A DNA stretch of 64,000 bases from Sneathiella sp. HT1-7. Lineage in GTDB: Bacteria; Pseudomonadota; Alphaproteobacteria; Sneathiellales; Sneathiellaceae. Positions 1-64,000 of the stretch are shown here, piece by piece (position 1 is the first letter of the stretch; each line of letters begins with the position of its first letter). The translations under genes were made by a program, and so were the position numbers. Location: assembly GCF_020731145.1 (NCBI RefSeq), contig NZ_JAJFZN010000005.1, positions 186,001 to 250,000 of the forward strand, written 5' to 3'. A model generated the notes under the pieces. It did no database searches. It had not been told where the DNA came from and saw only the letters and a list, made by a program, of their open reading frames with translations.

Positions 1-536
1 ACGCGCCGGTAAGCGGTGGTGTCGGTGGTGCAGCTGCGGGCACATTGACCTTTATGGTCGGCGGCAGCAAAGGCGCATTCGAGGCAGCAAAGCCTATCCT
101 TGACGCCATGGGAGCGAATATCGTGCATACCGGCGGGCCAGGAAATGGGCAAGCTGCGAAGATCTGTAACAATATGATCCTCGGGATATCCATGGTCGGG
201 GTCTGCGAGGCATTCGTACTCGCCGAAAAGCTCGGGCTGGAACATCAGACCATGTTTGATATTGTCTCTACTGCATCGGGTCAGTGCTGGTCACTTACCA
301 GCTATTGCCCTGTTCCAGGGCCAGTCCCGGCGAGTCCGGCGAATAATGATTACAAACCCGGCTTTTCAGCAGAGAACATGTTGAAAGACCTGCATCTTAG
401 TCAGGAAGCGGCTGAGGGATTCGGGGCGTCGACTGAGCTGGGCAAGGCGGCGATGAATCTCTATGAGAGCTACGTCTCAGGCGAAGGAAAATCGGCGGAT
501 TTTTCTGGCATTGTCAATATGATTCGAAAGTCGTGA
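1..536 (+). CDS. mmsB: 3-hydroxyisobutyrate dehydrogenase, C-terminal part (5' end outside window)
   Basis: The reading frame is open from base 3 and its start lies upstream of the window. The visible protein begins with the substrate-binding motif APVSGGVGGAAAGTLTFMVG and continues with GNGQAAKICNNM, which holds the catalytic Lys of the beta-hydroxyacid dehydrogenase family. These enzymes oxidise 3-hydroxyisobutyrate to methylmalonate semialdehyde with NAD in valine breakdown. About 177 residues are seen, the all-helical C-terminal half of a roughly 295-residue family. Its TGA overlaps the GTG start of the next gene, so the two are probably cotranscribed. Substrate assignment rests on the closeness of these motifs to HIBADH; a related hydroxyacid reductase is possible. 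Confidence 0.88.
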   Translation, partial: APVSGGVGGAAAGTLTFMVGGSKGAFEAAKPILDAMGANIVHTGGPGNGQAAKICNNMILGISMVGVCEAFVLAEKLGLEHQTMFDIVSTASGQCWSLTSYCPVPGPVPASPANNDYKPGFSAENMLKDLHLSQEAAEGFGASTELGKAAMNLYESYVSGEGKSADFSGIVNMIRKS

Positions 537-1324
537 CGGCGGGTGCGGATTTAAATCTTGCAACCATTGCCGGCAAGCGCATTGAGTATCGAACGATCGG
601 CAGGTTAACTACGCAACTGCCGGTCCTTGTGTTTTTGCATGAGGGCCTCGGTTGTGCGGCGCTATGGCGTGATTTTCCAGATCGCTTGTGCGAACTCACA
701 AATTGTGCCGGACTAATATACAGTCGGGTGGGATATGGCGGATCGGATGCTTGCGAATTGCCGAAACCGCTTGACTATATGGAGCGGGAAGCAAGTGAAT
801 TTCTTCCCGCACTCCTTGAGCATTTCAATATAGAAAAATTTATTCTTGTTGGTCATTCCGACGGGGGATCTATTTCCCTGATATATGGAGGCTTGCCCAA
901 TGTAGTTAGCCCGGACGCTGTCATTGTGATAGCGCCCCATGTTTTCTGCGAAGAATTATCCATTAAGGGCATAGAAGCTGCAAAACAGGCGTATGAGCAT
1001 CAGGAGTTGAAAAGTAGGCTAGAAAAATTCCATGGAATAAATACGGAATGCGCCTTTTGGGGATGGAATGACGCCTGGCTTGACCCGGCTTTTAAAAGAT
1101 GGAACATCAAAAAATTTCTCCCCACAATCAAAATGCCTCTTCTGGCTATTCAAGGACGGGAAGATGCCTATGGAACGCTTGCCCAAATTGATGTTATTGA
1201 AGACTCGGTCTCAGGACCATTCGAAAAGCTAATCCTTGATGATTGCGGCCACAATCCCTGGCTTGAGCAGCAGACAAAAGTGTTATTGCATTCTTCAGAA
1301 TTTATTTCTGAAAATCGACCTTGA
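533..1324 (+). CDS. alpha/beta-hydrolase
   Basis: A 263-residue alpha/beta-hydrolase fold protein. An oxyanion-hole region (FLHEGLG) lies near residue 35, the nucleophile elbow GHSDGG near residue 107, an acidic residue in GREDAY, and the general-base His in DDCGHNPW near the C-terminus. It starts with GTG inside the stop codon of the preceding dehydrogenase gene (4-nt overlap), so translation is probably coupled. No signal peptide is visible, so it is likely cytosolic. The substrate cannot be told from sequence; given the neighbours an ester or acyl-CoA derivative is possible, but that is inference. Its third-codon-position AT content looks somewhat higher than that of its neighbours. Confidence 0.8.
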   Translation: MTAGADLNLATIAGKRIEYRTIGRLTTQLPVLVFLHEGLGCAALWRDFPDRLCELTNCAGLIYSRVGYGGSDACELPKPLDYMEREASEFLPALLEHFNIEKFILVGHSDGGSISLIYGGLPNVVSPDAVIVIAPHVFCEELSIKGIEAAKQAYEHQELKSRLEKFHGINTECAFWGWNDAWLDPAFKRWNIKKFLPTIKMPLLAIQGREDAYGTLAQIDVIEDSVSGPFEKLILDDCGHNPWLEQQTKVLLHSSEFISENRP

Positions 1325-1384
1325 ATTTCCGGGGTATTACAATTACCGCTTGCGGTTTGTCATCATTTGATTGAGTAATTGCCA

Positions 1385-2302
1385 ATGACTATTCTTGTCT
1401 CTGATAATATGCGCGGCGCGGCTTTCATGTCTATTACAATGGCGGGCTATGTCGCCAATGACACGGTCATGAAACTGTTATCAGAGCATCTGAACCTCTT
1501 TCAGGCCATGTTTCTCCGGGGGATATTTACCAGTCTGCTTATTGCAGGGTTCTGCCTGTTCAAGGGCGTGCTGATTTACCGAATTCCGAAAGGGGATCGT
1601 CTGACGGTCATTCTTCGTCTGGTGGGTGAAATAGGTGGAACGGTCTTTTATCTGATGGCGCTATTCAATATGCCAATTGCAAATGCAACGGCCATCTTGC
1701 AGGCACTCCCTCTTGCTGTCACGCTTGCGGGGGCGATTTTTATGTCGGAGGCGGTAGGGTGGCGTCGCTACCTCGCGATTTTCTCAGGATTTATTGGCGT
1801 TCTGATGGTGGTTCGTCCTGGTTCTGACGGATTCAACGAATTTTCTACATTCGCCATCATCGCCGTCGTGTTTATTGTGATACGTGATCTCTCTACGCGT
1901 CGGCTGTCTACGGCAGTTCCTTCGCTATTTGTCTCGCTCCTGACGTCCATTTCGGTTATGTCCGTCGGAGCGATATTGTCCCTTACAGAGGAGTGGCGAC
2001 CGGTTTCAACAAGTGAGATTGGGCTCCTTATTCTTGCGTCGCTGTTTATCATCTTCGGATATCTTTTCAGTATTATGGCAATGCGCGTCGGTGATATTAG
2101 CTTTTCATCGCCGTTCCGCTATACGATTCTGATCTGGGCCATCCTTCTTGGTTTTGTTGTCTTTGGCGATATTCCGGACGGTTGGACGATTTTCGGGAGT
2201 CTGATTATCGTAGGAAGTGGCGTATATACCTTTTATCGTGAACGGCGAGTGCATGCGTCAGGGCATGCGAATGAACAAGCCAAAACGGCGGAAAGGACCT
2301 GA
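1385..2302 (+). CDS. EamA-family (DMT) transporter
   Basis: An integral membrane protein of about 305 residues with roughly ten hydrophobic segments arranged as two EamA halves, the hallmark of the drug/metabolite transporter superfamily. The second half (from about residue 155) repeats the pattern of the first and ends in a short basic cytoplasmic tail. These carriers usually export amino acids or other small metabolites. I chose the ATG at 1385; an in-frame TTG lies six bases earlier and another ATG at 1409. It sits 60 nt after the hydrolase and 3 nt before an enoyl-CoA hydratase, so it may be part of the same transcript. Substrate unknown. Confidence 0.85.
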   Translation: MTILVSDNMRGAAFMSITMAGYVANDTVMKLLSEHLNLFQAMFLRGIFTSLLIAGFCLFKGVLIYRIPKGDRLTVILRLVGEIGGTVFYLMALFNMPIANATAILQALPLAVTLAGAIFMSEAVGWRRYLAIFSGFIGVLMVVRPGSDGFNEFSTFAIIAVVFIVIRDLSTRRLSTAVPSLFVSLLTSISVMSVGAILSLTEEWRPVSTSEIGLLILASLFIIFGYLFSIMAMRVGDISFSSPFRYTILIWAILLGFVVFGDIPDGWTIFGSLIIVGSGVYTFYRERRVHASGHANEQAKTAERT

Positions 2303-2305
2303 AGA

Positions 2306-3046
2306 ATGTCGGCGTTGGTCATACGAAAAGATATCGATGGCATAGCTATATTGAGCCTGAACCGGCCGGATGCGTTAAATGCCCTTAGTCCATCACTGTT
2401 TGTGGAACTTCATGAGCATGTGAAGACGCTTTCACAGGAAACGGAAAGCATCGGCTGTGTTATCCTGCGCGGGGAAGGACGGTCTTTCTCGGCGGGAAAC
2501 GACTTAAAGGCCATGCAGGCAGGGGAGGCGGCACCGCATCCGCGGTTTCAGGCAGAAACTATCGAAATGATTGAGGATCTGCCGCAGCCGGTTATCGCCG
2601 AGGTCCGGGGGCACTGCTATACCGGAGCTTTGGAACTCGCGCTCGCCAGTGATCTGACGATTTGTAGTGAAAGTGCGAAATTTGCTGACACCCATGGCAA
2701 ATGGGCATTGACCCCACTTTGGGGGATGAGTCAGCGGTTGCCGAGGCGGATTGGTGTTCTGAATGCGAAAGAAATGATGTTTACGGGGCGTGTGGTCAGT
2801 GGGACTGAGGCTGCTGAAATCGGGCTGGTCAATAAATGCGTGCCTGATTCTGAGCTGTCAGACGCCACATTGGAGATGGCACACGCAATTGTCGAGAACT
2901 CGTGGCACACCCTCCGTGCGGATAAAATGCTGGTCAATAAGGGCCAAAACTATGGCCTGAAAGACGGGCTAAATTTCGAACGGGAAAATAGCCCGGGCCG
3001 GGCCACTGGGGATGATGAACGGCTATCAGGTTTCAAGAAAGTCTGA
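2306..3046 (+). CDS. enoyl-CoA hydratase/isomerase family protein
   Basis: A crotonase-fold protein of 246 residues. The oxyanion-hole segments are visible as GEGRSFSAGNDLKAM (about residues 56-70) and RGHCYTGALELALASDL (about 101-117), followed by the usual GLVNKCVPD segment. The catalytic Glu expected after GGG in classical hydratases is hard to place because the second motif reads YTGALE rather than GGGCE. It could therefore be a hydratase, isomerase or hydrolase acting on an acyl-CoA. It follows the transporter gene by 3 nt. Together with 3-hydroxyisobutyrate dehydrogenase upstream it suggests branched-chain acyl-CoA catabolism, although the specific step is not determined. Confidence 0.82.
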   Translation: MSALVIRKDIDGIAILSLNRPDALNALSPSLFVELHEHVKTLSQETESIGCVILRGEGRSFSAGNDLKAMQAGEAAPHPRFQAETIEMIEDLPQPVIAEVRGHCYTGALELALASDLTICSESAKFADTHGKWALTPLWGMSQRLPRRIGVLNAKEMMFTGRVVSGTEAAEIGLVNKCVPDSELSDATLEMAHAIVENSWHTLRADKMLVNKGQNYGLKDGLNFERENSPGRATGDDERLSGFKKV

Positions 3047-3064
3047 GAAAACTACGTTGTGTGT

Positions 3065-3778
3065 TTATATCCGTCGTTCCCCTTTAAGAATCTCAGCCAA
3101 CCATTGCCCGTATTGTTGCTGATCATTAGGTTCAGCAAGAGACGCGAGACCATTGTCAGCGAGGTCGACATCCAGCTGGGCACCCCGGCGCAGATTGATT
3201 AGATCGACTATGAAAGGCAGTGTATGTTCAGGGTGTGGCTGTAATGATAAGCAAGTTGGTGAATATTTAAGCCCGGCATATTTGCAAAAATCAGATGATA
3301 GAATGGTCTCAGCGCTTTCTGGTTGGCGCGTGACCTGATCCTGATGAAAGGAAAGAAGGCGGGCTCGCCTGTTGTTCAGGAGATCTGAATAGACTGTGCG
3401 TCCAACACTCCATCCGCCTGGAAATTTTTCCACAGTTCCACCCATAGCCTGCGCCATGAGCTGATGTCCGAAACATATGCCGACGGTTGGTTGCCCACTG
3501 GCAATCAGTTTGCGCACGAACACTTCTAGCGGACTGATCCAGTCGAAGTCTTCATATACGCCATGTTTGGAGCCAGTGAGAATCCATGCATCGCATTCCA
3601 ACGGATGCTTGGGAAGCTGCATATCGATAGCGGCGTAGGTCACATAGTCGAACGGTTCGTCCTTGAACAATTCTTTGAACATATCCGGATACTCGCCGTA
3701 TTTGACTCCGAGCGAACCACCAATTCGACCCGTCTGGATTATTCCAACGGTTGTTTTTCTCTTCAGATCGGCGGACAT
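3065..3778 (-). CDS. class I glutamine amidotransferase-like protein
   Basis: About 237 residues with the GATase1 triad: the nucleophile Cys in GICFGHQLMAQAMGG, and the His and Glu in LQPHPEH near the C-terminus. Stand-alone members resemble the amidotransferase half of GMP synthase, and some hydrolyse gamma-glutamyl compounds. I chose the ATG at 3778, which has AAGGAAG about ten bases upstream and sits next to the fdsA stop. A GTG at 3802 would add eight residues but overlap fdsA by 23 nt. Position says it is the last gene of the formate dehydrogenase operon. A role in formate metabolism or cofactor assembly is not evident, and the link may only be transcriptional. Confidence 0.8.
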   Translation of the reverse strand: MSADLKRKTTVGIIQTGRIGGSLGVKYGEYPDMFKELFKDEPFDYVTYAAIDMQLPKHPLECDAWILTGSKHGVYEDFDWISPLEVFVRKLIASGQPTVGICFGHQLMAQAMGGTVEKFPGGWSVGRTVYSDLLNNRRARLLSFHQDQVTRQPESAETILSSDFCKYAGLKYSPTCLSLQPHPEHTLPFIVDLINLRRGAQLDVDLADNGLASLAEPNDQQQYGQWLAEILKGERRI

Positions 3779-3779
3779 T

Positions 3780-6518
3780 TCAGGCGGACTTCCTTTTGAC
3801 ACTCACAGCGCAGAACTTAACTTCTGCGATTTTGCCGAAGGGGTCAAGTGCATCATTTGTAAGCAAATTTACCGCCGCCTCTGCATAACAGAAGGGGATA
3901 AAGATCATGCCGTTCTGTACAGCGCCATCGGCACGTACCCGAATATCAATCTCACCACGGCGTGAACGGACGGTGACAATGTCGCCGGGCCCTGCGGCCA
4001 GCTGCTCCATCATAGCTGGTGGCATATGAACGATCGGTTCGGGCTCAACCGCATCCAGCACACTCGCCCGCCGGGTCATGGAACCAGTATGCCAATGCTC
4101 CAGCAGGCGGCCAGTTGTCAGGACGACAGGAAAGTCTTTATCCGGCATTTCATCGGGTGAGATCAGACTTGCCGGCACGAACTTACCAAGCCCGTTTGCT
4201 GTCGGGAAATTCTCAGTAAATATCAACGATTGGCCCGGATCATCGGGGCTTTCGCAAGGATAGATGACGGCATCTTCCGCCTCTAATCGATCCCATGTAA
4301 TGCCCTTGATGCTATTCATCGCCTGCGTCATTTCCGCGAATACATCTTTCGGGTGATCGTAATGCCAATCCAGGCCGAGCCGTCTGGCGATTTCCTGAAT
4401 AATCCAGAGATCTTGCCGCGCATCGCCAGGAAGCGGGACCGCCGCACGGCCAATTTGAACCTGGCGGTTGGTGTTGGTGACGGTGCCGTCCTTCTCCGGC
4501 CAGGCCGATGCCGGGAGAATCACATCGGCATAGGCCGCCGTCTCCGTCACGAACAGATCCTGCACCACCAGATGATCCAGTTTCGACAGGGCTTCGCGAG
4601 CATGATTGACATTCGGGTCCGACATTGCCGGATTTTCGCCCATTATATACATGGCGTTGATATCACTCTTGTGCACGGCCTCGGTTATTTCAACGACAGT
4701 GAGACCCTGTTTCGGATCAATCTTCGCGCCCCAGAATTTCTCGAATTTTTCTCGAATGATGGGATCTTCGACTGATTGATAATCGGGCAGGAACATCGGG
4801 ATGAGCGCCACATCGGATGCCCCCTGCACATTGTTCTGGCCTCGCAACGGATGCAGCCCAGTTCCTGGTCGCCCGACCTGGCCCGTCATTAACGCGAGAC
4901 TGATCAGGCAGCGGGAATTGTCAGTGCCATGAATATGCTGACTTATTCCCATCCCCCAGAAAATAATCGCCGCCTTGGCCGTCGCAAACTCCCTCGCAAC
5001 TTCCCGGACAATGTTCGGGGCAATACCAGTCACCTTTTCCATGGCCTCAGGGCTGAAATCTTCCAGATGGGCTTTCTGCTCTTCGAAATTTTCAGTGTGG
5101 TTTTTGATATACGCCTTGTCCGTCAGACCCTCTTTGACGATGACATGCATCATCGAATTGAGAAGCGCGACATCTGTGCCCGGTTTTTCCTGCAACATGA
5201 ATTGCGCATGGCGGGAGAGGGATTGACCGCGTGGGTCGATCACGATGAGCTTGGCGCCCCTTTTGGCGGCATTTTTGAAAAATGTGGCGGCGACTGGATG
5301 GTTGATAGTTGGGTTGGAGCCGATGATCATGATGACGTCGGCGTTTTCTGCCTCATTAAAGGGGGCCGACACGGCACCCGATCCAACAGTTTCAAGGAGA
5401 GCGGCAACGGATGACGCATGACAAAGGCGCGTACAGTGGTCTACATTATTTGTGCCGAAACCAATGCGGACGAGCTTCTGAAAGAGATAGGCTTCCTCAT
5501 TTGATCCTTTGGCAGATCCGAACCCGGCGAGCGCATTGCCACCTTTTTCATCACGGACCCGGCGAAGGCCGCTGGCGGCAAAATCAAGCGCCTCCTCCCA
5601 GCTGGCTTCCCGGAAATGGGTGTAGGGATTCGCGGGGTCGAGGGAGGCGACATCCCCTTTCGCAACCCCTTCCTTTCGGATCAGGGGGACAGTCAGCCGT
5701 TCTGGGTTATGGATATAGTCAAAACCAAAGCGCCCTTTAATACAGAGCCGCTCCTCGTTCGCGGGTCCATTGCGGCCATCGGCGTAGAGAATCTTGTTAT
5801 CTCGCACTTTGAACGTGAGTTGGCAGCCAACACCGCAGAAAGGGCAAACGCTATTCACTTCACGATCGATATGATCGTCATGCAGGACAGATTTTTCGAG
5901 TAACGCGCCGGTTGGGCAGGCCTGTACGCATTCACCGCAGCCCACGCATGTGCTCTCTCCCATAGGATCGTCAAAGTCGAAGACGATTTTGGAATGCACG
6001 CCGCGTCCCGCCATGCCGATAACGTCATTTACCTGCACATCGCGGCAGGCCCGGACACAGAGGTTGCAGTTGATACAGGCATCCAGATTGACAGCCATTG
6101 CAGGATGGGACATATCCTCAAGTGGCATCTCGCGCGAGGAGAACCGGCTGGACGAGATATTCTGCTGGTCCGCCATTTGCCAGAAATGGCTGTCATTGTC
6201 ATAGCTGGTCTCGCGATCTGGTTGATCGGCGATGAGAAGTTCCATGACCATCTTGCGGGCCTTTTCTGCACGTTCCGTTGATGTGCTGACTTTCATTCCA
6301 TCCGTGGGTTGACGGATACAGCTTGCCGCGAGAACCCGCTCTCCTTCAATTTCCACCATGCAGGCACGACAGTTTCCATCTGCCTCAAAGCCAATCCGGT
6401 CCGCATGGCAAAGATGTGGAATTCTTGTTCCTTCGCGCTTGGCGATATCCCAGATGGATTGTCCCGTACTTGCAGTTACCTGCTTGCCATCAAGTTCAAA
6501 TGTGACCGTCTCATTCAT
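3780..6518 (-). CDS. fdsA: NAD-dependent formate dehydrogenase, catalytic alpha subunit
   Basis: 912 residues, the molybdopterin subunit of soluble NAD-linked formate dehydrogenase, which oxidises formate to CO2 in the cytoplasm. Domains in order: a 2Fe-2S ferredoxin (C37, C50, C53, C67); a NuoG-like His/Cys stretch; two 4Fe-4S clusters (C148/151/154/158 and C191/194/197/201); a further Fe-S site at the Mo-domain entrance (C225, C228, C232, C259); then the bis-MGD domains. C366 followed by H367 in TRLCHASS fits the Mo-ligating Cys and neighbouring His, so this is a Cys rather than a Sec enzyme. Its start overlaps the fdsGB stop by 4 nt. No fdsC/fdhD maturation gene is seen in the window. Confidence 0.95.
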   Translation of the reverse strand: MNETVTFELDGKQVTASTGQSIWDIAKREGTRIPHLCHADRIGFEADGNCRACMVEIEGERVLAASCIRQPTDGMKVSTSTERAEKARKMVMELLIADQPDRETSYDNDSHFWQMADQQNISSSRFSSREMPLEDMSHPAMAVNLDACINCNLCVRACRDVQVNDVIGMAGRGVHSKIVFDFDDPMGESTCVGCGECVQACPTGALLEKSVLHDDHIDREVNSVCPFCGVGCQLTFKVRDNKILYADGRNGPANEERLCIKGRFGFDYIHNPERLTVPLIRKEGVAKGDVASLDPANPYTHFREASWEEALDFAASGLRRVRDEKGGNALAGFGSAKGSNEEAYLFQKLVRIGFGTNNVDHCTRLCHASSVAALLETVGSGAVSAPFNEAENADVIMIIGSNPTINHPVAATFFKNAAKRGAKLIVIDPRGQSLSRHAQFMLQEKPGTDVALLNSMMHVIVKEGLTDKAYIKNHTENFEEQKAHLEDFSPEAMEKVTGIAPNIVREVAREFATAKAAIIFWGMGISQHIHGTDNSRCLISLALMTGQVGRPGTGLHPLRGQNNVQGASDVALIPMFLPDYQSVEDPIIREKFEKFWGAKIDPKQGLTVVEITEAVHKSDINAMYIMGENPAMSDPNVNHAREALSKLDHLVVQDLFVTETAAYADVILPASAWPEKDGTVTNTNRQVQIGRAAVPLPGDARQDLWIIQEIARRLGLDWHYDHPKDVFAEMTQAMNSIKGITWDRLEAEDAVIYPCESPDDPGQSLIFTENFPTANGLGKFVPASLISPDEMPDKDFPVVLTTGRLLEHWHTGSMTRRASVLDAVEPEPIVHMPPAMMEQLAAGPGDIVTVRSRRGEIDIRVRADGAVQNGMIFIPFCYAEAAVNLLTNDALDPFGKIAEVKFCAVSVKRKSA

Positions 6519-8224
6519 TTCACCGCCTCCGGGAAATGCTTGAAGATTGACATCAGGCCATTGGGCGCCGCTTGACCGAGGCCGCAGATAGACGCGTCGC
6601 GCATAACTGCGCTGAGCTCGGTCAGGAGATCACTGTCCCAATGTTCTGCCTCCATCAGCCGGAGCGCCTTTTCTGTTCCAGCGCGACAGGGCGTGCACTG
6701 GCCGCAGCTTTCGTCTTCGAAAAAGCGCATCAGATTGCGCGCGACCATCTTCAGGTCATCCTTATCCGAAATCACGATGACCGCGGCGGAACCAATAAAA
6801 CAGCCATGCTTTTCAAGTGTGCCGAAATCGAGCGGTATATCCGCCATAGACGCAGGCAGGAGCCCGCCAGATGCTCCGCCTGGCAAGTAGGCACGGAAAT
6901 CATGGCCATCCTGCATGCCACCGCCAAATTCCTCAATCAACTCCTCAGCGGTAATCCCTGCGGGGGTGATATAAACGCCTGGCTTTTTAACATGGCCGGA
7001 GAGGGAAAAACTTCGAAAGCCTTTGCCACCGTGACGGCCGCCTGCCTTGAACCATTCCGGCCCTTTGTGGATAATGTCCGGCAGCCAATAGAGTGTTTCG
7101 ACATTGTTGATCAGGGTTGGCCGCCCAAACAGACCGACATGAGCAGGGAAAGGGGGCTTGTGTCGCGGCAAGGCGCGTTTACCCTCGATGCTTTCCAGCA
7201 TGGCGCTCTCTTCCCCGCATATATAAGCACCAGCCCCCCGGCGAAGATAGATTTTCCGGCCACTGTCTAGTTTTTCGGCTTTCAGCTTTTCAATGCAACC
7301 TGACAGTATTTGATATGTTTCCGGATATTCATCGCGGAGGAAAATATAGATTCTCTCTGCTTCGACAATTTCAGCCGCGATAAGCATTCCTTCCAGAAAC
7401 TGGTAAGGGTTATTATTCAGGTAATATCGATCCTTGAAGGTGCCGGGCTCACTTTCATCGGCGTTGACAGCCATATAGCGCGGGCCTGGAACCGATAGCA
7501 CAGAGTTGAGCTTTAGTGCATGGGGAAACCCTGCCCCACCAAGTCCGCGATGGCCACTCTCGTTTAACGCCTCAATGATGGTGTCGACAACCAGATCACC
7601 AGCACGCAATTTTGCATGGGTAGAGAACCCCCCGGCATCCTTATAATCGTCGAAAGACGTAAAGTCAGGCAGAGAGAGCGGATTGTTCTTTTTTGCGGCT
7701 TCAATCAGGGCATCGACATCACCAATTGTCGCATTACCGACATAGCGGTCTTTAAGGCGGACCACGGGAGCAATCTCACATCGGCCCATACAAGCGCCAT
7801 GCGTGACACGAATGGTGCCGCCGTATTTTTTTATGAGCTTTTGTTTGATCGTCATTGCACCGGCCATCTCGCAGGATAGACTGTCGCAGACTTTGAGAGT
7901 AAGAGCGGCGGGTTTTGACTCACCCTCCTTAACAACGGTGAAATTATGATAGAACGTAGCGACTTCGTATACTTCTGCAAGCGCAAGCCGCATTTCCTCC
8001 GCCAGCGCTGCTAAATGATCTACAGAAAGGGAGCCGTAGGTGTCCTGGATCAAGTGCAAATGCTCAAGGAGCAAATCCGATTGCCGGGATCGGGACCCTA
8101 ACAGCGCAGCAATCTCACGGGCAGCTATAGGCTCGACTTGCCTGCCCTTGTTCTGATAACGGGCTTTGCGGCCACCTTTGCCGGGCGCTTTTGGAACCGC
8201 AGATAGTGTTTTCCCTTCTGCCAA
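6515..8224 (-). CDS. fdsB: fused FdsG-FdsB (NuoE-NuoF like) diaphorase subunit of formate dehydrogenase
   Basis: A 569-residue chain joining two subunits that are separate in many formate dehydrogenases. Residues about 30-180 are NuoE/FdsG-like with 2Fe-2S ligands C113, C118, C145 and C149. Residues about 195-569 are NuoF/FdsB-like, with the glycine-rich GLGGAGFP, NADESEPGTFKDRY and CGEESAMLESIEGKR segments for FMN and NAD binding and the 4Fe-4S motif CGQCTPC near the end. It passes electrons from FdsA to NAD. The start is TTG at 8224, supported by GGGAGGA eight bases upstream. It overlaps fdsA by 4 nt. The first 30 residues are basic and probably disordered. Confidence 0.93.
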   Translation of the reverse strand: MAEGKTLSAVPKAPGKGGRKARYQNKGRQVEPIAAREIAALLGSRSRQSDLLLEHLHLIQDTYGSLSVDHLAALAEEMRLALAEVYEVATFYHNFTVVKEGESKPAALTLKVCDSLSCEMAGAMTIKQKLIKKYGGTIRVTHGACMGRCEIAPVVRLKDRYVGNATIGDVDALIEAAKKNNPLSLPDFTSFDDYKDAGGFSTHAKLRAGDLVVDTIIEALNESGHRGLGGAGFPHALKLNSVLSVPGPRYMAVNADESEPGTFKDRYYLNNNPYQFLEGMLIAAEIVEAERIYIFLRDEYPETYQILSGCIEKLKAEKLDSGRKIYLRRGAGAYICGEESAMLESIEGKRALPRHKPPFPAHVGLFGRPTLINNVETLYWLPDIIHKGPEWFKAGGRHGGKGFRSFSLSGHVKKPGVYITPAGITAEELIEEFGGGMQDGHDFRAYLPGGASGGLLPASMADIPLDFGTLEKHGCFIGSAAVIVISDKDDLKMVARNLMRFFEDESCGQCTPCRAGTEKALRLMEAEHWDSDLLTELSAVMRDASICGLGQAAPNGLMSIFKHFPEAVK

Positions 8225-8225
8225 C

Positions 8226-8444
8226 TTAAGATCCTCCCATCTTATCCCCGCGTCTTTGTTCTACATGTGCTTCTTCATCACTTAATAATACAAGCTCGAT
8301 CAGCCCAACAATAATCAGCTGCTTGCCTGCGTGCTCAAAATTCACTGTTACCCGGTCCGCAACGGAAGACTGTACTTGTCCCACTCCCCAGTCTGGTTCC
8401 TGCGGATGGCGGACATATTGGCCGGGTGAAAACTGAGCAAGCAT
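8226..8444 (-). CDS. DUF3553 domain protein
   Basis: A 72-residue soluble protein whose first 55 residues match the small beta-rich DUF3553 module (PGQYVRHPQEPDWGVGQVQS followed by a VNFEHAGK strand). That module also occurs appended to UvrD/Rep-type helicases, where it resembles a Tudor-like fold. Its stop lies one base from the TTG start of fdsGB, and the Shine-Dalgarno of fdsGB lies inside its last codons, so it probably leads the fds operon. No function is known to me for the stand-alone form. The gene is divergent from chpT, with about 120 nt between this start and the preferred chpT start. Confidence 0.72.
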   Translation of the reverse strand: MLAQFSPGQYVRHPQEPDWGVGQVQSSVADRVTVNFEHAGKQLIIVGLIELVLLSDEEAHVEQRRGDKMGGS

Positions 8445-8564
8445 GATTTTTCTCTTAACATGATGGATAAGATTGTTGCATATTCACTCTATCAAATTGT
8501 CGTGCAGACGACAAAGGTTGTTCGATTTTACAGTGTTCCGCAAACTGCGGATTATGGAGATGTC

Positions 8565-9203
8565 ATGATTGATTTGAAACTCGCGTCCTTAATGAGCTCC
8601 AAACTCTGTCATGACGTCATCGGGCCCATCGGTGCCGTCTGCAATGGAATTGAACTTGTTCGCGATGACGGCAACGAAGATATGCGGAGCGAAGCCCTTA
8701 AACTTGTGAGTGAGAGTGCGGGAGAGGCATCGGCGCGGCTTCAGTTTTATCGTCTTGCCTTTGGTCTTGCAGGTGGTTTAGGGCAGGAAGTATCGATCCG
8801 TGATGCTCGTAATCTCTGCCGCGATCTTATGTCATACGGCAAAGTACGGCTGGATTGGCCGGATAGCGAAGGCGGGGCAGAACTCCTGCCGAAGGATGCC
8901 ATTAAAATTCTTTGTAATCTGCTGATCATTGCATCGGGCACCTTGCCTCGAGGTGGCGACGTAAAAATCACAGGCAACGTTGAGGATGACAATTGGTCAT
9001 TCGCCTATCGGGCGGAAGGGCCGCGCGCGGTCCTTCGTGAGGACGTGACTCATATCCTGCAGAACGGTTATAATGAAGCCGAACTAACTGCGCAAAATGT
9101 GGGTGTTCAGTATCTTATGGCCCTGTGTGGAAATAATAGTGTGGTTCTGGATATTACCGACGTGGAAGACGGCTTGGTCGCACTCGCCGTCCGCTCATCC
9201 TGA
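8565..9203 (+). CDS. chpT: histidine phosphotransferase ChpT
   Basis: About 212 residues. The phosphoacceptor helix reads LMSSKLCHDVIGPIGAVCNG, with His in LCHD as in Caulobacter ChpT. It is followed by a second helix (ARLQFYRLAFG) and a degenerate C-terminal ATPase-like fold (RGGDVKITG, AEGPRA). ChpT relays phosphate from the hybrid kinase CckA to CtrA and CpdR. I chose ATG at 8565, which has GGAG five bases upstream. An in-frame ATG at 8460 would add 35 residues with no homology to the family. CtrA, its target, is encoded 6.5 kb away, and cheA follows after 210 nt. Confidence 0.88.
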   Translation: MIDLKLASLMSSKLCHDVIGPIGAVCNGIELVRDDGNEDMRSEALKLVSESAGEASARLQFYRLAFGLAGGLGQEVSIRDARNLCRDLMSYGKVRLDWPDSEGGAELLPKDAIKILCNLLIIASGTLPRGGDVKITGNVEDDNWSFAYRAEGPRAVLREDVTHILQNGYNEAELTAQNVGVQYLMALCGNNSVVLDITDVEDGLVALAVRSS

Positions 9204-9413
9204 CCAGGTTTCTGGCGCTTCTCTAAAATAAGCCACAAATTTTTATCGGAAAGACGTCCGAGTTTTGAGAACGCTGGTTTGCGTCAAAAAATAGCTATTT
9301 TCAAGATAATCCGTAACTGCTTGTTAACCTATATCCGGCATTCTGTACCCGAATATTTCTAGGAACTTCAGTTTCCAGAAACGAAAGTAAAGAAGCAGAA
9401 AGAGCGCAGCCGA

Positions 9414-12152
9414 ATGGATGATCTTTTAAGTGAATTTCTTACGGAAACCAATGAAAACATTGGTATCGTTGACGCCTCCATTGTTGTTTTGGAGCAGGAT
9501 CCGAGCGACGAAAGTCAGATCGACAATATATTTCGTCTTGTTCATACCATTAAGGGAACATGCGGGTTTCTAGGTTTGCCAAGACTGGAGGCTGTTGCAC
9601 ATGCCGGAGAAAATGTTCTCGGGAAAATTCGCGACAAGGAACTGACCGTTACCGCAGATGTTGTGACGCTTATTCTCGAAGCAATGGATGCCATCAAGGA
9701 CATTCTGGCCACGATCGAGGAGACTGAAGAAGAGCCCGCTGGAAATGATGCGGATTTGATTGCCCGTCTAAACGATGTCGCGTTCGGAGAGGCGCCTAAG
9801 GAGGCAGCACCGGAGCCAGAGCAGGAAGAACTGCCGGCTGGAAAGGTTTCCGAGGCAGAGCTTGAAGCGGCATTTCAGGCTGCGGAAGGTCCAGACGAGG
9901 ATTTAGCGGAAGAAGAACTGCGACCCGGTGAGGTTTCTGAGGCTGAACTTGAAGCGGCGTTCCAGGCAGCGGAAGGTCCGGACGAGATTGTTGAATCCTT
10001 AGAGCTACAGCAAGAAGAGGCGCCGCTTGAAGAAAAGAAGCCGGCCGCCGAGAAAACAACAAAAGAATCTAACATCGCCAATCAGAGCATTCGCGTAAAT
10101 GTGCAGATGCTAGAAAATCTTATGACGATGGTGAGTGAACTTGTGCTGACTCGAAATCAGCTCCTGCAGATGGTTCGCGGGATGGATGACAATGAATTTA
10201 CGGTTCCGCTGCAACGCCTAAGCCATGTAACAACCGAGTTGCAGGAAGGGCTGATGAAAACACGCATGCAGCCGATCGGAAATGCTTGGTCGAAACTGCC
10301 ACGTATTGTGCGGGATCTCAGCCATGAATTGGGCAAGAAAATCGATCTGGTCATGCATGGCGCGGAAACAGAACTCGATCGTCAGGTGCTTGAGTTGATC
10401 AAGGATCCGCTTACCCATATGGTGCGAAATTCAGCGGATCATGGGCTTGAAGTACCCGAAGATCGCAAGGCGGCGGGTAAACAACAAACGGGCAAGATTG
10501 TTCTCGAAGCCTTTCATGAAGGTGGTCATATCATCATCAAGATTACGGATGATGGGCGCGGTCTGAACAGTGAAAAAATAAAGCAGAAGGTTATCGAAAA
10601 CGGTTTGGCGAGCGAAGCTGAATTGGAAGGGATGAGCAAGCAGCAAATCCAAAATTTCATCATGCGTGCCGGCTTCTCCACTGCGGAAAAAGTAACCAAT
10701 GTATCTGGCCGTGGGGTCGGCATGGATGTCGTTCGCTCCAATATCGAGAAGATTGGCGGGACGATTGCCCTGACGTCTGAAGAAGGCAAAGGGTCAACTT
10801 TCACCATTAAAATTCCGCTGACACTCGCGATTGTGTCTGCGTTGATTGTTGAATGTTGCGGTGAAAGATTTGCCGTCCCGCAGACGAGTGTGGTTGAACT
10901 CGTTCGTGCTTCAACCAATAATACCAGCGATCATACAATTGAAATGATTAATGGCTCGCCGGTTCTTAGATTGCGTGATCATCTGTTGCCGCTTGTGCAT
11001 CTGAATGAAATCATGCGCCTTGAAACAGCTGCGGATGAAGTTGCGGATAAAAGCGAAGTTAAAGGCTCTGAAGAGTTTATCATCGTTATTCAGGTCGCCA
11101 GTTATGTGTTCGGCATAGTTGTGGACCGGGTGTTTGATACGGAAGAAATTGTCGTCAAGCCAATTGCGCCGATTTTGAAAAACCTGTCCATTTTCTCAGG
11201 AAATACGATCCTCGGGGATGGCAGTGTTATCATGATCCTTGACCCGAATGGAATTGCCGCTATGTCCGGTGACGCCGTGGTCAATACAGATGGTGCGTCG
11301 AAAGAAGAAACAAAACAGGCGCAGGTGCAAGATGAGAAAATTGCGCTCCTTGTCTTCCGTGCTGGCGGAAAGGATCCGAAAGCCGTTCCACTTTCTCTGG
11401 TGGCGCGCCTTGAAGAAATTGACGTCGGTACAATCGAAGAAGCGAATGGCAGGAAAGTTGTCCAGTATCGTGGTCAATTGATGCCGCTGACGACGATCGA
11501 AGACAATATAGAAATCAGGGAAGAGGGACGACAACCTGTCCTGGTCTTTAGTGATCAAGATCGTACAATGGGGCTTTTGGTTGAAGAAATTGTCGATATT
11601 GTCGAAGACCATCTCGATGTGGAAATGTTATCGGAACGCGATGGCTATGTCGGCAGTGCCGTTATTCGCGAAAAGGCGACCGATATAATTGATGTCGGTT
11701 ACTGCTTGAGCAAATGCTTTGGTAGCTGGTTTGGGGATACGGAGACACGACCTTTCGGCCATAACGGCGAGAAACAGAAAGTCCTGCTGGTCGATGACAG
11801 TCCATTCTTCCGGAACATGCTCGTACCACTTCTAAAAACGGCGGGTTATGACGTTTCGACAGCAGAGAATGGCGCAGAGGCTTTGAAAAAGAGAGATATC
11901 GGCGAAACATTTGACATCATCGTCAGCGACATTGAGATGCCGGAAATGGATGGTTTCACGTTCGCCGAAGAAATTAAAGGGGATGACAGATGGAATGAGA
12001 CGCCGATTGTCGCCTTGTCCTCCCACACGACGCCTGGTGATTTCGATCGTGGGCGCGCCGTAGGTTTCTCAGATTATATAGCAAAGTTTGACAGAGATTC
12101 ATTGATGTCCGCGCTTTCGCAGACTCTTAAGGAAAGTGGGAGTGCAAAATGA
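9414..12152 (+). CDS. cheA: hybrid chemotaxis histidine kinase CheA with C-terminal receiver
   Basis: 912 residues. Domains in order: Hpt/P1 with phosphoacceptor H44 in RLVHTIKG; a linker (about 125-220) with two exact copies of an 18-residue acidic unit; P3 dimerisation helices (about 222-290); HATPase (NSADHGLE, DDGRGLN, GRGVGMDVV, GKGSTF); a first CheW-like P5 domain (about 455-620); a second CheW-like segment (about 640-765); and a receiver domain (about 785-905) with its acidic pair in LLVDDS and the phospho-Asp in VSDIEMPEMDG. It autophosphorylates in response to chemoreceptors and feeds CheY and CheB. The attached receiver is probably a phosphate sink or output. It overlaps cheW by 4 nt. 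Confidence 0.95.
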   Translation: MDDLLSEFLTETNENIGIVDASIVVLEQDPSDESQIDNIFRLVHTIKGTCGFLGLPRLEAVAHAGENVLGKIRDKELTVTADVVTLILEAMDAIKDILATIEETEEEPAGNDADLIARLNDVAFGEAPKEAAPEPEQEELPAGKVSEAELEAAFQAAEGPDEDLAEEELRPGEVSEAELEAAFQAAEGPDEIVESLELQQEEAPLEEKKPAAEKTTKESNIANQSIRVNVQMLENLMTMVSELVLTRNQLLQMVRGMDDNEFTVPLQRLSHVTTELQEGLMKTRMQPIGNAWSKLPRIVRDLSHELGKKIDLVMHGAETELDRQVLELIKDPLTHMVRNSADHGLEVPEDRKAAGKQQTGKIVLEAFHEGGHIIIKITDDGRGLNSEKIKQKVIENGLASEAELEGMSKQQIQNFIMRAGFSTAEKVTNVSGRGVGMDVVRSNIEKIGGTIALTSEEGKGSTFTIKIPLTLAIVSALIVECCGERFAVPQTSVVELVRASTNNTSDHTIEMINGSPVLRLRDHLLPLVHLNEIMRLETAADEVADKSEVKGSEEFIIVIQVASYVFGIVVDRVFDTEEIVVKPIAPILKNLSIFSGNTILGDGSVIMILDPNGIAAMSGDAVVNTDGASKEETKQAQVQDEKIALLVFRAGGKDPKAVPLSLVARLEEIDVGTIEEANGRKVVQYRGQLMPLTTIEDNIEIREEGRQPVLVFSDQDRTMGLLVEEIVDIVEDHLDVEMLSERDGYVGSAVIREKATDIIDVGYCLSKCFGSWFGDTETRPFGHNGEKQKVLLVDDSPFFRNMLVPLLKTAGYDVSTAENGAEALKKRDIGETFDIIVSDIEMPEMDGFTFAEEIKGDDRWNETPIVALSSHTTPGDFDRGRAVGFSDYIAKFDRDSLMSALSQTLKESGSAK

Positions 12153-12604
12153 CCGAAACCAATATGCATGATTATGTTACTGTTTTCATTTCGGACCAAC
12201 TCTTTGGTATTCCGGTTCTAGAAGTCCATGATGTACTTCGGGGTCTAAATCTTACGAAAATTCCGCTGGCACCGCCCGAAGTTGCCGGCGCCCTCAACCT
12301 TCGCGGCCGTATTGTGACGGCCATCGATGTGCGCAAGCGCCTTGGCCTGCCGGAGCGAGAGGAAGATGAAAACAGCATGAGTATTGTCGTCGAGCATCAG
12401 GGTGAACCCTATAGTCTTCTGATAGATAGTGTTGGCGAAGTGCTCAGCCTGGATCTAAATGAGTTGCAGCCAACTCCTGTCACACTGAATTCTTGCTGGA
12501 AAGAAATATCTGGCGGTGTGTACCGGCTTGAAAACAAGTTGCTCGTCCTAATGCAAATCGAGCAACTTTTGAATTTCGCAGACAGTTCGACCATCGCGGC
12601 GTGA
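12149..12604 (+). CDS. cheW: chemotaxis coupling protein CheW
   Basis: 151 residues forming one CheW domain. It opens with the YVTVFISDQLFGIPV strand pattern, then GALNLRGRIVTAIDVRKRLGLP (about residues 46-67), a family signature, and LLIDSVGEVLSL. CheW bridges chemoreceptors to CheA at the inner face of the membrane. It starts with an ATGA overlap on cheA and is followed after 19 nt by cheY, so it sits in the che operon. The length is normal for the family, and nothing is missing. Confidence 0.94.
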   Translation: MTETNMHDYVTVFISDQLFGIPVLEVHDVLRGLNLTKIPLAPPEVAGALNLRGRIVTAIDVRKRLGLPEREEDENSMSIVVEHQGEPYSLLIDSVGEVLSLDLNELQPTPVTLNSCWKEISGGVYRLENKLLVLMQIEQLLNFADSSTIAA

Positions 12605-12623
12605 GAAAGAACGGAGAAACAAG

Positions 12624-12989
12624 ATGCCATCCTGTTTGATTGTTGATGATTCCAAAGTTGTTCGCATGGTCGCGAGACGTATTCTGGAAGATTTGAGTTT
12701 CGGTATCCTTGAGGCAGAAGACGGCAAGGGTGCATTGAACGCGTGCCTTGAAAAAATGCCGGATGTCATCCTCCTCGATTGGAATATGCCGGTGATGAAC
12801 GGAATTGATTTTCTGCGGACGCTACGGAATTCCGAGAATGGGGAACAGCCCGTCGTGATCTTTTGCACGACAGAGAATGATATGGCGCATATTCGTGAGG
12901 CCATTTCTGCGGGCGCCAATGAATATATTATGAAACCTTTCGATCGCGCGATTATTGAAGCGAAATTCTCTCAAGTGGGGGTTCTCTAG
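12624..12989 (+). CDS. cheY: single-domain response regulator CheY
   Basis: 121 residues, a stand-alone receiver domain. The acidic pair lies in IVDDSK, the phospho-Asp in VILLDWNMPVMNG (near residue 52), the conserved Thr in FCTTEND, and Lys in YIMKPFD. It should receive phosphate from CheA and bind the flagellar switch (FliM/FliN/FliG; fliN and fliG are encoded 16 kb downstream). It lies between cheW and cheB in the same operon, and its TAG abuts the GTG start of cheB. No output domain is attached. Confidence 0.92.
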   Translation: MPSCLIVDDSKVVRMVARRILEDLSFGILEAEDGKGALNACLEKMPDVILLDWNMPVMNGIDFLRTLRNSENGEQPVVIFCTTENDMAHIREAISAGANEYIMKPFDRAIIEAKFSQVGVL

Positions 12990-14156
12990 GTGGTGCAAGC
13001 CGACACGATAACAAGTCTGCCGATTGAGACGAACAAAGATCCTTACCGGATCATGATCGTCGATGATTCCGCAGTTATACGCGGCTTTCTAACGCGCTGG
13101 CTTGAAGCGGAATCGGATATTCAGGTTGTTGCTATTGCTAACAATGGTGTTGCTGCCCTTCGTGAATTTGAGCGCACCCTCCCGGAATTGGTAATCCTTG
13201 ATATCGAGATGCCGGAAATGGATGGCCTTACGGCGCTGCCGCGTCTTGTTCAGCTGGACAAGTCCGTTCAAGTTATTATGGCGTCCACACTGACACGGCG
13301 AAATGCGGATGTCAGTTTGAAAGCGCTGGCCATGGGGGCCGCGGATTATATTGCGAAGCCGGAATCGACTCGCGACGTCAATGAGAAAGAAGAATTCCAC
13401 AGAGGCTTGCTGGAAAAAATCAGGGCTCTTGGACAAACACGACGCTTGCGAGATCGTAAGGCGGGTAAAGTTGCACCGCGGCCGACCTTAAAGCCGACGC
13501 TACTTGGTGAGACAGCACCAGCGCCACTTCATAAAAAATCGACTTTTAACTTGCGACCCTATGGAAAGAACCTTGCGCCTAAAGTGATCGCTATCGGTTC
13601 ATCCACGGGTGGTCCGCAAGCGCTATTTAAAACCTTTGAAGCCCTCAAAGGAAAAACAAGCTTGCCGATTTTGATCACCCAGCATATGCCGGCTACCTTC
13701 ACAGCAATTCTTGCAGAGCATTTGAGCAAGATCTACGGCAAGGACTGCAGGGAAGCATCAGACGGTGAAAAGGTTCTTGAAAATCGCGTTTACGTGGCAC
13801 CTGGGGATTGGCATATGACGGTGGTTAGAAAAGGCACTGATGTTGTCATCAAGTTAAATCAGGAACCCCCAGAAAACTATTGCCGTCCATCCGTAGATCC
13901 GATGCTTAGGAGTCTGATGACCGCTTACGGTAGTGATGTGTTGGCGGTTATTTTGACAGGTATGGGACATGATGGACTGGAAGGTTGCAAGAAACTTGCG
14001 GAGTCAGGAGCAGTGGTGATTGGTCAGGATGAAGAAACAAGTGTTGTTTGGGGAATGCCGGGAGCTGTTGCCTCTGCCGATTTGTGCAATGGGGTGTTCC
14101 CATTGGAAAAAATCCCTGGTGCGATTGAAAATATTCTCAAGGGGAGGCCCGTATGA
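12990..14156 (+). CDS. cheB: chemotaxis methylesterase/glutaminase CheB
   Basis: 388 residues. An N-terminal receiver (about 18-140) has its acidic pair in IVDDSA and phospho-Asp in VILDIEMPEMDG. A basic, proline-containing linker follows (about 145-195). The C-terminal methylesterase domain (about 197-385) carries the Ser in GSSTGGPQAL, the His in TQHMP and the Asp in GMGHDG, the catalytic triad. It removes methyl groups from chemoreceptor glutamates when phosphorylated by CheA, giving adaptation together with CheR. The gene starts with GTG directly after the cheY stop and overlaps cheR by 4 nt. Confidence 0.95.
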   Translation: MVQADTITSLPIETNKDPYRIMIVDDSAVIRGFLTRWLEAESDIQVVAIANNGVAALREFERTLPELVILDIEMPEMDGLTALPRLVQLDKSVQVIMASTLTRRNADVSLKALAMGAADYIAKPESTRDVNEKEEFHRGLLEKIRALGQTRRLRDRKAGKVAPRPTLKPTLLGETAPAPLHKKSTFNLRPYGKNLAPKVIAIGSSTGGPQALFKTFEALKGKTSLPILITQHMPATFTAILAEHLSKIYGKDCREASDGEKVLENRVYVAPGDWHMTVVRKGTDVVIKLNQEPPENYCRPSVDPMLRSLMTAYGSDVLAVILTGMGHDGLEGCKKLAESGAVVIGQDEETSVVWGMPGAVASADLCNGVFPLEKIPGAIENILKGRPV

Positions 14157-14989
14157 ATAGTCAGGACTTCCAACTCTTCGGTGAAATTGTCAATTCACGC
14201 TCCGGATTGGTGCTGACAGAAGAGAAAATATATTTGCTGGAAAGCAGGTTGGTTCCTCTTGCGCGTCGGCGCGGATTGGAAAATCTCGAAGCATTGGCGG
14301 AAGAAGTTCGTCGGTACAAAGATGATCGCCTTTTGGAAGAAATCACCGAGGCGATGACGACCAACGAGACATTCTTCTTCCGGGACACCAAGCCATTTGA
14401 TACTTTCCGAGATGTCGTGCTGCCGCAGCTTTTGAAGGCGCGGGCCACGAAAAAAACTCTACGGATATGGACGGCGGCATGCTCGACCGGGCAGGAGCCC
14501 TACTCAATTGCCATGCTGTTGAAGGAAGAGGCCGCTAAAATGGCTGGCTGGCGTGTGGAAATTATGGCGACTGATATCTCGCAGGAGGTTCTGGAGAAAG
14601 CCAAAGCCGGGTTATATTCTCAGTTTGAGGTGCAGCGCGGACTCCCCATTCAACTGCTTATGAAGCATTTTCAGCAGGTCGGTGAGATGTGGCAGATCGA
14701 TAGTTCTATCCGGGCGATGGTTAAGTTCCAACCGAAGAACCTCTTGGAGGATCTCGGAAGCTTGGGTCAGTTCGATGTCGTTTTTTGCCGGAATGTTCTG
14801 ATTTATTTTGATCAGCCGACGAAAAGCAAAGTATTGACACAAGTCCATAAAATTCTCGCTGATGATGGCGCGCTTTTCTTGGGCGGCGCGGAAACTGTCC
14901 TGGGTATTTGTGACAGTTTTAAACCGGTTGACGGTCAGCGCGGGGTTTATACTTCAGTCAATGGCGGATTGATGGCGGCCGCCAGTTAA
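14153..14989 (+). CDS. cheR: chemoreceptor methyltransferase CheR
   Basis: 278 residues. An N-terminal all-helical domain ends with TNETFFFRDTKPFD, followed by the SAM-binding Rossmann domain with WTAACSTGQEPYSIAM (about residues 105-120), ATDIS and VFCRNVLIYFD. CheR transfers methyl groups from SAM to glutamates of chemoreceptors. There is no C-terminal receptor-tethering pentapeptide-binding extension beyond the core. It is the last gene of the che operon; a strong hairpin terminator follows about 50 nt after its stop. No methyl-accepting chemotaxis protein gene is present in the window. Confidence 0.94.
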   Translation: MNSQDFQLFGEIVNSRSGLVLTEEKIYLLESRLVPLARRRGLENLEALAEEVRRYKDDRLLEEITEAMTTNETFFFRDTKPFDTFRDVVLPQLLKARATKKTLRIWTAACSTGQEPYSIAMLLKEEAAKMAGWRVEIMATDISQEVLEKAKAGLYSQFEVQRGLPIQLLMKHFQQVGEMWQIDSSIRAMVKFQPKNLLEDLGSLGQFDVVFCRNVLIYFDQPTKSKVLTQVHKILADDGALFLGGAETVLGICDSFKPVDGQRGVYTSVNGGLMAAAS

Positions 14990-15041
14990 TCCTGACGATC
15001 GGCAGCGCAACTGAGCAAGCTCTCTCTGATAATATTCAAAT

Positions 15042-15077
15042 AAAAGCCCCGCAGTATAGACTACTGCGGGGCTTTTT
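15042..15077. terminator. bidirectional intrinsic terminator between cheR and ctrA
   Basis: A 12-bp GC-rich stem (AGCCCCGCAGTA at 15045-15056 paired with TACTGCGGGGCT at 15062-15073, loop TAGAC) is flanked by A-rich bases on the left and a T run on the right. It can therefore end transcription from both the che operon (plus) and ctrA (minus). Confidence 0.9.
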
Positions 15078-15108
15078 AATGAATGACGTTTCGGTATTTA
15101 GGAGAAGG

Positions 15109-15810
15109 CTAGCTCGCGCGGGCCTGAAGATTCTCTTCTGGATCGCGAAGAACATATCCCCGACCCCAAACCGTTTCGATATAATTGTCGCCGGCGGTTG
15201 CTGCGGCAAGCTTCTTGCGCAGTTTGCAAACGAAAACGTCGATGATTTTGAGTTCTGGCTCGTCCATGCCCCCATAGAGGTGGTTGAGGAACATTTCCTT
15301 CGTCAATGTTGTGCCCTTGCGCAAGCTGAGCAGTTCGAGCATGCCGTATTCTTTGCCGGTGAGGTGCAGGCGCTGGCCGCTGACTTCGACAGATTTGGAG
15401 TCCAGGTTGACCGTAAGCTTGCCAGTCTCAATAGTGGATTGTGCGTGGCCTTTCGAACGGCGAACAATCGCATGAATACGTGCGACAAGTTCATCTTTAT
15501 TAAAAGGCTTGGTTAAGTAGTCATCCGCACCGAAGCCCAAACCCTTAACTTTGTCATCAGGTTCAGACATGCCGGATAAAATCAGAATGGGCGTTGATAC
15601 CTTTGCCGTACGAAGCTTTTTCAAGACGTCGTAACCGGACATATCAGGCAGGCCCAAATCCAATATAATAATGTCATAGTCATAAAGTTTGCCAAGATCT
15701 ACGCCCTCTTCACCGAGGTCGGTCGTGTAAACATTAAGACCCTCTGCGCTCAGCATCAATTCGATGCCACGAGCCATTGAGCTATCATCTTCTATCAATA
15801 GTACACGCAT
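15109..15810 (-). CDS. ctrA: cell-cycle response regulator CtrA
   Basis: 233 residues: an OmpR-type receiver (acidic pair in LIEDDSS, phospho-Asp in [12 protein letters not shown], Lys in DDYLTKPF) followed by a winged-helix DNA-binding domain with [17 protein letters not shown] and the recognition region [14 protein letters not shown], both typical of CtrA. It is a master regulator of motility and, in many alphaproteobacteria, the cell cycle. I chose ATG at 15810 with AGGAGG nine bases upstream; an in-frame start 12 codons earlier has no support. Partner genes chpT and sciP are nearby. A TTAA-N7-TTAA site lies 43-57 nt upstream of its start, suggesting autoregulation. Confidence 0.95.
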
Positions 15811-15852
15811 ATATTGTACCTCCTGTACTCCAACTATTATTAACAACTTAAC

Positions 15853-15867
15853 TTAACAATTAGTTAA
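15853..15867. promoter_or_regulatory. CtrA-binding box TTAA-N7-TTAA
   Basis: TTAA at 15853-15856 and TTAA at 15864-15867 are separated by exactly seven bases (caattag), the CtrA consensus spacing. It lies in the ctrA/fliI divergent intergenic region, which also holds other TTAA half-sites (15840, 15848, and a pair with N9 spacing at 15883/15896). It probably serves ctrA autoregulation and perhaps fliI. Confidence 0.6.
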
Positions 15868-16000
15868 AACAAAAGATAAAAATTAACTATCTTTGTTAAC
15901 TTCGTATGACGGCATTTACTAAACATTAAAATGTATCTGTCAAAATGACTTAACTTACCGAGATCAGGGTCCTACAAACAAGTTAAGCGAGGCGTCTTTC

Positions 16001-17332
16001 GTGCAAAGCATTATTTCGGAAATCGATCGGGTTCCTACAGCGCAATATTACGGCCGCGTGGTTGCAATAATGGGGCTGTTGGTGGAAATCGGCGGCATAC
16101 AAAGACAACTGAGTATTGGCAGCCGCGTTAATTTACGCGCCCGCGGCGGCGGTAAGGTAAACTGCGAGGTGGTCGGTTTCCGTGATGATCGTGCGTTACT
16201 CATGCCGTTTGGCGTTCTGGAAGGGATTGGCATTGGTTGTAAGGCAGAAATTGCTGAGCGCGATCCGGTCATCTTTCCGAATGAAAGCTGGCTTGGCCGG
16301 GTGGTCAATGCCATGGGAGAACCGATTGATGGCGGTCCGCCACTCAAATCCGGAAACCGAGCTGTTCCTTTTCGGAATGCACCGCCACCGGCGCACGCCC
16401 GTCAACGGGTCGGTGAGAAAATAGATCTTGGTGTTCGCGCCCTGAATACTTTCGTGACTTGTTGTCGCGGACAGAGAATGGGCATATTTGCAGGTTCCGG
16501 CGTTGGTAAATCGGTGTTGTTTTCCATGCTTGCCCGAAATACTGCGGCAGACATCAATGTGATTGGCTTGATCGGTGAACGTGGCCGGGAAGTACAGGAA
16601 TTTATCAAGGATGACCTCGGCGAGGAAGGCCTGAAGCGAAGTATTGTCGTTGTTGCGACATCAGATGAATCTGCGCTTATGCGACGTCAGGCCGCTTACC
16701 TGACGCTTTCTCTTGCGGAATATTTCCGCGATGAGGATCGCGATGTGCTTTGTCTGATGGATAGTGTTACCAGATTTGCCATGGCGCAACGTGATATTGG
16801 TCTTTCGGGCGGTGAACCTCCGACAAGTAAGGGCTATACGCCAACCGTTTTCAGTGAACTGCCAAAATTGCTTGAACGTGCCGGGCCAGGTTCCGGAAAA
16901 GGCAGTATCACGGGGCTATTTACCGTTCTTGTTGAGGGTGATGATCACAACGAACCTGTCGCGGACGCCGTCCGGGGAATTCTAGATGGTCATATAGTGA
17001 TGGAGCGACAGATCGCGGAGCGAGGCCGCTATCCGGCCATTAATGTTCTCAAATCTATCTCTCGGACGATGCCCGGGTGCAATAGTGACGCTGAAAATGT
17101 TCTCATATCGAAGGCGAAGCAATATCTCTCAACCTATGACGACATGGCAGAAATGATCCGCTTGGGAGCATATCGACGGGGTGCAGATCCTTTAGTTGAT
17201 GAGGCCATACATTTTTTCCCGATGCTGGAAGAGTTCATGAGTCAGGGCAAGACCGATCGGGCCAGCCTGCCCGAATGCTTTGCTGCCCTGTCCGAAATAC
17301 TGGCGCAGCAACCAGATCTTGAAACGGTTTAA
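16001..17332 (+). CDS. fliI: flagellum-specific ATPase FliI
   Basis: 443 residues, homologous to F1-ATPase beta subunits. It has a Walker A loop in [11 protein letters not shown] (about residues 165-175), Walker B in [12 protein letters not shown] and the FliI/YscN signature [15 protein letters not shown]. It energises and sorts export through the flagellar type III apparatus on the cytoplasmic face. The start is GTG at 16001. It diverges from ctrA and is followed after 33 nt by a fliJ-like gene. A CtrA-type box lies about 135 nt upstream, so CtrA control is plausible. Confidence 0.95.
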
Positions 17333-17365
17333 GGCGGAGGATGATGCTTTGAGGTTAAAATCATC

Positions 17366-17788
17366 ATGAAGGGCCTGGATAGTTTAATCAGGGTCCATAA
17401 ATGGAAACTTGACGAAAAGCGGCGGGAACTTGTCGATTTTGAAGAATTGCACGCAAGTTTTGTGAAACAATTACGAAGCCTTGAAGAAGAACAACTGCGG
17501 GAGCAGGATGTTGCCGGGGCCAATCTGGAGGTTGGCTTCTCTTTTGCGAACTATGCTGCTGCTGCGAAGCAGCAAAGAGAAAATATTAAGGCAAGCATTG
17601 AAGAAATAGACACCAAGATTGCCGCACTGAATGAAGAGGTAACCATCTGTTATCAGGAACTCAAAAAATATCAGGTCGCGCTCGAAGCACGTGGAATTAA
17701 GGAAAAATATGAGCGGAACAGGGTTGAGCAAATGAGTCTGGATGAGCTTGCCATTGATCTCCATCGGCGTAAGGGTGGGTTGAGATAA
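17366..17788 (+). CDS. fliJ: flagellar export chaperone FliJ-like protein
   Basis: 140 residues, almost entirely charged coiled coil (heptads through KWKLDEKRRELVDFEELHAS and the segments around residues 65-120), no membrane segment. Size, composition and position directly behind fliI match FliJ, the stalk-like partner of the FliI hexamer in flagellar export. Sequence conservation in this family is low, so the name depends on context. The region to the next gene (about 100 nt) has no clear hairpin terminator. Confidence 0.8.
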   Translation: MKGLDSLIRVHKWKLDEKRRELVDFEELHASFVKQLRSLEEEQLREQDVAGANLEVGFSFANYAAAAKQQRENIKASIEEIDTKIAALNEEVTICYQELKKYQVALEARGIKEKYERNRVEQMSLDELAIDLHRRKGGLR

Positions 17789-17888
17789 CTCGATCAACCT
17801 TCCCTCAAAATGCATGTGATTTTTCTTGCATACTATTCTCAAATGCTCCAATGTGAACAAAACATGAACATATGAGATTGGAGGACAT

Positions 17889-18734
17889 ATGCCGGTTGAT
17901 ATTCGTGAAAGAGCGGAAATTTTTAGGGCCTTGCATTTGCGGGAGAAAGCATTTGTTCTTCCTAACCCTTGGGACGCGGGATCAGCGAAGATGCTGACGG
18001 CGCTTGGATTTAGCGCCTTGGCAACGACGAGCGCCGGGTTTGCCTTTTCTTCAGGCAAAGGTACTTCAATCGGTGAAATCAGTCGGGAAGAAGCGCTGGA
18101 GCATGCCGCCGGGATTATCGCGGCAACGACGTTACCGGTTAGCGCTGATCTCGAAAACGGATATGGTCATACGCCTGAAGAGGTGGCGGAGACAGTCCGG
18201 CTGGCTGCCGAAATTGGACTCGCGGGCTGCACGATTGAGGATACGACGGGTGATCCGGATAACCCCATTTACGAACGGGCGCAAGCGATTGACAGAATCG
18301 CTGCGGCTGCTGAAGTTGTAAGAGGACTGGATAGACCTTTCATGCTGACGGCGAGGGCTGAAAACTACCTTTTTAACCGACCAGATTTTGGAGATACTTT
18401 GATGCGCCTCCAATGCTTTGAAATGGTCGGGGCGGATGTGCTGTATGCGCCGGCACTTCCCGATTTACAGGCTATAAAGACGGTCTGTAAGGAAGTGTCA
18501 AAGCCGCTCAATGTTGTCGCTGGTATCGGCCTTCCGGGCGTGACGATCACCGAGCTTGAAGCCGCAGGAGTGAAACGGATCAGCGTTGGTTCAGCCTTTG
18601 CCCGGGTTGCCTATGGCGCAATGATAGATGCGGCAGAGGGAATTATTAAAACTGGTTCCTTCGCACCATTTATGGCCGCAGCGTCTTTCTCATCAATAGA
18701 AACGCTGATTAAGTTCGTAAATTTGAAACAGTGA
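17889..18734 (+). CDS. isocitrate lyase/PEP mutase superfamily protein
   Basis: 281 residues with the TIM-barrel pattern of the PEP mutase/isocitrate lyase superfamily: LPNPWDAGSAKML near residue 25, Mg-site ADLENGYG near residue 85, EDTTGD and the LTARAEN segment. The ICL motif KKCGH is absent, which argues against true isocitrate or methylisocitrate lyase. Members include phosphonomutases, oxaloacetate decarboxylases and carboxyvinyl-carboxyphosphonate mutases; the reaction is uncertain. A good ribosome site (TTGGAGG) precedes the ATG. It is transcribed alone and runs convergently into trhO with an 11-nt gap. Confidence 0.82.
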   Translation: MPVDIRERAEIFRALHLREKAFVLPNPWDAGSAKMLTALGFSALATTSAGFAFSSGKGTSIGEISREEALEHAAGIIAATTLPVSADLENGYGHTPEEVAETVRLAAEIGLAGCTIEDTTGDPDNPIYERAQAIDRIAAAAEVVRGLDRPFMLTARAENYLFNRPDFGDTLMRLQCFEMVGADVLYAPALPDLQAIKTVCKEVSKPLNVVAGIGLPGVTITELEAAGVKRISVGSAFARVAYGAMIDAAEGIIKTGSFAPFMAAASFSSIETLIKFVNLKQ

Positions 18735-18745
18735 CGAAAAGACAG

Positions 18746-19651
<906 letters not shown>

Positions 19652-19783
19652 CTATCCTATTCCTAATCGTGTGAATTTGACCGGGAATATGGCGCAGCGA
19701 TCGCGATCTATCAAGGTCGAATGTTGGGAGTATGTTATGCAAACTTAAGGACAGGACCATTATTATGGGAGGAAAGGTAAATA

Positions 19784-20137
19784 ATGACGAGAGACGAGTT
19801 TGACCGGTTCTGTAACACCCTGCCCGCCGTCACCAATGTCGTGCAGTGGGGAAATGCGTCTGTCTGGAAGGTTGGAGGGAAGATTTTCGCCATCTGTTCA
19901 AACTGGGGACCGGGGAAGGCAGAGAAAATTGGTTTTAAGTGCAGCGATCTTACCTATGCAATCCTTATTGAACAGGATGGCATCATTCCGGCGCCCTATC
20001 TCGCGAGGGCGAAATGGGTACAACTGGTTGAGAGGGGTGCGATGACGGATCAGGATATAGAAACCTATATTCACGAAGCCTATTCCATCATAAAGGCTAA
20101 GCTTACCAAGGCCGTGCGCACGGAGCTTGGCATTTAA
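19784..20137 (+). CDS. MmcQ/YjbR family protein
   Basis: 117 residues matching the small CyaY-like MmcQ/YjbR fold: N-terminal TRDEFDRFCNTLPAV, central WKVGGKIFAI and GFKC, and C-terminal PAPYLARAKWVQL followed by a helix with SIIKAKL. Family members are widespread and proposed to bind DNA, but the cellular role is not established. The start is ATG at 19784 with GGAGG about twelve bases upstream. Its stop overlaps the stop of the convergent fliK-like gene by 4 nt. Confidence 0.82.
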   Translation: MTRDEFDRFCNTLPAVTNVVQWGNASVWKVGGKIFAICSNWGPGKAEKIGFKCSDLTYAILIEQDGIIPAPYLARAKWVQLVERGAMTDQDIETYIHEAYSIIKAKLTKAVRTELGI

Positions 20138-21927
20138 ATGCTGCTGGCGATATCATGACCGCTTTCCCATTCTGACAGCGGCTCAATGGGAAACGAGGGA
20201 ACCGCCTTGAAAATTAGCTGTCCTTTTAGGCCTGAAATTTCCATATGCTCATTGAAAAGCTTACCAATGTGGAGGCGCATTTCCTCCGGGATTGCCTGAT
20301 GGCTGCGAACTGCGAGATCAAAGATGCTTTGCTTGAAGAGACCATCAAGCTGTAGCTGCCCTGTTTTAGTTAAATTAAGCTCGATTACAAAGCGGGTCGT
20401 ATCTTTATCCGGATCGGCATTGTCCGGATCTTTTCTCTGTCGATGGAACATACGCACCTGTCTCAGGTTGTGCCCGTCGAAAAAAGGGAAGTTAAGGGAC
20501 TTCCAATCCTGTCCGCCGGTATCCGACTGCAACCGTGAAAAAGTTGCGAAATCATCTTCGAGCGCTTGCAGAAGAGGGGCGCGGCCCGCTGCTTTCAGGG
20601 CATGGGCGAAATCCTGGCCCAGCCATTTCTCGATAGAACCCAGATTTAACGCCGCCATGAAGAACAGCAGACTGTTAGAAAGTTGGGTGTTGGGTTGTGG
20701 TAAAATTTGATTGATCACGGTTTGCGCAATGATGGGATCCTGCTGGGCCACGAGGTTAAGGGATTCGCGAAGATTCTGCCAATCTCCCATAACTCTGATC
20801 ATAGGAAGACGCCCGCCAGGTTGCTGGATTTCCGCATTGGGAAGAGGGAAAACATTAATACGGTCCGCGATGGAAAACTGCACAGTTGTCCCCGTCGCGG
20901 GAGGGGTTGTTGTTGTATAGGAGAGCGTTCCAATAGGCGTTTGCAGGGTTACGCGACTATTCCCATTGGTTGCCGATGCACTGCTGAGCGCAATTACCGT
21001 CCCCTGAAATAGGCCGTCACGGGGAGAGAGGGAACCAGCCATCTGTTGCGGGCGAACAACCAGATTGATTTTTGTCCCTTCCGAAATCGGAATTGATCCT
21101 TTGGGTGTTTCAACAGTTGTCGGAGTTGGTAGCCGGAGGACGTCAGCAACAATTATGTGCCGTTGTATTGCATCCGGTAACTTGGGTGATTCGATAGGGG
21201 TAGACGTTGTTTGACCCGCCGCACCTTGCGCCACCGGAATTGAGGGATTGTGGTACTTCTGATAGGCTGCGAGTCCTACCTGATTTGATTTTGAGACACC
21301 TTCGCTTTGAATCGCTGCCATGTTTCCTGTGGGGGGAGGAACTTGTTTTTCGGTCGGTGGCTGTGATACCAGGGCCGAGAGTTGGGCCGGGGTTTTCGGG
21401 TTGATTGTTGCGGCCTTGTCAGACGGCGATAATGAAGCGGCAAGGTTTTGCGTTTCCGATTTTGGCGCAAGCGGATGCAACTGCCCGGCCTTCAAATATC
21501 CTTCCGCGCCAAAGGCTGGCTTCTCAACAGTAGGTAATAATCTGACGTCGATAGGCGGAGAAAAACTCCGGCCATTCATGGCAAGTAATCGCGCCAGAAT
21601 GACTTCCTGCATTTCGACTACTTCAAAGACGATATGACTACCGACGGTCAGGGGAGTTGGTATGGTAATCCGAAAATTGCCAAAAACGGAGTGAAGAACG
21701 ATATTGTCGTTCGTGGATTTTGCCATTACGACGGCATTTATTGGCGTATTTTCGCTGATTGTGGCGGATGGTTTGGGTTGCTGCGGTGTGCGGGCGGGTA
21801 GGCCAGTCTGTTCTCCCGTTGGCGCAGCAGGGGTCGCCGGTTGAACCGGTCCCTGCCCTGAGGAGGGGGATTTGGCGCTGCCGGCCAGTCCGGACGACAC
21901 GCCTGATGGTGAGCGAATTCCACTCAT
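20134..21927 (-). CDS. FliK-like flagellar hook-length control domain protein
   Basis: 597 residues. The first 60 are Pro/Ser/Ala-rich. A beta-rich segment follows (AVVMAKSTNDNIVLHSVFGN, then HIVFEVVEMQEV), then a low-complexity linker with many Thr, Pro and Gln to about residue 330. The C-terminal 100 residues (FVIELNLTKTGQLQLDGLFK, IPEEMRLHIGKLFNEHMEISG) resemble the FliK/Flg_hook export-switch domain. It is the last gene of the fliF-to-flhG operon, 17 nt after flhG. A regular fliK is present at 34.9 kb, so this is either a second hook-length type protein or a distinct flagellar factor. The name is inferred from composition, C-terminal pattern and position. Confidence 0.62.
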   Translation of the reverse strand: MSGIRSPSGVSSGLAGSAKSPSSGQGPVQPATPAAPTGEQTGLPARTPQQPKPSATISENTPINAVVMAKSTNDNIVLHSVFGNFRITIPTPLTVGSHIVFEVVEMQEVILARLLAMNGRSFSPPIDVRLLPTVEKPAFGAEGYLKAGQLHPLAPKSETQNLAASLSPSDKAATINPKTPAQLSALVSQPPTEKQVPPPTGNMAAIQSEGVSKSNQVGLAAYQKYHNPSIPVAQGAAGQTTSTPIESPKLPDAIQRHIIVADVLRLPTPTTVETPKGSIPISEGTKINLVVRPQQMAGSLSPRDGLFQGTVIALSSASATNGNSRVTLQTPIGTLSYTTTTPPATGTTVQFSIADRINVFPLPNAEIQQPGGRLPMIRVMGDWQNLRESLNLVAQQDPIIAQTVINQILPQPNTQLSNSLLFFMAALNLGSIEKWLGQDFAHALKAAGRAPLLQALEDDFATFSRLQSDTGGQDWKSLNFPFFDGHNLRQVRMFHRQRKDPDNADPDKDTTRFVIELNLTKTGQLQLDGLFKQSIFDLAVRSHQAIPEEMRLHIGKLFNEHMEISGLKGQLIFKAVPSFPIEPLSEWESGHDIASSI

Positions 21928-21944
21928 TCATTGTTACCGCATTA

Positions 21945-22754
21945 TTATGCAGCTCCCTTGATGATGTTCTGCGCAAGGGTGTCAACATTCCCGGCCGCTT
22001 TGCTGGTCGGGTATCGTGTCATAAGTCCGGCCTGTGCGCGGATCGCATTGGAAACCTTCTCATCCAGTTCGATAATCCCGGCGAGCGGGGGTTCGAATTT
22101 CAGGAAATTCCGGCAGGCGCTCAGCAGTTTTTCGTATATTTTCTGCCCATCAGCCTCTGATTTCGCCATGTTTATCAATACACGCAGATCTGCCCCCGGC
22201 ATCATTTGTGATGTCACCTTGATATAGGCATAGGCGTCAGTGAGCGATGTTGGGTCGCCAGTGGTGACCACCAGTTTCGGTCCTTGCCCATTTGAAAGTG
22301 TCTTCACCGCGTCATCGACGCCCGCGCCAAGATCCAAAATGATGAAATCATATTTATTGTCGAGTGCGGCCAGGTCCTCTCGGACTTTCTTAAGCTGACC
22401 CACGGACATACTGCCTAAAGAACCTGATCCTGACCGGCCCGCGATAAGATCGAACCTTCCTGCAGGGCACTTAAAAATCACGTCTTTTAATGCCAATTCG
22501 CCTGTGATAACGGTCGCTAGGTCCTTTTCAGGCATGATCCCGAGTTGGATGTCTACATTGGCAAGCCCGACATCCCCGTCAAAAAGCAAAACCTTTTTTC
22601 CGGCTTTGGCTAAGGCCTCAGCAAGACTAATGGCGAGAACCGTTTTGCCGACACCACCCTTACCTGACGCAATTGTAATGAGGTTCTTACCTGCAGGCTC
22701 GGTTGCAGGATGGTGTGATGGACGGTTGCGCAGAGGGCTTTCGGTCTGAATCAT
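21945..22754 (-). CDS. flhG: flagellar number regulator FlhG (MinD/ParA-like ATPase)
   Basis: 269 residues of the MinD/ParA class. The deviant Walker A GKGGVGKTVLAISLAEAL lies near residue 30, LLFDGDVGLANVDIQLG follows, and Walker B is in FIILDLGAGVDD. FlhG restrains FlhF and FlhA-dependent assembly to set flagellar number and place at the pole. Its ATG overlaps the flhF stop (4 nt), so the pair is translationally coupled. A C-terminal amphipathic helix of the MinD type is not obvious. Confidence 0.92.
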   Translation of the reverse strand: MIQTESPLRNRPSHHPATEPAGKNLITIASGKGGVGKTVLAISLAEALAKAGKKVLLFDGDVGLANVDIQLGIMPEKDLATVITGELALKDVIFKCPAGRFDLIAGRSGSGSLGSMSVGQLKKVREDLAALDNKYDFIILDLGAGVDDAVKTLSNGQGPKLVVTTGDPTSLTDAYAYIKVTSQMMPGADLRVLINMAKSEADGQKIYEKLLSACRNFLKFEPPLAGIIELDEKVSNAIRAQAGLMTRYPTSKAAGNVDTLAQNIIKGAA

Positions 22755-23860
22755 GGCTTTACCTTGTCAAATTCTTTGTCGACTTTGGGTTGGGTCGGAT
22801 CTCTCAATAGCAGTCGGGCGAGGTTTACCGGATTGATGGTATGGAGACCGGTGGCAACTGATGAGGATACGCTAGCGTAGGAAAAGTTAAGCTTGGCGGT
22901 ATGGGCGGCAGTAAAAACACCGCCATAGCGCCGTGTGGTATCGAGGCGCGTCACGATCAATCGCCGCGCTCCCAACGTCGCAAAGCCCTCGGCTGTATCA
23001 CTCATTTCCGCGGTATCGGTGCCGGCGGCGAGGACAGCGACAGGTTCTGCCTTGGCGGCAATGATAAGCCGGGTAAGTTTGGTAACATCCTCCTCATCAT
23101 AGACATTAACACCGGCGGTATCGATAAGGAGATCGATGTTCTCTATCTCTTTCTTTTTATGAACAAGAGATGCGAGCTGTTCTGGCGTTTCGGCTATTTC
23201 AAAACCAAATTCAAGAATATCCGTATATGCCTTTAGCTGCTCAATCGCGCCGGCTCGGCTGGTGTCCGTGGTGATAACATGCACCTTTCGTCCCTCCAGC
23301 TTTCCTGCGGCGGCAAATTTTGCAAGCGTTGTTGTTTTGCCAACGCCGGGCGGACCGACAAGCATTATGGGCAGTTTGTGGCCTGAACTACGCGCAGCGT
23401 AATTAAAATGGCTATCCAGTGCTGCCGCGAGGGCCAATTCTGTGTCTTCCGATTTGACGGCAAGCGCCGTTCGGCAGAGCTTTTCAGCAAGAATTGGCGG
23501 AATCCCGTGATAGGCCATCGACTGGACGAGCGCTTCCATCTTCGGTGTGATTTGTTTCTCGTCGGAGGTTTCCGATGGGGAGGTGACCGCTTTGGCATTC
23601 TTTGGTGGACAGTTATTCCCGTTTGATTTTGCGCGGGGCGGTTCTGCTACTTCCGCTTTCCAGTCGCTATCCCATTCTGTCGCCCATGCGCCGTTATTTA
23701 GCGGCGTCACAGTATCGGTTTGTTCAACTGCAGCCGTCAGTTGTACATCACCGCTGTCTATGTTTTGGCTGGACAGGATGATCGCTTCTGGCCCCATTTC
23801 AAGGCGCAGCAAATTTATTGCCTTTTCCATGGTCGGAGCTGTATAGGTTTTGATCCGCAT
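22751..23860 (-). CDS. flhF: flagellar biosynthesis GTPase FlhF (SRP-like)
   Basis: 369 residues. It begins MRIKTYTAPTMEKAINLLRLEMGPEAIIL, the FlhF N-terminal signature. A variable linker is followed by an NG domain with the P-loop in MLVGPPGVGKTTTLAKFAA, TTDTSRAGAIEQL, the DTAG motif in IDLLIDTAGVN and VTRLDTTRRYGG. FlhF marks the pole where the flagellum is built. It lies 11 nt after flhA and overlaps flhG. Confidence 0.93.
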   Translation of the reverse strand: MRIKTYTAPTMEKAINLLRLEMGPEAIILSSQNIDSGDVQLTAAVEQTDTVTPLNNGAWATEWDSDWKAEVAEPPRAKSNGNNCPPKNAKAVTSPSETSDEKQITPKMEALVQSMAYHGIPPILAEKLCRTALAVKSEDTELALAAALDSHFNYAARSSGHKLPIMLVGPPGVGKTTTLAKFAAAGKLEGRKVHVITTDTSRAGAIEQLKAYTDILEFGFEIAETPEQLASLVHKKKEIENIDLLIDTAGVNVYDEEDVTKLTRLIIAAKAEPVAVLAAGTDTAEMSDTAEGFATLGARRLIVTRLDTTRRYGGVFTAAHTAKLNFSYASVSSSVATGLHTINPVNLARLLLRDPTQPKVDKEFDKVKP

Positions 23861-23871
23861 CTATCGCTGCC

Positions 23872-25986
23872 TCAGACCTGCGCCAGGGTTTTTAATCTGG
23901 CTTTTGGATGAATTTCGTTCTGTGACATAACTACCGTTGATGGACGGAAGCGTTCCACGATGGACCGGACATAAGGGCGGATCGCCGGACTTGTCAGCAT
24001 AACAGGGTTATGCCCTTGACTTGCCAATGTTTCAAATACCTCTCTTACCCTTGCGATAAATTCCTGCAACTGACTTGGTGCCATGGATAGTTGCCGATCA
24101 TCTCCCTGTCCGACAATAGCATTGGCGAAATTTTGCTCCCATTGCGGGGTAAGCGTAATCAACGGAATATAACCATCTTCTGCTGTGTTTACTGCAGAGA
24201 TTTGGCGTGCCAGCCGGGCACGAACGTGCTCCGTGATGATATTGATATTCTGCGAGTATCCTGTCGCCTCCGAAATTCCTTCTAGAATGGTTGGCAAGTC
24301 ACGAATGGAGACTCGCTCGGAAAGAAGATTTTGTAAAATGCGCTGGGTGCCGCTTACCGAAATATGGGTTGGGATCAGATCGGCAATAAGCTTCTGGTTG
24401 ACGCTTGGCAGATCGTCGAGAAGCTTCTGCGTTTCTGCATATGACAGCAGATCCGGCATATGGTCTTTCAGGATTTCAGTCAGGTGCGTCGTGATCACGG
24501 TTGCCGGATCGACAATTGTATATCCCCGGAATGATGCTTCCTCGCGTTGGCCTGTATCAACCCAAACGGCAGGCAGGCCAAATGTCGGCTCGACTGTTTC
24601 TTCACCCGGTAGATCGATATTCTGCCCCTGAGGATCCATGATCAGGAGATTGTTCGGCCTTACATCGCCTGCGCCAGCCTCAACCTCCTTAACCCGGACA
24701 AGGTAGTTATTGGCAGGTAGCTGCATATTATCGAGGATGCGGACGCTTGGCATCACGAAGCCCATTTCACTGGCGATTTGACGGCGCAGGGCCTTGATCT
24801 GATCGGTCAGGCGATAGCCTTCATTATCGTTGATCAGGGATAGCAGGCCGTAGCCAAGCTCAAGGCGCAGATCGTCAATTGCGAGCGCTGTAGAAATTGG
24901 CTCTTCAGCGGGAACGGCAGCTTTATTGTTTTCAAGCAGAAGCTGCTCTTCCTCGACGGCCTTTACTTCCTGTCGGCGGTTCAGGACAAATGCGGAATAA
25001 CCGATACCACCGGCCAATACCAGAAAGGGGATCATGGGGACGCCAGGCAGAAGAGAGAGGCCGACAAGAAGGAAGGAACTAACTCCGAGCGCACGGGGAT
25101 AGCCACCAAGTTGACCGAGCAGGGCTTTATCCGTAGAGCCGACAACACCGCCGCGCGAAACCAGAAGGCCCGCCGCAACGGAGACGATAAGAGCTGGAAC
25201 CTGACTGACCAGACCATCACCAACCGTGAGGAGCGTGTAGCTGTCTGCGGCTGCAGCGAAGGACATGCCTTCCTGTGCGACACCAATAATGATGCCACCG
25301 ATGATATTGATAAATGTAATCAGAAGACCGGCAATCGCGTCGCCACGCACAAATTTCGAGGCACCGTCCATGGAGCCGAAAAACCCGCTCTCATCCTCCA
25401 GTTCCTTGCGCCGTGTGCGGGCCGTGTCTTCATTGATCATGCCCGCAGAAAGATCGGCGTCGATCGCCATTTGCTTGCCGGGCATGGCATCTAGAGAAAA
25501 CCGGGCCGCGACTTCGGCGATACGGCCGGAACCTTTGGTGATGACAACGAAATTCACCAGTACCAGAATGGAGAAAACAATGATACCGATGACAAAGTTA
25601 CCGCCCATGACGAAGCTGCCAAAGGCCGCGATCACGTGACCGGCGGCATCCGGGCCTGTATGGCCTTCCGACAGGATCAGGCGCGTGGACGCAAGGTTAA
25701 GGGCAAGCCGCAACATTGTCGCAATCAGAAGCACCGTCGGGAAGGAGCTGAAATCCAGGGGTTTGGAAATAAACAGGCAGGTCATCAGGATCACCACGGA
25801 AAAGGTGATTGATATAGCCAGGCTAAAATCCAGCAGCCAGCTTGGCATCGGCAGGATCAGAACAATCAGGATACAGACAACGCCAAGGGCGAGACCGATA
25901 TCGCTGCGTCCGACCATCTGCACTATCCGCTGAAGGAGTTCATTGCCTCCCTGTGGCGCTGCGGCTGTTGATTGGGGTTCACTCAT
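23872..25986 (-). CDS. flhA: flagellar export gate protein FlhA
   Basis: 704 residues. About eight transmembrane segments occupy the first 330 residues, with the FHIPEP-type cytoplasmic loop (KGSGRIAEVAARFSLDAMPG and QMAIDADLSAGMI). A large cytoplasmic domain follows (LGYGLLSLIND, then AVWVDTGQREEASFRGYTIV). FlhA is the ring-forming gate of the flagellar type III exporter and docks FliH/FliI/FliJ and substrates. The gene lies between flbD (42 nt) and flhF. The partners flhB and fliPQR are not in this window. Confidence 0.95.
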   Translation of the reverse strand: MSEPQSTAAAPQGGNELLQRIVQMVGRSDIGLALGVVCILIVLILPMPSWLLDFSLAISITFSVVILMTCLFISKPLDFSSFPTVLLIATMLRLALNLASTRLILSEGHTGPDAAGHVIAAFGSFVMGGNFVIGIIVFSILVLVNFVVITKGSGRIAEVAARFSLDAMPGKQMAIDADLSAGMINEDTARTRRKELEDESGFFGSMDGASKFVRGDAIAGLLITFINIIGGIIIGVAQEGMSFAAAADSYTLLTVGDGLVSQVPALIVSVAAGLLVSRGGVVGSTDKALLGQLGGYPRALGVSSFLLVGLSLLPGVPMIPFLVLAGGIGYSAFVLNRRQEVKAVEEEQLLLENNKAAVPAEEPISTALAIDDLRLELGYGLLSLINDNEGYRLTDQIKALRRQIASEMGFVMPSVRILDNMQLPANNYLVRVKEVEAGAGDVRPNNLLIMDPQGQNIDLPGEETVEPTFGLPAVWVDTGQREEASFRGYTIVDPATVITTHLTEILKDHMPDLLSYAETQKLLDDLPSVNQKLIADLIPTHISVSGTQRILQNLLSERVSIRDLPTILEGISEATGYSQNINIITEHVRARLARQISAVNTAEDGYIPLITLTPQWEQNFANAIVGQGDDRQLSMAPSQLQEFIARVREVFETLASQGHNPVMLTSPAIRPYVRSIVERFRPSTVVMSQNEIHPKARLKTLAQV

Positions 25987-26027
25987 GTACTGTTTACGCT
26001 CCGAAGCTCGAAAAATTCATATGGTAA

Positions 26028-27398
26028 TCAGGCGCGCGCCTGATACCGGTTGTCTCCGGATGCGGCCGGGATTTCGACGCCATCGCCAGAATAAAGCTTG
26101 AGCTTGTTCCGTAATGTCCGTATGGAAATGCCCAGTATGTTTGCTGCGTGAGTACGATTACCGAAACAGTGATCCAGCGTATTCAGGATAAGATCCTTTT
26201 CGACATCCGCGACTTTTCGCCCGACGAGTGAGTTTGCCGCTACAGCGCCGTTTTCTGCTTCGTTCGTTACGGTCGCTGTATGGTCTGCCGGGGTGGCGCT
26301 GCCGTCAGGCATAAGAATGGCGTCCCCGGTGATTGTATCGCTCTGACAGAGAAGAACAGCACGATGGATTGTGTTTTCGAGTTCGCGAACGTTCCCTTTC
26401 CATGGGTTTGCCTTAAGCTTTACCATGGCACTCTCGTCGAGTTGCCGCTCGCCAAGCCCGTTTGACTCCGAGTATTTTTTCGCAAAATGCTTGGATAGAA
26501 CTTCGATATCGATCGTGCGTTGGCGAAGGGGCGGAATTTTAAGGGTCACGACATTGAGCCGGAATAGCAAATCCTCTCGGAACGACTTTTCGGCGACGGC
26601 TTCGGCTAGGTCGCGGTTCGACGTCGCTATGATGCGAATATCGACCGGAACCGGCTTGGTGCCACCGACGCGGTCAATCATCTTTTCCTGAATGGCGCGG
26701 AGAAGCTTTGCCTGCAACTGGATGTCCATCTCGCTAATTTCATCAAGAAGGAGCGTCCCGCCGTTGGCTTCTTCGAACTTGCCGATGCGCCGGGCAATTG
26801 CCCCCGTAAAGGCTCCTTTTTCATGACCGAAGAGTTCAGATTCCAGCAGGTTTTCTGGAATGGCGGCGCAGTTGACACAAACAAAGGGTTTGTCGGCGCG
26901 GTTGCTGTGCGTATGCAGATAGCTTGCCATGACTTCCTTACCCGTTCCCGTTTCGCCATTGATCAGAACGGACGCGGATGAGGGTGCGATCTGTTCCGCC
27001 AGGGCGACGACGTCTTTCATGACAGGATCAGCAAAAACAAGCTTGTTGCTTTCCTGGGATACAGCTTCCAAGACGGCAGCGATCAGTTCAGGATCCGGTG
27101 GCAGGGGGAGGAATTCCTTAGCGCCTGCGCGAATGGCGTTGGCTGCGGACGTTGCGTCAGTGTTCACACCGCACGCAATGACGGGAAGGTTGATCCGTTC
27201 ACTGGAAAGCATAGTGACAAGGGTCTTAATCGGCAGATTGACATCGATCATTGCCATGTCTGCACCCTTGCCCGCGCGAAGCGATGCCATGGCCATCTCG
27301 ATATCGTCCACCTGACTGACCTTGGCGCCGCGTGATATGGCGATCTGGCTGGCAGCGCCAATTTGACCGTTCAGGGAACCAATTATAAGCAACCTCAT
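26028..27398 (-). CDS. flbD: sigma-54-dependent flagellar activator FlbD
   Basis: 456 residues. The N-terminal receiver-like domain starts MRLLIIGSLNGQIG, lacking the usual acidic pair, although an Asp is kept in MAMIDVNLP. The same departure is known in Caulobacter FlbD, which is not controlled by classical phosphorylation. The AAA+ domain (about 130-360) has Walker A GETGTGKEVMA, the sigma-54 contact GAFTGA, and Walker B GGTLLLDEI. A Fis-type HTH (GNRTHAANILGISIRTLRNKL) ends the protein. It should activate late hook and filament genes; matching sigma-54 promoters are seen upstream of fliK and flgK. It is encoded inside the early flagellar operon. Confidence 0.93.
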   Translation of the reverse strand: MRLLIIGSLNGQIGAASQIAISRGAKVSQVDDIEMAMASLRAGKGADMAMIDVNLPIKTLVTMLSSERINLPVIACGVNTDATSAANAIRAGAKEFLPLPPDPELIAAVLEAVSQESNKLVFADPVMKDVVALAEQIAPSSASVLINGETGTGKEVMASYLHTHSNRADKPFVCVNCAAIPENLLESELFGHEKGAFTGAIARRIGKFEEANGGTLLLDEISEMDIQLQAKLLRAIQEKMIDRVGGTKPVPVDIRIIATSNRDLAEAVAEKSFREDLLFRLNVVTLKIPPLRQRTIDIEVLSKHFAKKYSESNGLGERQLDESAMVKLKANPWKGNVRELENTIHRAVLLCQSDTITGDAILMPDGSATPADHTATVTNEAENGAVAANSLVGRKVADVEKDLILNTLDHCFGNRTHAANILGISIRTLRNKLKLYSGDGVEIPAASGDNRYQARA

Positions 27399-27418
27399 CG
27401 ACTTACTCTCCTAGTAAC

Positions 27419-28207
27419 TTAACTGTAGTACTGCACGCGGTTTGCGGGCGGCAGTAAGGTGTTTAACAACATTTCAAGGCGGCGAGGGTTTTCCTGCCGT
27501 CCGATGGACGTGGCACCGAGCATGAATACCCGATTTAGAATAACTTCTTCCGCTGAATTGCGCTCCAGTTTGGAAGCCAGCGGATTAAAGAACATATTGG
27601 CGAGAATAGCCCCATAGAACGTGGTGAGCAGGGCAACGGCCATGGCCGGACCGATACTCGACGGATCATTCAGATTGCCAAGCATTTGTACCAGACCGAC
27701 AAGTGTGCCGATCAGTCCCATGGCCGGGGCGACTTCCGCCGCTTTTCGTAATACGCTGGAGCAGGCATTGTGTCGGGCAATCATGCCATTAAGGTCATTT
27801 TGCAAAATACGATTGACCTCTTCCACGGGTAGGCCATCGACGACAAGTTGCAATGACTTCCGCTGAAAACTCTCTTCGTCGAGAGACTGCATGTAATTTT
27901 GCAGGTGCAGGACACCTTTGCCGCGGCATTTATCTGCGAGATCGAGCATAGAGTAGGCGGCGAGATCGGGCGTTACATTGCGCGTGAATAGTGTATTCAG
28001 GACCAATCTCTGGGCGCGGACAATATCGGTCAGGGAAAAGCTGATCGTCGTGACGAGGAAAGTTCCGCCAAGCACCAGCAGTACGGATGGCAAATTGAAG
28101 AAAGAGCCAATCGACCCGCCGAGCAGGACAGCACCTGTCACCAGCGTAAAGCTGCCAAACAGACCCAGAACCGTTGCTAAATCAATTTTGTTCACTGCAC
28201 TATCCAA
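27419..28207 (-). CDS. motA: MotA/PomA-family flagellar stator protein
   Basis: 262 residues with four membrane segments. LATVLGLFGSFTLVTGAVLLGG and a second span lie near the N-terminus, a cytoplasmic loop covers about residues 70-150, and two C-terminal spans include EVAPAMGLIGTLVGLVQMLGNL, the MotA/ExbB signature. It forms the ion channel subunit of the stator. No motB or pomB follows; the next gene is flbD, after 20 nt. Either MotB is encoded elsewhere, or this is a motor-associated MotA-like protein. It is 6 nt from fliN. Confidence 0.88.
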   Translation of the reverse strand: MDSAVNKIDLATVLGLFGSFTLVTGAVLLGGSIGSFFNLPSVLLVLGGTFLVTTISFSLTDIVRAQRLVLNTLFTRNVTPDLAAYSMLDLADKCRGKGVLHLQNYMQSLDEESFQRKSLQLVVDGLPVEEVNRILQNDLNGMIARHNACSSVLRKAAEVAPAMGLIGTLVGLVQMLGNLNDPSSIGPAMAVALLTTFYGAILANMFFNPLASKLERNSAEEVILNRVFMLGATSIGRQENPRRLEMLLNTLLPPANRVQYYS

Positions 28208-28213
28208 TGTTTA

Positions 28214-28603
28214 CTAGCGGCGGTCGGCCTTGATGATTTCCGTCATCGTAACGCCGAGACGGTCTTCAACGACAACGACCTCCCCGCGTGCGACCAGCCG
28301 GTTATTCACATAAATGTCAATCGCTTCACCGACTTTCCGGTCCAGTTCAATAACGGCGCCACGGCCGAGTTTGAGAAGCTGGCTCACCCGCATGCGGGAT
28401 TTCCCCAAAACTGCGGTGACATGCACCGGAATGTCGAAGACGGCTTCCAGATCTGAAGCTGTGCGGGAAATCTCCGTATCATCGTCTGCATCGATGCCTT
28501 CCAGAGGCATTCCTTCGGTGGCGTCATCCTGCACGGCGACATCACTATCCGTTGCCGGTGTCTTGTTCAGGTCCTCAAGGTTGAGTTCTTCATCTTCTGC
28601 CAC
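28214..28603 (-). CDS. fliN: flagellar motor switch protein FliN
   Basis: 129 residues. An acidic, disordered N-terminal 50 residues is followed by one SpoA domain: FDIPVHVTAVLGKSRMRVSQLLKLGRGAVIELDRKVGEAIDIYVNNRLVAR, in overlapping pieces typical of FliN. It forms the lower C-ring with FliM and FliG and binds CheY and FliH. It follows fliH by 11 nt and precedes motA. Length is normal for a FliN with an acidic tail. Confidence 0.93.
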   Translation of the reverse strand: MAEDEELNLEDLNKTPATDSDVAVQDDATEGMPLEGIDADDDTEISRTASDLEAVFDIPVHVTAVLGKSRMRVSQLLKLGRGAVIELDRKVGEAIDIYVNNRLVARGEVVVVEDRLGVTMTEIIKADRR

Positions 28604-28614
28604 GGTCTCACTCC

Positions 28615-29301
28615 TTAAAATTGCTCAGCGGACGGCTGATCCATAACTTGTTGGGTTTCCTGCTCTGTCTCGCCGGATGAGCGAATAAAGCGATTAATAA
28701 CTTCTTCAAGGCGCGCCTCGATATCTTCAAGGCGGCGCTCTGTTCCGCCGTCAGCCCATTCAACCCGGCAGTCGCCAGCATGTTTGGTTTCGTCAGGAAG
28801 AAGGATAAGATTTCCCTGAAAAGCAGCCCGATTTGTGATTTCGTCAATCTTTCCGGAAATTTTCTCGCAGACATGTTCATTTGCGCGAATGACAATCCGA
28901 GGTTCATCATGAAGATCGGCAAGACAATCTTCGATCAGTTTGTTTACTTCTGTCTCGGGTGCGAGTTCGATTAGTGCCGGGGCAAGTTTCGATGCAATCG
29001 AAAGGGCCAGGCTCGCTGAATCCTGTTTTAGGGCAACAATTTTTTCCTCGTGACTGGACATGAGCGTTTCCAACTGAGAGCTGATCGTGGTCATTGTTCC
29101 GGCGACAGCAGTTTCCAGTTCCTGCTGGGATTGGTTTTGGCCTTCGCGCAGGCCTTGCTCAAAGGCTTCAGCTTTCAGCGCCGTGACATCGCTCTCCGTG
29201 AAAATCGGTTCTTCGCGTTGAACGGGCTGTTGCACCGTTTTCGAGGCGGACGGACCCGTACCGAAATCGGTGTCGAACAGAAATCTGTTGGTTGCAGTCA
29301 T
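28615..29301 (-). CDS. fliH: flagellar assembly protein FliH-like
   Basis: About 228 residues. The N-terminus reads TNRFLFDTDFG, as in alphaproteobacterial FliH. A long charged central coiled coil (about 40-95) and a C-terminal FliH/V-ATPase-E-like fold follow (NKLIEDCLADLHDEPRIVIRANE, in part, and DCRVEWADGG). FliH holds FliI and docks it at the C-ring. I chose ATG at 29301; ATG at 29313 sits almost on the fliG stop with poor ribosome-site spacing. It lies between fliG and fliN. The name rests on pattern and position, since conservation is low. Confidence 0.85.
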   Translation of the reverse strand: MTATNRFLFDTDFGTGPSASKTVQQPVQREEPIFTESDVTALKAEAFEQGLREGQNQSQQELETAVAGTMTTISSQLETLMSSHEEKIVALKQDSASLALSIASKLAPALIELAPETEVNKLIEDCLADLHDEPRIVIRANEHVCEKISGKIDEITNRAAFQGNLILLPDETKHAGDCRVEWADGGTERRLEDIEARLEEVINRFIRSSGETEQETQQVMDQPSAEQF

Positions 29302-29314
29302 GTCTAATCGCATC

Positions 29315-30328
29315 CTAGTAAATCAACTCGTCGTCGCCACCGCTATCGGCCAGCATAATTTCGCCGCTATCGGCCAGTTCTTTCGCGATATTAACAATTT
29401 CCATTTGCGCTTCATCAACGTCTTTGAGACGAACAGGACCCATCGCTTCCATATCCTCGCGGAGAATTTTGGCCGCTCGCTCAGACATATTGGTAAAGAA
29501 AAGGTCGCGCAGGCTTTCCGACGCGCCTTTCAAGCAGATGCCAAGGCGCTCCTTGTCAACATTCCGAAGCAGCGTCTGTACGCCGGCTGGATCGAGTTTC
29601 AGCAGATCCTCGAAGGTGAACATCAGGGCCTTGATCTTCTCAGCCGAGTCCCGGTTCCTCTCTTCCAGTGCCGAAATAAAGCGGCCTTCTGTATTGCGAT
29701 CGAAATTATTGAAAATTTCCGCCATCATTTCATGGCTGTCCCGCTTATTGGTTTTTGCGAGATTGCTCATGAATTCGCTGCGCAAAGTATCCTCAATTTT
29801 ATCGAGAACCTCTTTCTGTACGGATTCCATCTGCAGCATCCGGTTGACTACTTCGAGGGAGAAATCTTCGGGCAGGGTGGAGAGGACTTTCGCGGCATGA
29901 CCGGGGTTGATCTTGCTCATAACAACAGCCACAGTCTGTGGGTATTCATTTTTCAGATAGTTGGCGAGAACCTGTTCGTTCACATTGGCCAGCTTATCCC
30001 ACATGGTGCGGCCTGCTGGGCCACGAATTTCCTCCATGATACCCTCGACCTTGTCGCCCGAGAGTGCTTTCATAAGCAACCGTTCTGTTGCTTCGTAGCT
30101 GCCAACGATATTTCCGGTCGAAGAAATTTTGCCCGCAAATTCGACGAATAGTGCTTCCATTGCTTCTGCAGAGACAGATCCGAGGTTGGACATCGCCTGT
30201 GAGATTTCCTTGATCTCCTCTTCGTCGAGTCGAGTCCAAAGGTCCTTTGTATGCTCATCTCCGAGGGCGAGCATCATGATGGCCGCTTTGTCGGGCCCGG
30301 TCAGATATTTTGTATCAGTTGCAACCAT
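29315..30328 (-). CDS. fliG: flagellar motor switch protein FliG
   Basis: 337 residues with the three armadillo-like FliG domains: the N-terminal FliF-binding part ([13 protein letters not shown]), the middle part with the EHPQ-type loop (here [14 protein letters not shown], near residue 127), and the C-terminal torque helix ([21 protein letters not shown], then [17 protein letters not shown]). It couples stator rotation to the rotor and is the upper layer of the C-ring. It follows fliF by 14 nt. All segments appear intact. Confidence 0.95.
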
Positions 30329-30342
30329 AAAAAGACGTTCCC

Positions 30343-32028
30343 TTATGCGTCGTGATAGAGCCAGCTACGAAGAATGGAAATTGCTTCGTCTGGATGCTTG
30401 TCAACGATTTCGCTTACCTTGTTGAGCGCTGAGGTCTTGACCTGACCATCAACTTTATCTAGGTCGATCATGCTATCGACTTCATTGAGCGTTTCAGATT
30501 GCTGTGCATTTCCTGCCTGCCCCTGACTACTGGCAATTGCGGGTACGGCACCGCCAGCGGGCAGTGCTCCTGCCATTGCCGCACCACCAGGTCCTGCAAG
30601 GGCCGGTGTTGCGGTGCCGGTGGTTAGCGCCCGATTGAGAAGGGGGCGAACAACGAGCAGTAGCGCAAGGATTGCGACAACGACAAGAACGCCCATTTCC
30701 CCCATTTTGAACAAATCAGCCTTAGTCAGGCCCATGAAGATCTCATCGGTGACGATTTCTTCATCTGAAAATTTTTCTATAACCTCTGCGAAGGGCATAT
30801 TGACCACTTCGACGACATCACCGCGTTCTTCGTTAAAGCCGATTGTTGATTTAACAAGTCGGCTCACCTGAGCAAGCGCTTCTTCGCTCATTGCCTCATA
30901 AGTGCGGGTGCCATCCGGAGCAATTTCAGAACGTCCGTTGACAAGGACGGCGACTGTCAGACGGCGAACCGGCCCGGATTCGCGTACTTCCGTGGTAACA
31001 GTCTTTGAGATTTCGTAGTTGACTGTTTCTTCCGTTCGGGAGGCCGCATCCTTGGAGTTGGATCCACCACCGTTATCCGCGCCGGCTTCCGGTAGATTAT
31101 TGGCAACTGATACGGCAGGATCGTTGGTGGCACCTTCATTAGAGGAACTGTTCTCCTCGACCAATTGCGAGGAGCGAACAACCTGACTATCTGGATCGTA
31201 AGTTTCCGATTGAATGGTGCGCTGATCAAAATCCATAACGGCGCTGACTTCGGCTCTGATGTTGCCGGGGCCTAATGATTTTTCAAGTAGCTGCTCAATC
31301 TGTTCTTTGAGGTGGCTTTCGTACGCGATGCGTTTGAAGTCGCTTTGCGAACTGATGCCGAAACCCTGCGTTTCCTTGCCATCGCCTCGCGCAAGCAGAT
31401 TGCCGTTTTCATCGACGATGGAAATATGGGATGGAGAAAGCGAAGGAACAGCAGAAGCCGTCATATGCTGGACAGCGGCAATCTGGTCGTCGGTCAACCG
31501 TCCCCGGCCGTTAAGTTTCAAGACAATTGAGGCGCTGGCCTCTCGTTTGTCGCGGCTGAAGACTTCTCGTTTTGGCAGTACGAGATGGACACGTGCGGCG
31601 GAGACGTTGTTCAGGGCGCGGATTGTGCGGGCGAGTTCACCTTCAAGTGCTCGGACAAAATTAACATTCTGAACAAAGCTTGTCGTGCCGAAGGTATCGG
31701 AGTTATCAAAGATTTCATAGCCAACGGAGCCGCCATTGGGCAGGCCTGCCTCGGCCATTTTGAGGCGTAACAAAGCGACTTGATCGTTTGGAACAAGGAC
31801 ATCGCGGCCATTGCCAGAAATCTGAAACGGAATGTTCTCAGCTTCAAGCTTGGAGACGATGGCTGCGGAGTCGGACGGTTCCAGCCCGCCATATAACAGA
31901 GCAAAATCCGGGCTGCTGATCCGCGTCGCCATTAACATGATCAAAGCGATCAACCCAACTGCAACGCCGCCAAGGATAATCACTCTTACTGTTCCCAGGC
32001 TCTGCAGAAGCTGGCTTATTCCGTTCAC
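30343..32028 (-). CDS. fliF: flagellar MS-ring protein FliF
   Basis: About 561 residues. A first membrane span ([20 protein letters not shown], near residue 20) is followed by the periplasmic ring-building motifs ([21 protein letters not shown], in part, and [13 protein letters not shown]), a Ser/Asn-rich variable loop (about 300-335), a second span ([16 protein letters not shown]) and the C-terminal FliG-binding tail ending in [13 protein letters not shown] chose GTG at 32028, which has GGGAG eight bases upstream; a TTG six codons earlier lacks a ribosome site. It heads the 12-kb operon running to 20134. Confidence 0.94.
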
Positions 32029-32097
32029 GTTTGTGCTCCCACTCAATTAAAATACCGGTAAAATTTGTTCCACTTCACAAAAGATACGATGAGGAGA

Positions 32098-32113
32098 TAA
32101 ACAACTGGTTAAC
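32098..32113. promoter_or_regulatory. weak CtrA-like site upstream of fliF
   Basis: TAAA at 32099-32102, seven bases, then TTAA at 32110-32113 gives a 7/8 match to TTAA-N7-TTAA. It is about 70-85 nt upstream of the fliF GTG. A second 7/8 match (TTAA-N7-GTAA) lies at 32047-32061. I found no sigma-54 element here, which suits early (CtrA/sigma-70) control, but either match could be chance in AT-rich DNA. Confidence 0.25.
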
Positions 32114-32223
32114 AGCAGGCAAAATTTGCCGGGTATATGGAATTTTTTGCCTAGCTGGTTTTCGTGAGGTTAAATTTCCAGCTAGCTGGCGGTTATGGTC
32201 GTTGCCCGAGTTGGACAAAAAAT

Positions 32224-32252
32224 AAAAGCCCGGCATGTTGGCCGGGCTTTTT
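32224..32252 (-). terminator. intrinsic terminator downstream of sciP
   Basis: The stem AGCCCGGC (32227-32234) pairs with GCCGGGCT (32241-32248), loop of six, with a T-rich tract on the minus strand after the hairpin (complement of the A-run at 32214-32227). It lies about 25-50 nt after the sciP stop, and also has Ts on the plus side. It isolates sciP from fliF. Confidence 0.85.
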
Positions 32253-32277
32253 GAAAAGTGAATAACAAGTAAATTAA

Positions 32278-32577
32278 CTAGTCACCATTATAAGATGGAT
32301 CATTTGGACGGTATTCCTGGATCCGGGTTGTCCGAAGTCCTGGCAAGCCGTGTTTATCAATTGCTTTTTGCCAAGATAAAAATTCCTCGACTGAAAGCGT
32401 ATAGCGTCGACATGCATCATCTAGACTGATGAGTCCACCGCGAACTGCGGCAACTACTTCAGCTTTCCGCCGAATGACCCATCTCTTGGTATCTTTCGGC
32501 GGCAGATCATGGATCGTCATGGGCTGACCGTCCAGTCCAATAATCCGATTTACTTTGCGGTCCATTTGCGACTGCAT
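32278..32577 (-). CDS. sciP: CtrA inhibitory protein SciP (DUF1153)
   Basis: 99 residues. The DUF1153 core reads LPPKDTKRWVIRRKAEVVAAVRGGLISLDDACRRYTLSVEEFLSWQ (in overlapping pieces), a helix-turn-helix found almost only in alphaproteobacteria. In Caulobacter SciP binds CtrA and blocks its transcription activity, and also binds DNA. It lies between the fliF and flgE operons and has its own terminator. A TTAA-N7-CTAA match lies about 60 nt upstream, consistent with CtrA driving its own inhibitor. An alternative ATG at 32565 would remove four residues. Confidence 0.92.
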   Translation of the reverse strand: MQSQMDRKVNRIIGLDGQPMTIHDLPPKDTKRWVIRRKAEVVAAVRGGLISLDDACRRYTLSVEEFLSWQKAIDKHGLPGLRTTRIQEYRPNDPSYNGD

Positions 32578-32635
32578 CTGTACTCTACCTCATACTTAAC
32601 ATTTCGCCTTGAATTCAGATCATAGGCCTATCGAT

Positions 32636-32650
32636 TTAACAAACAGCTAA
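32636..32650. promoter_or_regulatory. near-consensus CtrA box upstream of sciP
   Basis: TTAA at 32636-32639 and CTAA at 32647-32650 are separated by seven bases, a 7/8 match to TTAA-N7-TTAA, about 60-73 nt before the sciP start. CtrA is known to activate sciP in Caulobacter, so the position makes sense, but it is one mismatch off. Confidence 0.4.
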
Positions 32651-32728
32651 TGAGGGTGGTTAATTTTATCTTCATGGCGGAAGGGCCTATTTCCCGCCAT
32701 GAAAATGTTAGTTTCAGAGTCCTAAAAC

Positions 32729-34051
32729 CTATCGTTTCAGGCGGATTAATTCCTCAAGCATTTCATCAGCAGTCGTGATAATTTTACCCGCCGCGGAGTA
32801 GGAGCGCTGAGTAATGATCATTCGTGTGAATTCTTCCGCAATATCGACGGTGGACGCTTCCGTTGCCGAGGAGATGATAGTGCCAGCTCCGCCCAGGGTT
32901 GCTTCACGCAGAGTGAAGGTTCCTGACTCGGGTGTTTCGTCATAGGCATTGCCATCACGGTTTTGCAATCCGTTCGGGTTTGCGAATGTCGCAATTGGAA
33001 CCTTGTAAATTTCCTTTGATGTACCATTATCAAACTTGGCGATAACTGTTCCTTCCTCATCGATAAAGACCGCGTTGAAGGCACCGAACAAAGCACCGTT
33101 TACTTCAGAAGAGACAAGCTCGGAGTTCGAAGCAAACTGCGTAAAGCCGTCAGACAGGCCGTCGGAACCAAAGTTCAGCGTAACTGCTTGTGGCGTATCA
33201 ATACCCAAGGCCGCAGCCCAAGGAATGGTGATTGTATTCGTGAGTGTTGTTGAGCCAAGATCCAATGTACCGTCGGAATTAAAGGCGGCGACACTGGAAG
33301 AGAGCATATCTTCTGATCCATCTCCGTCAATATCCGCAGTGATTTCGACGGTCCATTCATTCGGAGTAGCGCCGGAACCCGTCCGCAGGAAATTGAAGGT
33401 AATGCCGTGAGCGGAACCCATGCTGTCATAAACTTGGAAAGACCGAACAAAATGAGGATCAACCGCTCCACTTGTCATGTCGCCTGCGACATAACCTGCC
33501 CCAAAAGAGGTCTGATCGGACGAAAGGTTGGCCTTGAGGTTAATGGTTGAGGTTGCCTCGGCGTTACCTGTGAGACCCGTAATATTGACAGGAGACAATG
33601 CCGCTAGGTCAGACTGGTTTGCCGGGATGTTACCATCAGGATCGATTTCCCAGCCCTGCAGGTAATAACCCTGCGCATTGCGCAAGAGGCCAGTCGCATC
33701 CGGTTCAAAAGTTCCGGCGCGTGTGTAAACATAGTTACCGCCTGCGGTTGTCGGATCTGCTGCTGTTGACACAACGAAGAAACCGTCACCTGCGATTGCC
33801 ATATGTGTTGTGGAATCCGATGCTGTGATCAGGCCTTGCTGGTCAATCTGCGCGCGCGGGTGAACTAGTACACCGCCCGCAGAATAAGTTGTGTCAGTGG
33901 CGCTTTCGGTCACCAGTGTAGAGAAAATCGCGTTGGTGCCCTTGTAGCCAATTGTGTTTGTATTGGAAATATTGTCCGAGATAGTCGCCATCGCCGTTGA
34001 TTGCGCGGCCAGTCCCGAAACACCGGAAAACATTGCTGCTGTTAAACTCAT
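32729..34051 (-). CDS. flgE: flagellar hook protein FlgE
   Basis: 440 residues. The N-terminal rod/hook motif (MSLTAAMFSGVSGLAAQSTAM, in part, then DNISNTNTIGYKGTNAIF) and the C-terminal motif (VDIAEEFTRMIITQRSYSAAGKIITTADEMLEELIRLKR, in pieces) form the D0 coiled coil. The middle carries FlgE-type domains with LTGNAEATSTINLKANL. It polymerises into the hook outside the cell. I chose ATG at 34051, with AGGAGAG upstream; an in-frame start nine codons earlier has no support. It is third in the fliK-flgD-flgE operon, with about 60 nt after flgD. Confidence 0.95.
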   Translation of the reverse strand: MSLTAAMFSGVSGLAAQSTAMATISDNISNTNTIGYKGTNAIFSTLVTESATDTTYSAGGVLVHPRAQIDQQGLITASDSTTHMAIAGDGFFVVSTAADPTTAGGNYVYTRAGTFEPDATGLLRNAQGYYLQGWEIDPDGNIPANQSDLAALSPVNITGLTGNAEATSTINLKANLSSDQTSFGAGYVAGDMTSGAVDPHFVRSFQVYDSMGSAHGITFNFLRTGSGATPNEWTVEITADIDGDGSEDMLSSSVAAFNSDGTLDLGSTTLTNTITIPWAAALGIDTPQAVTLNFGSDGLSDGFTQFASNSELVSSEVNGALFGAFNAVFIDEEGTVIAKFDNGTSKEIYKVPIATFANPNGLQNRDGNAYDETPESGTFTLREATLGGAGTIISSATEASTVDIAEEFTRMIITQRSYSAAGKIITTADEMLEELIRLKR

Positions 34052-34113
34052 TTTTTCTCTCCTAATATTACCGCCCACCTAATGAATGGCGAAGGCGTCT
34101 TTGTTAGCCGCGA

Positions 34114-34806
34114 TTAAGCGGACGGATCAGTCGTTGTTGGTTGCGTTACGGAAGTGATGTAGCCGAGGCCTATTGGAACATCGCCGACCATCATGACGGG
34201 CTCGCCGTTGACAGTTTCGACGCTTGATGCGATGCCCTCAAAGCTGTAATCGACAGCGACGGAGCTGCCGCCGGCTGTCTCGCCTGTAACAACAAGATAA
34301 TAGGCGCCATCTTCAGCGGCGGTTCCATTCTTGGTCGTGCCGTCCCAGCTATATTGCTGTTTGCCGCCCGGGACACCTTCCGCGGTTTCGGAAAACACAA
34401 TGTCGCCATTCTGGTTGTAAACGTCGTACTTGACGGTTTCGGCACTGCTGCCGAGGTCAATATTCCAGGCTGCATTGCCGCCGCTCAATGCGGAAACATT
34501 GAGATTTGTGCCAATGGACTTACCGAGATAGTTGATCATTGTCGCGCCCAACATGTTCTGTTGCGACATCTGCTCCAGTTGCACAAGCGCTTCCAGGTTC
34601 TGGTTCGTTGCGATCGACTGTTCGACATTCGTGAAGTTCACTAGCTGATTTGTAAACTCCGTTGAATCAGTCGGATTCAACGGATCCTGATTGGTCAGCT
34701 GCGTTGTCAGCAATGTCAGAAAATCATCAAAATTGCTGGCCAGATTTGTTTGCGCCGTTTGTGCGGCGCTGCTCTGGGTCTGGGAGGTGGACGTTACTTC
34801 CGGCAT
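34114..34806 (-). CDS. flgD: flagellar hook cap/assembly protein FlgD
   Basis: 230 residues. The N-terminal segment FLTLLTTQLTNQDPLNPTDSTEFTNQLVNFTNVEQSI (about residues 28-65, seen in pieces) is the FlgD signature. The rest is beta-rich with the FLIG-type region (YDVYNQNGDIVFSETAEG, YSWDGTTKNG) and a Tudor-like end. FlgD caps the growing hook so FlgE can add. It lies between fliK (45 nt) and flgE. The N-terminal Ser/Thr/Gln-rich stretch fits an export signal. Confidence 0.94.
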   Translation of the reverse strand: MPEVTSTSQTQSSAAQTAQTNLASNFDDFLTLLTTQLTNQDPLNPTDSTEFTNQLVNFTNVEQSIATNQNLEALVQLEQMSQQNMLGATMINYLGKSIGTNLNVSALSGGNAAWNIDLGSSAETVKYDVYNQNGDIVFSETAEGVPGGKQQYSWDGTTKNGTAAEDGAYYLVVTGETAGGSSVAVDYSFEGIASSVETVNGEPVMMVGDVPIGLGYITSVTQPTTTDPSA

Positions 34807-34851
34807 GATTCAATACTCACTTTGTTGAAATCAATTAAGTTATTCGATTAT

Positions 34852-36384
34852 CTAAACTTGGATATCTAGGCCGCCGTCATTCATTGACGCCCCAGCCGTT
34901 GTCTGAAGAGGAATATTAGACAAATCTGTATCACTTCCCGCTTCACCCATCGGCAGATTCATGTTTGCGAAATTCATATCCTCACCCTGGTCACCCTGAC
35001 CATTCTGATTGAGGCTGAAGTTCAGGCTGTTGGATCCTGTATCGAAACCGGCGTCCTGCAGGGCGCGCTCCAGGCTGCGGGCATCCCGCTGCAGGAGGTC
35101 GAGTGTTTCCTGCTTGTCCACGGAAACAGCCGCAAGGACGCGGCCGTCATGACCAATATCGAGTTTTACCTCGACCCGGCCGAGTTCAGACGGATGCAGG
35201 CTAATCTTGATCCGATCATGTCCCTCCTTGATGGCGGCGCTGATTTGTGTCGATACTTGCTCCGTTACCGGCAATTGAGCGGCAGCACGGGCAGCATTCG
35301 ATGCCTGACTGGCAGTATTTGCTGCCGTTGCTTCTATACTCTGGACACTCCCCGTCGGGGCGGCCGGCAAAGTTTGGTTCATGGAATCTGAGGGCAGAAC
35401 TTGCGCATTGCCTGTCACGGGCAGGGGCGCTTGGGAACCGGCCCCATCCATTTCACCGCTGGCTCCGGCCAACAAGGCTGGATTCGCGGTGGCATTATTG
35501 GCCAAATTGGCTGTGACCAAATTTGTGCTGCTGGCAAGCGCTGTCTGGAAACTTTGCTGCTGCTTTGACGCAGTCAGGCTGATTTTTCCATTTCCGTCTT
35601 GAAGCATCTCGGCAATTTTTGAAGAAAGGACGTCTTTCTCGCTCATCTTGGCGTTGGCCTCAGCCCGCATAGTGGCAAGCACTTCCGAGGAGGCGGGTGT
35701 CGCTAAAGCTTTCTCATTTCCCGGTTGGGCAGATGTAGTCGCCACATTTTTCTCTGCCGGCTTCTTCGCGTCAGTTTGCGCCGTTCCACTAACTGAAGCA
35801 GCGGCCTGAGCTGAGGTGGCGTCAGAATTTTTTATATTGGTAGGGTTGGCATTTATCTCCGGTTTCTTACCCGCATCTGCCACTACATCATTCTCGGCTG
35901 TTGGAGTTTCTGGAGAGGCGCCAACAGTAGGCGCTTGCGCGTTTGCTGCGGTGATGGCCGGTGCGGATACCGAAGTTGGAGACTTCTCTGCCGTTACGTC
36001 AGTTCCCGTTGGAGCTGGAGCAGAGACCGGGGTTGCCGGTAACGCTGTTGTTGACGCGGCCGTGCTATCGACCACCTGCGTACCTGCAGCTTTTTCAGAT
36101 GCGGGGGCTTTATCTACGGCGGCAGGGGTGGAGTTGGACGCGGGCACATCTTCATTAGGCGCACTGTCGTCCTTGACTGAACTCTCTGGTGCCGTGTTCT
36201 GCGTCATTGCGGGTTCTTCCGCGTCGCCGCTATTCTGACCTGCGGATTTCTCTTTAATAGGCGACTCATCTTTTGGGGCCGCCTCATTCACATAACTTGC
36301 GAAATCTTCGTCCTCGTTCCGATACGGATCCTTGTCCCGATTTTTCGGTTCTGTCGTCGCTGATATTATTTGCCCAACATCCAT
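34852..36384 (-). CDS. fliK: flagellar hook-length control protein FliK
   Basis: About 510 residues. The first 330 are low-complexity (Ala, Thr, Ser, Pro, Glu), acting as the ruler. The C-terminal domain (about 385-480) has HDRIKISLHPSELGRVEVKLDIGHDGRVLAAVSVDKQETLDLLQRDARSLERALQDAGFD in overlapping pieces, the classical Flg_hook motif that switches export specificity. I chose ATG at 36384 (GAGAGAGACATC before it). A start at 36423 would leave only about ten bases of leader after the sigma-54 promoter. It leads fliK-flgD-flgE. Confidence 0.93.
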   Translation of the reverse strand: MDVGQIISATTEPKNRDKDPYRNEDEDFASYVNEAAPKDESPIKEKSAGQNSGDAEEPAMTQNTAPESSVKDDSAPNEDVPASNSTPAAVDKAPASEKAAGTQVVDSTAASTTALPATPVSAPAPTGTDVTAEKSPTSVSAPAITAANAQAPTVGASPETPTAENDVVADAGKKPEINANPTNIKNSDATSAQAAASVSGTAQTDAKKPAEKNVATTSAQPGNEKALATPASSEVLATMRAEANAKMSEKDVLSSKIAEMLQDGNGKISLTASKQQQSFQTALASSTNLVTANLANNATANPALLAGASGEMDGAGSQAPLPVTGNAQVLPSDSMNQTLPAAPTGSVQSIEATAANTASQASNAARAAAQLPVTEQVSTQISAAIKEGHDRIKISLHPSELGRVEVKLDIGHDGRVLAAVSVDKQETLDLLQRDARSLERALQDAGFDTGSNSLNFSLNQNGQGDQGEDMNFANMNLPMGEAGSDTDLSNIPLQTTAGASMNDGGLDIQV

Positions 36385-36442
36385 GATGTCTCTCTCGTTC
36401 AATATAAATGCGTCGCGCGCCATAATTACTCGTCGATATAAG

Positions 36443-36460
36443 AAGCAAGCATCGGGCCAG
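36443..36460 (-). promoter_or_regulatory. sigma-54 promoter for fliK-flgD-flgE
   Basis: On the minus strand the sequence CTGGCCCGATGCTTGCTT holds GG and GC separated by exactly ten bases, matching the TGGCAC-N5-TTGCW consensus closely (-24 TGGCCCG, -12 TTGCT). The predicted start is near 36433, leaving a leader of about 49 nt before the ATG at 36384. FlbD, encoded nearby, is the expected activator. Confidence 0.8.
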
Positions 36461-36706
36461 TTTCGTAAAATTTAAAATTGCCAATAAAAATAAGGGTTTG
36501 ATGATCTCATAAACTGCCAAATCGGGAAAAATATTCCAGATGGCACCAGCTTTGTTGGGTGAAAGGGATAATATTGCCGAGTAAAAAAGGACCGGGATCG
36601 AGGGGGCGTTGCCAAACTGGAATGTTGGTACCCTGCGGAATCATGCCACGCGCATTCAGTCTGTTTTTGACTGAGATAGAACTATTCTCTTATTAGGCAT
36701 CACGAC
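36461..36706. other. gene-free region between divergent sigma-54 promoters
   Basis: The space between fliK and flgK (about 550 nt) contains no convincing gene. The 246 nt between the two -24 elements are where FlbD enhancer sites would be expected; I could not identify a clear repeated FlbD motif by eye. A short tract at 36541 (TGGCACCAGCTTTGTT) resembles sigma-54 but lacks the -12 GC. Confidence 0.4.
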
Positions 36707-36724
36707 TTGGCATTGAAATTGCTT
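36707..36724 (+). promoter_or_regulatory. sigma-54 promoter for flgK-flgL
   Basis: TTGGCATTGAAATTGCTT holds GG (36709-36710) and GC (36721-36722) separated by ten bases, a good sigma-54 match. The predicted start is near 36734, giving a leader of about 200 nt before flgK, unusually long. It faces away from the fliK sigma-54 promoter. Confidence 0.75.
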
Positions 36725-36935
36725 TCTTTATGGGTGAAGGCGGGGTTTCGTGCCGGAAGAATATATGCGAGCAGTTCGATATGACGTTAAAAAACTATAT
36801 AAAACATACAGTTAAAAGTATATCTCGGGATTTTTCCGCGACTGATGCGCAAATGCAACCCGGTAGCTTTTGCCAGGCAGAGGCTATTTTTTCCAGTGAA
36901 ACACTCGTTATGCCAAACGCTTTGGAGCAAGTATT

Positions 36936-39032
36936 ATGAGCCTGAATGCAATATTTAACTCCGGTGTAAGCGGTATGCTGGCGCATCAAACCGCTCTGAA
37001 TGTGACATCAACGAACATCGCCAATGTCCAGACTGAAGGATATGCGCGTAAAACAGTTGAATACAGCGCCATCAATATAAATGGCATTGGCTCTGGTGTG
37101 GAGATATCCGAAGTTCGGCGTATTACGGATGAGTTTATTGCGAAAGAACTGCGTCTCGCGACGGCCGGATCCGAACAATACAAAGCCATGTCGGAAATTT
37201 ATGGTCAGCTGCAGTCTCTGCTTGGTGATCCAGCGGCGAATAATTCCTTGACGGGCAAGCTCGACAGTATGAATTCCGCATTTGCCGCGCTGACGATCGA
37301 TCCGACAATGTCGGTGTCGCGAACGGCAGCGCTTGATGAAATTGCAAATTTTGGGATTGAGACGGATCGATTGCTCACAAGGGTCCAGGATCTCCGAAAA
37401 GAAGCAGATAATCATATTGCGGAAGAAGTGAATGTCGTGAACGACGCCATTCTCAGAATCTATGAATTGAATTTGGAAATTAAGTCAGCGTCGCAGAGCA
37501 ATCAGCCGGTCGGAGAATTGGAAGACCAACGGTCCCAGGCTCTTTCTGAAATTTCTGAGATCATGGACATTAAGACATATTCCATGACGGATGGTGCCAT
37601 TGCGGTGGTAACAGATGCCGGGCAGCAGCTTCTCGATTTTGAGCCGCGCCAGCTCGTCTATTCGCCGGCGGCTGATGTTACCAGCCAGACCATTTTCGAT
37701 CAGATCACGCTCAATGTTTATGATCCGACGACACAGACAATAGCGGATACCGGCCTTGCGCTGGATCCGGAATTACAGAGTGGATCGCTCCGTGGCTGGA
37801 TCGATATGCGAAATACCGAGCTGCCGAATCTTGCCGCTCAGATCGGTGCGCTTGCCTCCGGGGTCGCGGATCAGTTTAACGCCGTGCATAACGATAATAT
37901 TGCCATTCCGCCGCCTGCAACGTTGACAGGGAGCGGAACAGGTGTTCTGGCGGCGGACCCGCATGGCTTTACGGGTCAGGCAACGTTCTACAGTTTTGAT
38001 GCCGGTAATAATATTGTGGCTTCTTATACGGTTGATTTTGATAATCCCGGGACAACGACGATGGCCGATGTTTTGGCCGAAGTGAACGGCGCCCTCGGTG
38101 CCGGAACACTGAGCCTCACGGGCGGAGTTCTGACAATGTCCGCACAAGGTGGTGCAACGGGTGTTGGCATCGGACAAGAGGCCGCTAATCCTTCCGAACG
38201 TGGTGAGCGTGGATTCTCCCATTTCTTTGGAATGAATGATTTAATAACGACGAGGACAAATACGTCATATAAGACCGGATTAACGTCGGCCGATGCTCAT
38301 GGTTTTACTGGGACGACAACCTTGGAGCTGATTGGTCCGAATGGGGAAGAACCCATTTCGATGGTTCTGGATTTCGGTGCGATTGGCGGAACGATGGCGG
38401 ATGTTGTTACGGAAATCAACAGTAACATGGGGGGCTTCGTGACTGCATCAGTGGATGCAAATGGCGCCTTGGCCTTCACCTCTGCCGCCGGGCTTGAGAA
38501 TTACAGCATCAATGTTCCGTCGGATACTTCGGATCGCGGCGGGACCGGGACAAGTTTCTCAGAAATGTTCGGTGTCGGTCTTCAATATCCGGCAGATGCC
38601 GGGTTGGAATTTTCTGTCGATCCCTCAATCTCGGCCAACCTCCAGCTTCTGGCAACCGCAAAAATTGATCCATCAGGAACGCCTGCGCTCACCGCAGCGG
38701 ATAACCGAGGTGCACTTGCCTTTCAGGACCTAGCAACTCAATCCTTTTCGTTTGCGACTGTGGGCGGGTTGACAGGATCTTCTGTTTCTCTTGGTGATTA
38801 TGCTGCCCAGATACTGGCAAAATCAGGGCTGGATGCGGCGCGGGCCGAAAGCCTGCAAAGTGATCGCGCTGCGTTGAGCGGCGAATTCGAAGCCAGAATG
38901 CAGTCAGTTTCTGGCGTTAACATGGACGAGGAGCTTGCCAATCTTATCATTTACCAGAACGCATATAATGCCTCTGCGCAGATCATTACGACAGCGCGGG
39001 AAATGTATGACGTCCTGATTAATCTCGTTTAG
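36936..39032 (+). CDS. flgK: flagellar hook-associated protein 1 FlgK
   Basis: 698 residues. It starts MSLNAIFNSGVSGMLAHQTAL with STNIANVQTEGYARKTVEY and ends DEELANLIIYQNAYNASAQIITTAREMYDVLINLV (pieces), the paired terminal helices of hook-junction proteins. The long central part (about 300-600) is Gly/Thr-rich and variable, and contains two related segments (GVLAADPHGFTGQATFYSF and TSADAHGFTGTTTLELI), suggesting an internal domain duplication. FlgK forms the hook-filament junction. It precedes flgL by 10 nt and is read from a sigma-54 promoter about 200 nt upstream. Confidence 0.94.
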   Translation: MSLNAIFNSGVSGMLAHQTALNVTSTNIANVQTEGYARKTVEYSAININGIGSGVEISEVRRITDEFIAKELRLATAGSEQYKAMSEIYGQLQSLLGDPAANNSLTGKLDSMNSAFAALTIDPTMSVSRTAALDEIANFGIETDRLLTRVQDLRKEADNHIAEEVNVVNDAILRIYELNLEIKSASQSNQPVGELEDQRSQALSEISEIMDIKTYSMTDGAIAVVTDAGQQLLDFEPRQLVYSPAADVTSQTIFDQITLNVYDPTTQTIADTGLALDPELQSGSLRGWIDMRNTELPNLAAQIGALASGVADQFNAVHNDNIAIPPPATLTGSGTGVLAADPHGFTGQATFYSFDAGNNIVASYTVDFDNPGTTTMADVLAEVNGALGAGTLSLTGGVLTMSAQGGATGVGIGQEAANPSERGERGFSHFFGMNDLITTRTNTSYKTGLTSADAHGFTGTTTLELIGPNGEEPISMVLDFGAIGGTMADVVTEINSNMGGFVTASVDANGALAFTSAAGLENYSINVPSDTSDRGGTGTSFSEMFGVGLQYPADAGLEFSVDPSISANLQLLATAKIDPSGTPALTAADNRGALAFQDLATQSFSFATVGGLTGSSVSLGDYAAQILAKSGLDAARAESLQSDRAALSGEFEARMQSVSGVNMDEELANLIIYQNAYNASAQIITTAREMYDVLINLV

Positions 39033-39042
39033 GAGAAAAACG

Positions 39043-40002
39043 ATGACACGCGTTTCAACATTTCAGCAAAGCCAGACGCTAATCAAAGAAATGATGGGGA
39101 GCCAGTATAAGCTTTCAGATGCTCAACGGCAGGTGTCCACGGGACATGTCGCGGAATACTACAAGGACATCCATATGGATGTAACAAATCTTGCTGGATC
39201 AAAGTCATTGCTATCCCGCCTCGAACAATATGAGGCGAACAACGGCAAAGTTATGAGTCGTCTCGCGCAGTATGATCAGGCATTGGCCGGTATGGAAAGC
39301 GCGGGCGGAGATGTTCTGTCTGCTGTTATGTCGACGATTAACACGGCATCACCGCAAGGTCTCTCCGGGACTGTCGAAGGGGCATTTGAAACGGTCCTGA
39401 ATTTCCTGAATAGTCAGAACACTGAAGGATATCTCTTTGGCGGAACCAATAATGATGTGCCGCCGGTGAATATTTCAACGATTAATGACTTGATGGCAGC
39501 GGCGGAACCTCCGACAGATATTTTCCAGAATAATGACCTCAAGGCGACAGTGCGGATAGATGAAAACCGGACCCTTGAAGTCGGTGTACTGGCAGATGAT
39601 ATCGGGTTGGAGATTATGACCTCCTTGCAACGACTGGCACTTTGGGCGAATGGCGTTGTGCCGACTACTGCACCGGTGCCAACCGGCCCTTCCAATAGCT
39701 TTGGTTCTCCCTTTTCGCAGGAGGATCAGGATTTTCTGGTCGGTGAAATTGCTAGCCTTGAGACAATGCTGGATGATCTCGCGGGGTTTCGCGGTGATAA
39801 TGGCCTTAATCAAAAAACGATGGACGAGACAATGGAGGCCCTCAATTTACAGATTGACCAGACGAAAGTGTTCGTCAGTAATATTGAAGATGTCGACGCC
39901 GCCGAGGCGATTGCTAATCTTACACAGCGGGAACTTGCGCTAGAGATGTCCTACAATGTGTTGAGCACAATCAACCGTATGAGTTTGCTGAACTTCCTGT
40001 AA
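39043..40002 (+). CDS. flgL: flagellar hook-associated protein 3 FlgL
   Basis: 319 residues with flagellin-like ends: N-terminal MTRVSTFQQSQTLIKEMMGS with a long helix, and C-terminal DAAEAIANLTQRELALEMSYNVLSTINRMSLLNFL (pieces). The centre has NTEGYLFGGTNNDVPPV, the FlgL/flagellin pattern just after the N-terminal helices. FlgL joins FlgK to the filament. It is second in the flgKL operon. No flagellin gene is present in the window. Confidence 0.92.
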   Translation: MTRVSTFQQSQTLIKEMMGSQYKLSDAQRQVSTGHVAEYYKDIHMDVTNLAGSKSLLSRLEQYEANNGKVMSRLAQYDQALAGMESAGGDVLSAVMSTINTASPQGLSGTVEGAFETVLNFLNSQNTEGYLFGGTNNDVPPVNISTINDLMAAAEPPTDIFQNNDLKATVRIDENRTLEVGVLADDIGLEIMTSLQRLALWANGVVPTTAPVPTGPSNSFGSPFSQEDQDFLVGEIASLETMLDDLAGFRGDNGLNQKTMDETMEALNLQIDQTKVFVSNIEDVDAAEAIANLTQRELALEMSYNVLSTINRMSLLNFL

Positions 40003-40062
40003 ATGGCAGTTTTACAGCGCGACAGGCTTGCATATTAGTTGGCGCGCTCTATATTGCCCGCC

Positions 40063-41208
40063 ATGAATTCACTAGGGTTTGATACAGCACCGGAAGATAC
40101 CCGCATCGTTGTCGCCATGTCAGGCGGAGTCGATAGTTCGGTTACGGCTGCGCTCCTTAAAGATCAGGGCTATGACGTGGTCGGAATCACGTTGCAGCTT
40201 TATGATCATGGCGCGGCAGTTCAGAAAAAAGGCGCCTGCTGCGCGGGTCAGGACATCCATGATGCGCGGCGTGTGGCGGAGGCCGTTGGCATTCCCCACT
40301 ATGTCCTTGATTATGAAAGCCGGTTTCAGGATAGCGTAATGGATGAATTCGCCGACAGCTATTTACGCGGCGAAACCCCGGTACCTTGCGTGAGATGTAA
40401 TCAGACCGTGAAATTCCGGGATCTTTTGGAAACATCGAAAGATTTGGGGGCTGTTGCATTGGCGACCGGTCATTACCTTCGCCGCGACGACAGTGGCGGC
40501 AAGGCTCATCTCTTTCGTGGGCGCAATGCCATCAAGGACCAGAGCTACTTCCTGTTTGCAACGACGCAGGAGCAGGCAGACTATCTTCGTTTTCCTCTCG
40601 GTAATTTGACGAAAGAAGAAACGCGCGCGCTTGCCGATAAATACAATCTGGCAGTCGCGGCAAAGCCTGAAAGTCAGGATATTTGCTTCGTTCCGAACGG
40701 CAACTACGCAAAAGTTATTGAACGCATGCGGCCGGGTTCAGCTGTGCCGGGGGATATTGTCGATCTGGACGGCAATATTCTGGGCCAGCACACGGGAATC
40801 ATCAATTACACAATTGGTCAGCGTCGTGGTCTCGGCATTGCGACCGGAAACCCGCTTTATGTCGTTCGGATTGATCCAAACCGAAACCGGGTCATCGTGG
40901 GACCAACAGAGGCGCTTCTTGTCTCTAAACTCACCTTGCGGGAAATGAACTGGATCGGTGATGTTCCACTCAGCGAACACGGTACGGAGGTGATGGTCAA
41001 GGTCCGGTCGACACAGGAACCGATGACGGCGACCGTTTTTGGCGCTCCGGGCGGCTGGGCAGAGGTTCATCTCGCAAAAGCGGAACCGGGTGTTTCCGCT
41101 GGACAGGCTTGCGTCATGTATGACAGCGACCGGCTTCTTGGCGGGGGCTGGATTGCCGGAACGGAGGCGCCTGTTAAAATCGCTGACAATCAGCGTCGGT
41201 TGGCCTGA
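40063..41208 (+). CDS. mnmA: tRNA 2-thiouridylase MnmA (TrmU)
   Basis: About 381 residues. The PP-loop is in [17 protein letters not shown] (near residue 16). The first catalytic Cys lies in [15 protein letters not shown] and the second in [15 protein letters not shown]. The C-terminal half has the PUA-like and beta-barrel region with [13 protein letters not shown]. It uses ATP to thiolate U34 of tRNAs for Lys, Glu and Gln. I chose ATG at 40063; a TTG eight codons upstream is unlikely. A CAT-anticodon tRNA gene lies 105 nt downstream on the same strand. Confidence 0.95.
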
Positions 41209-41312
41209 TTATTGTTATTTCCTTGCTTGACAGAACATTGTAAAAACCCTAAAAACCGGGCTTCAAAGCGCCAGCCGCTCGTATGTTTACGCGGATTGGC
41301 TGCCTTCTCTGT

Positions 41313-41389
41313 GGCTCCTTAGCTCAGTTGGTTAGAGCGGTGGAATCATAATCCATGTGTCCCCAGTTCGAGTCTGGGAGGAGCCACCA
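41313..41389 (+). tRNA. tRNA with CAT anticodon (elongator Met or Ile2)
   Basis: 77 nt fold into a full cloverleaf: acceptor GGCTCCT/AGGAGCC, D arm GCTC/GAGC, anticodon stem GTGGA/TCCAT with loop ATCATAA, T arm CCCAG/CTGGG with TTCGAGT, discriminator A and an encoded CCA. The anticodon CAT is at 41347-41349. It lacks initiator features (the acceptor starts with a paired G-C). The acceptor stem resembles that of Ile2 (read as k2C after TilS), so either Ile2 or elongator Met is possible. Confidence 0.93.
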
Positions 41390-41393
41390 ATAT

Positions 41394-41431
41394 AAAGCCG
41401 GAGTTGAGACTGTGTCTCCTCCGGCTTTTTT
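41394..41431 (+). terminator. intrinsic terminator after the tRNA gene
   Basis: AAAGCCGGAG pairs with CTCCGGCTTT, with an inner GAGAC/GTCTC extension, followed by a run of T. It starts 5 nt after the tRNA CCA. Confidence 0.92.
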
Positions 41432-41560
41432 ATACATCGTCGTACCCCTTGGCCGTCCCGCAGCATTATATCGTTGAATGTCCGATGGCGCTTTGCTACG
41501 TTTATCGTCCGAAACATGCCGTAAATGCATGGATAATAATAACAATAAGGTATCTTTCTC

Positions 41561-42730
41561 ATGACCATAAAAGGGAAAGCCTATATCGTTGGAGCATATG
41601 AGCATCCGACGCGAAAGGCTGTCGGTAAATCACTCGCACAACTCCACGCGGAAGTTGCCAAAGGGGCGCTTGAAGATGCAGGCCTGACCAAGGACGATGT
41701 CGATGGCTATTTCTGTGCTGGTGATGCGCCGGGATTAGGCGGTCTTTCCATGATCGATTATATGGGGCTGAAATTGCGCCATATCGACACCACGGAAACC
41801 GGCGGATCGTCCTATGTGATCCATGTAGCTCATGCGGCGCAAGCGATTGCAGAAGGCAAATGCAAGGTGGCCTTGATCACGCTCGCAGGTAAGCCTCGCT
41901 CTTCCGGTGAGGCAACAGGCACCAAGCCACGCAATTACGGCATAGACTCCCCTGATGTTGCCTTCGAACTCCCGTTTGCGCCGACAATTGTCAATAACTA
42001 TGCAATGTGCGCCCGGCGTCATATGCATGAGTTTGGGACGACGAGCGAGCAATTGGCCTGGATCAAGGTTGCCGCCTCTCATCATGCGCAGCACAACCCC
42101 AATGCCATGTTACAAAAGGTAGTCACGGTCGATGAGGTTGTGAATTCGCCGATGATTGCCGACCCGCTCCATCGTCTCGATTGCTGCGTGATCAGTGATG
42201 GGGGCGGAGCATTGGTTGTGGTGGCGCCCGAAGTTGCGGCGGAACTCAATCGTCCGAAGGTACGGATCATGGGCGCGGGCGAAGCTCCCAAGCATCAGAT
42301 GGGCGGACATGTTGATCTAACCTATTCGGCAGGCGCGTTTTCAGGGCCTGCGGCATTTGCTGAAGCGGGTGTAAAACCGTCTGATATCAAATATGCGTCA
42401 ATCTATGACAGCTTTACTATTACCGTTCTTATCCAGCTTGAAGATCTCGGGTTTTGCGCCAAAGGGGACGGTGGCAAATTTGTCGCTGATGGCAATCTCA
42501 TCTCCGGCGTCGGAAAATTACCCTTCAATACAGATGGCGGCGGGCTCTGCAATAACCATCCGGGCAACCGCGGCGGCATGACGAAAGTAATTGAGGCCGT
42601 GCGTCAGCTAAGAGGGGAAGCACATCCGGCTGTTCAGGTTGCGAACTGCGATCTTGCCGTTGCCCATGGAACGGGTGGGTCGCTTGGAACGAGACACGCT
42701 GCAGGTACATTAATCTTGGAAAGGGTATAA
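41561..42730 (+). CDS. thiolase-fold acetyl-CoA acetyltransferase/lipid-transfer type protein, nucleophile Cys motif not seen
   Basis: 389 residues of the SCP-x/lipid-transfer thiolase branch, with YGAxxSG-like and C-terminal motifs (GLCNNHPGNRGGMTKVIEA, VAHGTGGSLGTRHAAG). Where thiolases have the nucleophile Cys in NCASG, this protein reads TTETGGSSYVIHVAHAAQAI, with no Cys. Loss of that Cys is known in Ltp2-type aldolases, which split beta-hydroxyacyl-CoAs (retro-aldol) and need a DUF35 partner. The next gene, 2 nt away, is a DUF35 protein. So a retro-aldolase or non-thiolytic role is likely; the substrate is unknown. It starts a three-gene unit with DUF35 and SDR genes. Confidence 0.82.
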   Translation: MTIKGKAYIVGAYEHPTRKAVGKSLAQLHAEVAKGALEDAGLTKDDVDGYFCAGDAPGLGGLSMIDYMGLKLRHIDTTETGGSSYVIHVAHAAQAIAEGKCKVALITLAGKPRSSGEATGTKPRNYGIDSPDVAFELPFAPTIVNNYAMCARRHMHEFGTTSEQLAWIKVAASHHAQHNPNAMLQKVVTVDEVVNSPMIADPLHRLDCCVISDGGGALVVVAPEVAAELNRPKVRIMGAGEAPKHQMGGHVDLTYSAGAFSGPAAFAEAGVKPSDIKYASIYDSFTITVLIQLEDLGFCAKGDGGKFVADGNLISGVGKLPFNTDGGGLCNNHPGNRGGMTKVIEAVRQLRGEAHPAVQVANCDLAVAHGTGGSLGTRHAAGTLILERV

Positions 42731-42732
42731 CA

Positions 42733-43134
42733 ATGACAGAACAAAGAACCATACCCGCCCCGCATATCGAAGAAGAAACCCGCCCCTTTTGGGATGGCAT
42801 TCGTGATGGCAAACTGTTGGTGAAATATTGCCGCTCCTGTGAGGCCCCTCATTATTATCCCCGGTCTATTTGCCCGCATTGCGGCAGTGATGATACTTAC
42901 TTCAAGGAAAGCGATGGTCGGGCGCATATCTATTCTTTTAGCGTGTTTCGCGCGGCACCGATTCCTTATGCAATTGCCTATGTCACACTCGCGGGCACTG
43001 ATATTCGTATGATGACGAATATCGTCAATTGCGATTTTGATGCGTTGGAAATTGATCAGGAAGTAAAGGTATGTTTTGCCGAAACTGAAGGTGACGGGCC
43101 TCCCGTACCCATGTTTGAGCCTGCCGGAAATTAA
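42733..43134 (+). CDS. DUF35 zinc-ribbon/OB-fold protein
   Basis: 133 residues. A rubredoxin-like zinc ribbon (CRSCEAPHYYPRSICPHCGSDD, residues about 34-55, four Cys) is followed by an OB-fold (HIYSFSVFRAAP, IAYVTLAG, VKVCFAETEG). DUF35 proteins form tight complexes with thiolase-like partners, as in Ltp2-ChsH2 or BbsA-BbsB, and may bind acyl-CoA. Its start is 2 nt after the thiolase-like gene, so the two likely form one enzyme. Confidence 0.9.
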   Translation: MTEQRTIPAPHIEEETRPFWDGIRDGKLLVKYCRSCEAPHYYPRSICPHCGSDDTYFKESDGRAHIYSFSVFRAAPIPYAIAYVTLAGTDIRMMTNIVNCDFDALEIDQEVKVCFAETEGDGPPVPMFEPAGN

Positions 43135-43163
43135 AACCAAAAAAATAATAAAAGAGGTAAACT

Positions 43164-43937
43164 ATGTATAATCCGATGTCGCTAGAGGGCCGTAATATTA
43201 TTGTCACCGGCGCGGGGCAAGGAGTGGGCGCCGCTGCGGCGGAGATGATCGTCAATCTTGGCGGCCGCGCTATTCTCGTCGACCTACAGGAAGACAAGCT
43301 TCAGGCCGTTGCGGACAAGCTTGGGTCCGATAATGCTGAAATGTATGTGGGTAGTGTTGCCGATCCAGGCTTCGTCCAGGACATGGTCACAAAGTCAGTT
43401 GCCTCCTGCGGCGGAGTTCACGGACTGATTAATAATGCCGGTATCGTCCGCGCGGCAATGATTAATAAAATGCCGGTGGAGACATGGCAGCAGGTGATTG
43501 ATGTCAATCTCAGCGGCGTGTTCTATTGCCTTCAGGCAGTCGGCCGACATATGATTGAACGAGTGAAGGATGGGGATAAAAACCCGGGTGCGATCGTTAA
43601 TATTTCATCTGTTGCGGGTCGCCGGGGAACGGTTGGCCAGATCAACTATGGAGCCGCGAAATCCGGTGTCCTTGGTATCACCATGAGTGCGGCGAAGGAA
43701 TGGGGACGCTATGGCATTCGTGTGAATAGTGCCTGCTTTGGTGTTGTCGAGACAGAAATGACGGAAACAATCCGGTCAGACAAGTTCCGCGATACTTATA
43801 TGGCGCAAGTTGTGCTGGAGAGGTTTGCCTCGCCGGAGGAAGTCGCCAAAGGCGTTTGTTTCCTGCTTACCGATGCGTCGAGCTATGTCACGGGCCAGCA
43901 TTTGTCCATCGATGGCGGATTGCATATCGGCTTTTAA
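43164..43937 (+). CDS. short-chain dehydrogenase/reductase
   Basis: 257 residues, a classical SDR: cofactor loop TGAGQGVGAAAAEM near residue 13, NNAG near residue 90, and the catalytic Ser-Tyr-Lys in NISSVAGRRGTVGQINYGAAKSG. The acidic residue VDLQ after the second strand suggests NAD(H) preference. It resembles FabG-like 3-hydroxyacyl-CoA or 3-oxoacyl reductases. It follows the DUF35 gene by 29 nt, so it may oxidise or reduce a hydroxyacyl-CoA or the aldehyde or ketone released by the thiolase-like partner. The substrate is inferred only loosely. Confidence 0.9.
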   Translation: MYNPMSLEGRNIIVTGAGQGVGAAAAEMIVNLGGRAILVDLQEDKLQAVADKLGSDNAEMYVGSVADPGFVQDMVTKSVASCGGVHGLINNAGIVRAAMINKMPVETWQQVIDVNLSGVFYCLQAVGRHMIERVKDGDKNPGAIVNISSVAGRRGTVGQINYGAAKSGVLGITMSAAKEWGRYGIRVNSACFGVVETEMTETIRSDKFRDTYMAQVVLERFASPEEVAKGVCFLLTDASSYVTGQHLSIDGGLHIGF

Positions 43938-43945
43938 TTTATAGA

Positions 43946-43980
43946 GGAGGAACGCGTCGATCTAAATGTCACGTTCCTCC
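43946..43980 (+). terminator. possible terminator after the SDR gene
   Basis: GGAGGAACG (43946-43954) pairs with CGTTCCTCC (43972-43980), a 9-bp stem with a 17-nt loop, then CTTCGTCTT rather than a clean T run. It lies between two convergent genes. Confidence 0.45.
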
Positions 43981-44012
43981 CTTCGTCTTAAAGGGCGTAA
44001 GATATCTGATTT

Positions 44013-44327
44013 TTAGGCAGATTTTAGGATATGAATGGTCCGGCTTTCCAACATATCCTTAGTTTTTGCACCATAAGCTTTCATATGATCCGAGGCGGCA
44101 TGGGCCATTAACGCATCCATGCTTTCCCATTTTTCGATAACCGCGAAGCTGTTCTCCCCAAGTTCCGCCTGAAAACCGCCGACACCGTCCATATCAATAA
44201 CGGCATTGTACTCAATGCAGCCTTTTTCCGCATGAACAGCAGGGACATTGGCTTTGAAGGCTGTAAGAACCTCGTCTCGTTTGCCGGGTTTGGTGGTGAT
44301 CATGGCGACAACATTTACTGGTTGCAT
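44013..44327 (-). CDS. antibiotic biosynthesis monooxygenase (ABM) domain protein
   Basis: 104 residues forming one ferredoxin-like ABM domain: NVVAMITTKPGKRDEVLTAF at the start, CIEYNAVIDMDG, NSFAVIEKWESMDALMAHAASDHMKAYG (pieces). Such small dimeric proteins act as cofactor-free quinol monooxygenases or binding proteins (YgiN-like). It is a single gene, convergent with the SDR gene. Confidence 0.85.
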   Translation of the reverse strand: MQPVNVVAMITTKPGKRDEVLTAFKANVPAVHAEKGCIEYNAVIDMDGVGGFQAELGENSFAVIEKWESMDALMAHAASDHMKAYGAKTKDMLESRTIHILKSA

Positions 44328-44444
44328 GTTTTTTCCTTTTTATGGTTGTTGCTTTCCGTCAAATTGTAGCCCAATGCTTTAGTTAAAGGCCATGATAAAT
44401 CACATGGTAGATATATTAAGTTCTCTTGAGGGAAACAGGCCGAA

Positions 44445-44780
44445 ATGAAAAAAGGTAATATGATTGTTGTAGGCTTAGCAATCGCCGTTACGTTGCTGCC
44501 GATTACGGTATGGGCAGAAGACTGGCGTGAAACCGGCTGTGCCGGAGTTGTGGAGGCTGAGCTTGAAAAGCTGGACATAGATGCACTAGGCGCGGCGCGT
44601 GTTACCTATGTTGTTTCCAGTCGGGGATCGGTTGCTTCAGAAGGTTATGAAGAGCTGAATGGATGGGTTAGCTTTGAAAAATGTAAAGGAAACCTGACCG
44701 TGCAGCTGTCTGAAAATTGTACGGTAACGATGATGTATACCAGCGGCCAGTGCCGCATCCCCGGAGTGGAACATTACTAA
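44445..44780 (+). CDS. secreted hypothetical protein
   Basis: 111 residues with a clear signal peptide (basic MKKGN, hydrophobic core IVVGLAIAVTLLPITVW, likely cleavage after VWA, before EDWRE). The mature part is about 85 residues and has four Cys (in TGCAGV, EKCKGN, ENCTV, GQCRI), which could form two disulfides in the periplasm. I do not recognise a family. Its last bases overlap the end of the convergent secreted protein gene by 4 nt. Confidence 0.6.
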   Translation: MKKGNMIVVGLAIAVTLLPITVWAEDWRETGCAGVVEAELEKLDIDALGAARVTYVVSSRGSVASEGYEELNGWVSFEKCKGNLTVQLSENCTVTMMYTSGQCRIPGVEHY

Positions 44781-45310
44781 TCAATAGGCAGTGTATGGCA
44801 CGCGTCTTCGGTCAATTGCCGCATTTCAACCTGATGGGTGAATTCGTCGCCATCGCTTACGGTCACGGATTCAAATCCTAGCAAGGTTAGCAGGTCCAGA
44901 AAGGTCAGGTTTTCCGGCGCGCCGCTTTCTTCAAAGATCGGCGTTGTCCGGGCGCTATTGGTAAGATCAGCAAGCAATGCTCGGACCCGGTATATAGTTT
45001 CCAGATGGCCGTCCGTCTTGGCGACAATGATCAATTTTCTGGATTCGCCGCCCTTCACAAAGACTGAGTACGCCGAATCATAGGGCTTGTTGGACATTCC
45101 TTCCTTAATTCCGATAACGAATCCGACGCGTCGGCGTTTATCCATATCGGAAAGCGGTGGAACGCGGGCACAATAAGTTTCGATCTCCGCCGGGGCGGGA
45201 TAGTAATACCCAATGTAGCGATCTTCTCCCGCCGAGGCTGCCGCCGAAGACAGGCCCGTAATGCACGCCAAACCAATAAGAACGATCCATCTAATTTCGC
45301 GACGCTGCAT
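44777..45310 (-). CDS. secreted hypothetical protein
   Basis: About 177 residues. ATG at 45310 has AAGGGGG upstream and starts a signal peptide (basic QRREIR, core WIVLIGLACITGLSSAAASA, in pieces). The mature domain (YIGYYYPAPAEIETYCARV, then RRVGFVIGIKEGM) looks like a mixed alpha/beta fold with two Cys. The family is not identified. It does not share an obvious pathway with its neighbours. An in-frame start 12 codons upstream is less likely because it would bury the signal peptide. Confidence 0.6.
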   Translation of the reverse strand: MQRREIRWIVLIGLACITGLSSAAASAGEDRYIGYYYPAPAEIETYCARVPPLSDMDKRRRVGFVIGIKEGMSNKPYDSAYSVFVKGGESRKLIIVAKTDGHLETIYRVRALLADLTNSARTTPIFEESGAPENLTFLDLLTLLGFESVTVSDGDEFTHQVEMRQLTEDACHTLPID

Positions 45311-45403
45311 CAAAACCCCCTTAGGTACAACATGTCCAAGGCGCACAGATTATTTTTAAACTGCCCCTGCAAACAACCTTAAAAGGATCTTCCCGGTAGG
45401 ATT

Positions 45404-45892
45404 TTATGCTGCACTATGGGCTTCGTTCCATTCATGCAACATTTTATTCGCATGTGCAGCGGCTGTTTCAGGATCAGGGGTTTTTTCCGGAACCTTGGCC
45501 GTTAGCTCGATCACATAGCCATTGGGGTCGCGAAAATAGATTGAATGGATTGATTTATGATCTGAAATGCCACGGGTTTCAATACCCATTTCCTTGCCTT
45601 TGGCGAACATTTTGTGAAGGCTGTCCATATCAACTTCAAGCGCGATATGCAGGTCATAGTCATGTTGGTCCTTGAACTCGAACGCCTGATCGGGGGCTTC
45701 AAAGAAGGCAAGGAAGGAACCATCATCCATCCGGTAGAACGTATGAAGGACCTCGGTTTTTCGACCCGTCATGGATTCGCTGATGGAAAGGGCATCGGCC
45801 AGTGGAAGCCCAAGGAAGTCCTCATAAAACTTACGCGTTTCTTCAGAATTTCGGCATCTGTAAGCGTTGTGGTGAAGACCTTTGATCATCAT
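45404..45892 (-). CDS. VOC-family (glyoxalase/dioxygenase-like) protein
   Basis: 162 residues of the vicinal-oxygen-chelate fold. The N-terminal module starts IKGLHHNAYRCRNSEETRKFYEDFLGLPLA (pieces) with a metal-ligand His in LHHNAYRC. The second module has DYDLHIALEVD and ends with YFRDPNGYVIELTAKV, which carries the usual Glu ligand. Candidates are a glyoxalase, an extradiol-type dioxygenase or an isomerase. It lies downstream of the MFS transporter and benzoate-CoA ligase genes on the same strand (85-nt gap), so a link to aromatic catabolism is possible but not shown. Confidence 0.82.
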   Translation of the reverse strand: MMIKGLHHNAYRCRNSEETRKFYEDFLGLPLADALSISESMTGRKTEVLHTFYRMDDGSFLAFFEAPDQAFEFKDQHDYDLHIALEVDMDSLHKMFAKGKEMGIETRGISDHKSIHSIYFRDPNGYVIELTAKVPEKTPDPETAAAHANKMLHEWNEAHSAA

Positions 45893-45976
45893 ATTCCCCT
45901 ATTCTCTCTCGCGCCAATTCATATCCAAGTATTTGGCTTAAAGTGCGATAAATCAACCCCGTATATAGCAGTTACA

Positions 45977-47200
45977 TTAACGATGCCCATTCGCCAGTAA
46001 GGTCGCCTCTGACTGAAGGCGAAGCTTTGCCATGGCAATCACGCCGAGAAATGGTCCGATAGCAAGTGTGGCGAAAGCATATTGCCAGCCAATAAGGTCA
46101 ATGAAGACGGGAATCAAATGGATTGTCGCCAAGCTTATTAAAAAACCGATAGAAGTCTGGATCGTCAGCATCGTGCCGATCATATTCTTGGGACTGAGTT
46201 CAATAACACAGGTTGAAAATTGGGCTGAGTCGGCAACGATGGAAATGCCCCAAATCAAGCAGACGACCATCAATAAAGTGGGGGAGCCACCAAATAGAAA
46301 GCCGACGAGAATGGCACATGTTCCGCTTATGGCCATTGCGAAAATGGTGACCGTCGTCCGGCCGATGCGATCTGCGGCTATTCCGGCGAATAGGCTACCC
46401 AGCCCTCCAATGGCGATTGTCGCAAAAGTACCAAGGTTGGCATAAAATTGACCATTCTCTACCCCCGCAATTTGGAAGCTATCAAACAGAAAAAGACCGA
46501 TCCAGGCCCACATTGCATAGAGTTCCCACATATGGCCGAAATATCCGAAGTTCGCTAGCCGCAGGGATTTATTCCTCCAGGCATAAAAGGCGGAAGAGGG
46601 ATCAAATGGCGGTGCTTTGGGCATCTTGCTGCCAAGGGATACTAGAGTTATTAGGCCGCTCGCGCAGATCGCGAGAAGGCTGCTCGCAACTAGGGTCAAT
46701 TGCCAGTCGATCCCACTTGTGTCCAAAAGATTAAGGATATGCGGAGACGCACTCCCGATGGTCAGCGCTCCGACCAGCAATCCAACAAGAAGTCCGGTAT
46801 CCCGTCTTGCCCATGTCGACACCATCTTCATGCCGACCGGATAAATACCCGCCATGCAGACGCCGGTTAAAAAACGAAGGAAAATAACAAAGTGAGAAGT
46901 TGGGTCAAAAAGGACGATTGCTCCGTTTGCCATTGCAGCGGTCAAGGTGGCTGCGGCGAAAAAAGTCTTGGGAGGGATACGATCTGCTAAACTAAGGGTT
47001 GCACTGATTAGCGTGCCGCAAACGAAACCGATGGCAACGGCGCTGGAGAAGAAGGACGCTTGCAAACCATTAAGCCCATACTCTTCCTTTAAAACCGGAA
47101 TCACTGCCGTTGCAGAAAACCAAAGAGAGAGCGCCATCACCTGGCACATGGCGAGCAATATGACAGAGCGCCATTTTTGCGCCGCAGTCCACTCAGTCAT
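45977..47200 (-). CDS. MFS transporter
   Basis: 407 residues with about twelve membrane segments. MFS signs include a GxLxDRIxx-like loop 2-3 (SLADRIPPKTFF) and the second-half equivalent (GIAADRIGRTTVTIF). It lies 15 nt after the benzoate-CoA ligase gene, so it is probably cotranscribed and may import benzoate or a related aromatic acid. It could also move another organic anion. No signal of truncation. Confidence 0.87.
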   Translation of the reverse strand: MTEWTAAQKWRSVILLAMCQVMALSLWFSATAVIPVLKEEYGLNGLQASFFSSAVAIGFVCGTLISATLSLADRIPPKTFFAAATLTAAMANGAIVLFDPTSHFVIFLRFLTGVCMAGIYPVGMKMVSTWARRDTGLLVGLLVGALTIGSASPHILNLLDTSGIDWQLTLVASSLLAICASGLITLVSLGSKMPKAPPFDPSSAFYAWRNKSLRLANFGYFGHMWELYAMWAWIGLFLFDSFQIAGVENGQFYANLGTFATIAIGGLGSLFAGIAADRIGRTTVTIFAMAISGTCAILVGFLFGGSPTLLMVVCLIWGISIVADSAQFSTCVIELSPKNMIGTMLTIQTSIGFLISLATIHLIPVFIDLIGWQYAFATLAIGPFLGVIAMAKLRLQSEATLLANGHR

Positions 47201-47215
47201 GGGTGATCAGGAAAG

Positions 47216-48760
47216 TTAGCGCAACTTGAACCGCTGAATTTTCCCTGTTGCCGTTTTGGGAAGTTCATCGACAAACTCGATCCACCTTGGATATTTGAAG
47301 GCTGCCAACCGTTTTTTGACAAATTGTTTTAACTCCTCTGCCAAGGCTTCCGAATCATAGTCCGTTTGATTGACGACAATCACTGCTCTTGGCTTAATCA
47401 ACTGATCCGAATCTGCTTTCCCCACAACGGCGACCTCCAAGACAGATTCATGCTCGATAAGGGCCGCTTCGACTTCGAATGGCGAGACATAAATCCCGCC
47501 CACTTTGAGCATATCGTCCGTTCGTCCGCAATAAATAAAGTACCCTTCTTCATCCTGATAATATTTATCACCCGCTCGCGTCCATGGCCCTTGAAATGTC
47601 TCTAAGCTTTTGTCGCGACGGTTCCAGTACATAAGGGCGCTTGACGGTCCGGAAATTTCCAGCGCACCCATTTCCCCTTGAGGAACGGGCAGGCCATCGT
47701 CCCCTGTTAGACGGATATCATATCCTGTGACTGGCTTGCCTGTTGACCCCGGGCGGACATCTCCGGGCCGGTTGGAGAGAAAGATATGCAGCATTTCGGT
47801 ACTGCCAATCCCGTCCAGAATATCAATGCCCATTTGTTTCTGCCAACGGGCGAACAAATCAGTGGGCAAAGCTTCGCCGGCTGATGTGCAATACCTGAGG
47901 TTATGCTTGCCCTTTGCGGGCAGAAGGCCGCTCGCCAGAAGCATGGCAAACAGCGTTGGCACGCCGTAAAAAATCGTCGGTTTTTGGTTTTCTATAATAT
48001 CGCACACAGTGTCTGGTGTGGGCGGGCCTTCCAACAGGAGGACGGTTGCGCCAACAGAAAAGGGAAAGGTCAGTCCATTTCCCAGCCCGTAAGCGAAAAA
48101 CAGCTTGGCTGCGGAGAACATGATATCATCTTCACGGATACCAATGGTTTCCTTTGCGTATAAATCCGCCGTTGCGCGGAGATTGCCATGTAGGTGAACC
48201 GTGCCTTTCGGCATGCCAGTCGTGCCAGAGGTGTAGAGCCAAAAACACATATCATCGCGTGATGTTTCTGCCGCCGCGAATTCCGTGCTTTGGGCGTTAA
48301 TTAGTTCAGTGAGGCTATCGTATCCATTTGGGCCCTCGCCGGACACGATAATTGATTTCAACGCCGGATGACTATCGAGATGGCGTTCAAAGGAGCCCAG
48401 CAAATCGCTCGAGACAATCAAAGCGGTGGCCCGGCTGTCATTGAGAATAAATTGATAATCTTTTTCGGTGAAGCGAGTGTTGATTGGGACGGGGATGACT
48501 CCGGCCTTGATCGCGCCAAGAAAACAGACCGGGAAATCAATAGTATCATTTAGGCAAAGAATAATCCGTTGTTCCTGCTGGATGCCGATTTCTTTTAGTG
48601 CGTTGGCGAAGCGATTGATGCTATCGCTTAGCGCCTGATAGCTATGCGCGCCGGATTTATCAATGACAGCAGTTTTCTGTGCTCGCCCGGCAGCTAGATT
48701 ATGATCGATCAGATCTACAGCCGCATTGAAAACGTCTGCCGTTTCGGCATTGCTTGACAT
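47216..48760 (-). CDS. bclA: benzoate-CoA ligase family protein
   Basis: 514 residues of the ANL superfamily. The P-loop-like motif reads WLYTSGTTGMPKGTVHLHG (near residue 170), A5 is DGIGSTEMLHIFLSNRPG, and A8 and A10 are YCGRTDDMLKVGGIYVSPFEVE and LPKTATGKIQRFKLR. The arrangement around HIFLSN and VGGIYVSP fits benzoate-CoA ligases (BclA/BadA), which make benzoyl-CoA from benzoate, ATP and CoA. This is the entry step for the boxB/boxC genes 2 kb away. It leads a unit with an MFS transporter. A 4-hydroxybenzoate or other aryl-CoA ligase cannot be excluded. Confidence 0.88.
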   Translation of the reverse strand: MSSNAETADVFNAAVDLIDHNLAAGRAQKTAVIDKSGAHSYQALSDSINRFANALKEIGIQQEQRIILCLNDTIDFPVCFLGAIKAGVIPVPINTRFTEKDYQFILNDSRATALIVSSDLLGSFERHLDSHPALKSIIVSGEGPNGYDSLTELINAQSTEFAAAETSRDDMCFWLYTSGTTGMPKGTVHLHGNLRATADLYAKETIGIREDDIMFSAAKLFFAYGLGNGLTFPFSVGATVLLLEGPPTPDTVCDIIENQKPTIFYGVPTLFAMLLASGLLPAKGKHNLRYCTSAGEALPTDLFARWQKQMGIDILDGIGSTEMLHIFLSNRPGDVRPGSTGKPVTGYDIRLTGDDGLPVPQGEMGALEISGPSSALMYWNRRDKSLETFQGPWTRAGDKYYQDEEGYFIYCGRTDDMLKVGGIYVSPFEVEAALIEHESVLEVAVVGKADSDQLIKPRAVIVVNQTDYDSEALAEELKQFVKKRLAAFKYPRWIEFVDELPKTATGKIQRFKLR

Positions 48761-48880
48761 TGCATCCCTCCCAGAATGAAAAGCGCTTCCTGTTTTGTTT
48801 CTATGCGCTTTTGTCGTCTATTGTTGCCCCGATTTTATTCTTACCCTTATCTTGACGGCAAGCATCTCCGATAAAATTAT

Positions 48881-49342
48881 TTATGCGGCCTTAAGAAGCT
48901 CAAGCCAGTTCTCTGCCCACTCTCCCGCCTGATCCTCTGGCAGTTCTCCAGAGGAGGCGTCATGTCGCATGATTTCTCCGACAAGCACTGCGCCATATTT
49001 CTTGAAGGCTGCGTCAAATAGATTTCCGGCGTTACAGAAAGTCTGATTATAGGTTAGGTCGCCAAGGGCGAAGACGCCGTACTTGATACCAGATAGATCC
49101 GGTGCCGCAACGGAGAGATTATCGACGAAGGCTTGCCCATTGTCCGGGATATCCCCTTGTCCGTATGTCGATGTGCAGATGATATAGGCGGTGGTGCTGT
49201 TCAGAATATCAGCGTTCAGATCATCCATCATCAGGATTTCCGCATCTTCTCCCTTGGCTGAAAGGGCGTCTGCTATTTCTTCGGCGACAAGCTCAGCTGT
49301 TCCGGTCATGGTGCTGACAAGAATTTTTATCTGCTCGGCCAA
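48881..49342 (-). CDS. flavodoxin-like electron carrier
   Basis: About 153 residues, one flavodoxin domain: phosphate-binding loop ILVSTMTGTAELVAEEI at the very start, the isoalloxazine loops STYGQGDIPDNGQ and FALGDLTYNQTFCNAG. I chose TTG at 49342, which has GGAGAG eight bases upstream and puts the FMN loop at residue 8. A longer reading (to 49453) would add 37 residues and overlap the boxR start. It is divergent from boxR. In the box pathway BoxA normally feeds electrons to BoxB, and boxA is absent here, so a flavodoxin might take part, but that is inference. Confidence 0.82.
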   Translation of the reverse strand: MAEQIKILVSTMTGTAELVAEEIADALSAKGEDAEILMMDDLNADILNSTTAYIICTSTYGQGDIPDNGQAFVDNLSVAAPDLSGIKYGVFALGDLTYNQTFCNAGNLFDAAFKKYGAVLVGEIMRHDASSGELPEDQAGEWAENWLELLKAA

Positions 49343-49439
49343 TGTTACGTCTCTCCAAAAAAAACTACTCAAAAGACGGAATAGGAAATATAATGCATTT
49401 TGTCCAGCGGATAATGTTCCTTCAGCAGCGAGTTGTGAC

Positions 49440-50339
49440 ATGAGTAAGGCCAATTTCGGCGCCGAACAAAGAGAAGATAATCAGGCGGATGATTTTCTTT
49501 CTGCGCTTGGCGCTAATGTTCGTGCCTTGAGGGCGCAGCGGGGCATGACTCGCAAAATTCTAGCGCGCGATTCCGGTGTGTCGGAGCGCTACCTTGCCAA
49601 GTTGGAGACAGGCGAGGGGAATGCGTCCATGCTTGTACTGAGGCAGATTGCCGAGGCCATGGATACGTCTCTTGTTGATCTGGTCTCAGTTGGTGAGGAG
49701 TCCAGCTCGGAAATGCGCGAGCTTCACAGGCTTGCAAGACGATTGCCGTCGGAGCAGATTGCAGCTGTCATTGCGGTAGCCCAACAGCATCTGGTCAAAT
49801 CGGAAGAAGCTGCAAAGGGCCAGCGCATATCTCTGATCGGTCTTCGTGGCGCCGGAAAATCAACCCTTGGCCCGCTTCTAGCAGAAAGACTTGGTTTTCG
49901 GTATATCGAGTTAAACAAGGTTGTTGAAAAGGAATTTGGGGCAAGCCTTGACGAAATTTTCGCGCTGGCAGGTCAACCTTCCTTTCGCAGGTGGGAGCGG
50001 CGTTGCCTGACGGATATTGTTACCCGGCAGGATAATGTTGTGATCGCGACGGGTGGCAGCATTGTCGTCGATGAGCAGACCCTCTCTCTTCTGTTAAGCA
50101 GAACCCACGTCATCTGGCTTCAGGCGCGTCCGGAAGAACATATGGCGAGGGTCGTTGCCCAAGGGGATATGCGCCCCATGGCGAACAGCCGCGAGGCAAT
50201 GGCCGATCTTAAGCAGATTCTTGCGGCAAGGGAGCCGCTCTACCGACGTGCGGACGCAAGTTGCGATACTGCCGACAAAGAGGTTTCAGAAAGTATTCTC
50301 GATCTGGAGCGTGTGACGACGGGCCTTCTGGCGGGTTAA
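49440..50339 (+). CDS. boxR: benzoyl-CoA-responsive repressor BoxR
   Basis: 299 residues. An N-terminal helix-turn-helix of the Xre type (LGANVRALRAQRGMTRKILARDSGVSERYLAKLETGEGNAS, pieces, about 20-65) is joined to a shikimate-kinase-like domain (ISLIGLRGAGKSTLGPLLAERLGFRYIELNKVVE, pieces, from about 122). This fusion is the mark of BoxR/BzdR, in which the kinase-like part senses benzoyl-CoA. I chose ATG at 49440; the upstream open frame lies on the opposite strand of the flavodoxin gene. It sits about 80 nt before boxC, where a BoxR-type operator is seen. Confidence 0.93.
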   Translation: MSKANFGAEQREDNQADDFLSALGANVRALRAQRGMTRKILARDSGVSERYLAKLETGEGNASMLVLRQIAEAMDTSLVDLVSVGEESSSEMRELHRLARRLPSEQIAAVIAVAQQHLVKSEEAAKGQRISLIGLRGAGKSTLGPLLAERLGFRYIELNKVVEKEFGASLDEIFALAGQPSFRRWERRCLTDIVTRQDNVVIATGGSIVVDEQTLSLLLSRTHVIWLQARPEEHMARVVAQGDMRPMANSREAMADLKQILAAREPLYRRADASCDTADKEVSESILDLERVTTGLLAG

Positions 50340-50354
50340 TGTACGGCAAATTGC

Positions 50355-50387
50355 TTGACATGCACTTTAGTGCATGTAGTGTATTAT
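50355..50387 (+). promoter_or_regulatory. boxC promoter with BoxR-type operator (TGCA-N6-TGCA)
   Basis: The perfect inverted repeat ACATGCAC-TTTA-GTGCATGT at 50358-50377 contains TGCA-N6-TGCA, the operator type reported for BoxR. It sits directly after a -35-like TTGACA (50355-50360) and before a weak -10 region (TGTATTAT at 50380-50387), so BoxR bound here would block RNA polymerase. It lies 42 nt upstream of the boxC ATG. Confidence 0.8.
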
Positions 50388-50418
50388 TTTTCCATAGGCA
50401 ACCTTGGATGGCAACCCC

Positions 50419-52062
50419 ATGATCACCTTTGACAGACATCCCAATGATTACCGCCATTGGCAGCTTTCTGTTGATGATGACATTGCCACCCTGACATTGG
50501 CAGTTGATGAGGATGGCGGGCTGGTTCCGGGATATCAGCTTAAGCTCAATTCTTATGACCTTGGAGTGGATATTGAGCTGAACGACGCGTTGCAGAGGAT
50601 CCGTTTTGAATATCCAACAGTCCGCACCGTTGTCGTTACAAGTGGGCTGGAGAAGATGTTTTGTGCCGGCGCCAATATCTACATGTTGGGCACTTCATCC
50701 CATGGCTGGAAAGTGAACTTCTGCAAATTCACGAATGAGACCCGCAATAGCATTGAAGATTCGAGCCGTTTTTCAGGCATAAAGTTTCTGGCTGCCTGTA
50801 ATGGCACGACTGCTGGCGGGGGATATGAACTGGCGCTAGCCTGTGATGAAATATTCCTGATTGACGACCGCTCCAGCGCAGTGAGCCTGCCGGAAGTGCC
50901 ACTTCTTGGGGTGCTCCCGGGGACAGGCGGCCTTACTCGCCTCACGGATAAGCGCAAAGTTCGCCATGATCTTGCCGATGTGTTTTGCACCAACCCTGAC
51001 GGGGTGCGCGGACGGCGAGCGAAAGAATGGCGGCTGGTCGATGAGGTCGTGCCGCGAAATAACTTTGATGAGAAGGTAATGGCGCGCGCGAAGGAATTGG
51101 CCACAAATAGTTCTCGTCCGGAGCATGCAGAAGGAATTGAACTGACGGCGCTTGATCGCCGGATAGATGAGGGCGGTTATCATTATCGTTATGTCGATGC
51201 CACGCTGGATGCAGAGGCCGGGGCCGCGACAATTACAATCACGTCTCCTGATTCCAAACTGCCGGAAACAGTTACAGATATTCATGCGGCGGGTGCCAGC
51301 TGGTGGCCACTTGCTATGGCGCGTGAGCTGGACGACGCTATATTGATGCTGCGCGCGAATAATGAGGAGGTCGGTACCTTCCTTCTTAAAACGCGCGGGC
51401 AAATCGACGCCGTATTAAAGACCGATGCCATTCTCTCAGAGAATCAGGACGACTGGTTTGTTCGGGAAGTGATTGGCATGCTACGCCGGACCTTGGCGCG
51501 CCTCGATGTGTCCTCCCGCAGTCTCTTCGCTCTCATTGAAGAAGATTCTTGCTTCGCGGGCACTCTTTACGAACTCGCGCTCGCGGCAGATCGTACTTAT
51601 ATGCTGGATATTGCTGAAGAAGACGGCAATCCGCCATATATTGCCTTAAGCGAGATGAATTTCGGCGCTTACGAAGCCGTGAATGGAATTACACGACTCG
51701 CCCGACGGTTTTATGAAGATGAAGCGGCCCTCAATATCCTGAAGCAGCAAACCGGTATAGAGATCAATGCGATAGAGGCGGAGGAAAGGGGCCTTGTCAC
51801 TTTCATTCCCGATGACATTGATTGGGAGGATGAAATCCGGCTGCTGATAGAAGAACGTTCCAGCTTGTCACCTGATGCTCTCACCGGTCTTGAGGCGAAC
51901 TTGCGCTTCGGCGGAACCGAGACAGCGGCCACGAAGATTTTCGGGCGCCTATCTGCTTGGCAAAACTGGATATTCAATCGACCCAATGCCGTTGGTGAAA
52001 AAGGTGCGCTTAAATTATTTGGCAGCGGTACCAAAGCAGAATTTGACAAAAGGAGAGTGTAG
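50419..52062 (+). CDS. boxC: 2,3-epoxybenzoyl-CoA dihydrolase BoxC
   Basis: 547 residues, a double crotonase-fold protein. The first half has the oxyanion-hole segments GLEKMFCAGANIYML (about 79-93) and CNGTTAGGGYELALACDEI, and the second half has SCFAGTLYELALAADRTYML. BoxC opens the ring of 2,3-epoxybenzoyl-CoA to 3,4-dehydroadipyl-CoA semialdehyde and formate. Formate from this step could feed the NAD-linked formate dehydrogenase at 3-8 kb. ATG at 50419 is preferred over a TTG five codons upstream. Its stop is 1 nt before boxB. Confidence 0.95.
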   Translation: MITFDRHPNDYRHWQLSVDDDIATLTLAVDEDGGLVPGYQLKLNSYDLGVDIELNDALQRIRFEYPTVRTVVVTSGLEKMFCAGANIYMLGTSSHGWKVNFCKFTNETRNSIEDSSRFSGIKFLAACNGTTAGGGYELALACDEIFLIDDRSSAVSLPEVPLLGVLPGTGGLTRLTDKRKVRHDLADVFCTNPDGVRGRRAKEWRLVDEVVPRNNFDEKVMARAKELATNSSRPEHAEGIELTALDRRIDEGGYHYRYVDATLDAEAGAATITITSPDSKLPETVTDIHAAGASWWPLAMARELDDAILMLRANNEEVGTFLLKTRGQIDAVLKTDAILSENQDDWFVREVIGMLRRTLARLDVSSRSLFALIEEDSCFAGTLYELALAADRTYMLDIAEEDGNPPYIALSEMNFGAYEAVNGITRLARRFYEDEAALNILKQQTGIEINAIEAEERGLVTFIPDDIDWEDEIRLLIEERSSLSPDALTGLEANLRFGGTETAATKIFGRLSAWQNWIFNRPNAVGEKGALKLFGSGTKAEFDKRRV

Positions 52063-52063
52063 G

Positions 52064-53488
52064 ATGGCGATCAATTATCAGGAACTCATCCCGAATAATG
52101 TCGATCTTGGCAATGACCGCCGTTTGCAACGGGCACTTGAGCATTGGCAACCGCGTTTCCTCGATTGGTGGCAGACCTTGGGGCCGGAAGGGTTCCAGAC
52201 GAGTGATGTCTATCTTCGCACGGCAACGTCTGTTGACGCGAAAGGTTGGGCGACGTTCGGTGCAGTGAAGATGCCGGATTATCGTTGGGGTATTTTCCTT
52301 GCGGATCGAGAAAAGGATCGGACTATCGGCTTTGGCGACGACTTCGGCAAACCGGTATGGCAACAGGTGCCAGGGGAGTATCGCTCAATCCTTCGCCGTC
52401 TGATCGTGACTCAGGGCGATACCGAACCGGCGTCGGTTGAGCAGCAACGCCTTCTCGGTCAGACATGCCCGTCACTCTTTGATTTGCGCAATTTGTTTCA
52501 AGTTAATGTGGAGGAGGGGCGGCATCTCTGGGCGATGGTGTATCTACTGCATGCTTATTTTGGTCGCGATGGCCGGGAGGAAGCGGAAGATCTGCTGATG
52601 CGCCATTCTGGCAGCGAAGATAATCCACGCATTCTCGGCACCTTTAACGAGCCGATCAGTGAATGGCTTTCCTTCTTTATGTTTACTTACTTCACGGATC
52701 GTGACGGGAAATATCAGCTGAAATGCCTGGCCGAATCCTCCTTCGATCCGCTCGCGCGCACCTGTCAGTTCATGCTGACGGAGGAAGCGCATCATATGTA
52801 TGTTGGTGAAACTGGCATCACTCGGATAATCAAGCGCACCTTAGAGGTCATGACGGAACTCAAGACGGACGACCCGGCAACCTTGCGCAAAGCAGGGGTC
52901 ATCGATCTGCCGACCCTGCAGCGTTTTGTAAATTTCTGGTTCTCGTCCTGCATGGATTTGTTCGGTGCGGAAGTTTCATCTAATGCGGCGATTAGCTTTG
53001 CGAATGGTATCAAGGGGCGCCCTGATGAAAGGGTTTTCAAGGATCATGTGGAGCGGGAAACCTCCTTACAGATAGAAAAGCCTGATGACGCCGGTGGTGT
53101 GCAAACGGAAGAGATTACGGTTCGTAGTGCCATTAACGATCAGGTGCGCACGGCTTATATCAAGGACTGCATGGTCGGGATAACGCGTTGGAATCGCCTG
53201 ATTAAGAAAGCGGGATTTGATTTCGCTATTGAATTGCCGTCAAGCCGGTTTCGCCGAAAAATAGGATTCTGGGCGGATGTGGTTACCGACCCGAAAGGGG
53301 ACTTTATTTCAGCGGACGAGTTTGACCGTCGTCATGATGAGTTTCTCCCTTCCGAAAATGATCGCGTCTACATTCACAGCCTGATGCAGCAGGTGACCGA
53401 GCCCGGCAAGATGGCTGGCTGGATCGCGGCCCCTGATCGTGGCATCAATAACATGCCGGTTGACTATGAATATGTGCATTTGCAGTAA
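52064..53488 (+). CDS. boxB: benzoyl-CoA 2,3-epoxidase, oxygenase subunit BoxB
   Basis: 474 residues, a diiron oxygenase. A ligand-bearing helix is RHLWAMVYLLHAYFG (near residue 150) and another LTEEAHHMYVGETGITRI (about residue 240), with E, H and further Glu residues consistent with a diiron site. The start ATG at 52064 has AGGAGAG upstream and is one base after the boxC stop; the frame is open further upstream inside boxC, but that is not coding. BoxB epoxidises benzoyl-CoA with O2 and electrons from BoxA. boxA is not seen on either side. Confidence 0.95.
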   Translation: MAINYQELIPNNVDLGNDRRLQRALEHWQPRFLDWWQTLGPEGFQTSDVYLRTATSVDAKGWATFGAVKMPDYRWGIFLADREKDRTIGFGDDFGKPVWQQVPGEYRSILRRLIVTQGDTEPASVEQQRLLGQTCPSLFDLRNLFQVNVEEGRHLWAMVYLLHAYFGRDGREEAEDLLMRHSGSEDNPRILGTFNEPISEWLSFFMFTYFTDRDGKYQLKCLAESSFDPLARTCQFMLTEEAHHMYVGETGITRIIKRTLEVMTELKTDDPATLRKAGVIDLPTLQRFVNFWFSSCMDLFGAEVSSNAAISFANGIKGRPDERVFKDHVERETSLQIEKPDDAGGVQTEEITVRSAINDQVRTAYIKDCMVGITRWNRLIKKAGFDFAIELPSSRFRRKIGFWADVVTDPKGDFISADEFDRRHDEFLPSENDRVYIHSLMQQVTEPGKMAGWIAAPDRGINNMPVDYEYVHLQ

Positions 53489-53508
53489 GTGAAATTTTGG
53501 TTCTGGGG

Positions 53509-53820
53509 TTAAATACTACCTTCAGTCTCAACTACCAAAATGCGCGCAGGCGTTCGCGGAACAGCCTTATGCTCATCGCCGGCTTCAGCATGGAAAATAT
53601 CACCGGGGGATAGCGTCAGAACCTTTTCTTGCCCAGCCTCACGTATATGCATATCGACTTTACCATCCAACAGAACGAATACCTCCGGTCCGTCATTCAC
53701 ATGCCAAATATAGGGTTGATCCGTCCAATGAAGACGAACGGTGGCGTTCGATATCTTCTCAATACCAAGGGCATCCCATGCATTTTTACCTTCAAAATCG
53801 GTCGGCTTGATTAGGCGCAT
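53509..53820 (-). CDS. cupin domain protein
   Basis: 103 residues forming one small beta-barrel. Conserved cupin motif 1 (HVNDGPEVFVLLDGKVDMHI, pieces) and motif 2 (LSPGDIFHAEAGDEHKAVP). Two His and a Glu suggest a metal site. Such proteins may isomerise or bind small metabolites. It runs convergently to boxB with a 20-nt gap, so no operon link is implied. Confidence 0.84.
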   Translation of the reverse strand: MRLIKPTDFEGKNAWDALGIEKISNATVRLHWTDQPYIWHVNDGPEVFVLLDGKVDMHIREAGQEKVLTLSPGDIFHAEAGDEHKAVPRTPARILVVETEGSI

Positions 53821-53904
53821 TTTGGCTTCCTATCCATAAATTTTTCTTTTGATTAATCCTAACCTACCTTTAACTCATGCATAAACTGGCTGCGTGGATT
53901 GCTC

Positions 53905-54561
53905 CTAAGGTTTTTCCGATGTCAAAAAAGGTCGTGTTGCAATAGTGCTCGGTCGCTCTTTCACGCAATTCCACCATCTTACAAGCTTTGGATAGCTCTG
54001 GAACATATTCGTACCCTCAGGTGCCATCAGAAAATAATCGATCATCGGTACCAGATGTGCATCGGCGAGAGAGTAAGAGGTGGCTGCGATATATCCACTA
54101 TCGCTCGCTAGGTTTTCAAGGATAGCAAGTACAGGGGCACTTTCTTCCAATCCTTCGCTTACAACAGCCTCGTTTGTCGTCTCTCTGAAAGCGCGATTAA
54201 AGACCCTCTCGGAAAAGACTTTACGGACGAGCGGCCAGTATCCATAGCTATCGACGATGGAGATGACCTGACGCATTCTGGCGCGTTTCACTACTGTCTC
54301 GGGCTGTAAGGATGGCCCTTCAAATGCTTCATCCAGGTACTGAGTTATTGCGCCTGTTTCATAAAGAGTAAAATCACCATGTCGGATGGCCGGCACGCGA
54401 TTGAAGGGATGGATGTCGATATAATTGGCCGATGCATCTTCGGCGAAGGGGTTAATCTCATGCGTTTCAAGCGCGATTCCCTTTTCCAGCATAACAATCC
54501 TGACTATTCGGGAATAAACGCTATACTTAAAACTGAATAGTTCGACATTTTTTTTTAGCAT
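53905..54561 (-). CDS. glutathione S-transferase family protein
   Basis: About 218 residues. The N-terminal thioredoxin-like domain (ELFSFKYSVYSRIVRIVMLEKGI, in part) carries the GSH-binding motif VPAIRHGDFTLYETGAI, with Ser/Thr-Glu-type contacts. The all-helical C-terminal domain follows, with YSLADAHLVPMIDYF. Bacterial GSTs serve detoxification or ring cleavage and isomerisation of aromatic intermediates. I chose ATG at 54561; the frame is open for 47 more codons upstream with no homology. It is a single gene. Confidence 0.85.
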   Translation of the reverse strand: MLKKNVELFSFKYSVYSRIVRIVMLEKGIALETHEINPFAEDASANYIDIHPFNRVPAIRHGDFTLYETGAITQYLDEAFEGPSLQPETVVKRARMRQVISIVDSYGYWPLVRKVFSERVFNRAFRETTNEAVVSEGLEESAPVLAILENLASDSGYIAATSYSLADAHLVPMIDYFLMAPEGTNMFQSYPKLVRWWNCVKERPSTIATRPFLTSEKP

Positions 54562-54742
54562 TTTGGCGACCTGTTGATAGCGTGCGTTCCATCCGCTCCA
54601 TCTTGCGTCGACTTGTGTCTGAAACACAAGCGAAGTAACTACTTTTCTCTTGCACTTGCAGGCCGACTCGGCGATAACGCGGCACCTTTTATGGTAAGGC
54701 ACTCAAGGAGCATTCACGGGAAGAATGCTCAAGGATGAGAAA

Positions 54743-55147
54743 ATGGCAATTTCACCTGCGGCGGCGGAAGAAGATCGTCTCGATTATTTCGTTCATAAGG
54801 ATGGGTTGACCTTCGCAGGGACTCATCTGATCGTCGATCTTTGGGAAGGGGAGGGCTTCAACGATCCCTTGTTGATCGAAGAAACGCTCCGCCATGCGAT
54901 TGATGCAGCGGGGGCGACCTTGCTGCATTTTCATATTCATGCGTTTGAGCCCGATGGTCTTTCCGGAGTTGCGGTGCTTGCCGAAAGCCATATCAGCTTT
55001 CATAGTTGGCCGGAGCGCGGGTTTATGGCACTCGATATCTTCATGTGTGGCAAGACCGATCCTTACAAGGCTATCCCGATCCTGCGGGAAGCGTTTAAAC
55101 CCGAAACTGTCCAGCTTAATGAAATCAAGCGGGGGATTGTCAGTTGA
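54743..55147 (+). CDS. speH: S-adenosylmethionine decarboxylase proenzyme
   Basis: About 134 residues, the bacterial class 1B type. The self-cleaving site is in AESHISFHSWPE; cleavage before Ser creates the pyruvoyl group. The His and Cys for processing and catalysis lie in SFHSWPE and DIFMCGK. It supplies decarboxylated SAM for spermidine. ATG at 54743 has AAGGA seven bases upstream; ATG at 54725 would add six residues. Its TGA overlaps the speE ATG by one base. Confidence 0.93.
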   Translation: MAISPAAAEEDRLDYFVHKDGLTFAGTHLIVDLWEGEGFNDPLLIEETLRHAIDAAGATLLHFHIHAFEPDGLSGVAVLAESHISFHSWPERGFMALDIFMCGKTDPYKAIPILREAFKPETVQLNEIKRGIVS

Positions 55148-55998
55148 TGGAACTCTTTGATGAGGGGCTGCATTCGGGTGTCAATCTAGCGCTTAATGTG
55201 GAAAAGGTTGTCTATCGCGAGAAGACTGAGCTGCAGGACCTCATGATTTTTGAGAATAACCAGTTTGGACGCGTTATGTCTCTCGACGGCGCCGTGCAGA
55301 CAACCGAAAAAGATGAGTTTATCTACCATGAGATGTTCGTTCATGTGCCGGTTCTGGCCCATGGCAAGGTTAGTCGCGCCCTGATTATCGGCGGCGGCGA
55401 CGGCGGCGCGGCGCGGCAACTCATGAAGCATAGAAATATCGCCGTGACCATGGTGGATATCGACCGGACCGTTGTCGAGCTTAGCAAGAAATACATGCCG
55501 TCGATCTCGGGTGGCGCCTTTGACGACCCCCGGCTTGATCTGATCATCGCCGATGGATGCAAGTTTGTGCGAGAGACCGATGAGAAATGGGATGTAATTA
55601 TTATCGACAGCACTGATCCGCATGGACCCGGGGAAGTCCTCTATACACAGGAATTCTATGCGGACTGCAAGGCCCGTCTTGCGAACGGTGGTATTATAAT
55701 TACGCAAAACGGCGTGCCTTTCGTTCAGGAAGAAGAACTAAAAACGAGCTATGACCGTCTCGGTAGTTTGTTCAAGGATGTCAGTTTTTATCTCGCCGCG
55801 ATCCCGAGTTATGTCGGTGGAGTGATGGCCTACGGCTGGGCGACGGATGAGCCGGATCATCGAAAAGTGAGTCTCTCCCGCCTTGTCGCACGCTTTGTCG
55901 AGGCCGGGATCACGACGGACTATTATACACCGGAAGTCCATCTTGCGGCTTTTGCTCTCCCGCTTCATATCCAGAAGATACTGACGCGCGAAGATTGA
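55147..55998 (+). CDS. speE: polyamine aminopropyltransferase (spermidine synthase)
   Basis: 283 residues. SAM-type Rossmann core: ALIIGGGDGGAARQLMKH near residue 79, VDIDRTVVELSKKY, and the catalytic Asp region IIIDSTDPHGPGEVLYT. The N-terminal beta part has YHEMFVHVP. It transfers aminopropyl from decarboxylated SAM to putrescine. ATG at 55147 shares a base with the speH stop; TTG at 55144 is possible but weaker. It ends 5 nt from the convergent sdaA stop. Confidence 0.94.
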   Translation: MELFDEGLHSGVNLALNVEKVVYREKTELQDLMIFENNQFGRVMSLDGAVQTTEKDEFIYHEMFVHVPVLAHGKVSRALIIGGGDGGAARQLMKHRNIAVTMVDIDRTVVELSKKYMPSISGGAFDDPRLDLIIADGCKFVRETDEKWDVIIIDSTDPHGPGEVLYTQEFYADCKARLANGGIIITQNGVPFVQEEELKTSYDRLGSLFKDVSFYLAAIPSYVGGVMAYGWATDEPDHRKVSLSRLVARFVEAGITTDYYTPEVHLAAFALPLHIQKILTRED

Positions 55999-56002
55999 GC
56001 AG

Positions 56003-57475
56003 CTAGCACTCCACGACGTTAACGGCAAGGCCACCTTGCGAGGTTTCCTTATATTTGCTGAGCATATCGACGCCGGTCTGGCGCATCGTCTCGATCACCT
56101 CATCAAGAGATACCACATGCGTGCCGTCACCGGACAGCGCGAGGCGGCAGGCATTAATCGCCTTCATCGCGCCCATGGTATTGCGTTCGATGCAGGGGAT
56201 CTGCACTAATCCGCCGATCGGATCGCAGGTCAAACCAAGATTATGCTCCATGCCGATCTCAGCGGCATTTTCCACCTGTTCGTTCGTGCCTCCCAGAACG
56301 GCGGTAAGGGCACCTGCAGCCATGGAACAGGCGACCCCCACTTCCCCCTGACACCCCATTTCTGCGGCGGAGATTGATGCGCGTTTTTTATAGATTGCGC
56401 CAATTGCTGCTGCGGTGAGCAGGAAATTGCGCGTCCCCTCCTTTGTGACGCCGGGGCAGAAGCGTTGGTAATATTTAAGTACCGCGGGAATTACCCCGGC
56501 CGCACCATTTGTGGGAGCCGTCACCACTCGCCCACCGGCGGCGTTCTCCTCATTGACGGCGAGGGCGTAGAGATTAACCCAGTCAAGAACGGTCAGTGGA
56601 TCGCGGGAGGCGCGCTCCGGATTTTCCATTAAGTCTTGATACAACGCGTTTGCCCGGCGCTTTACCTTAAGGCCGCCCGGCAGGATACCCTCTCCCTCGC
56701 AGCCCCTCTTGATGCAGTTGATCATGGCTTCATTGACATCATCAAGGAAGGCGAAGGTTTCTTCCTCACTTCGCCAACTGCTTTCATTGGCAAGCATCAT
56801 CTCAGCAATGGTGAGGCCGCTTTCCTTGCCCATATCGAGAAGTTCGTCTGCGGAGGTGAAAGGATAGGGTAGCACAATGTTATGACCCTTCGTTTCTGCC
56901 CTGTCCCCTTCGTTGTGAGAGACAACATATCCGCCTCCCACGGAGAAATAGTCCCGGCAGAAAAGCTGCGCACCCTTTGCATCATAGGCATAGAACCGCA
57001 TGCCGTTAGAATGTTCAGGAAGGAGTTGATCTTTCAGGAAAAGGAGACTTTGGTCCTCAAAAAAGGGAATTATACGATGTCCGTTTAGTGAAATTTCCCC
57101 GCTTGTCCGTATTTTGTCGATAAGCGGTTGTACTTTCTCCGGATCAACGGAGGAAGGGCGTTCCCCACTTAGTCCAAGAAGAATAGCAATGTCCGTCGCA
57201 TGACCGGCGCCAGTGAGAGCAAGCGAGCCATAAAGCTCGACCAGCAGACGATCGGTCGAATCAAGTAAATCCTCTGACGCTAGACGATCGACGAAACGCT
57301 TTGCCGCCCGCATGGGCCCCACGGTATGGGAGCTTGATGGGCCAATACCGATTGTATAAAGATCGGTTACGCTGATGTTGATATCCAACTGAGACGTTGG
57401 GTTAGGCGGTGCAGTTGGCTTTGATGGTACAACTGGCGTAACGTTGCCAAGGCCGGGTTTGGATGGTTTTGTCAT
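56003..57475 (-). CDS. sdaA: L-serine ammonia-lyase (4Fe-4S, single chain)
   Basis: 490 residues. The beta-type N-terminal domain ([30 protein letters not shown], in pieces) is fused to the alpha-type catalytic domain with Fe-S cysteines in [18 protein letters not shown] and [18 protein letters not shown]. It deaminates L-serine to pyruvate. The N-terminal 35 residues are Pro-rich and probably disordered. A tandem glycine riboswitch lies in its 5' leader, so it seems to be coupled to glycine (via serine hydroxymethyltransferase), which fits glycine overflow. Confidence 0.93.
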
Positions 57476-57534
57476 TTACAGGCACCTTTTCTCACTCTGG
57501 TGAAAAATTCACCAATGCGTTCAATAGATGCCCC

Positions 57535-57711
57535 CTCTGTCCGGTTACCTGAAAGATTACGTCGACATATCGCCGACTTACCTCTTCGGTGATGCGTTAG
57601 CCATGGCCTCAGCATACTCTCCAGAGCCCTCTTTCCTGACGGTACATGTGCCTGAGAGTTTCCGGGGCGGTTGCTCCTTCGGCGCCGGTAAGTCCGGTCT
57701 CTCCCATCAGG
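57535..57711 (-). promoter_or_regulatory. tandem glycine riboswitch in the sdaA leader
   Basis: Two glycine aptamers are read on the minus strand. Aptamer I (57635-57711): P1 CCTGATGG/CCGTCAGG, with GGGAGAGACCGG, GCGCCGAAGGAGCAA and GAAACTCTCAGGCA, all strongly conserved gcvT-type segments. Aptamer II (57535-57626): P1 CTCTG/CAGAG with GGAGAGT, CACCGAAGAGGTAAG and CTTTCAGGTAACCGGAC. The linker is 8 nt. The expression platform follows to the sdaA ATG at 57475 and contains TGGTGAATTTTTCACCA (a short hairpin) and a ribosome site. Glycine binding would be expected to turn sdaA on. Confidence 0.93.
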
Positions 57712-57802
57712 ATAATCAAGGAATGCCAGCATAGTCCGGCAATTCACATAGACCTTAGAGACCGCGCTTTGGCATTGTCAAGTCCGGGCCTTCCGAAATG
57801 GA

Positions 57803-58138
57803 TCAACGGGTGCCGTATTTCAAAACCCAAAGGGGTAGCAATGCCGCGACATCAGCGCTTTTTTCATCGAGTTCCACCGCCGTTGTCATCTCATCTTCAT
57901 CAATTCGCACGATGCGTCCGCCAAATCGGCACATTTCTGGGGAGCCAACGGGCCCGATAATTCCTTCGACAGTTTGATCAAGTATAACATGGTCTGCGAT
58001 ACCGTTTAGCAGCATTCCGTCAAGCGACCAGTTCTCTGTCGAAAACCGAATGCCCTCAATTTCTACGCTGAGGACCGGGTTTGATACGCGAAAGGCCCCA
58101 CGTTTTTCGAATCTGTTTGCAACAGATTGTGTGTTCAT
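57803..58138 (-). CDS. PilZ-domain protein
   Basis: About 111 residues. A PilZ-type barrel: an RFEKRGAFRVS N-terminal segment fits the RxxxR c-di-GMP motif, and STENWSLDGMLLNG corresponds to the (D/N)xSxxG motif. The rest (IIGPVGSPEMCRFGGRIVRI) is beta. It may bind cyclic di-GMP. It is the only c-di-GMP-type protein in the window and could affect motility. ATG at 58138 or 58153; no strong choice. Confidence 0.75.
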   Translation of the reverse strand: MNTQSVANRFEKRGAFRVSNPVLSVEIEGIRFSTENWSLDGMLLNGIADHVILDQTVEGIIGPVGSPEMCRFGGRIVRIDEDEMTTAVELDEKSADVAALLPLWVLKYGTR

Positions 58139-58153
58139 TTCAGCTTGCAGCAC

Positions 58154-58538
58154 GAATAGTCTCCATAAAAATTTATCTACTCATCGAGTATGCAGCCTTT
58201 GTGCCAGTATCAAGGGAAAGGTAAAAAGTCTGTATTTCTTCGCTTTTTCGTTCCTTTGAGAGACGGACAGGAGTGATGCGATATAGGTAAGCGGTCAAAT
58301 TTTCCCGCTCTGTAGGAAATAATAGCCGGGCATATTGGGTCTGGTTTGATGGAAATTATAAGCAATAAAGAGAATCATGTTTTGTGAATCGGGGTGAGAT
58401 CACATTGTTTTGAGCCCAAATCTGATCTAATGCCGATATCTCTGAATTTTTTTTAATGAGCACCCAAAGGTAATAATATTATGTTTTTCAATGATTTTTC
58501 GCAATAATGCTGCAGGTGCGAAATAAAAAAATGAAATT
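58154..58538. other. gene-free AT-rich region
   Basis: About 385 nt with stops in all frames and no convincing gene, tRNA or hairpin terminator. It precedes the palindrome and the triple stem-loop array in front of the nitronate monooxygenase gene. Confidence 0.5.
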
Positions 58539-58561
58539 TTGTCAATAATGACAATTTGTCA
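58539..58561. promoter_or_regulatory. operator-like palindrome TTGTCA-N4-TGACAA plus third half-site
   Basis: TTGTCAATAATGACAA (58539-58554) is a perfect inverted repeat with a 4-nt spacer, followed at once by a third TTGTCA (58556-58561). It lies 32 nt before the stem-loop array and about 200 nt before the nitronate monooxygenase start. It looks like a repressor or activator site; the regulator is unknown. Confidence 0.5.
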
Positions 58562-58592
58562 TCTTTGAAAAAGCCTGCTAAGAAAATGCCCA

Positions 58593-58721
58593 AGCCGGGT
58601 AACTGAGCGAAAAGATTCAGGCTTGGCTAAATAATTAAAAGGTCGGGTAACTGGGCGCAAGATCCAGACTTAGCTCAACCATCCATAGCCAAGTAACTGG
58701 GCGTAAGATCCAGGCTTGGCT
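58593..58721 (+). repeat. three tandem covarying stem-loop units upstream of the nitronate monooxygenase gene
   Basis: Units at 58593-58628, 58641-58675 and 58687-58721 (36, 35, 35 nt; spacers 12 and 11 nt). Each has an outer stem AGCC(A/G)(A/G)G...CTTGGCT, a TAA bulge, a 4-bp inner stem and a conserved loop GCGNAAGAT. The inner stem is CTGA/TCAG in unit 1 and CTGG/CCAG in units 2 and 3, a compensatory change. The outer stem is G-U in unit 1 and A-U in unit 3. This suggests selection on RNA (or cruciform) structure. The last unit ends 33 nt before the ATG. I do not recognise the motif. Confidence 0.7.
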
Positions 58722-58754
58722 ATATTTATCCCAGTATCAGGAGTCATCTCGTAA

Positions 58755-59726
58755 ATGACAATGCCGACCGTTCTGGAAGGGCGTCTTTCTCTCCCAGTTA
58801 TTGCATCACCAATGTTTATTGTATCCGGGCCTGAACTGGTAATTGCTCAGTGCAAGCAGGGCATCGTCGGATCTTTTCCTGCTCTTAATGCAAGGCCGAT
58901 TTCTCAGCTTGACGAATGGCTCTTTCAGATCAAGTCAGAACTTGCTGACTATGCGGCGGCGAATCCTGACAAGAAGGTCGCCCCCTTTGCTGTCAATCAG
59001 ATTGTACATGCGTCAAATACTCGTTTGGAGGAAGATGTTGCACTCTGCGTTAAGCATGAAGTGCCGATTATCATCACGAGCCTTCGGGCCCCGAATGAAA
59101 TTGTTGAGGCGATACATTCTTACGGCGGAATTATCCTGCATGACGTGACTACCATCCGCCATGCCCAAAAGGCATTGGAAGCAGGCGTCGATGGTTTAAT
59201 TCTGGTTTGCGCGGGCGCTGGCGGGCATGCGGGGCGGTTAAGTCCGTTCGCGCTTGTCTCCGAAGTGCGGCAGTTCTTTGATGGGCCGATTGCTCTTTCC
59301 GGGGCCATTGCGAATGGCCGATCAATCCTTGCAGCCCAGGCAATGGGCGCGGATCTCGCCTATATGGGGAGTGCATTTATCGCTACCAAAGAAGCCAACG
59401 CGGTAGACGACTACAAAAATATGATCGTTGAAAGCACAGGCGAGGATATTCTCTATACGAACACCTTTACCGGCGTTCACGGTAACTATTTGCGCCCCAG
59501 TGTGGAAAAAGCGGGGCTTGATCCGGAGAATTTGCCGGGTGCCGATAAAAGCCGGATGAATTTCGGCAGCGGTAGTACGGGTAAATCGAAAGCCTGGAAA
59601 GACATATGGGGTTCCGGGCAGGGAATTGGCAGCGTAAGCGATGTGCCAAGTGTTGAAGAATATGTTGATCGCTTAAAAGAACAGTATGCCCAGGCCAAGG
59701 CTGAAATCAATAATAAGGCCATTTAG
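58755..59726 (+). CDS. nitronate monooxygenase family FMN enzyme
   Basis: 323 residues, an FMN TIM barrel: N-terminal LPVIASPMFIVSGPELVIAQCKQG with the flavin-binding PM motif, catalytic-His region in NAIHDVTT-type segment GIILHDVTTIRHAQKAL, GAGGHAGRL (FMN phosphate), and AGALALSG-like segment ALSGAIANGRSILAAQAMGADLAYMGSAF (pieces). The family oxidises alkyl nitronates such as propionate-3-nitronate, or reduces enoyl groups. It stands alone behind the triple stem-loop array. Confidence 0.88.
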   Translation: MTMPTVLEGRLSLPVIASPMFIVSGPELVIAQCKQGIVGSFPALNARPISQLDEWLFQIKSELADYAAANPDKKVAPFAVNQIVHASNTRLEEDVALCVKHEVPIIITSLRAPNEIVEAIHSYGGIILHDVTTIRHAQKALEAGVDGLILVCAGAGGHAGRLSPFALVSEVRQFFDGPIALSGAIANGRSILAAQAMGADLAYMGSAFIATKEANAVDDYKNMIVESTGEDILYTNTFTGVHGNYLRPSVEKAGLDPENLPGADKSRMNFGSGSTGKSKAWKDIWGSGQGIGSVSDVPSVEEYVDRLKEQYAQAKAEINNKAI

Positions 59727-59736
59727 ACTGAATTTT

Positions 59737-59768
59737 CCCTCACCCTAACGGGTGGGGGTAATTTCTTC
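59737..59768 (+). terminator. probable intrinsic terminator after the nitronate monooxygenase gene
   Basis: CCCTCACCC (59737-59745) pairs with GGGTGGGGG (59750-59758), loop TAAC, then TAATTTCTT. The tail is only partly T-rich. Confidence 0.6.
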
Positions 59769-59810
59769 AAATTTCCAGCATATTTAAGATTACAGGGTGA
59801 TGTCGCCGGA

Positions 59811-60002
59811 TCAGCGCCGAACGGTGATTGGCGCGCTGCTACCGGTTGTTTCCCGGATGATATCCCGGATATTAGATGTGCATTTTGCACATTGTGGTGC
59901 TGCTCCCAGTGTTTCATAGACATTTGCGATGCGTTGCGCACCTGAGGCGACGGCGCTTTTAATGTCTCTATCAGTCAATCCATTACAAAGGCAAATATAC
60001 AT
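59811..60002 (-). CDS. bfd: bacterioferritin-associated ferredoxin Bfd
   Basis: 63 residues with the Bfd 2Fe-2S ligands: CLCNG at the N-terminus (C4, C6) and CAKC (about residues 38-41). It reduces bacterioferritin haem to release stored iron. A Fur-type box lies 24-36 nt before its ATG, and bfr lies 120 nt upstream on the same strand. Confidence 0.92.
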   Translation of the reverse strand: MYICLCNGLTDRDIKSAVASGAQRIANVYETLGAAPQCAKCTSNIRDIIRETTGSSAPITVRR

Positions 60003-60025
60003 TCTTCAACTTGTTTAATATTAAA

Positions 60026-60038
60026 AATGACAATCATT
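60026..60038. promoter_or_regulatory. Fur-like iron box upstream of bfd
   Basis: AATGACAATCATT is a perfect 5-3-5 inverted repeat that differs at one base from the core of the Fur box (AATGATAATCATT). It lies just upstream of bfd, whose product frees iron from bacterioferritin, so induction in low iron would make sense. The full 19-bp Fur box matches at about 13 positions. Confidence 0.55.
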
Positions 60039-60120
60039 CCTAATAAATTAAGCGCTGTGCGACTAATTGTCAATGGCAAGGGAAGTTTATAGGGCGGGAA
60101 TTTGCTACTAAGGGGCTAAT

Positions 60121-60588
60121 TTAGGAAACTTGTGACTGAACGTAGTTTTGAAGTCCCATCTTCTCAATTAGGCCAAGCTGGGTTTCCAGCCAATCAATAT
60201 GCTCCTCTTCAGATTCAAGGATATCGACCAGCAAATCGCGGGATACGTAGTCCTGCTTGCTTTCGCAATCTTTGATGGCCGCTTTTAAATCGACGTGAGC
60301 GACATGCTCCATTTTAAGGTCGCATTCGATGATTTCCCCGACGTCTTCGCCAATCATCAACTTGCCGAGATCCTGCAGGTTTGGAAGACCTTCTAAGAAG
60401 AGCACCCGTTTGATGAGCTTGTCTGCATGCTTCATCTCATCGACGGATTCTTCATATTCTTTCTCGCCTAATTCTTTAAGGCCCCAGTCTTCAAGCATGC
60501 GAGCATGCAGGAAATATTGATTAATGGCCGTCAATTCATTCTTTAGAATGACGTTAAGATGCTTGATAATTGACGTGTCGCCTTTCAT
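60121..60588 (-). CDS. bfr: bacterioferritin
   Basis: 155 residues of four-helix ferritin fold. Ferroxidase ligands E18, E51, H54, E94, E127 and H130 are all present, and M52 (in DEMKHAD) is the axial haem ligand. It stores iron in a 24-subunit shell. The bfd gene follows 118 nt downstream on the same strand. Confidence 0.95.
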
Positions 60589-60693
60589 GAATAGCTCCTT
60601 GCGTTGCCATGATATGTCCCTTAACTATAGCGCAGCGGCAGTGTTAAACAAATGCCATAACGAACAAGACTTGATAAACAAGTGAGGCGAGGA

Positions 60694-61179
60694 ATGTCCG
60701 AAGATCAATTTAACCCAGAAAACCACAAATTTGCCGAAGCAAGCTATTTCGAAGACTTGACCGTCGGCCAAAGGTTCTACATTCCATCGCGGACATTGCG
60801 TGATGCAAATTTCTCTGCCTTTCAGGCGGCCTCCGGTGATAATCACCCGATTCATTATGATGTTGAATATTGCAAAACTCAGGGGCATCCGGAGTTGCTG
60901 GCACATGGGTTTCAGGTGTTGATACAAACTGCCTCCGGTGCCGGAATATTCCCGCATGTAATTGGTGAATCGCTCGTTGCCTTTATTGACCAGTCATCAA
61001 AATTCTTAGGGCCGGTATATTATGGCGATACCGTCTATCCGGAGCTTGTTATCACGGAGCTTAAGGAGCAAAGGTCAACCGGCGTGGTTACAGTGCGCTC
61101 AACTATTCACAATCAGCGCAAAGAGCTGGTACTGGAAGGGGAGCAGCGCTATCTGGTACGCCGCCGTCCAAAGGCCTGA
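60694..61179 (+). CDS. MaoC-like (R)-specific enoyl-CoA hydratase
   Basis: 161 residues, one hot-dog domain. The hydratase-2 motif is FSAFQAASGDNHPIHYDVEYC, with Asp and His in DNHPIHYD, and a second part reads LLAHGFQVLIQTASG. The start ATG at 60694 has GAGG and AGGA nearby; a GTG four codons upstream is less likely. It converges with the thioesterase and acyl-CoA dehydrogenase genes (6-nt gap), so these fatty-acid-type genes cluster but are on opposite strands. Confidence 0.87.
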   Translation: MSEDQFNPENHKFAEASYFEDLTVGQRFYIPSRTLRDANFSAFQAASGDNHPIHYDVEYCKTQGHPELLAHGFQVLIQTASGAGIFPHVIGESLVAFIDQSSKFLGPVYYGDTVYPELVITELKEQRSTGVVTVRSTIHNQRKELVLEGEQRYLVRRRPKA

Positions 61180-61185
61180 TCTCAG

Positions 61186-61632
61186 CTAAACCTTGAAGTT
61201 CCGCGTTGACGCGAGAACTGAGCCACAGAGCTTCTCTTCGCCTTTAGAGACAGAATAGATATCCGCCGCACCAACAGAGAGGGTCCGCCCGTTCTGCAGG
61301 ACGCGACCACGGGCAATTAATTTTTCTCCTCGTGCCGGACCGGTCATCTTTACTGTAAAATCGAGTGTGGCACATGCCCATCCAGCAGGCAGCAGGGACG
61401 TGCAGGCGCTGACGGCGGCGCTGTCACCGATCGTACCGACGAATGACGCCGGAAAGAGGTCGGGCGGTGTGGATAAAGCTTCCTGAAACGGTGCCTCAAT
61501 CGCAATCTGCCCCGGTGTTTCCTTCAGTATTTTCACACCGTAGGTTTGCACGAACGGTAGAAGAGGCAAAAAGGCGGAGGGCTTGGCGTAGCCCTCCGTC
61601 CGTTCAGGTGTTTCTTGTCCTTTAAGAGGCAT
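61186..61632 (-). CDS. PaaI-family acyl-CoA thioesterase
   Basis: 148 residues with a hot-dog fold: [19 protein letters not shown], then [68 protein letters not shown] (pieces), as in PaaI/YdiI-type thioesterases. It overlaps the acyl-CoA dehydrogenase stop by 11 nt, so the pair is one operon. The substrate is unknown, presumably an acyl-CoA of the same pathway. Confidence 0.85.
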
Positions 61633-62833
61633 AACGCGCCACTATCTGCTTGCCGAGAGAGGACATATGCACCTGATCCGGTCCGTCTGCGAGCCTGACG
61701 GTCCGGGCGTAGGCAAAAGCTTCGGCTAGGAAGGTGTCCTGACTGAGACCCATGGCGCCGTGCACCTGAATAGCCCGGTCGATAACCGTTTGCGCCATGG
61801 TCGGTGCGATGATTTTGATCATCGCGATCAGGTCGCGTGCTTCCTTATAGGACACCTCGTCCATACGGGCGGCAGCCTTCAGGGTAAGCAAGCGCGCCTG
61901 CTCAATATCGCAAATTGATTTCGCGATATCTTCACGCACGGAGCCCTGATCACTCAGTTTTTTGCCAAACGCAACACGGCTTTCCGCCCGAACGCACATC
62001 AATTCCAAGGCGCGCTGGGCGCAGCCAATTAAACGCATGCAGTGATGGATGCGGCCCGGACCTAGGCGACCCTGTGCAATTGCAAAACCTTCGCCTTCGC
62101 CACCAATAATATTTGAGGCGGGCACTCGAACATTTTCGAACAATACCTCGGCATGGCCATGGGGTGCGTCGTCCGATCCAAATACTTTAAGGGGGCGAAC
62201 AATCGTGACGCCTTTGGTATTTACGGGGACAAGAATCTGTGACTGCTGCTGATGTCGTGGTGCATTTACGTCAGTTTTTCCCATAACAATCATGATTTTA
62301 CAGCGTGGGTCGGGCGCGCCGGATGTCCACCATTTACGCCCATTGATGACATATTCGTCGCCTTGCCTGTCTATCGTGCACTGGACATTTGTCGCATCTG
62401 AAGATGCCACGGCAGGCTCTGTCATAGCGAAGGCTGAGCGAATTTCCCCGTTTAGGAGTGGGACCAGCCACTCATCGCGTTGGGCCTGTGTGCCATAACG
62501 AGCAAGCACTTCCATGTTACCAGTATCGGGGGCGCTGCAATTAAAAGCCTCTGACCCGATCATCGACCGGCCCATGATTTCGGATAGTGGTGCGTACTCA
62601 AGGTTTTTCAGACCCGCGCCATAATCTTCAAATTCTGCAAGGAAGAGGTTCCACAGCCCTTCTGCTTTCGCCTTCTTCTTCAGTTCCTCCATCACCGGAG
62701 GAATAGTCCAGCGATTGGCGGATGACTCAATATAGTCGTGGTATTCTTTCTCCGCGTCATAGACATGCGCATTCATAAAGCCTTCGACACGGCTCGCAAG
62801 ATCCTCGACTTTGTCGGTAAAGCTAAAATCCAT
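61622..62833 (-). CDS. acyl-CoA dehydrogenase
   Basis: About 403 residues. The FAD/substrate motif is [16 protein letters not shown] (near residue 140), [13 protein letters not shown] follows, and the C-terminal domain has [33 protein letters not shown] (pieces). This is the long ACAD11/FadE-like branch. ATG at 62833 has AAGGA eight bases upstream; the longer reading by 21 codons is not supported. It is divergent from lysR. Confidence 0.92.
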
Positions 62834-62898
62834 TTCTCTGATCCTTCTTGAGTACGGTAGGTTTCTTGGGCAAGATAGTATTGATAGAGAAATCATTG

Positions 62899-62921
62899 AA
62901 ATTTATTTCTATGATAAATTT
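62899..62921. promoter_or_regulatory. palindrome in the lysR/acyl-CoA dehydrogenase divergent region
   Basis: AAATTTAT (62899-62906) and ATAAATTT (62914-62921) form an 8-bp inverted repeat with a 7-nt spacer, in the form expected for a LysR-type site (T-N11-A). It lies 27 nt before lysR and about 66 nt before the acyl-CoA dehydrogenase gene. Confidence 0.45.
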
Positions 62922-62947
62922 ATATTCACATATGTTATAGTAGAAGG

Positions 62948-63835
62948 ATGAAACTTAGTCATATCGACCTTAATCTCTTCCTGACGTTCGAGGCGATCTA
63001 TACGCATGGCAACTTGACGCTTGCGGCGCGTCACTTGAATGTAACGCAACCCGCAGTCAGTAACGCGTTGGCGCGCCTGCGCGACCGATTGGAGGATTCG
63101 CTTTTTATTCATGCGGGCAAGCGGATGAACCCGACACCGATGGCCCAGAAAATGATTGGACCAGTTCGTCAGGCGCTTCGTCTCTTGCAGTCTGGTATTA
63201 GCGCTGAGGAGGAATTTGATCCGCAAACGAGTGATAAGGTGACCCGTCTGGCAATTGGTGACATCGGGGAAACGATTTTGCTGCCCCGGCTCGTTGAAAA
63301 GCTGCGCCAACTTGCTCCCCTTATGACAATTCAGGTGGTTAACGTTCCCCGGCGCTCGATTCCACGGCGGCTATCTCTGGGGGAGATTGATTTTGCAGTT
63401 GATATTCCGTTGATTGCAAACACCCAACTCATCAATGACAAATTAATGAGCGATCGGCAGGTGTGTGTCGTCGGCCGACATCACCCGCTCGCAGACAAGC
63501 CGGAATTGACCCTCGAAGACTATCTGGATTTGACACATATCCTTGTTTCCTCACGTCCACGCGGCGGGGGGCTTGTCGATATCGAGCTGGGGAAAGTCGG
63601 GGTTTCCCGACGTATCGCTGTGCGTCTTCAACATTATCAGTCCGCATTTCATATGATTGAACAGACTGATCTTGCGCTAACTGCTCCGCTGCAGCTAACC
63701 CGGATGTATAATTGTCAGGTTTTTCCATTACCTTTTGAGGCGCCAAACCTGGAACTGCAGCTCTATTGGCATATTTCCACGGATCAAACAGCGTTAAGCA
63801 AATGGCTGCGCGATCAGATTTTCTCTGTCATATAA
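62948..63835 (+). CDS. LysR-family transcriptional regulator
   Basis: 295 residues. The N-terminal HTH (IDLNLFLTFEAIYTHGNLTLAARHLNVTQPAVSNALARLRDRLEDSLF, pieces) is followed by a substrate-binding domain from about residue 90. Its start resembles the NodD/LinR subgroup. It is divergent from acyl-CoA dehydrogenase and probably controls that operon. The inducer is unknown. A -10-like TTATAGT lies just before the start. Confidence 0.9.
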   Translation: MKLSHIDLNLFLTFEAIYTHGNLTLAARHLNVTQPAVSNALARLRDRLEDSLFIHAGKRMNPTPMAQKMIGPVRQALRLLQSGISAEEEFDPQTSDKVTRLAIGDIGETILLPRLVEKLRQLAPLMTIQVVNVPRRSIPRRLSLGEIDFAVDIPLIANTQLINDKLMSDRQVCVVGRHHPLADKPELTLEDYLDLTHILVSSRPRGGGLVDIELGKVGVSRRIAVRLQHYQSAFHMIEQTDLALTAPLQLTRMYNCQVFPLPFEAPNLELQLYWHISTDQTALSKWLRDQIFSVI

Positions 63836-63893
63836 AAAACAATTCGAGCGCGGGTCATTGCGCCGATCAACAGAATATGGTTAGTCCATCGTT

Positions 63894-64000
63894 ATGACAG
63901 AAACTGCAGAGAACGCGCCGACCCTTTACCTCATCCCTACTCCGATAGGAAATCTTGAGGATATCTCGCTGCGTGCCTTGCGTATCCTTCAATCGGTTGA
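63894..64000 (+). CDS. rsmI: 16S rRNA 2'-O-methyltransferase RsmI, N-terminal part (runs off window)
   Basis: ATG at 63894 opens a frame to the window end, coding about 35 residues: MTETAENAPTLYLIPTPIG then NLEDISLRALRILQSV. The LYLIPTPIGNLEDI motif is the start of RsmI, which methylates C1402 of 16S rRNA with SAM. The rest lies beyond the window. Confidence 0.9.
   Translation, partial: MTETAENAPTLYLIPTPIGNLEDISLRALRILQSV

Follow-up and report, generated by a model that had tools for sequence, protein, structure and literature searches.

A tandem hairpin array upstream of a nitronate monooxygenase gene in Sneathiella: the probable 5' module of a genus-specific RNA gene

The three hairpins at positions 58593-58721 of the window (the whole stretch of 64,000 nucleotides of Sneathiella sp. 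HT1-7 DNA that was analysed) are conserved RNA structures. The array probably forms the 5' part of an RNA gene specific to the genus, inside which the open reading frame (ORF) of a nitronate monooxygenase-like enzyme (NMO) was most likely placed in one clade. Judging from the genome sequences, Sneathiella, a marine genus, appears to carry this RNA once per genome, and the RNA looks like a previously undescribed one. Two forms of the locus are found in the genus. The NMO form, with one to four hairpins, is present in 13 of the 24 genomes, and the NMO-less form, with a single hairpin, in 10 genomes and in the MAG L111. The occurrence of the same hairpin at 13 close NMO orthologues and at 11 loci lacking NMO is the decisive reason for judging the hairpins to be real.

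The units of the array are all on the forward strand and occupy positions 58593-58628 (36 nt), 58641-58675 (35 nt, with one mismatch in the outer stem) and 58687-58721 (35 nt, the most stable of the three). Their starts are 48 and then 46 nt apart. The NMO start codon, an ATG at 58755, follows the array at a distance of 33 nt, and the array is situated in a gap of about 600 nt that begins after the ORF at 57803-58153. The initial annotation had given the same three units, coordinates, spacing, distance to the ATG and gap, all of which proved exact on re-checking. Its fold was correct in having a 7 bp outer stem and a 4 bp inner stem in each unit, as well as the unit-2 mismatch, but its "TAA" bulge and its single loop have been revised. 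Folding and comparison show that in the units of the NMO form the first base of "TAA" is able to pair with the base opposite, which is G or A in all 22 distinct units, so that AA is the constant bulge. The loop is resolved into a C-G pair closing a GNAA-type loop, and a bulged A. Relative to shuffled sequences, the folding z-scores are -3.1 for unit 1 and -4.8 for unit 3, while unit 2 folds no better than its own shuffles (-0.45). The z-score of the whole array is -3.6, and that of the opposite strand is -1.7.

A covariance model of the three window units (R1) found 26 units at E<=0.01, situated upstream of all 13 close-orthologue NMO loci. The copy numbers at these loci (L009-L021) are 3, 3, 3, 4, 2, 3, 1, 1, 1, 1, 2, 1 and 1, and the last hairpin always ends 32-35 nt before the ATG. 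R1 had no match at E<=5 at any of the 17 further NMO loci covered by the search (L022-L038). Locus L019 has a degenerate middle hairpin (2553-2578, reverse strand, E 0.88) between two intact ones, an array unit in decay. A second model (R2), built from the 26 NMO-form units, finds NMO-less genomes as well, namely G003, G016 and G032 at 44-48 bits and G011, G006 and G010 weakly. All R2 matches above 24 bits in the 24 genomes of the genus are at this one locus. At E<=1, R2 has no match in four genomes of the genus (G004, G008, G014 and G033), and absence of the hairpin elsewhere is therefore not proven. When 385 genomes of the class were searched with R2, ten of other genera gave matches at E<=0.1, of 19-25 bits, which are treated as chance because model matches within the genus reach 42-95 bits. 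A loose pattern, GTAACTGNGCGNNAAGAT with two mismatches, was discarded as too unspecific, having 178 matches in 30 genomes compared to 142 for the reversed pattern.

The alignment of the hairpins shows strong covariation. In the 26 NMO-form units, 22 of which are distinct, 97.1% of the cells are paired and 5 of 14 pairs are doubly changed, a value that none of 500 shuffles attained. The 11 NMO-less hairpins have 84.8% of their cells paired. Double changes affect 9 of their 15 pairs, a value reached by 3 of 1000 shuffles, and 19 of their cells, as opposed to 5.6 in the shuffles (none of 1000 as high). The two innermost outer pairs are weak in these hairpins, being standard in 6 of 11 and 4 of 10 cases. 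Upon combining the 11 NMO-less hairpins with the 22 distinct NMO-form units in an alignment of 33 rows placed by hand, 92.8% of the cells were found to be paired and 11 of 15 pairs to be doubly changed, with none of 1000 shuffles as high. The compensatory changes noted earlier within the window array are in agreement with this covariation across 24 loci, which, together with the absence of an Rfam match, also supports the earlier proposal of a candidate new regulatory RNA. The invariant letters of a MAFFT alignment, AA of the bulge, C, and AAGA, identical in 14 of 14 rows, belong exclusively to the bulge and loop.

A probable promoter is situated directly upstream of the array at 58556-58584 (forward strand). 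It consists of TTGTCA (58556-58561), a 17 nt spacer ending in TGC, and TAAGAA (58579-58584). The same arrangement, with TTGTCA, a 17 nt spacer that has TGN at its end and a hexamer that starts with TA, is found at all 24 loci of both forms. Transcription from this conserved, sigma-70-like promoter should include the array, and the start is estimated to be near 58590-58592. A generic promoter scanner did not include 58556-58584 in its list. The covariance-model search proposed in the initial annotation has yielded homologous hairpins that lie at a fixed place and covary, and the promoter, with the start as estimated, is upstream of the array; homologues at random positions or without covariation, or a start downstream of the array, had been named there as evidence against an RNA.

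The -35 element is overlapped by a conserved DNA block, TGTCAATAATGACAATTTGTCA (58540-58561, forward strand), whose overlapping inverted repeats and pattern conservation suggest an operator. The upstream block TGTCAANAATGACAANTTGTCA, with at most one mismatch, was found at one place each in 23 of the 24 genus genomes, the exception being G005, a genome 66% complete; the reversed-pattern control gave none. In 9 of the 10 NMO-less genomes the block is exact. The exact promoter palindrome occurs once in the window's own genome, and with at most one mismatch it occurs 10 times per strand, compared to 5 in the control. Another inverted repeat, TTTCGCAATAATGCTGCAGGTGCGAAA at 58497-58523, upstream of the promoter, is found with small changes in the NMO-form loci and is not obvious in the NMO-less loci read. 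Downstream of the NMO gene, and convergent to its transcript, are a bfd-like [2Fe-2S] gene (59811-60002, reverse strand) and a ferritin-like gene (60121-60588, reverse strand). Within the stretches examined, a bfd homologue lies near 4 of the 11 NMO-less loci (G011, G003, G010 and L111). Iron or Rrf2-type regulation of the promoter, an idea raised by these neighbours, was rejected in that no regulon is visible; the promoter palindrome, the one feature examined for an iron link, gave it no support. No match to the Iron-Rhodo-box (PMC4618611) is claimed.

It is very improbable that the hairpins are sites in DNA, either operator repeats or REP-like mobile repeats, and not RNA. Their tandem arrangement in variable number and the operator-like palindrome upstream would agree with such sites. 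However, the G-U pairs and compensatory changes preserve an RNA helix and not a DNA palindrome, the sense strand folds better, the R2 matches above 24 bits in the 24 genomes of the genus are confined to this locus, and the hairpins are downstream of the predicted promoter. A role for the hairpin solely as a 5' stabiliser, guarding the transcript from 5'-dependent decay without any specific partner, is unlikely too. The hairpin does begin within a few nucleotides of the estimated start in both forms, but protection alone has no need of the invariant unpaired letters, and extra internal copies would add nothing to it. The unpaired letters that never vary, and the position of the hairpin at the extreme 5' end, point to a protein that contacts it specifically, perhaps with protection of the 5' end in addition.

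The NMO-less loci have the same promoter and one hairpin, lack the NMO gene, and extend over 248-456 nt to a conserved tail and terminator. The hairpin begins a few nucleotides after the promoter and is followed by a middle part of 128-331 nt that can hardly be aligned, by the 3' element and by the terminator. The latter was recognised by pattern in 10 loci and by eye in G003, and is thus present in all 11. At 456 nt, of which the middle accounts for 331, L095 in G016 is the longest NMO-less form and the sole one with a weak NMO match of 30 aa. All 11 loci are adjoined by a homologue (49-61%) of the ORF at 57803-58153, which has no Pfam match, and 10 of them by an acyl-CoA dehydrogenase gene, G016 having a LysR gene instead on its short contig. 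A scan of genomes of named species with the exact upstream pattern gave 19 stretches, 16 of which are identical over 150 nt to genomes in the set. It added one new locus (L111), and two more (L119 and L121) look unrelated.

No ORF is shared by the 11 NMO-less RNAs, in which the ORFs preceded by a ribosome-site-like stretch have 13-51 codons, counting first starts only. All 11 loci are thereby predicted from sequence to have what defines a small RNA, namely a promoter of their own, an intrinsic terminator and no conserved ORF. A downstream gene of one pathway, as regularly follows a cis-regulatory riboswitch, is not found consistently: NMO follows 13 loci, and the other 11 have no shared ORF on that strand ahead of a terminator. 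Runs of at least four ARN triplets number 12 in the NMO-less RNAs, compared to 3.2 in shuffles (0 of 500 as high), with none in 3 of the 11, and the window's own genome encodes Hfq. Together with the promoter, the lack of a shared ORF and the terminator, these runs favour an Hfq-type small RNA. Class II Hfq-binding small RNAs combine an ARN motif with a terminator. The NMO-less RNAs resemble them in their enriched ARN runs, their intrinsic terminator and the presence of Hfq, to which they may bind, and differ from them in having a long variable middle and a special 5' hairpin.

The NMO-like gene (NMO/FabK family; Pfam PF03060, E 8.8e-26) occupies 58755-59726 on the forward strand and encodes 323 aa. 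In this clade it is situated between the 5' and the 3' RNA elements. Some relative of it is found in all 24 genomes of the genus, and close orthologues (87-100%) in 13. The 3' element, ATGCCCAGGCCAAGGCTGAAATCAATAATAAGGCC (59686-59720, forward strand), coincides here mainly with NMO codons 312-322, and its motif is also present in the NMO-less loci. It is followed in both forms by an intrinsic terminator with a T-rich tail (59737-59768, forward strand; stem 59737-59758). Few gaps are needed to align the end of NMO with the 3' ends of most NMO-less RNAs, the element having diverged in G014 and G033. For codons 312-323 the synonymous codon identity is 0.90, compared to 0.54 expected and to a gene average of 0.49. 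This is the maximum of 312 overlapping windows of codons (z 4.3, for 13 NMO genes with near-identical ones included).

A covariance model of the 3' element (R3) was built from 18 of the 24 3' ends, omitting G010, G014, G033 and the near-identical NMO rows G035, G007 and G015; a hand count among the rows used 20 of the 24. R3 matches 21 of the 24 genomes once each, with 42-95 bits, including 87 bits at 59686-59768 in the window. G033 gave only 29 bits, and G014 and G005 had no match at E<=0.001. R3 also matched 33 genomes of other genera at E<=0.01 in the sample of 385 class genomes, which includes 5 of this genus; none of the 33 exceeds 30.6 bits, and these matches are likewise treated as chance. 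Among them is a candidate in G404, of the other genus of the family, with 30.6 bits, rejected as a terminator behind a glutamine-synthetase-like gene, as recognised by translation. A 3' pseudoknot (TGCC/GGCA with AGGCC/GGCCT) can be modelled as a possibility, with 90-91% of cells pairing and no covariation above that of shuffles.

The Rfam scan that had been proposed with the initial annotation was run with cmscan at gathering score on the window and the 11 NMO-less loci, and gave no match to the array or to these loci. The only matches in the window are one tRNA and a tandem glycine riboswitch. The latter (RF00504, 43.0 and 70.2 bits) is at 57535-57716 on the reverse strand and precedes an L-serine dehydratase gene (56003-57475), not glycine-cleavage genes. 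Two permissive scans covered one stretch each, and that of 58160-58800 at E<=10 gave no guanidine-II (mini-ykkC) match. The earlier comparison with mini-ykkC arrays holds in that a 5' leader contains several small hairpins that are alike, and extends to nothing beyond the repetition. The terminal loop of guanidine-II is ACGR. The 26 NMO-form units and the 11 NMO-less hairpins have terminal loops of GNAA, NNNAA or longer, and an AA bulge in addition. The letters ACGA or ACGG are found in 2 of the 37 hairpins (G011 and G003), in which they extend across stem and loop and do not form the loop. Furthermore, whereas guanidine-II has two stem-loops that dimerise by their loops (PMC5486947), the copies here number one to four with single ones common, no guanidine genes are found, and some loci have no gene behind them.

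Other known systems are similar in part. VcdRP of Vibrio cholerae, a dual-function small RNA (PMC8672173), likewise has coding and regulatory parts in one transcript, but there the small RNA encodes a small protein, whereas here the ORF of a 323-aa enzyme is inside an RNA that lacks a shared ORF in related species. The small RNAs derived from the 3' ends of mRNAs (reviewed in PMC9438474) likewise have a conserved element and terminator overlapping the coding end, but here, in sister species, the element is also the 3' end of a locus that stands alone and has a promoter of its own. A search for literature joining "Sneathiella" and "small RNA" found nothing in the collection of papers covered. 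In searches on Sneathiella, on NMO with riboswitch and on candidate structured RNAs, none of the matches listed is on this locus according to titles and the first lines of abstracts.

A tree of FlhA from 23 of 25 genomes (G012 and G016 had no match, and three sequences are partial) places the NMO form in one clade with a support of 97/97, 12 of its 13 genomes being present. The NMO-less rows and G005 are on one side of a weakly supported branch (67/81). The NMO-less genomes may thus be a sister clade, and with so weak a branch either direction of change is compatible with the tree. Elsewhere in their sequence, 9 of the 10 NMO-less genomes encode an NMO orthologue of 60-64% identity, the exception being G016, which is 56% complete. 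The same search did not find this class in the 13 NMO-form genomes, where the next relatives have 52% identity or less. In G011 (L026) this NMO is adjoined by a divergent TetR-family gene, its likely regulator, and palindromes of the TGGACA..TGTCC type were seen by eye upstream of the 60-64% homologues (L022-L030). The nine homologues, as well as an orthologue from the other genus (63%), end without the 3' element and have no hairpin before them. The NMO tree included 26 of 30 loci (L032, L033, L037 and L038 were not captured) and later the G404 orthologue. The simplest reading is that in one clade the RNA gene received an NMO ORF, whose C-terminus was then supplied by the 3' element of the RNA. 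Horizontal replacement, or a loss in the opposite direction, is possible.

The tie to NMO that was drawn in the initial annotation is not the essence of the locus, as 11 of 24 loci lack NMO, arrays are found in one clade and a second element is present at the 3' end. A cis-regulatory leader or riboswitch, in which the hairpins would bind a metabolite or protein and control NMO, and the NMO-less copies would be leftovers of gene loss, is conceivable but doubtful. The constant distance from the last hairpin to the ATG at all 13 loci and the restriction of multi-unit arrays to the NMO clade speak for such a leader. It does not account for the 11 hairpins with compensatory changes and no NMO gene, the conserved 3' element, the near lack of NMO remnants at these loci or the nine homologues devoid of the hairpin.

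When NMO was compared to the 11 NMO-less RNAs with tblastn, the matches were mainly to the shared 11-aa motif. A weak match in G016 covers 30 aa (NMO residues 293-322, 40%, E 0.007), and those in L111 and G003 cover 15-16 aa, slightly beyond the motif; a short NMO remnant is possible in these three RNAs. Such extensions, the reading of the 3' motif as the NMO C-terminus, the presence of both forms at one syntenic place and the compatibility of an NMO-form ancestor with the FlhA tree would all suit decayed NMO genes, from which the ORF was deleted and the functionless ends linger. This is nevertheless quite improbable: within the NMO-less group alone, 9 of 15 hairpin pairs show compensatory changes on both sides, the promoter block is exact in 9 of 10 genomes and the terminators are kept, and the absence of the motif from the outgroup and TetR-linked NMOs makes it unlike an old NMO C-terminus.

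On the preferred reading, that of an NMO ORF placed inside an RNA gene, the ancestor was most probably an RNA that is not translated, with a length of about 250-320 nt (456 nt in one genome). Its gene would have had a conserved promoter containing a palindrome of operator type, a single hairpin at the 5' end with invariant bulge and loop letters, a fast-changing middle, a conserved A-rich 3' element and an intrinsic terminator. The NMO-less RNA would be an Hfq-type small regulatory RNA, with a 5' hairpin that binds a protein or protects the 5' end. The NMO ORF would have been relocated into the middle of the RNA gene in the clade to which the present genome belongs. The NMO mRNA would have retained the promoter, the 5' hairpin and the 3' element, the last of which now supplies its final codons; the hairpin would subsequently have been duplicated to up to four copies. 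The NMO transcript may be both an mRNA and the carrier of the RNA, or its source after cleavage. Transcription, non-coding function, Hfq binding, the partner of the hairpin and the direction of change are all inferred here from sequence. The chances are about even that an enzyme gene was grafted into a regulatory RNA gene so that one transcript is now both, the last 11-12 codons of the enzyme being the old 3' element, still under nucleotide-level selection, and its 5' untranslated region the old head, amplified into tandem copies.

If this is true, a non-coding RNA has been caught in the act of becoming an mRNA while keeping its RNA function. The locus would also represent an additional family of structured RNAs, one in which covariation is clear and the contact letters are invariant. 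Sister species that share the RNA ends, with or without a 323-codon ORF between them, would constitute a natural experiment, in which it can be tested whether an RNA is able to keep a regulatory role as an mRNA, and how the 3' end of a coding sequence can serve at the same time as an RNA element. A "leader array" can be mistaken for a riboswitch when one clade alone is viewed.
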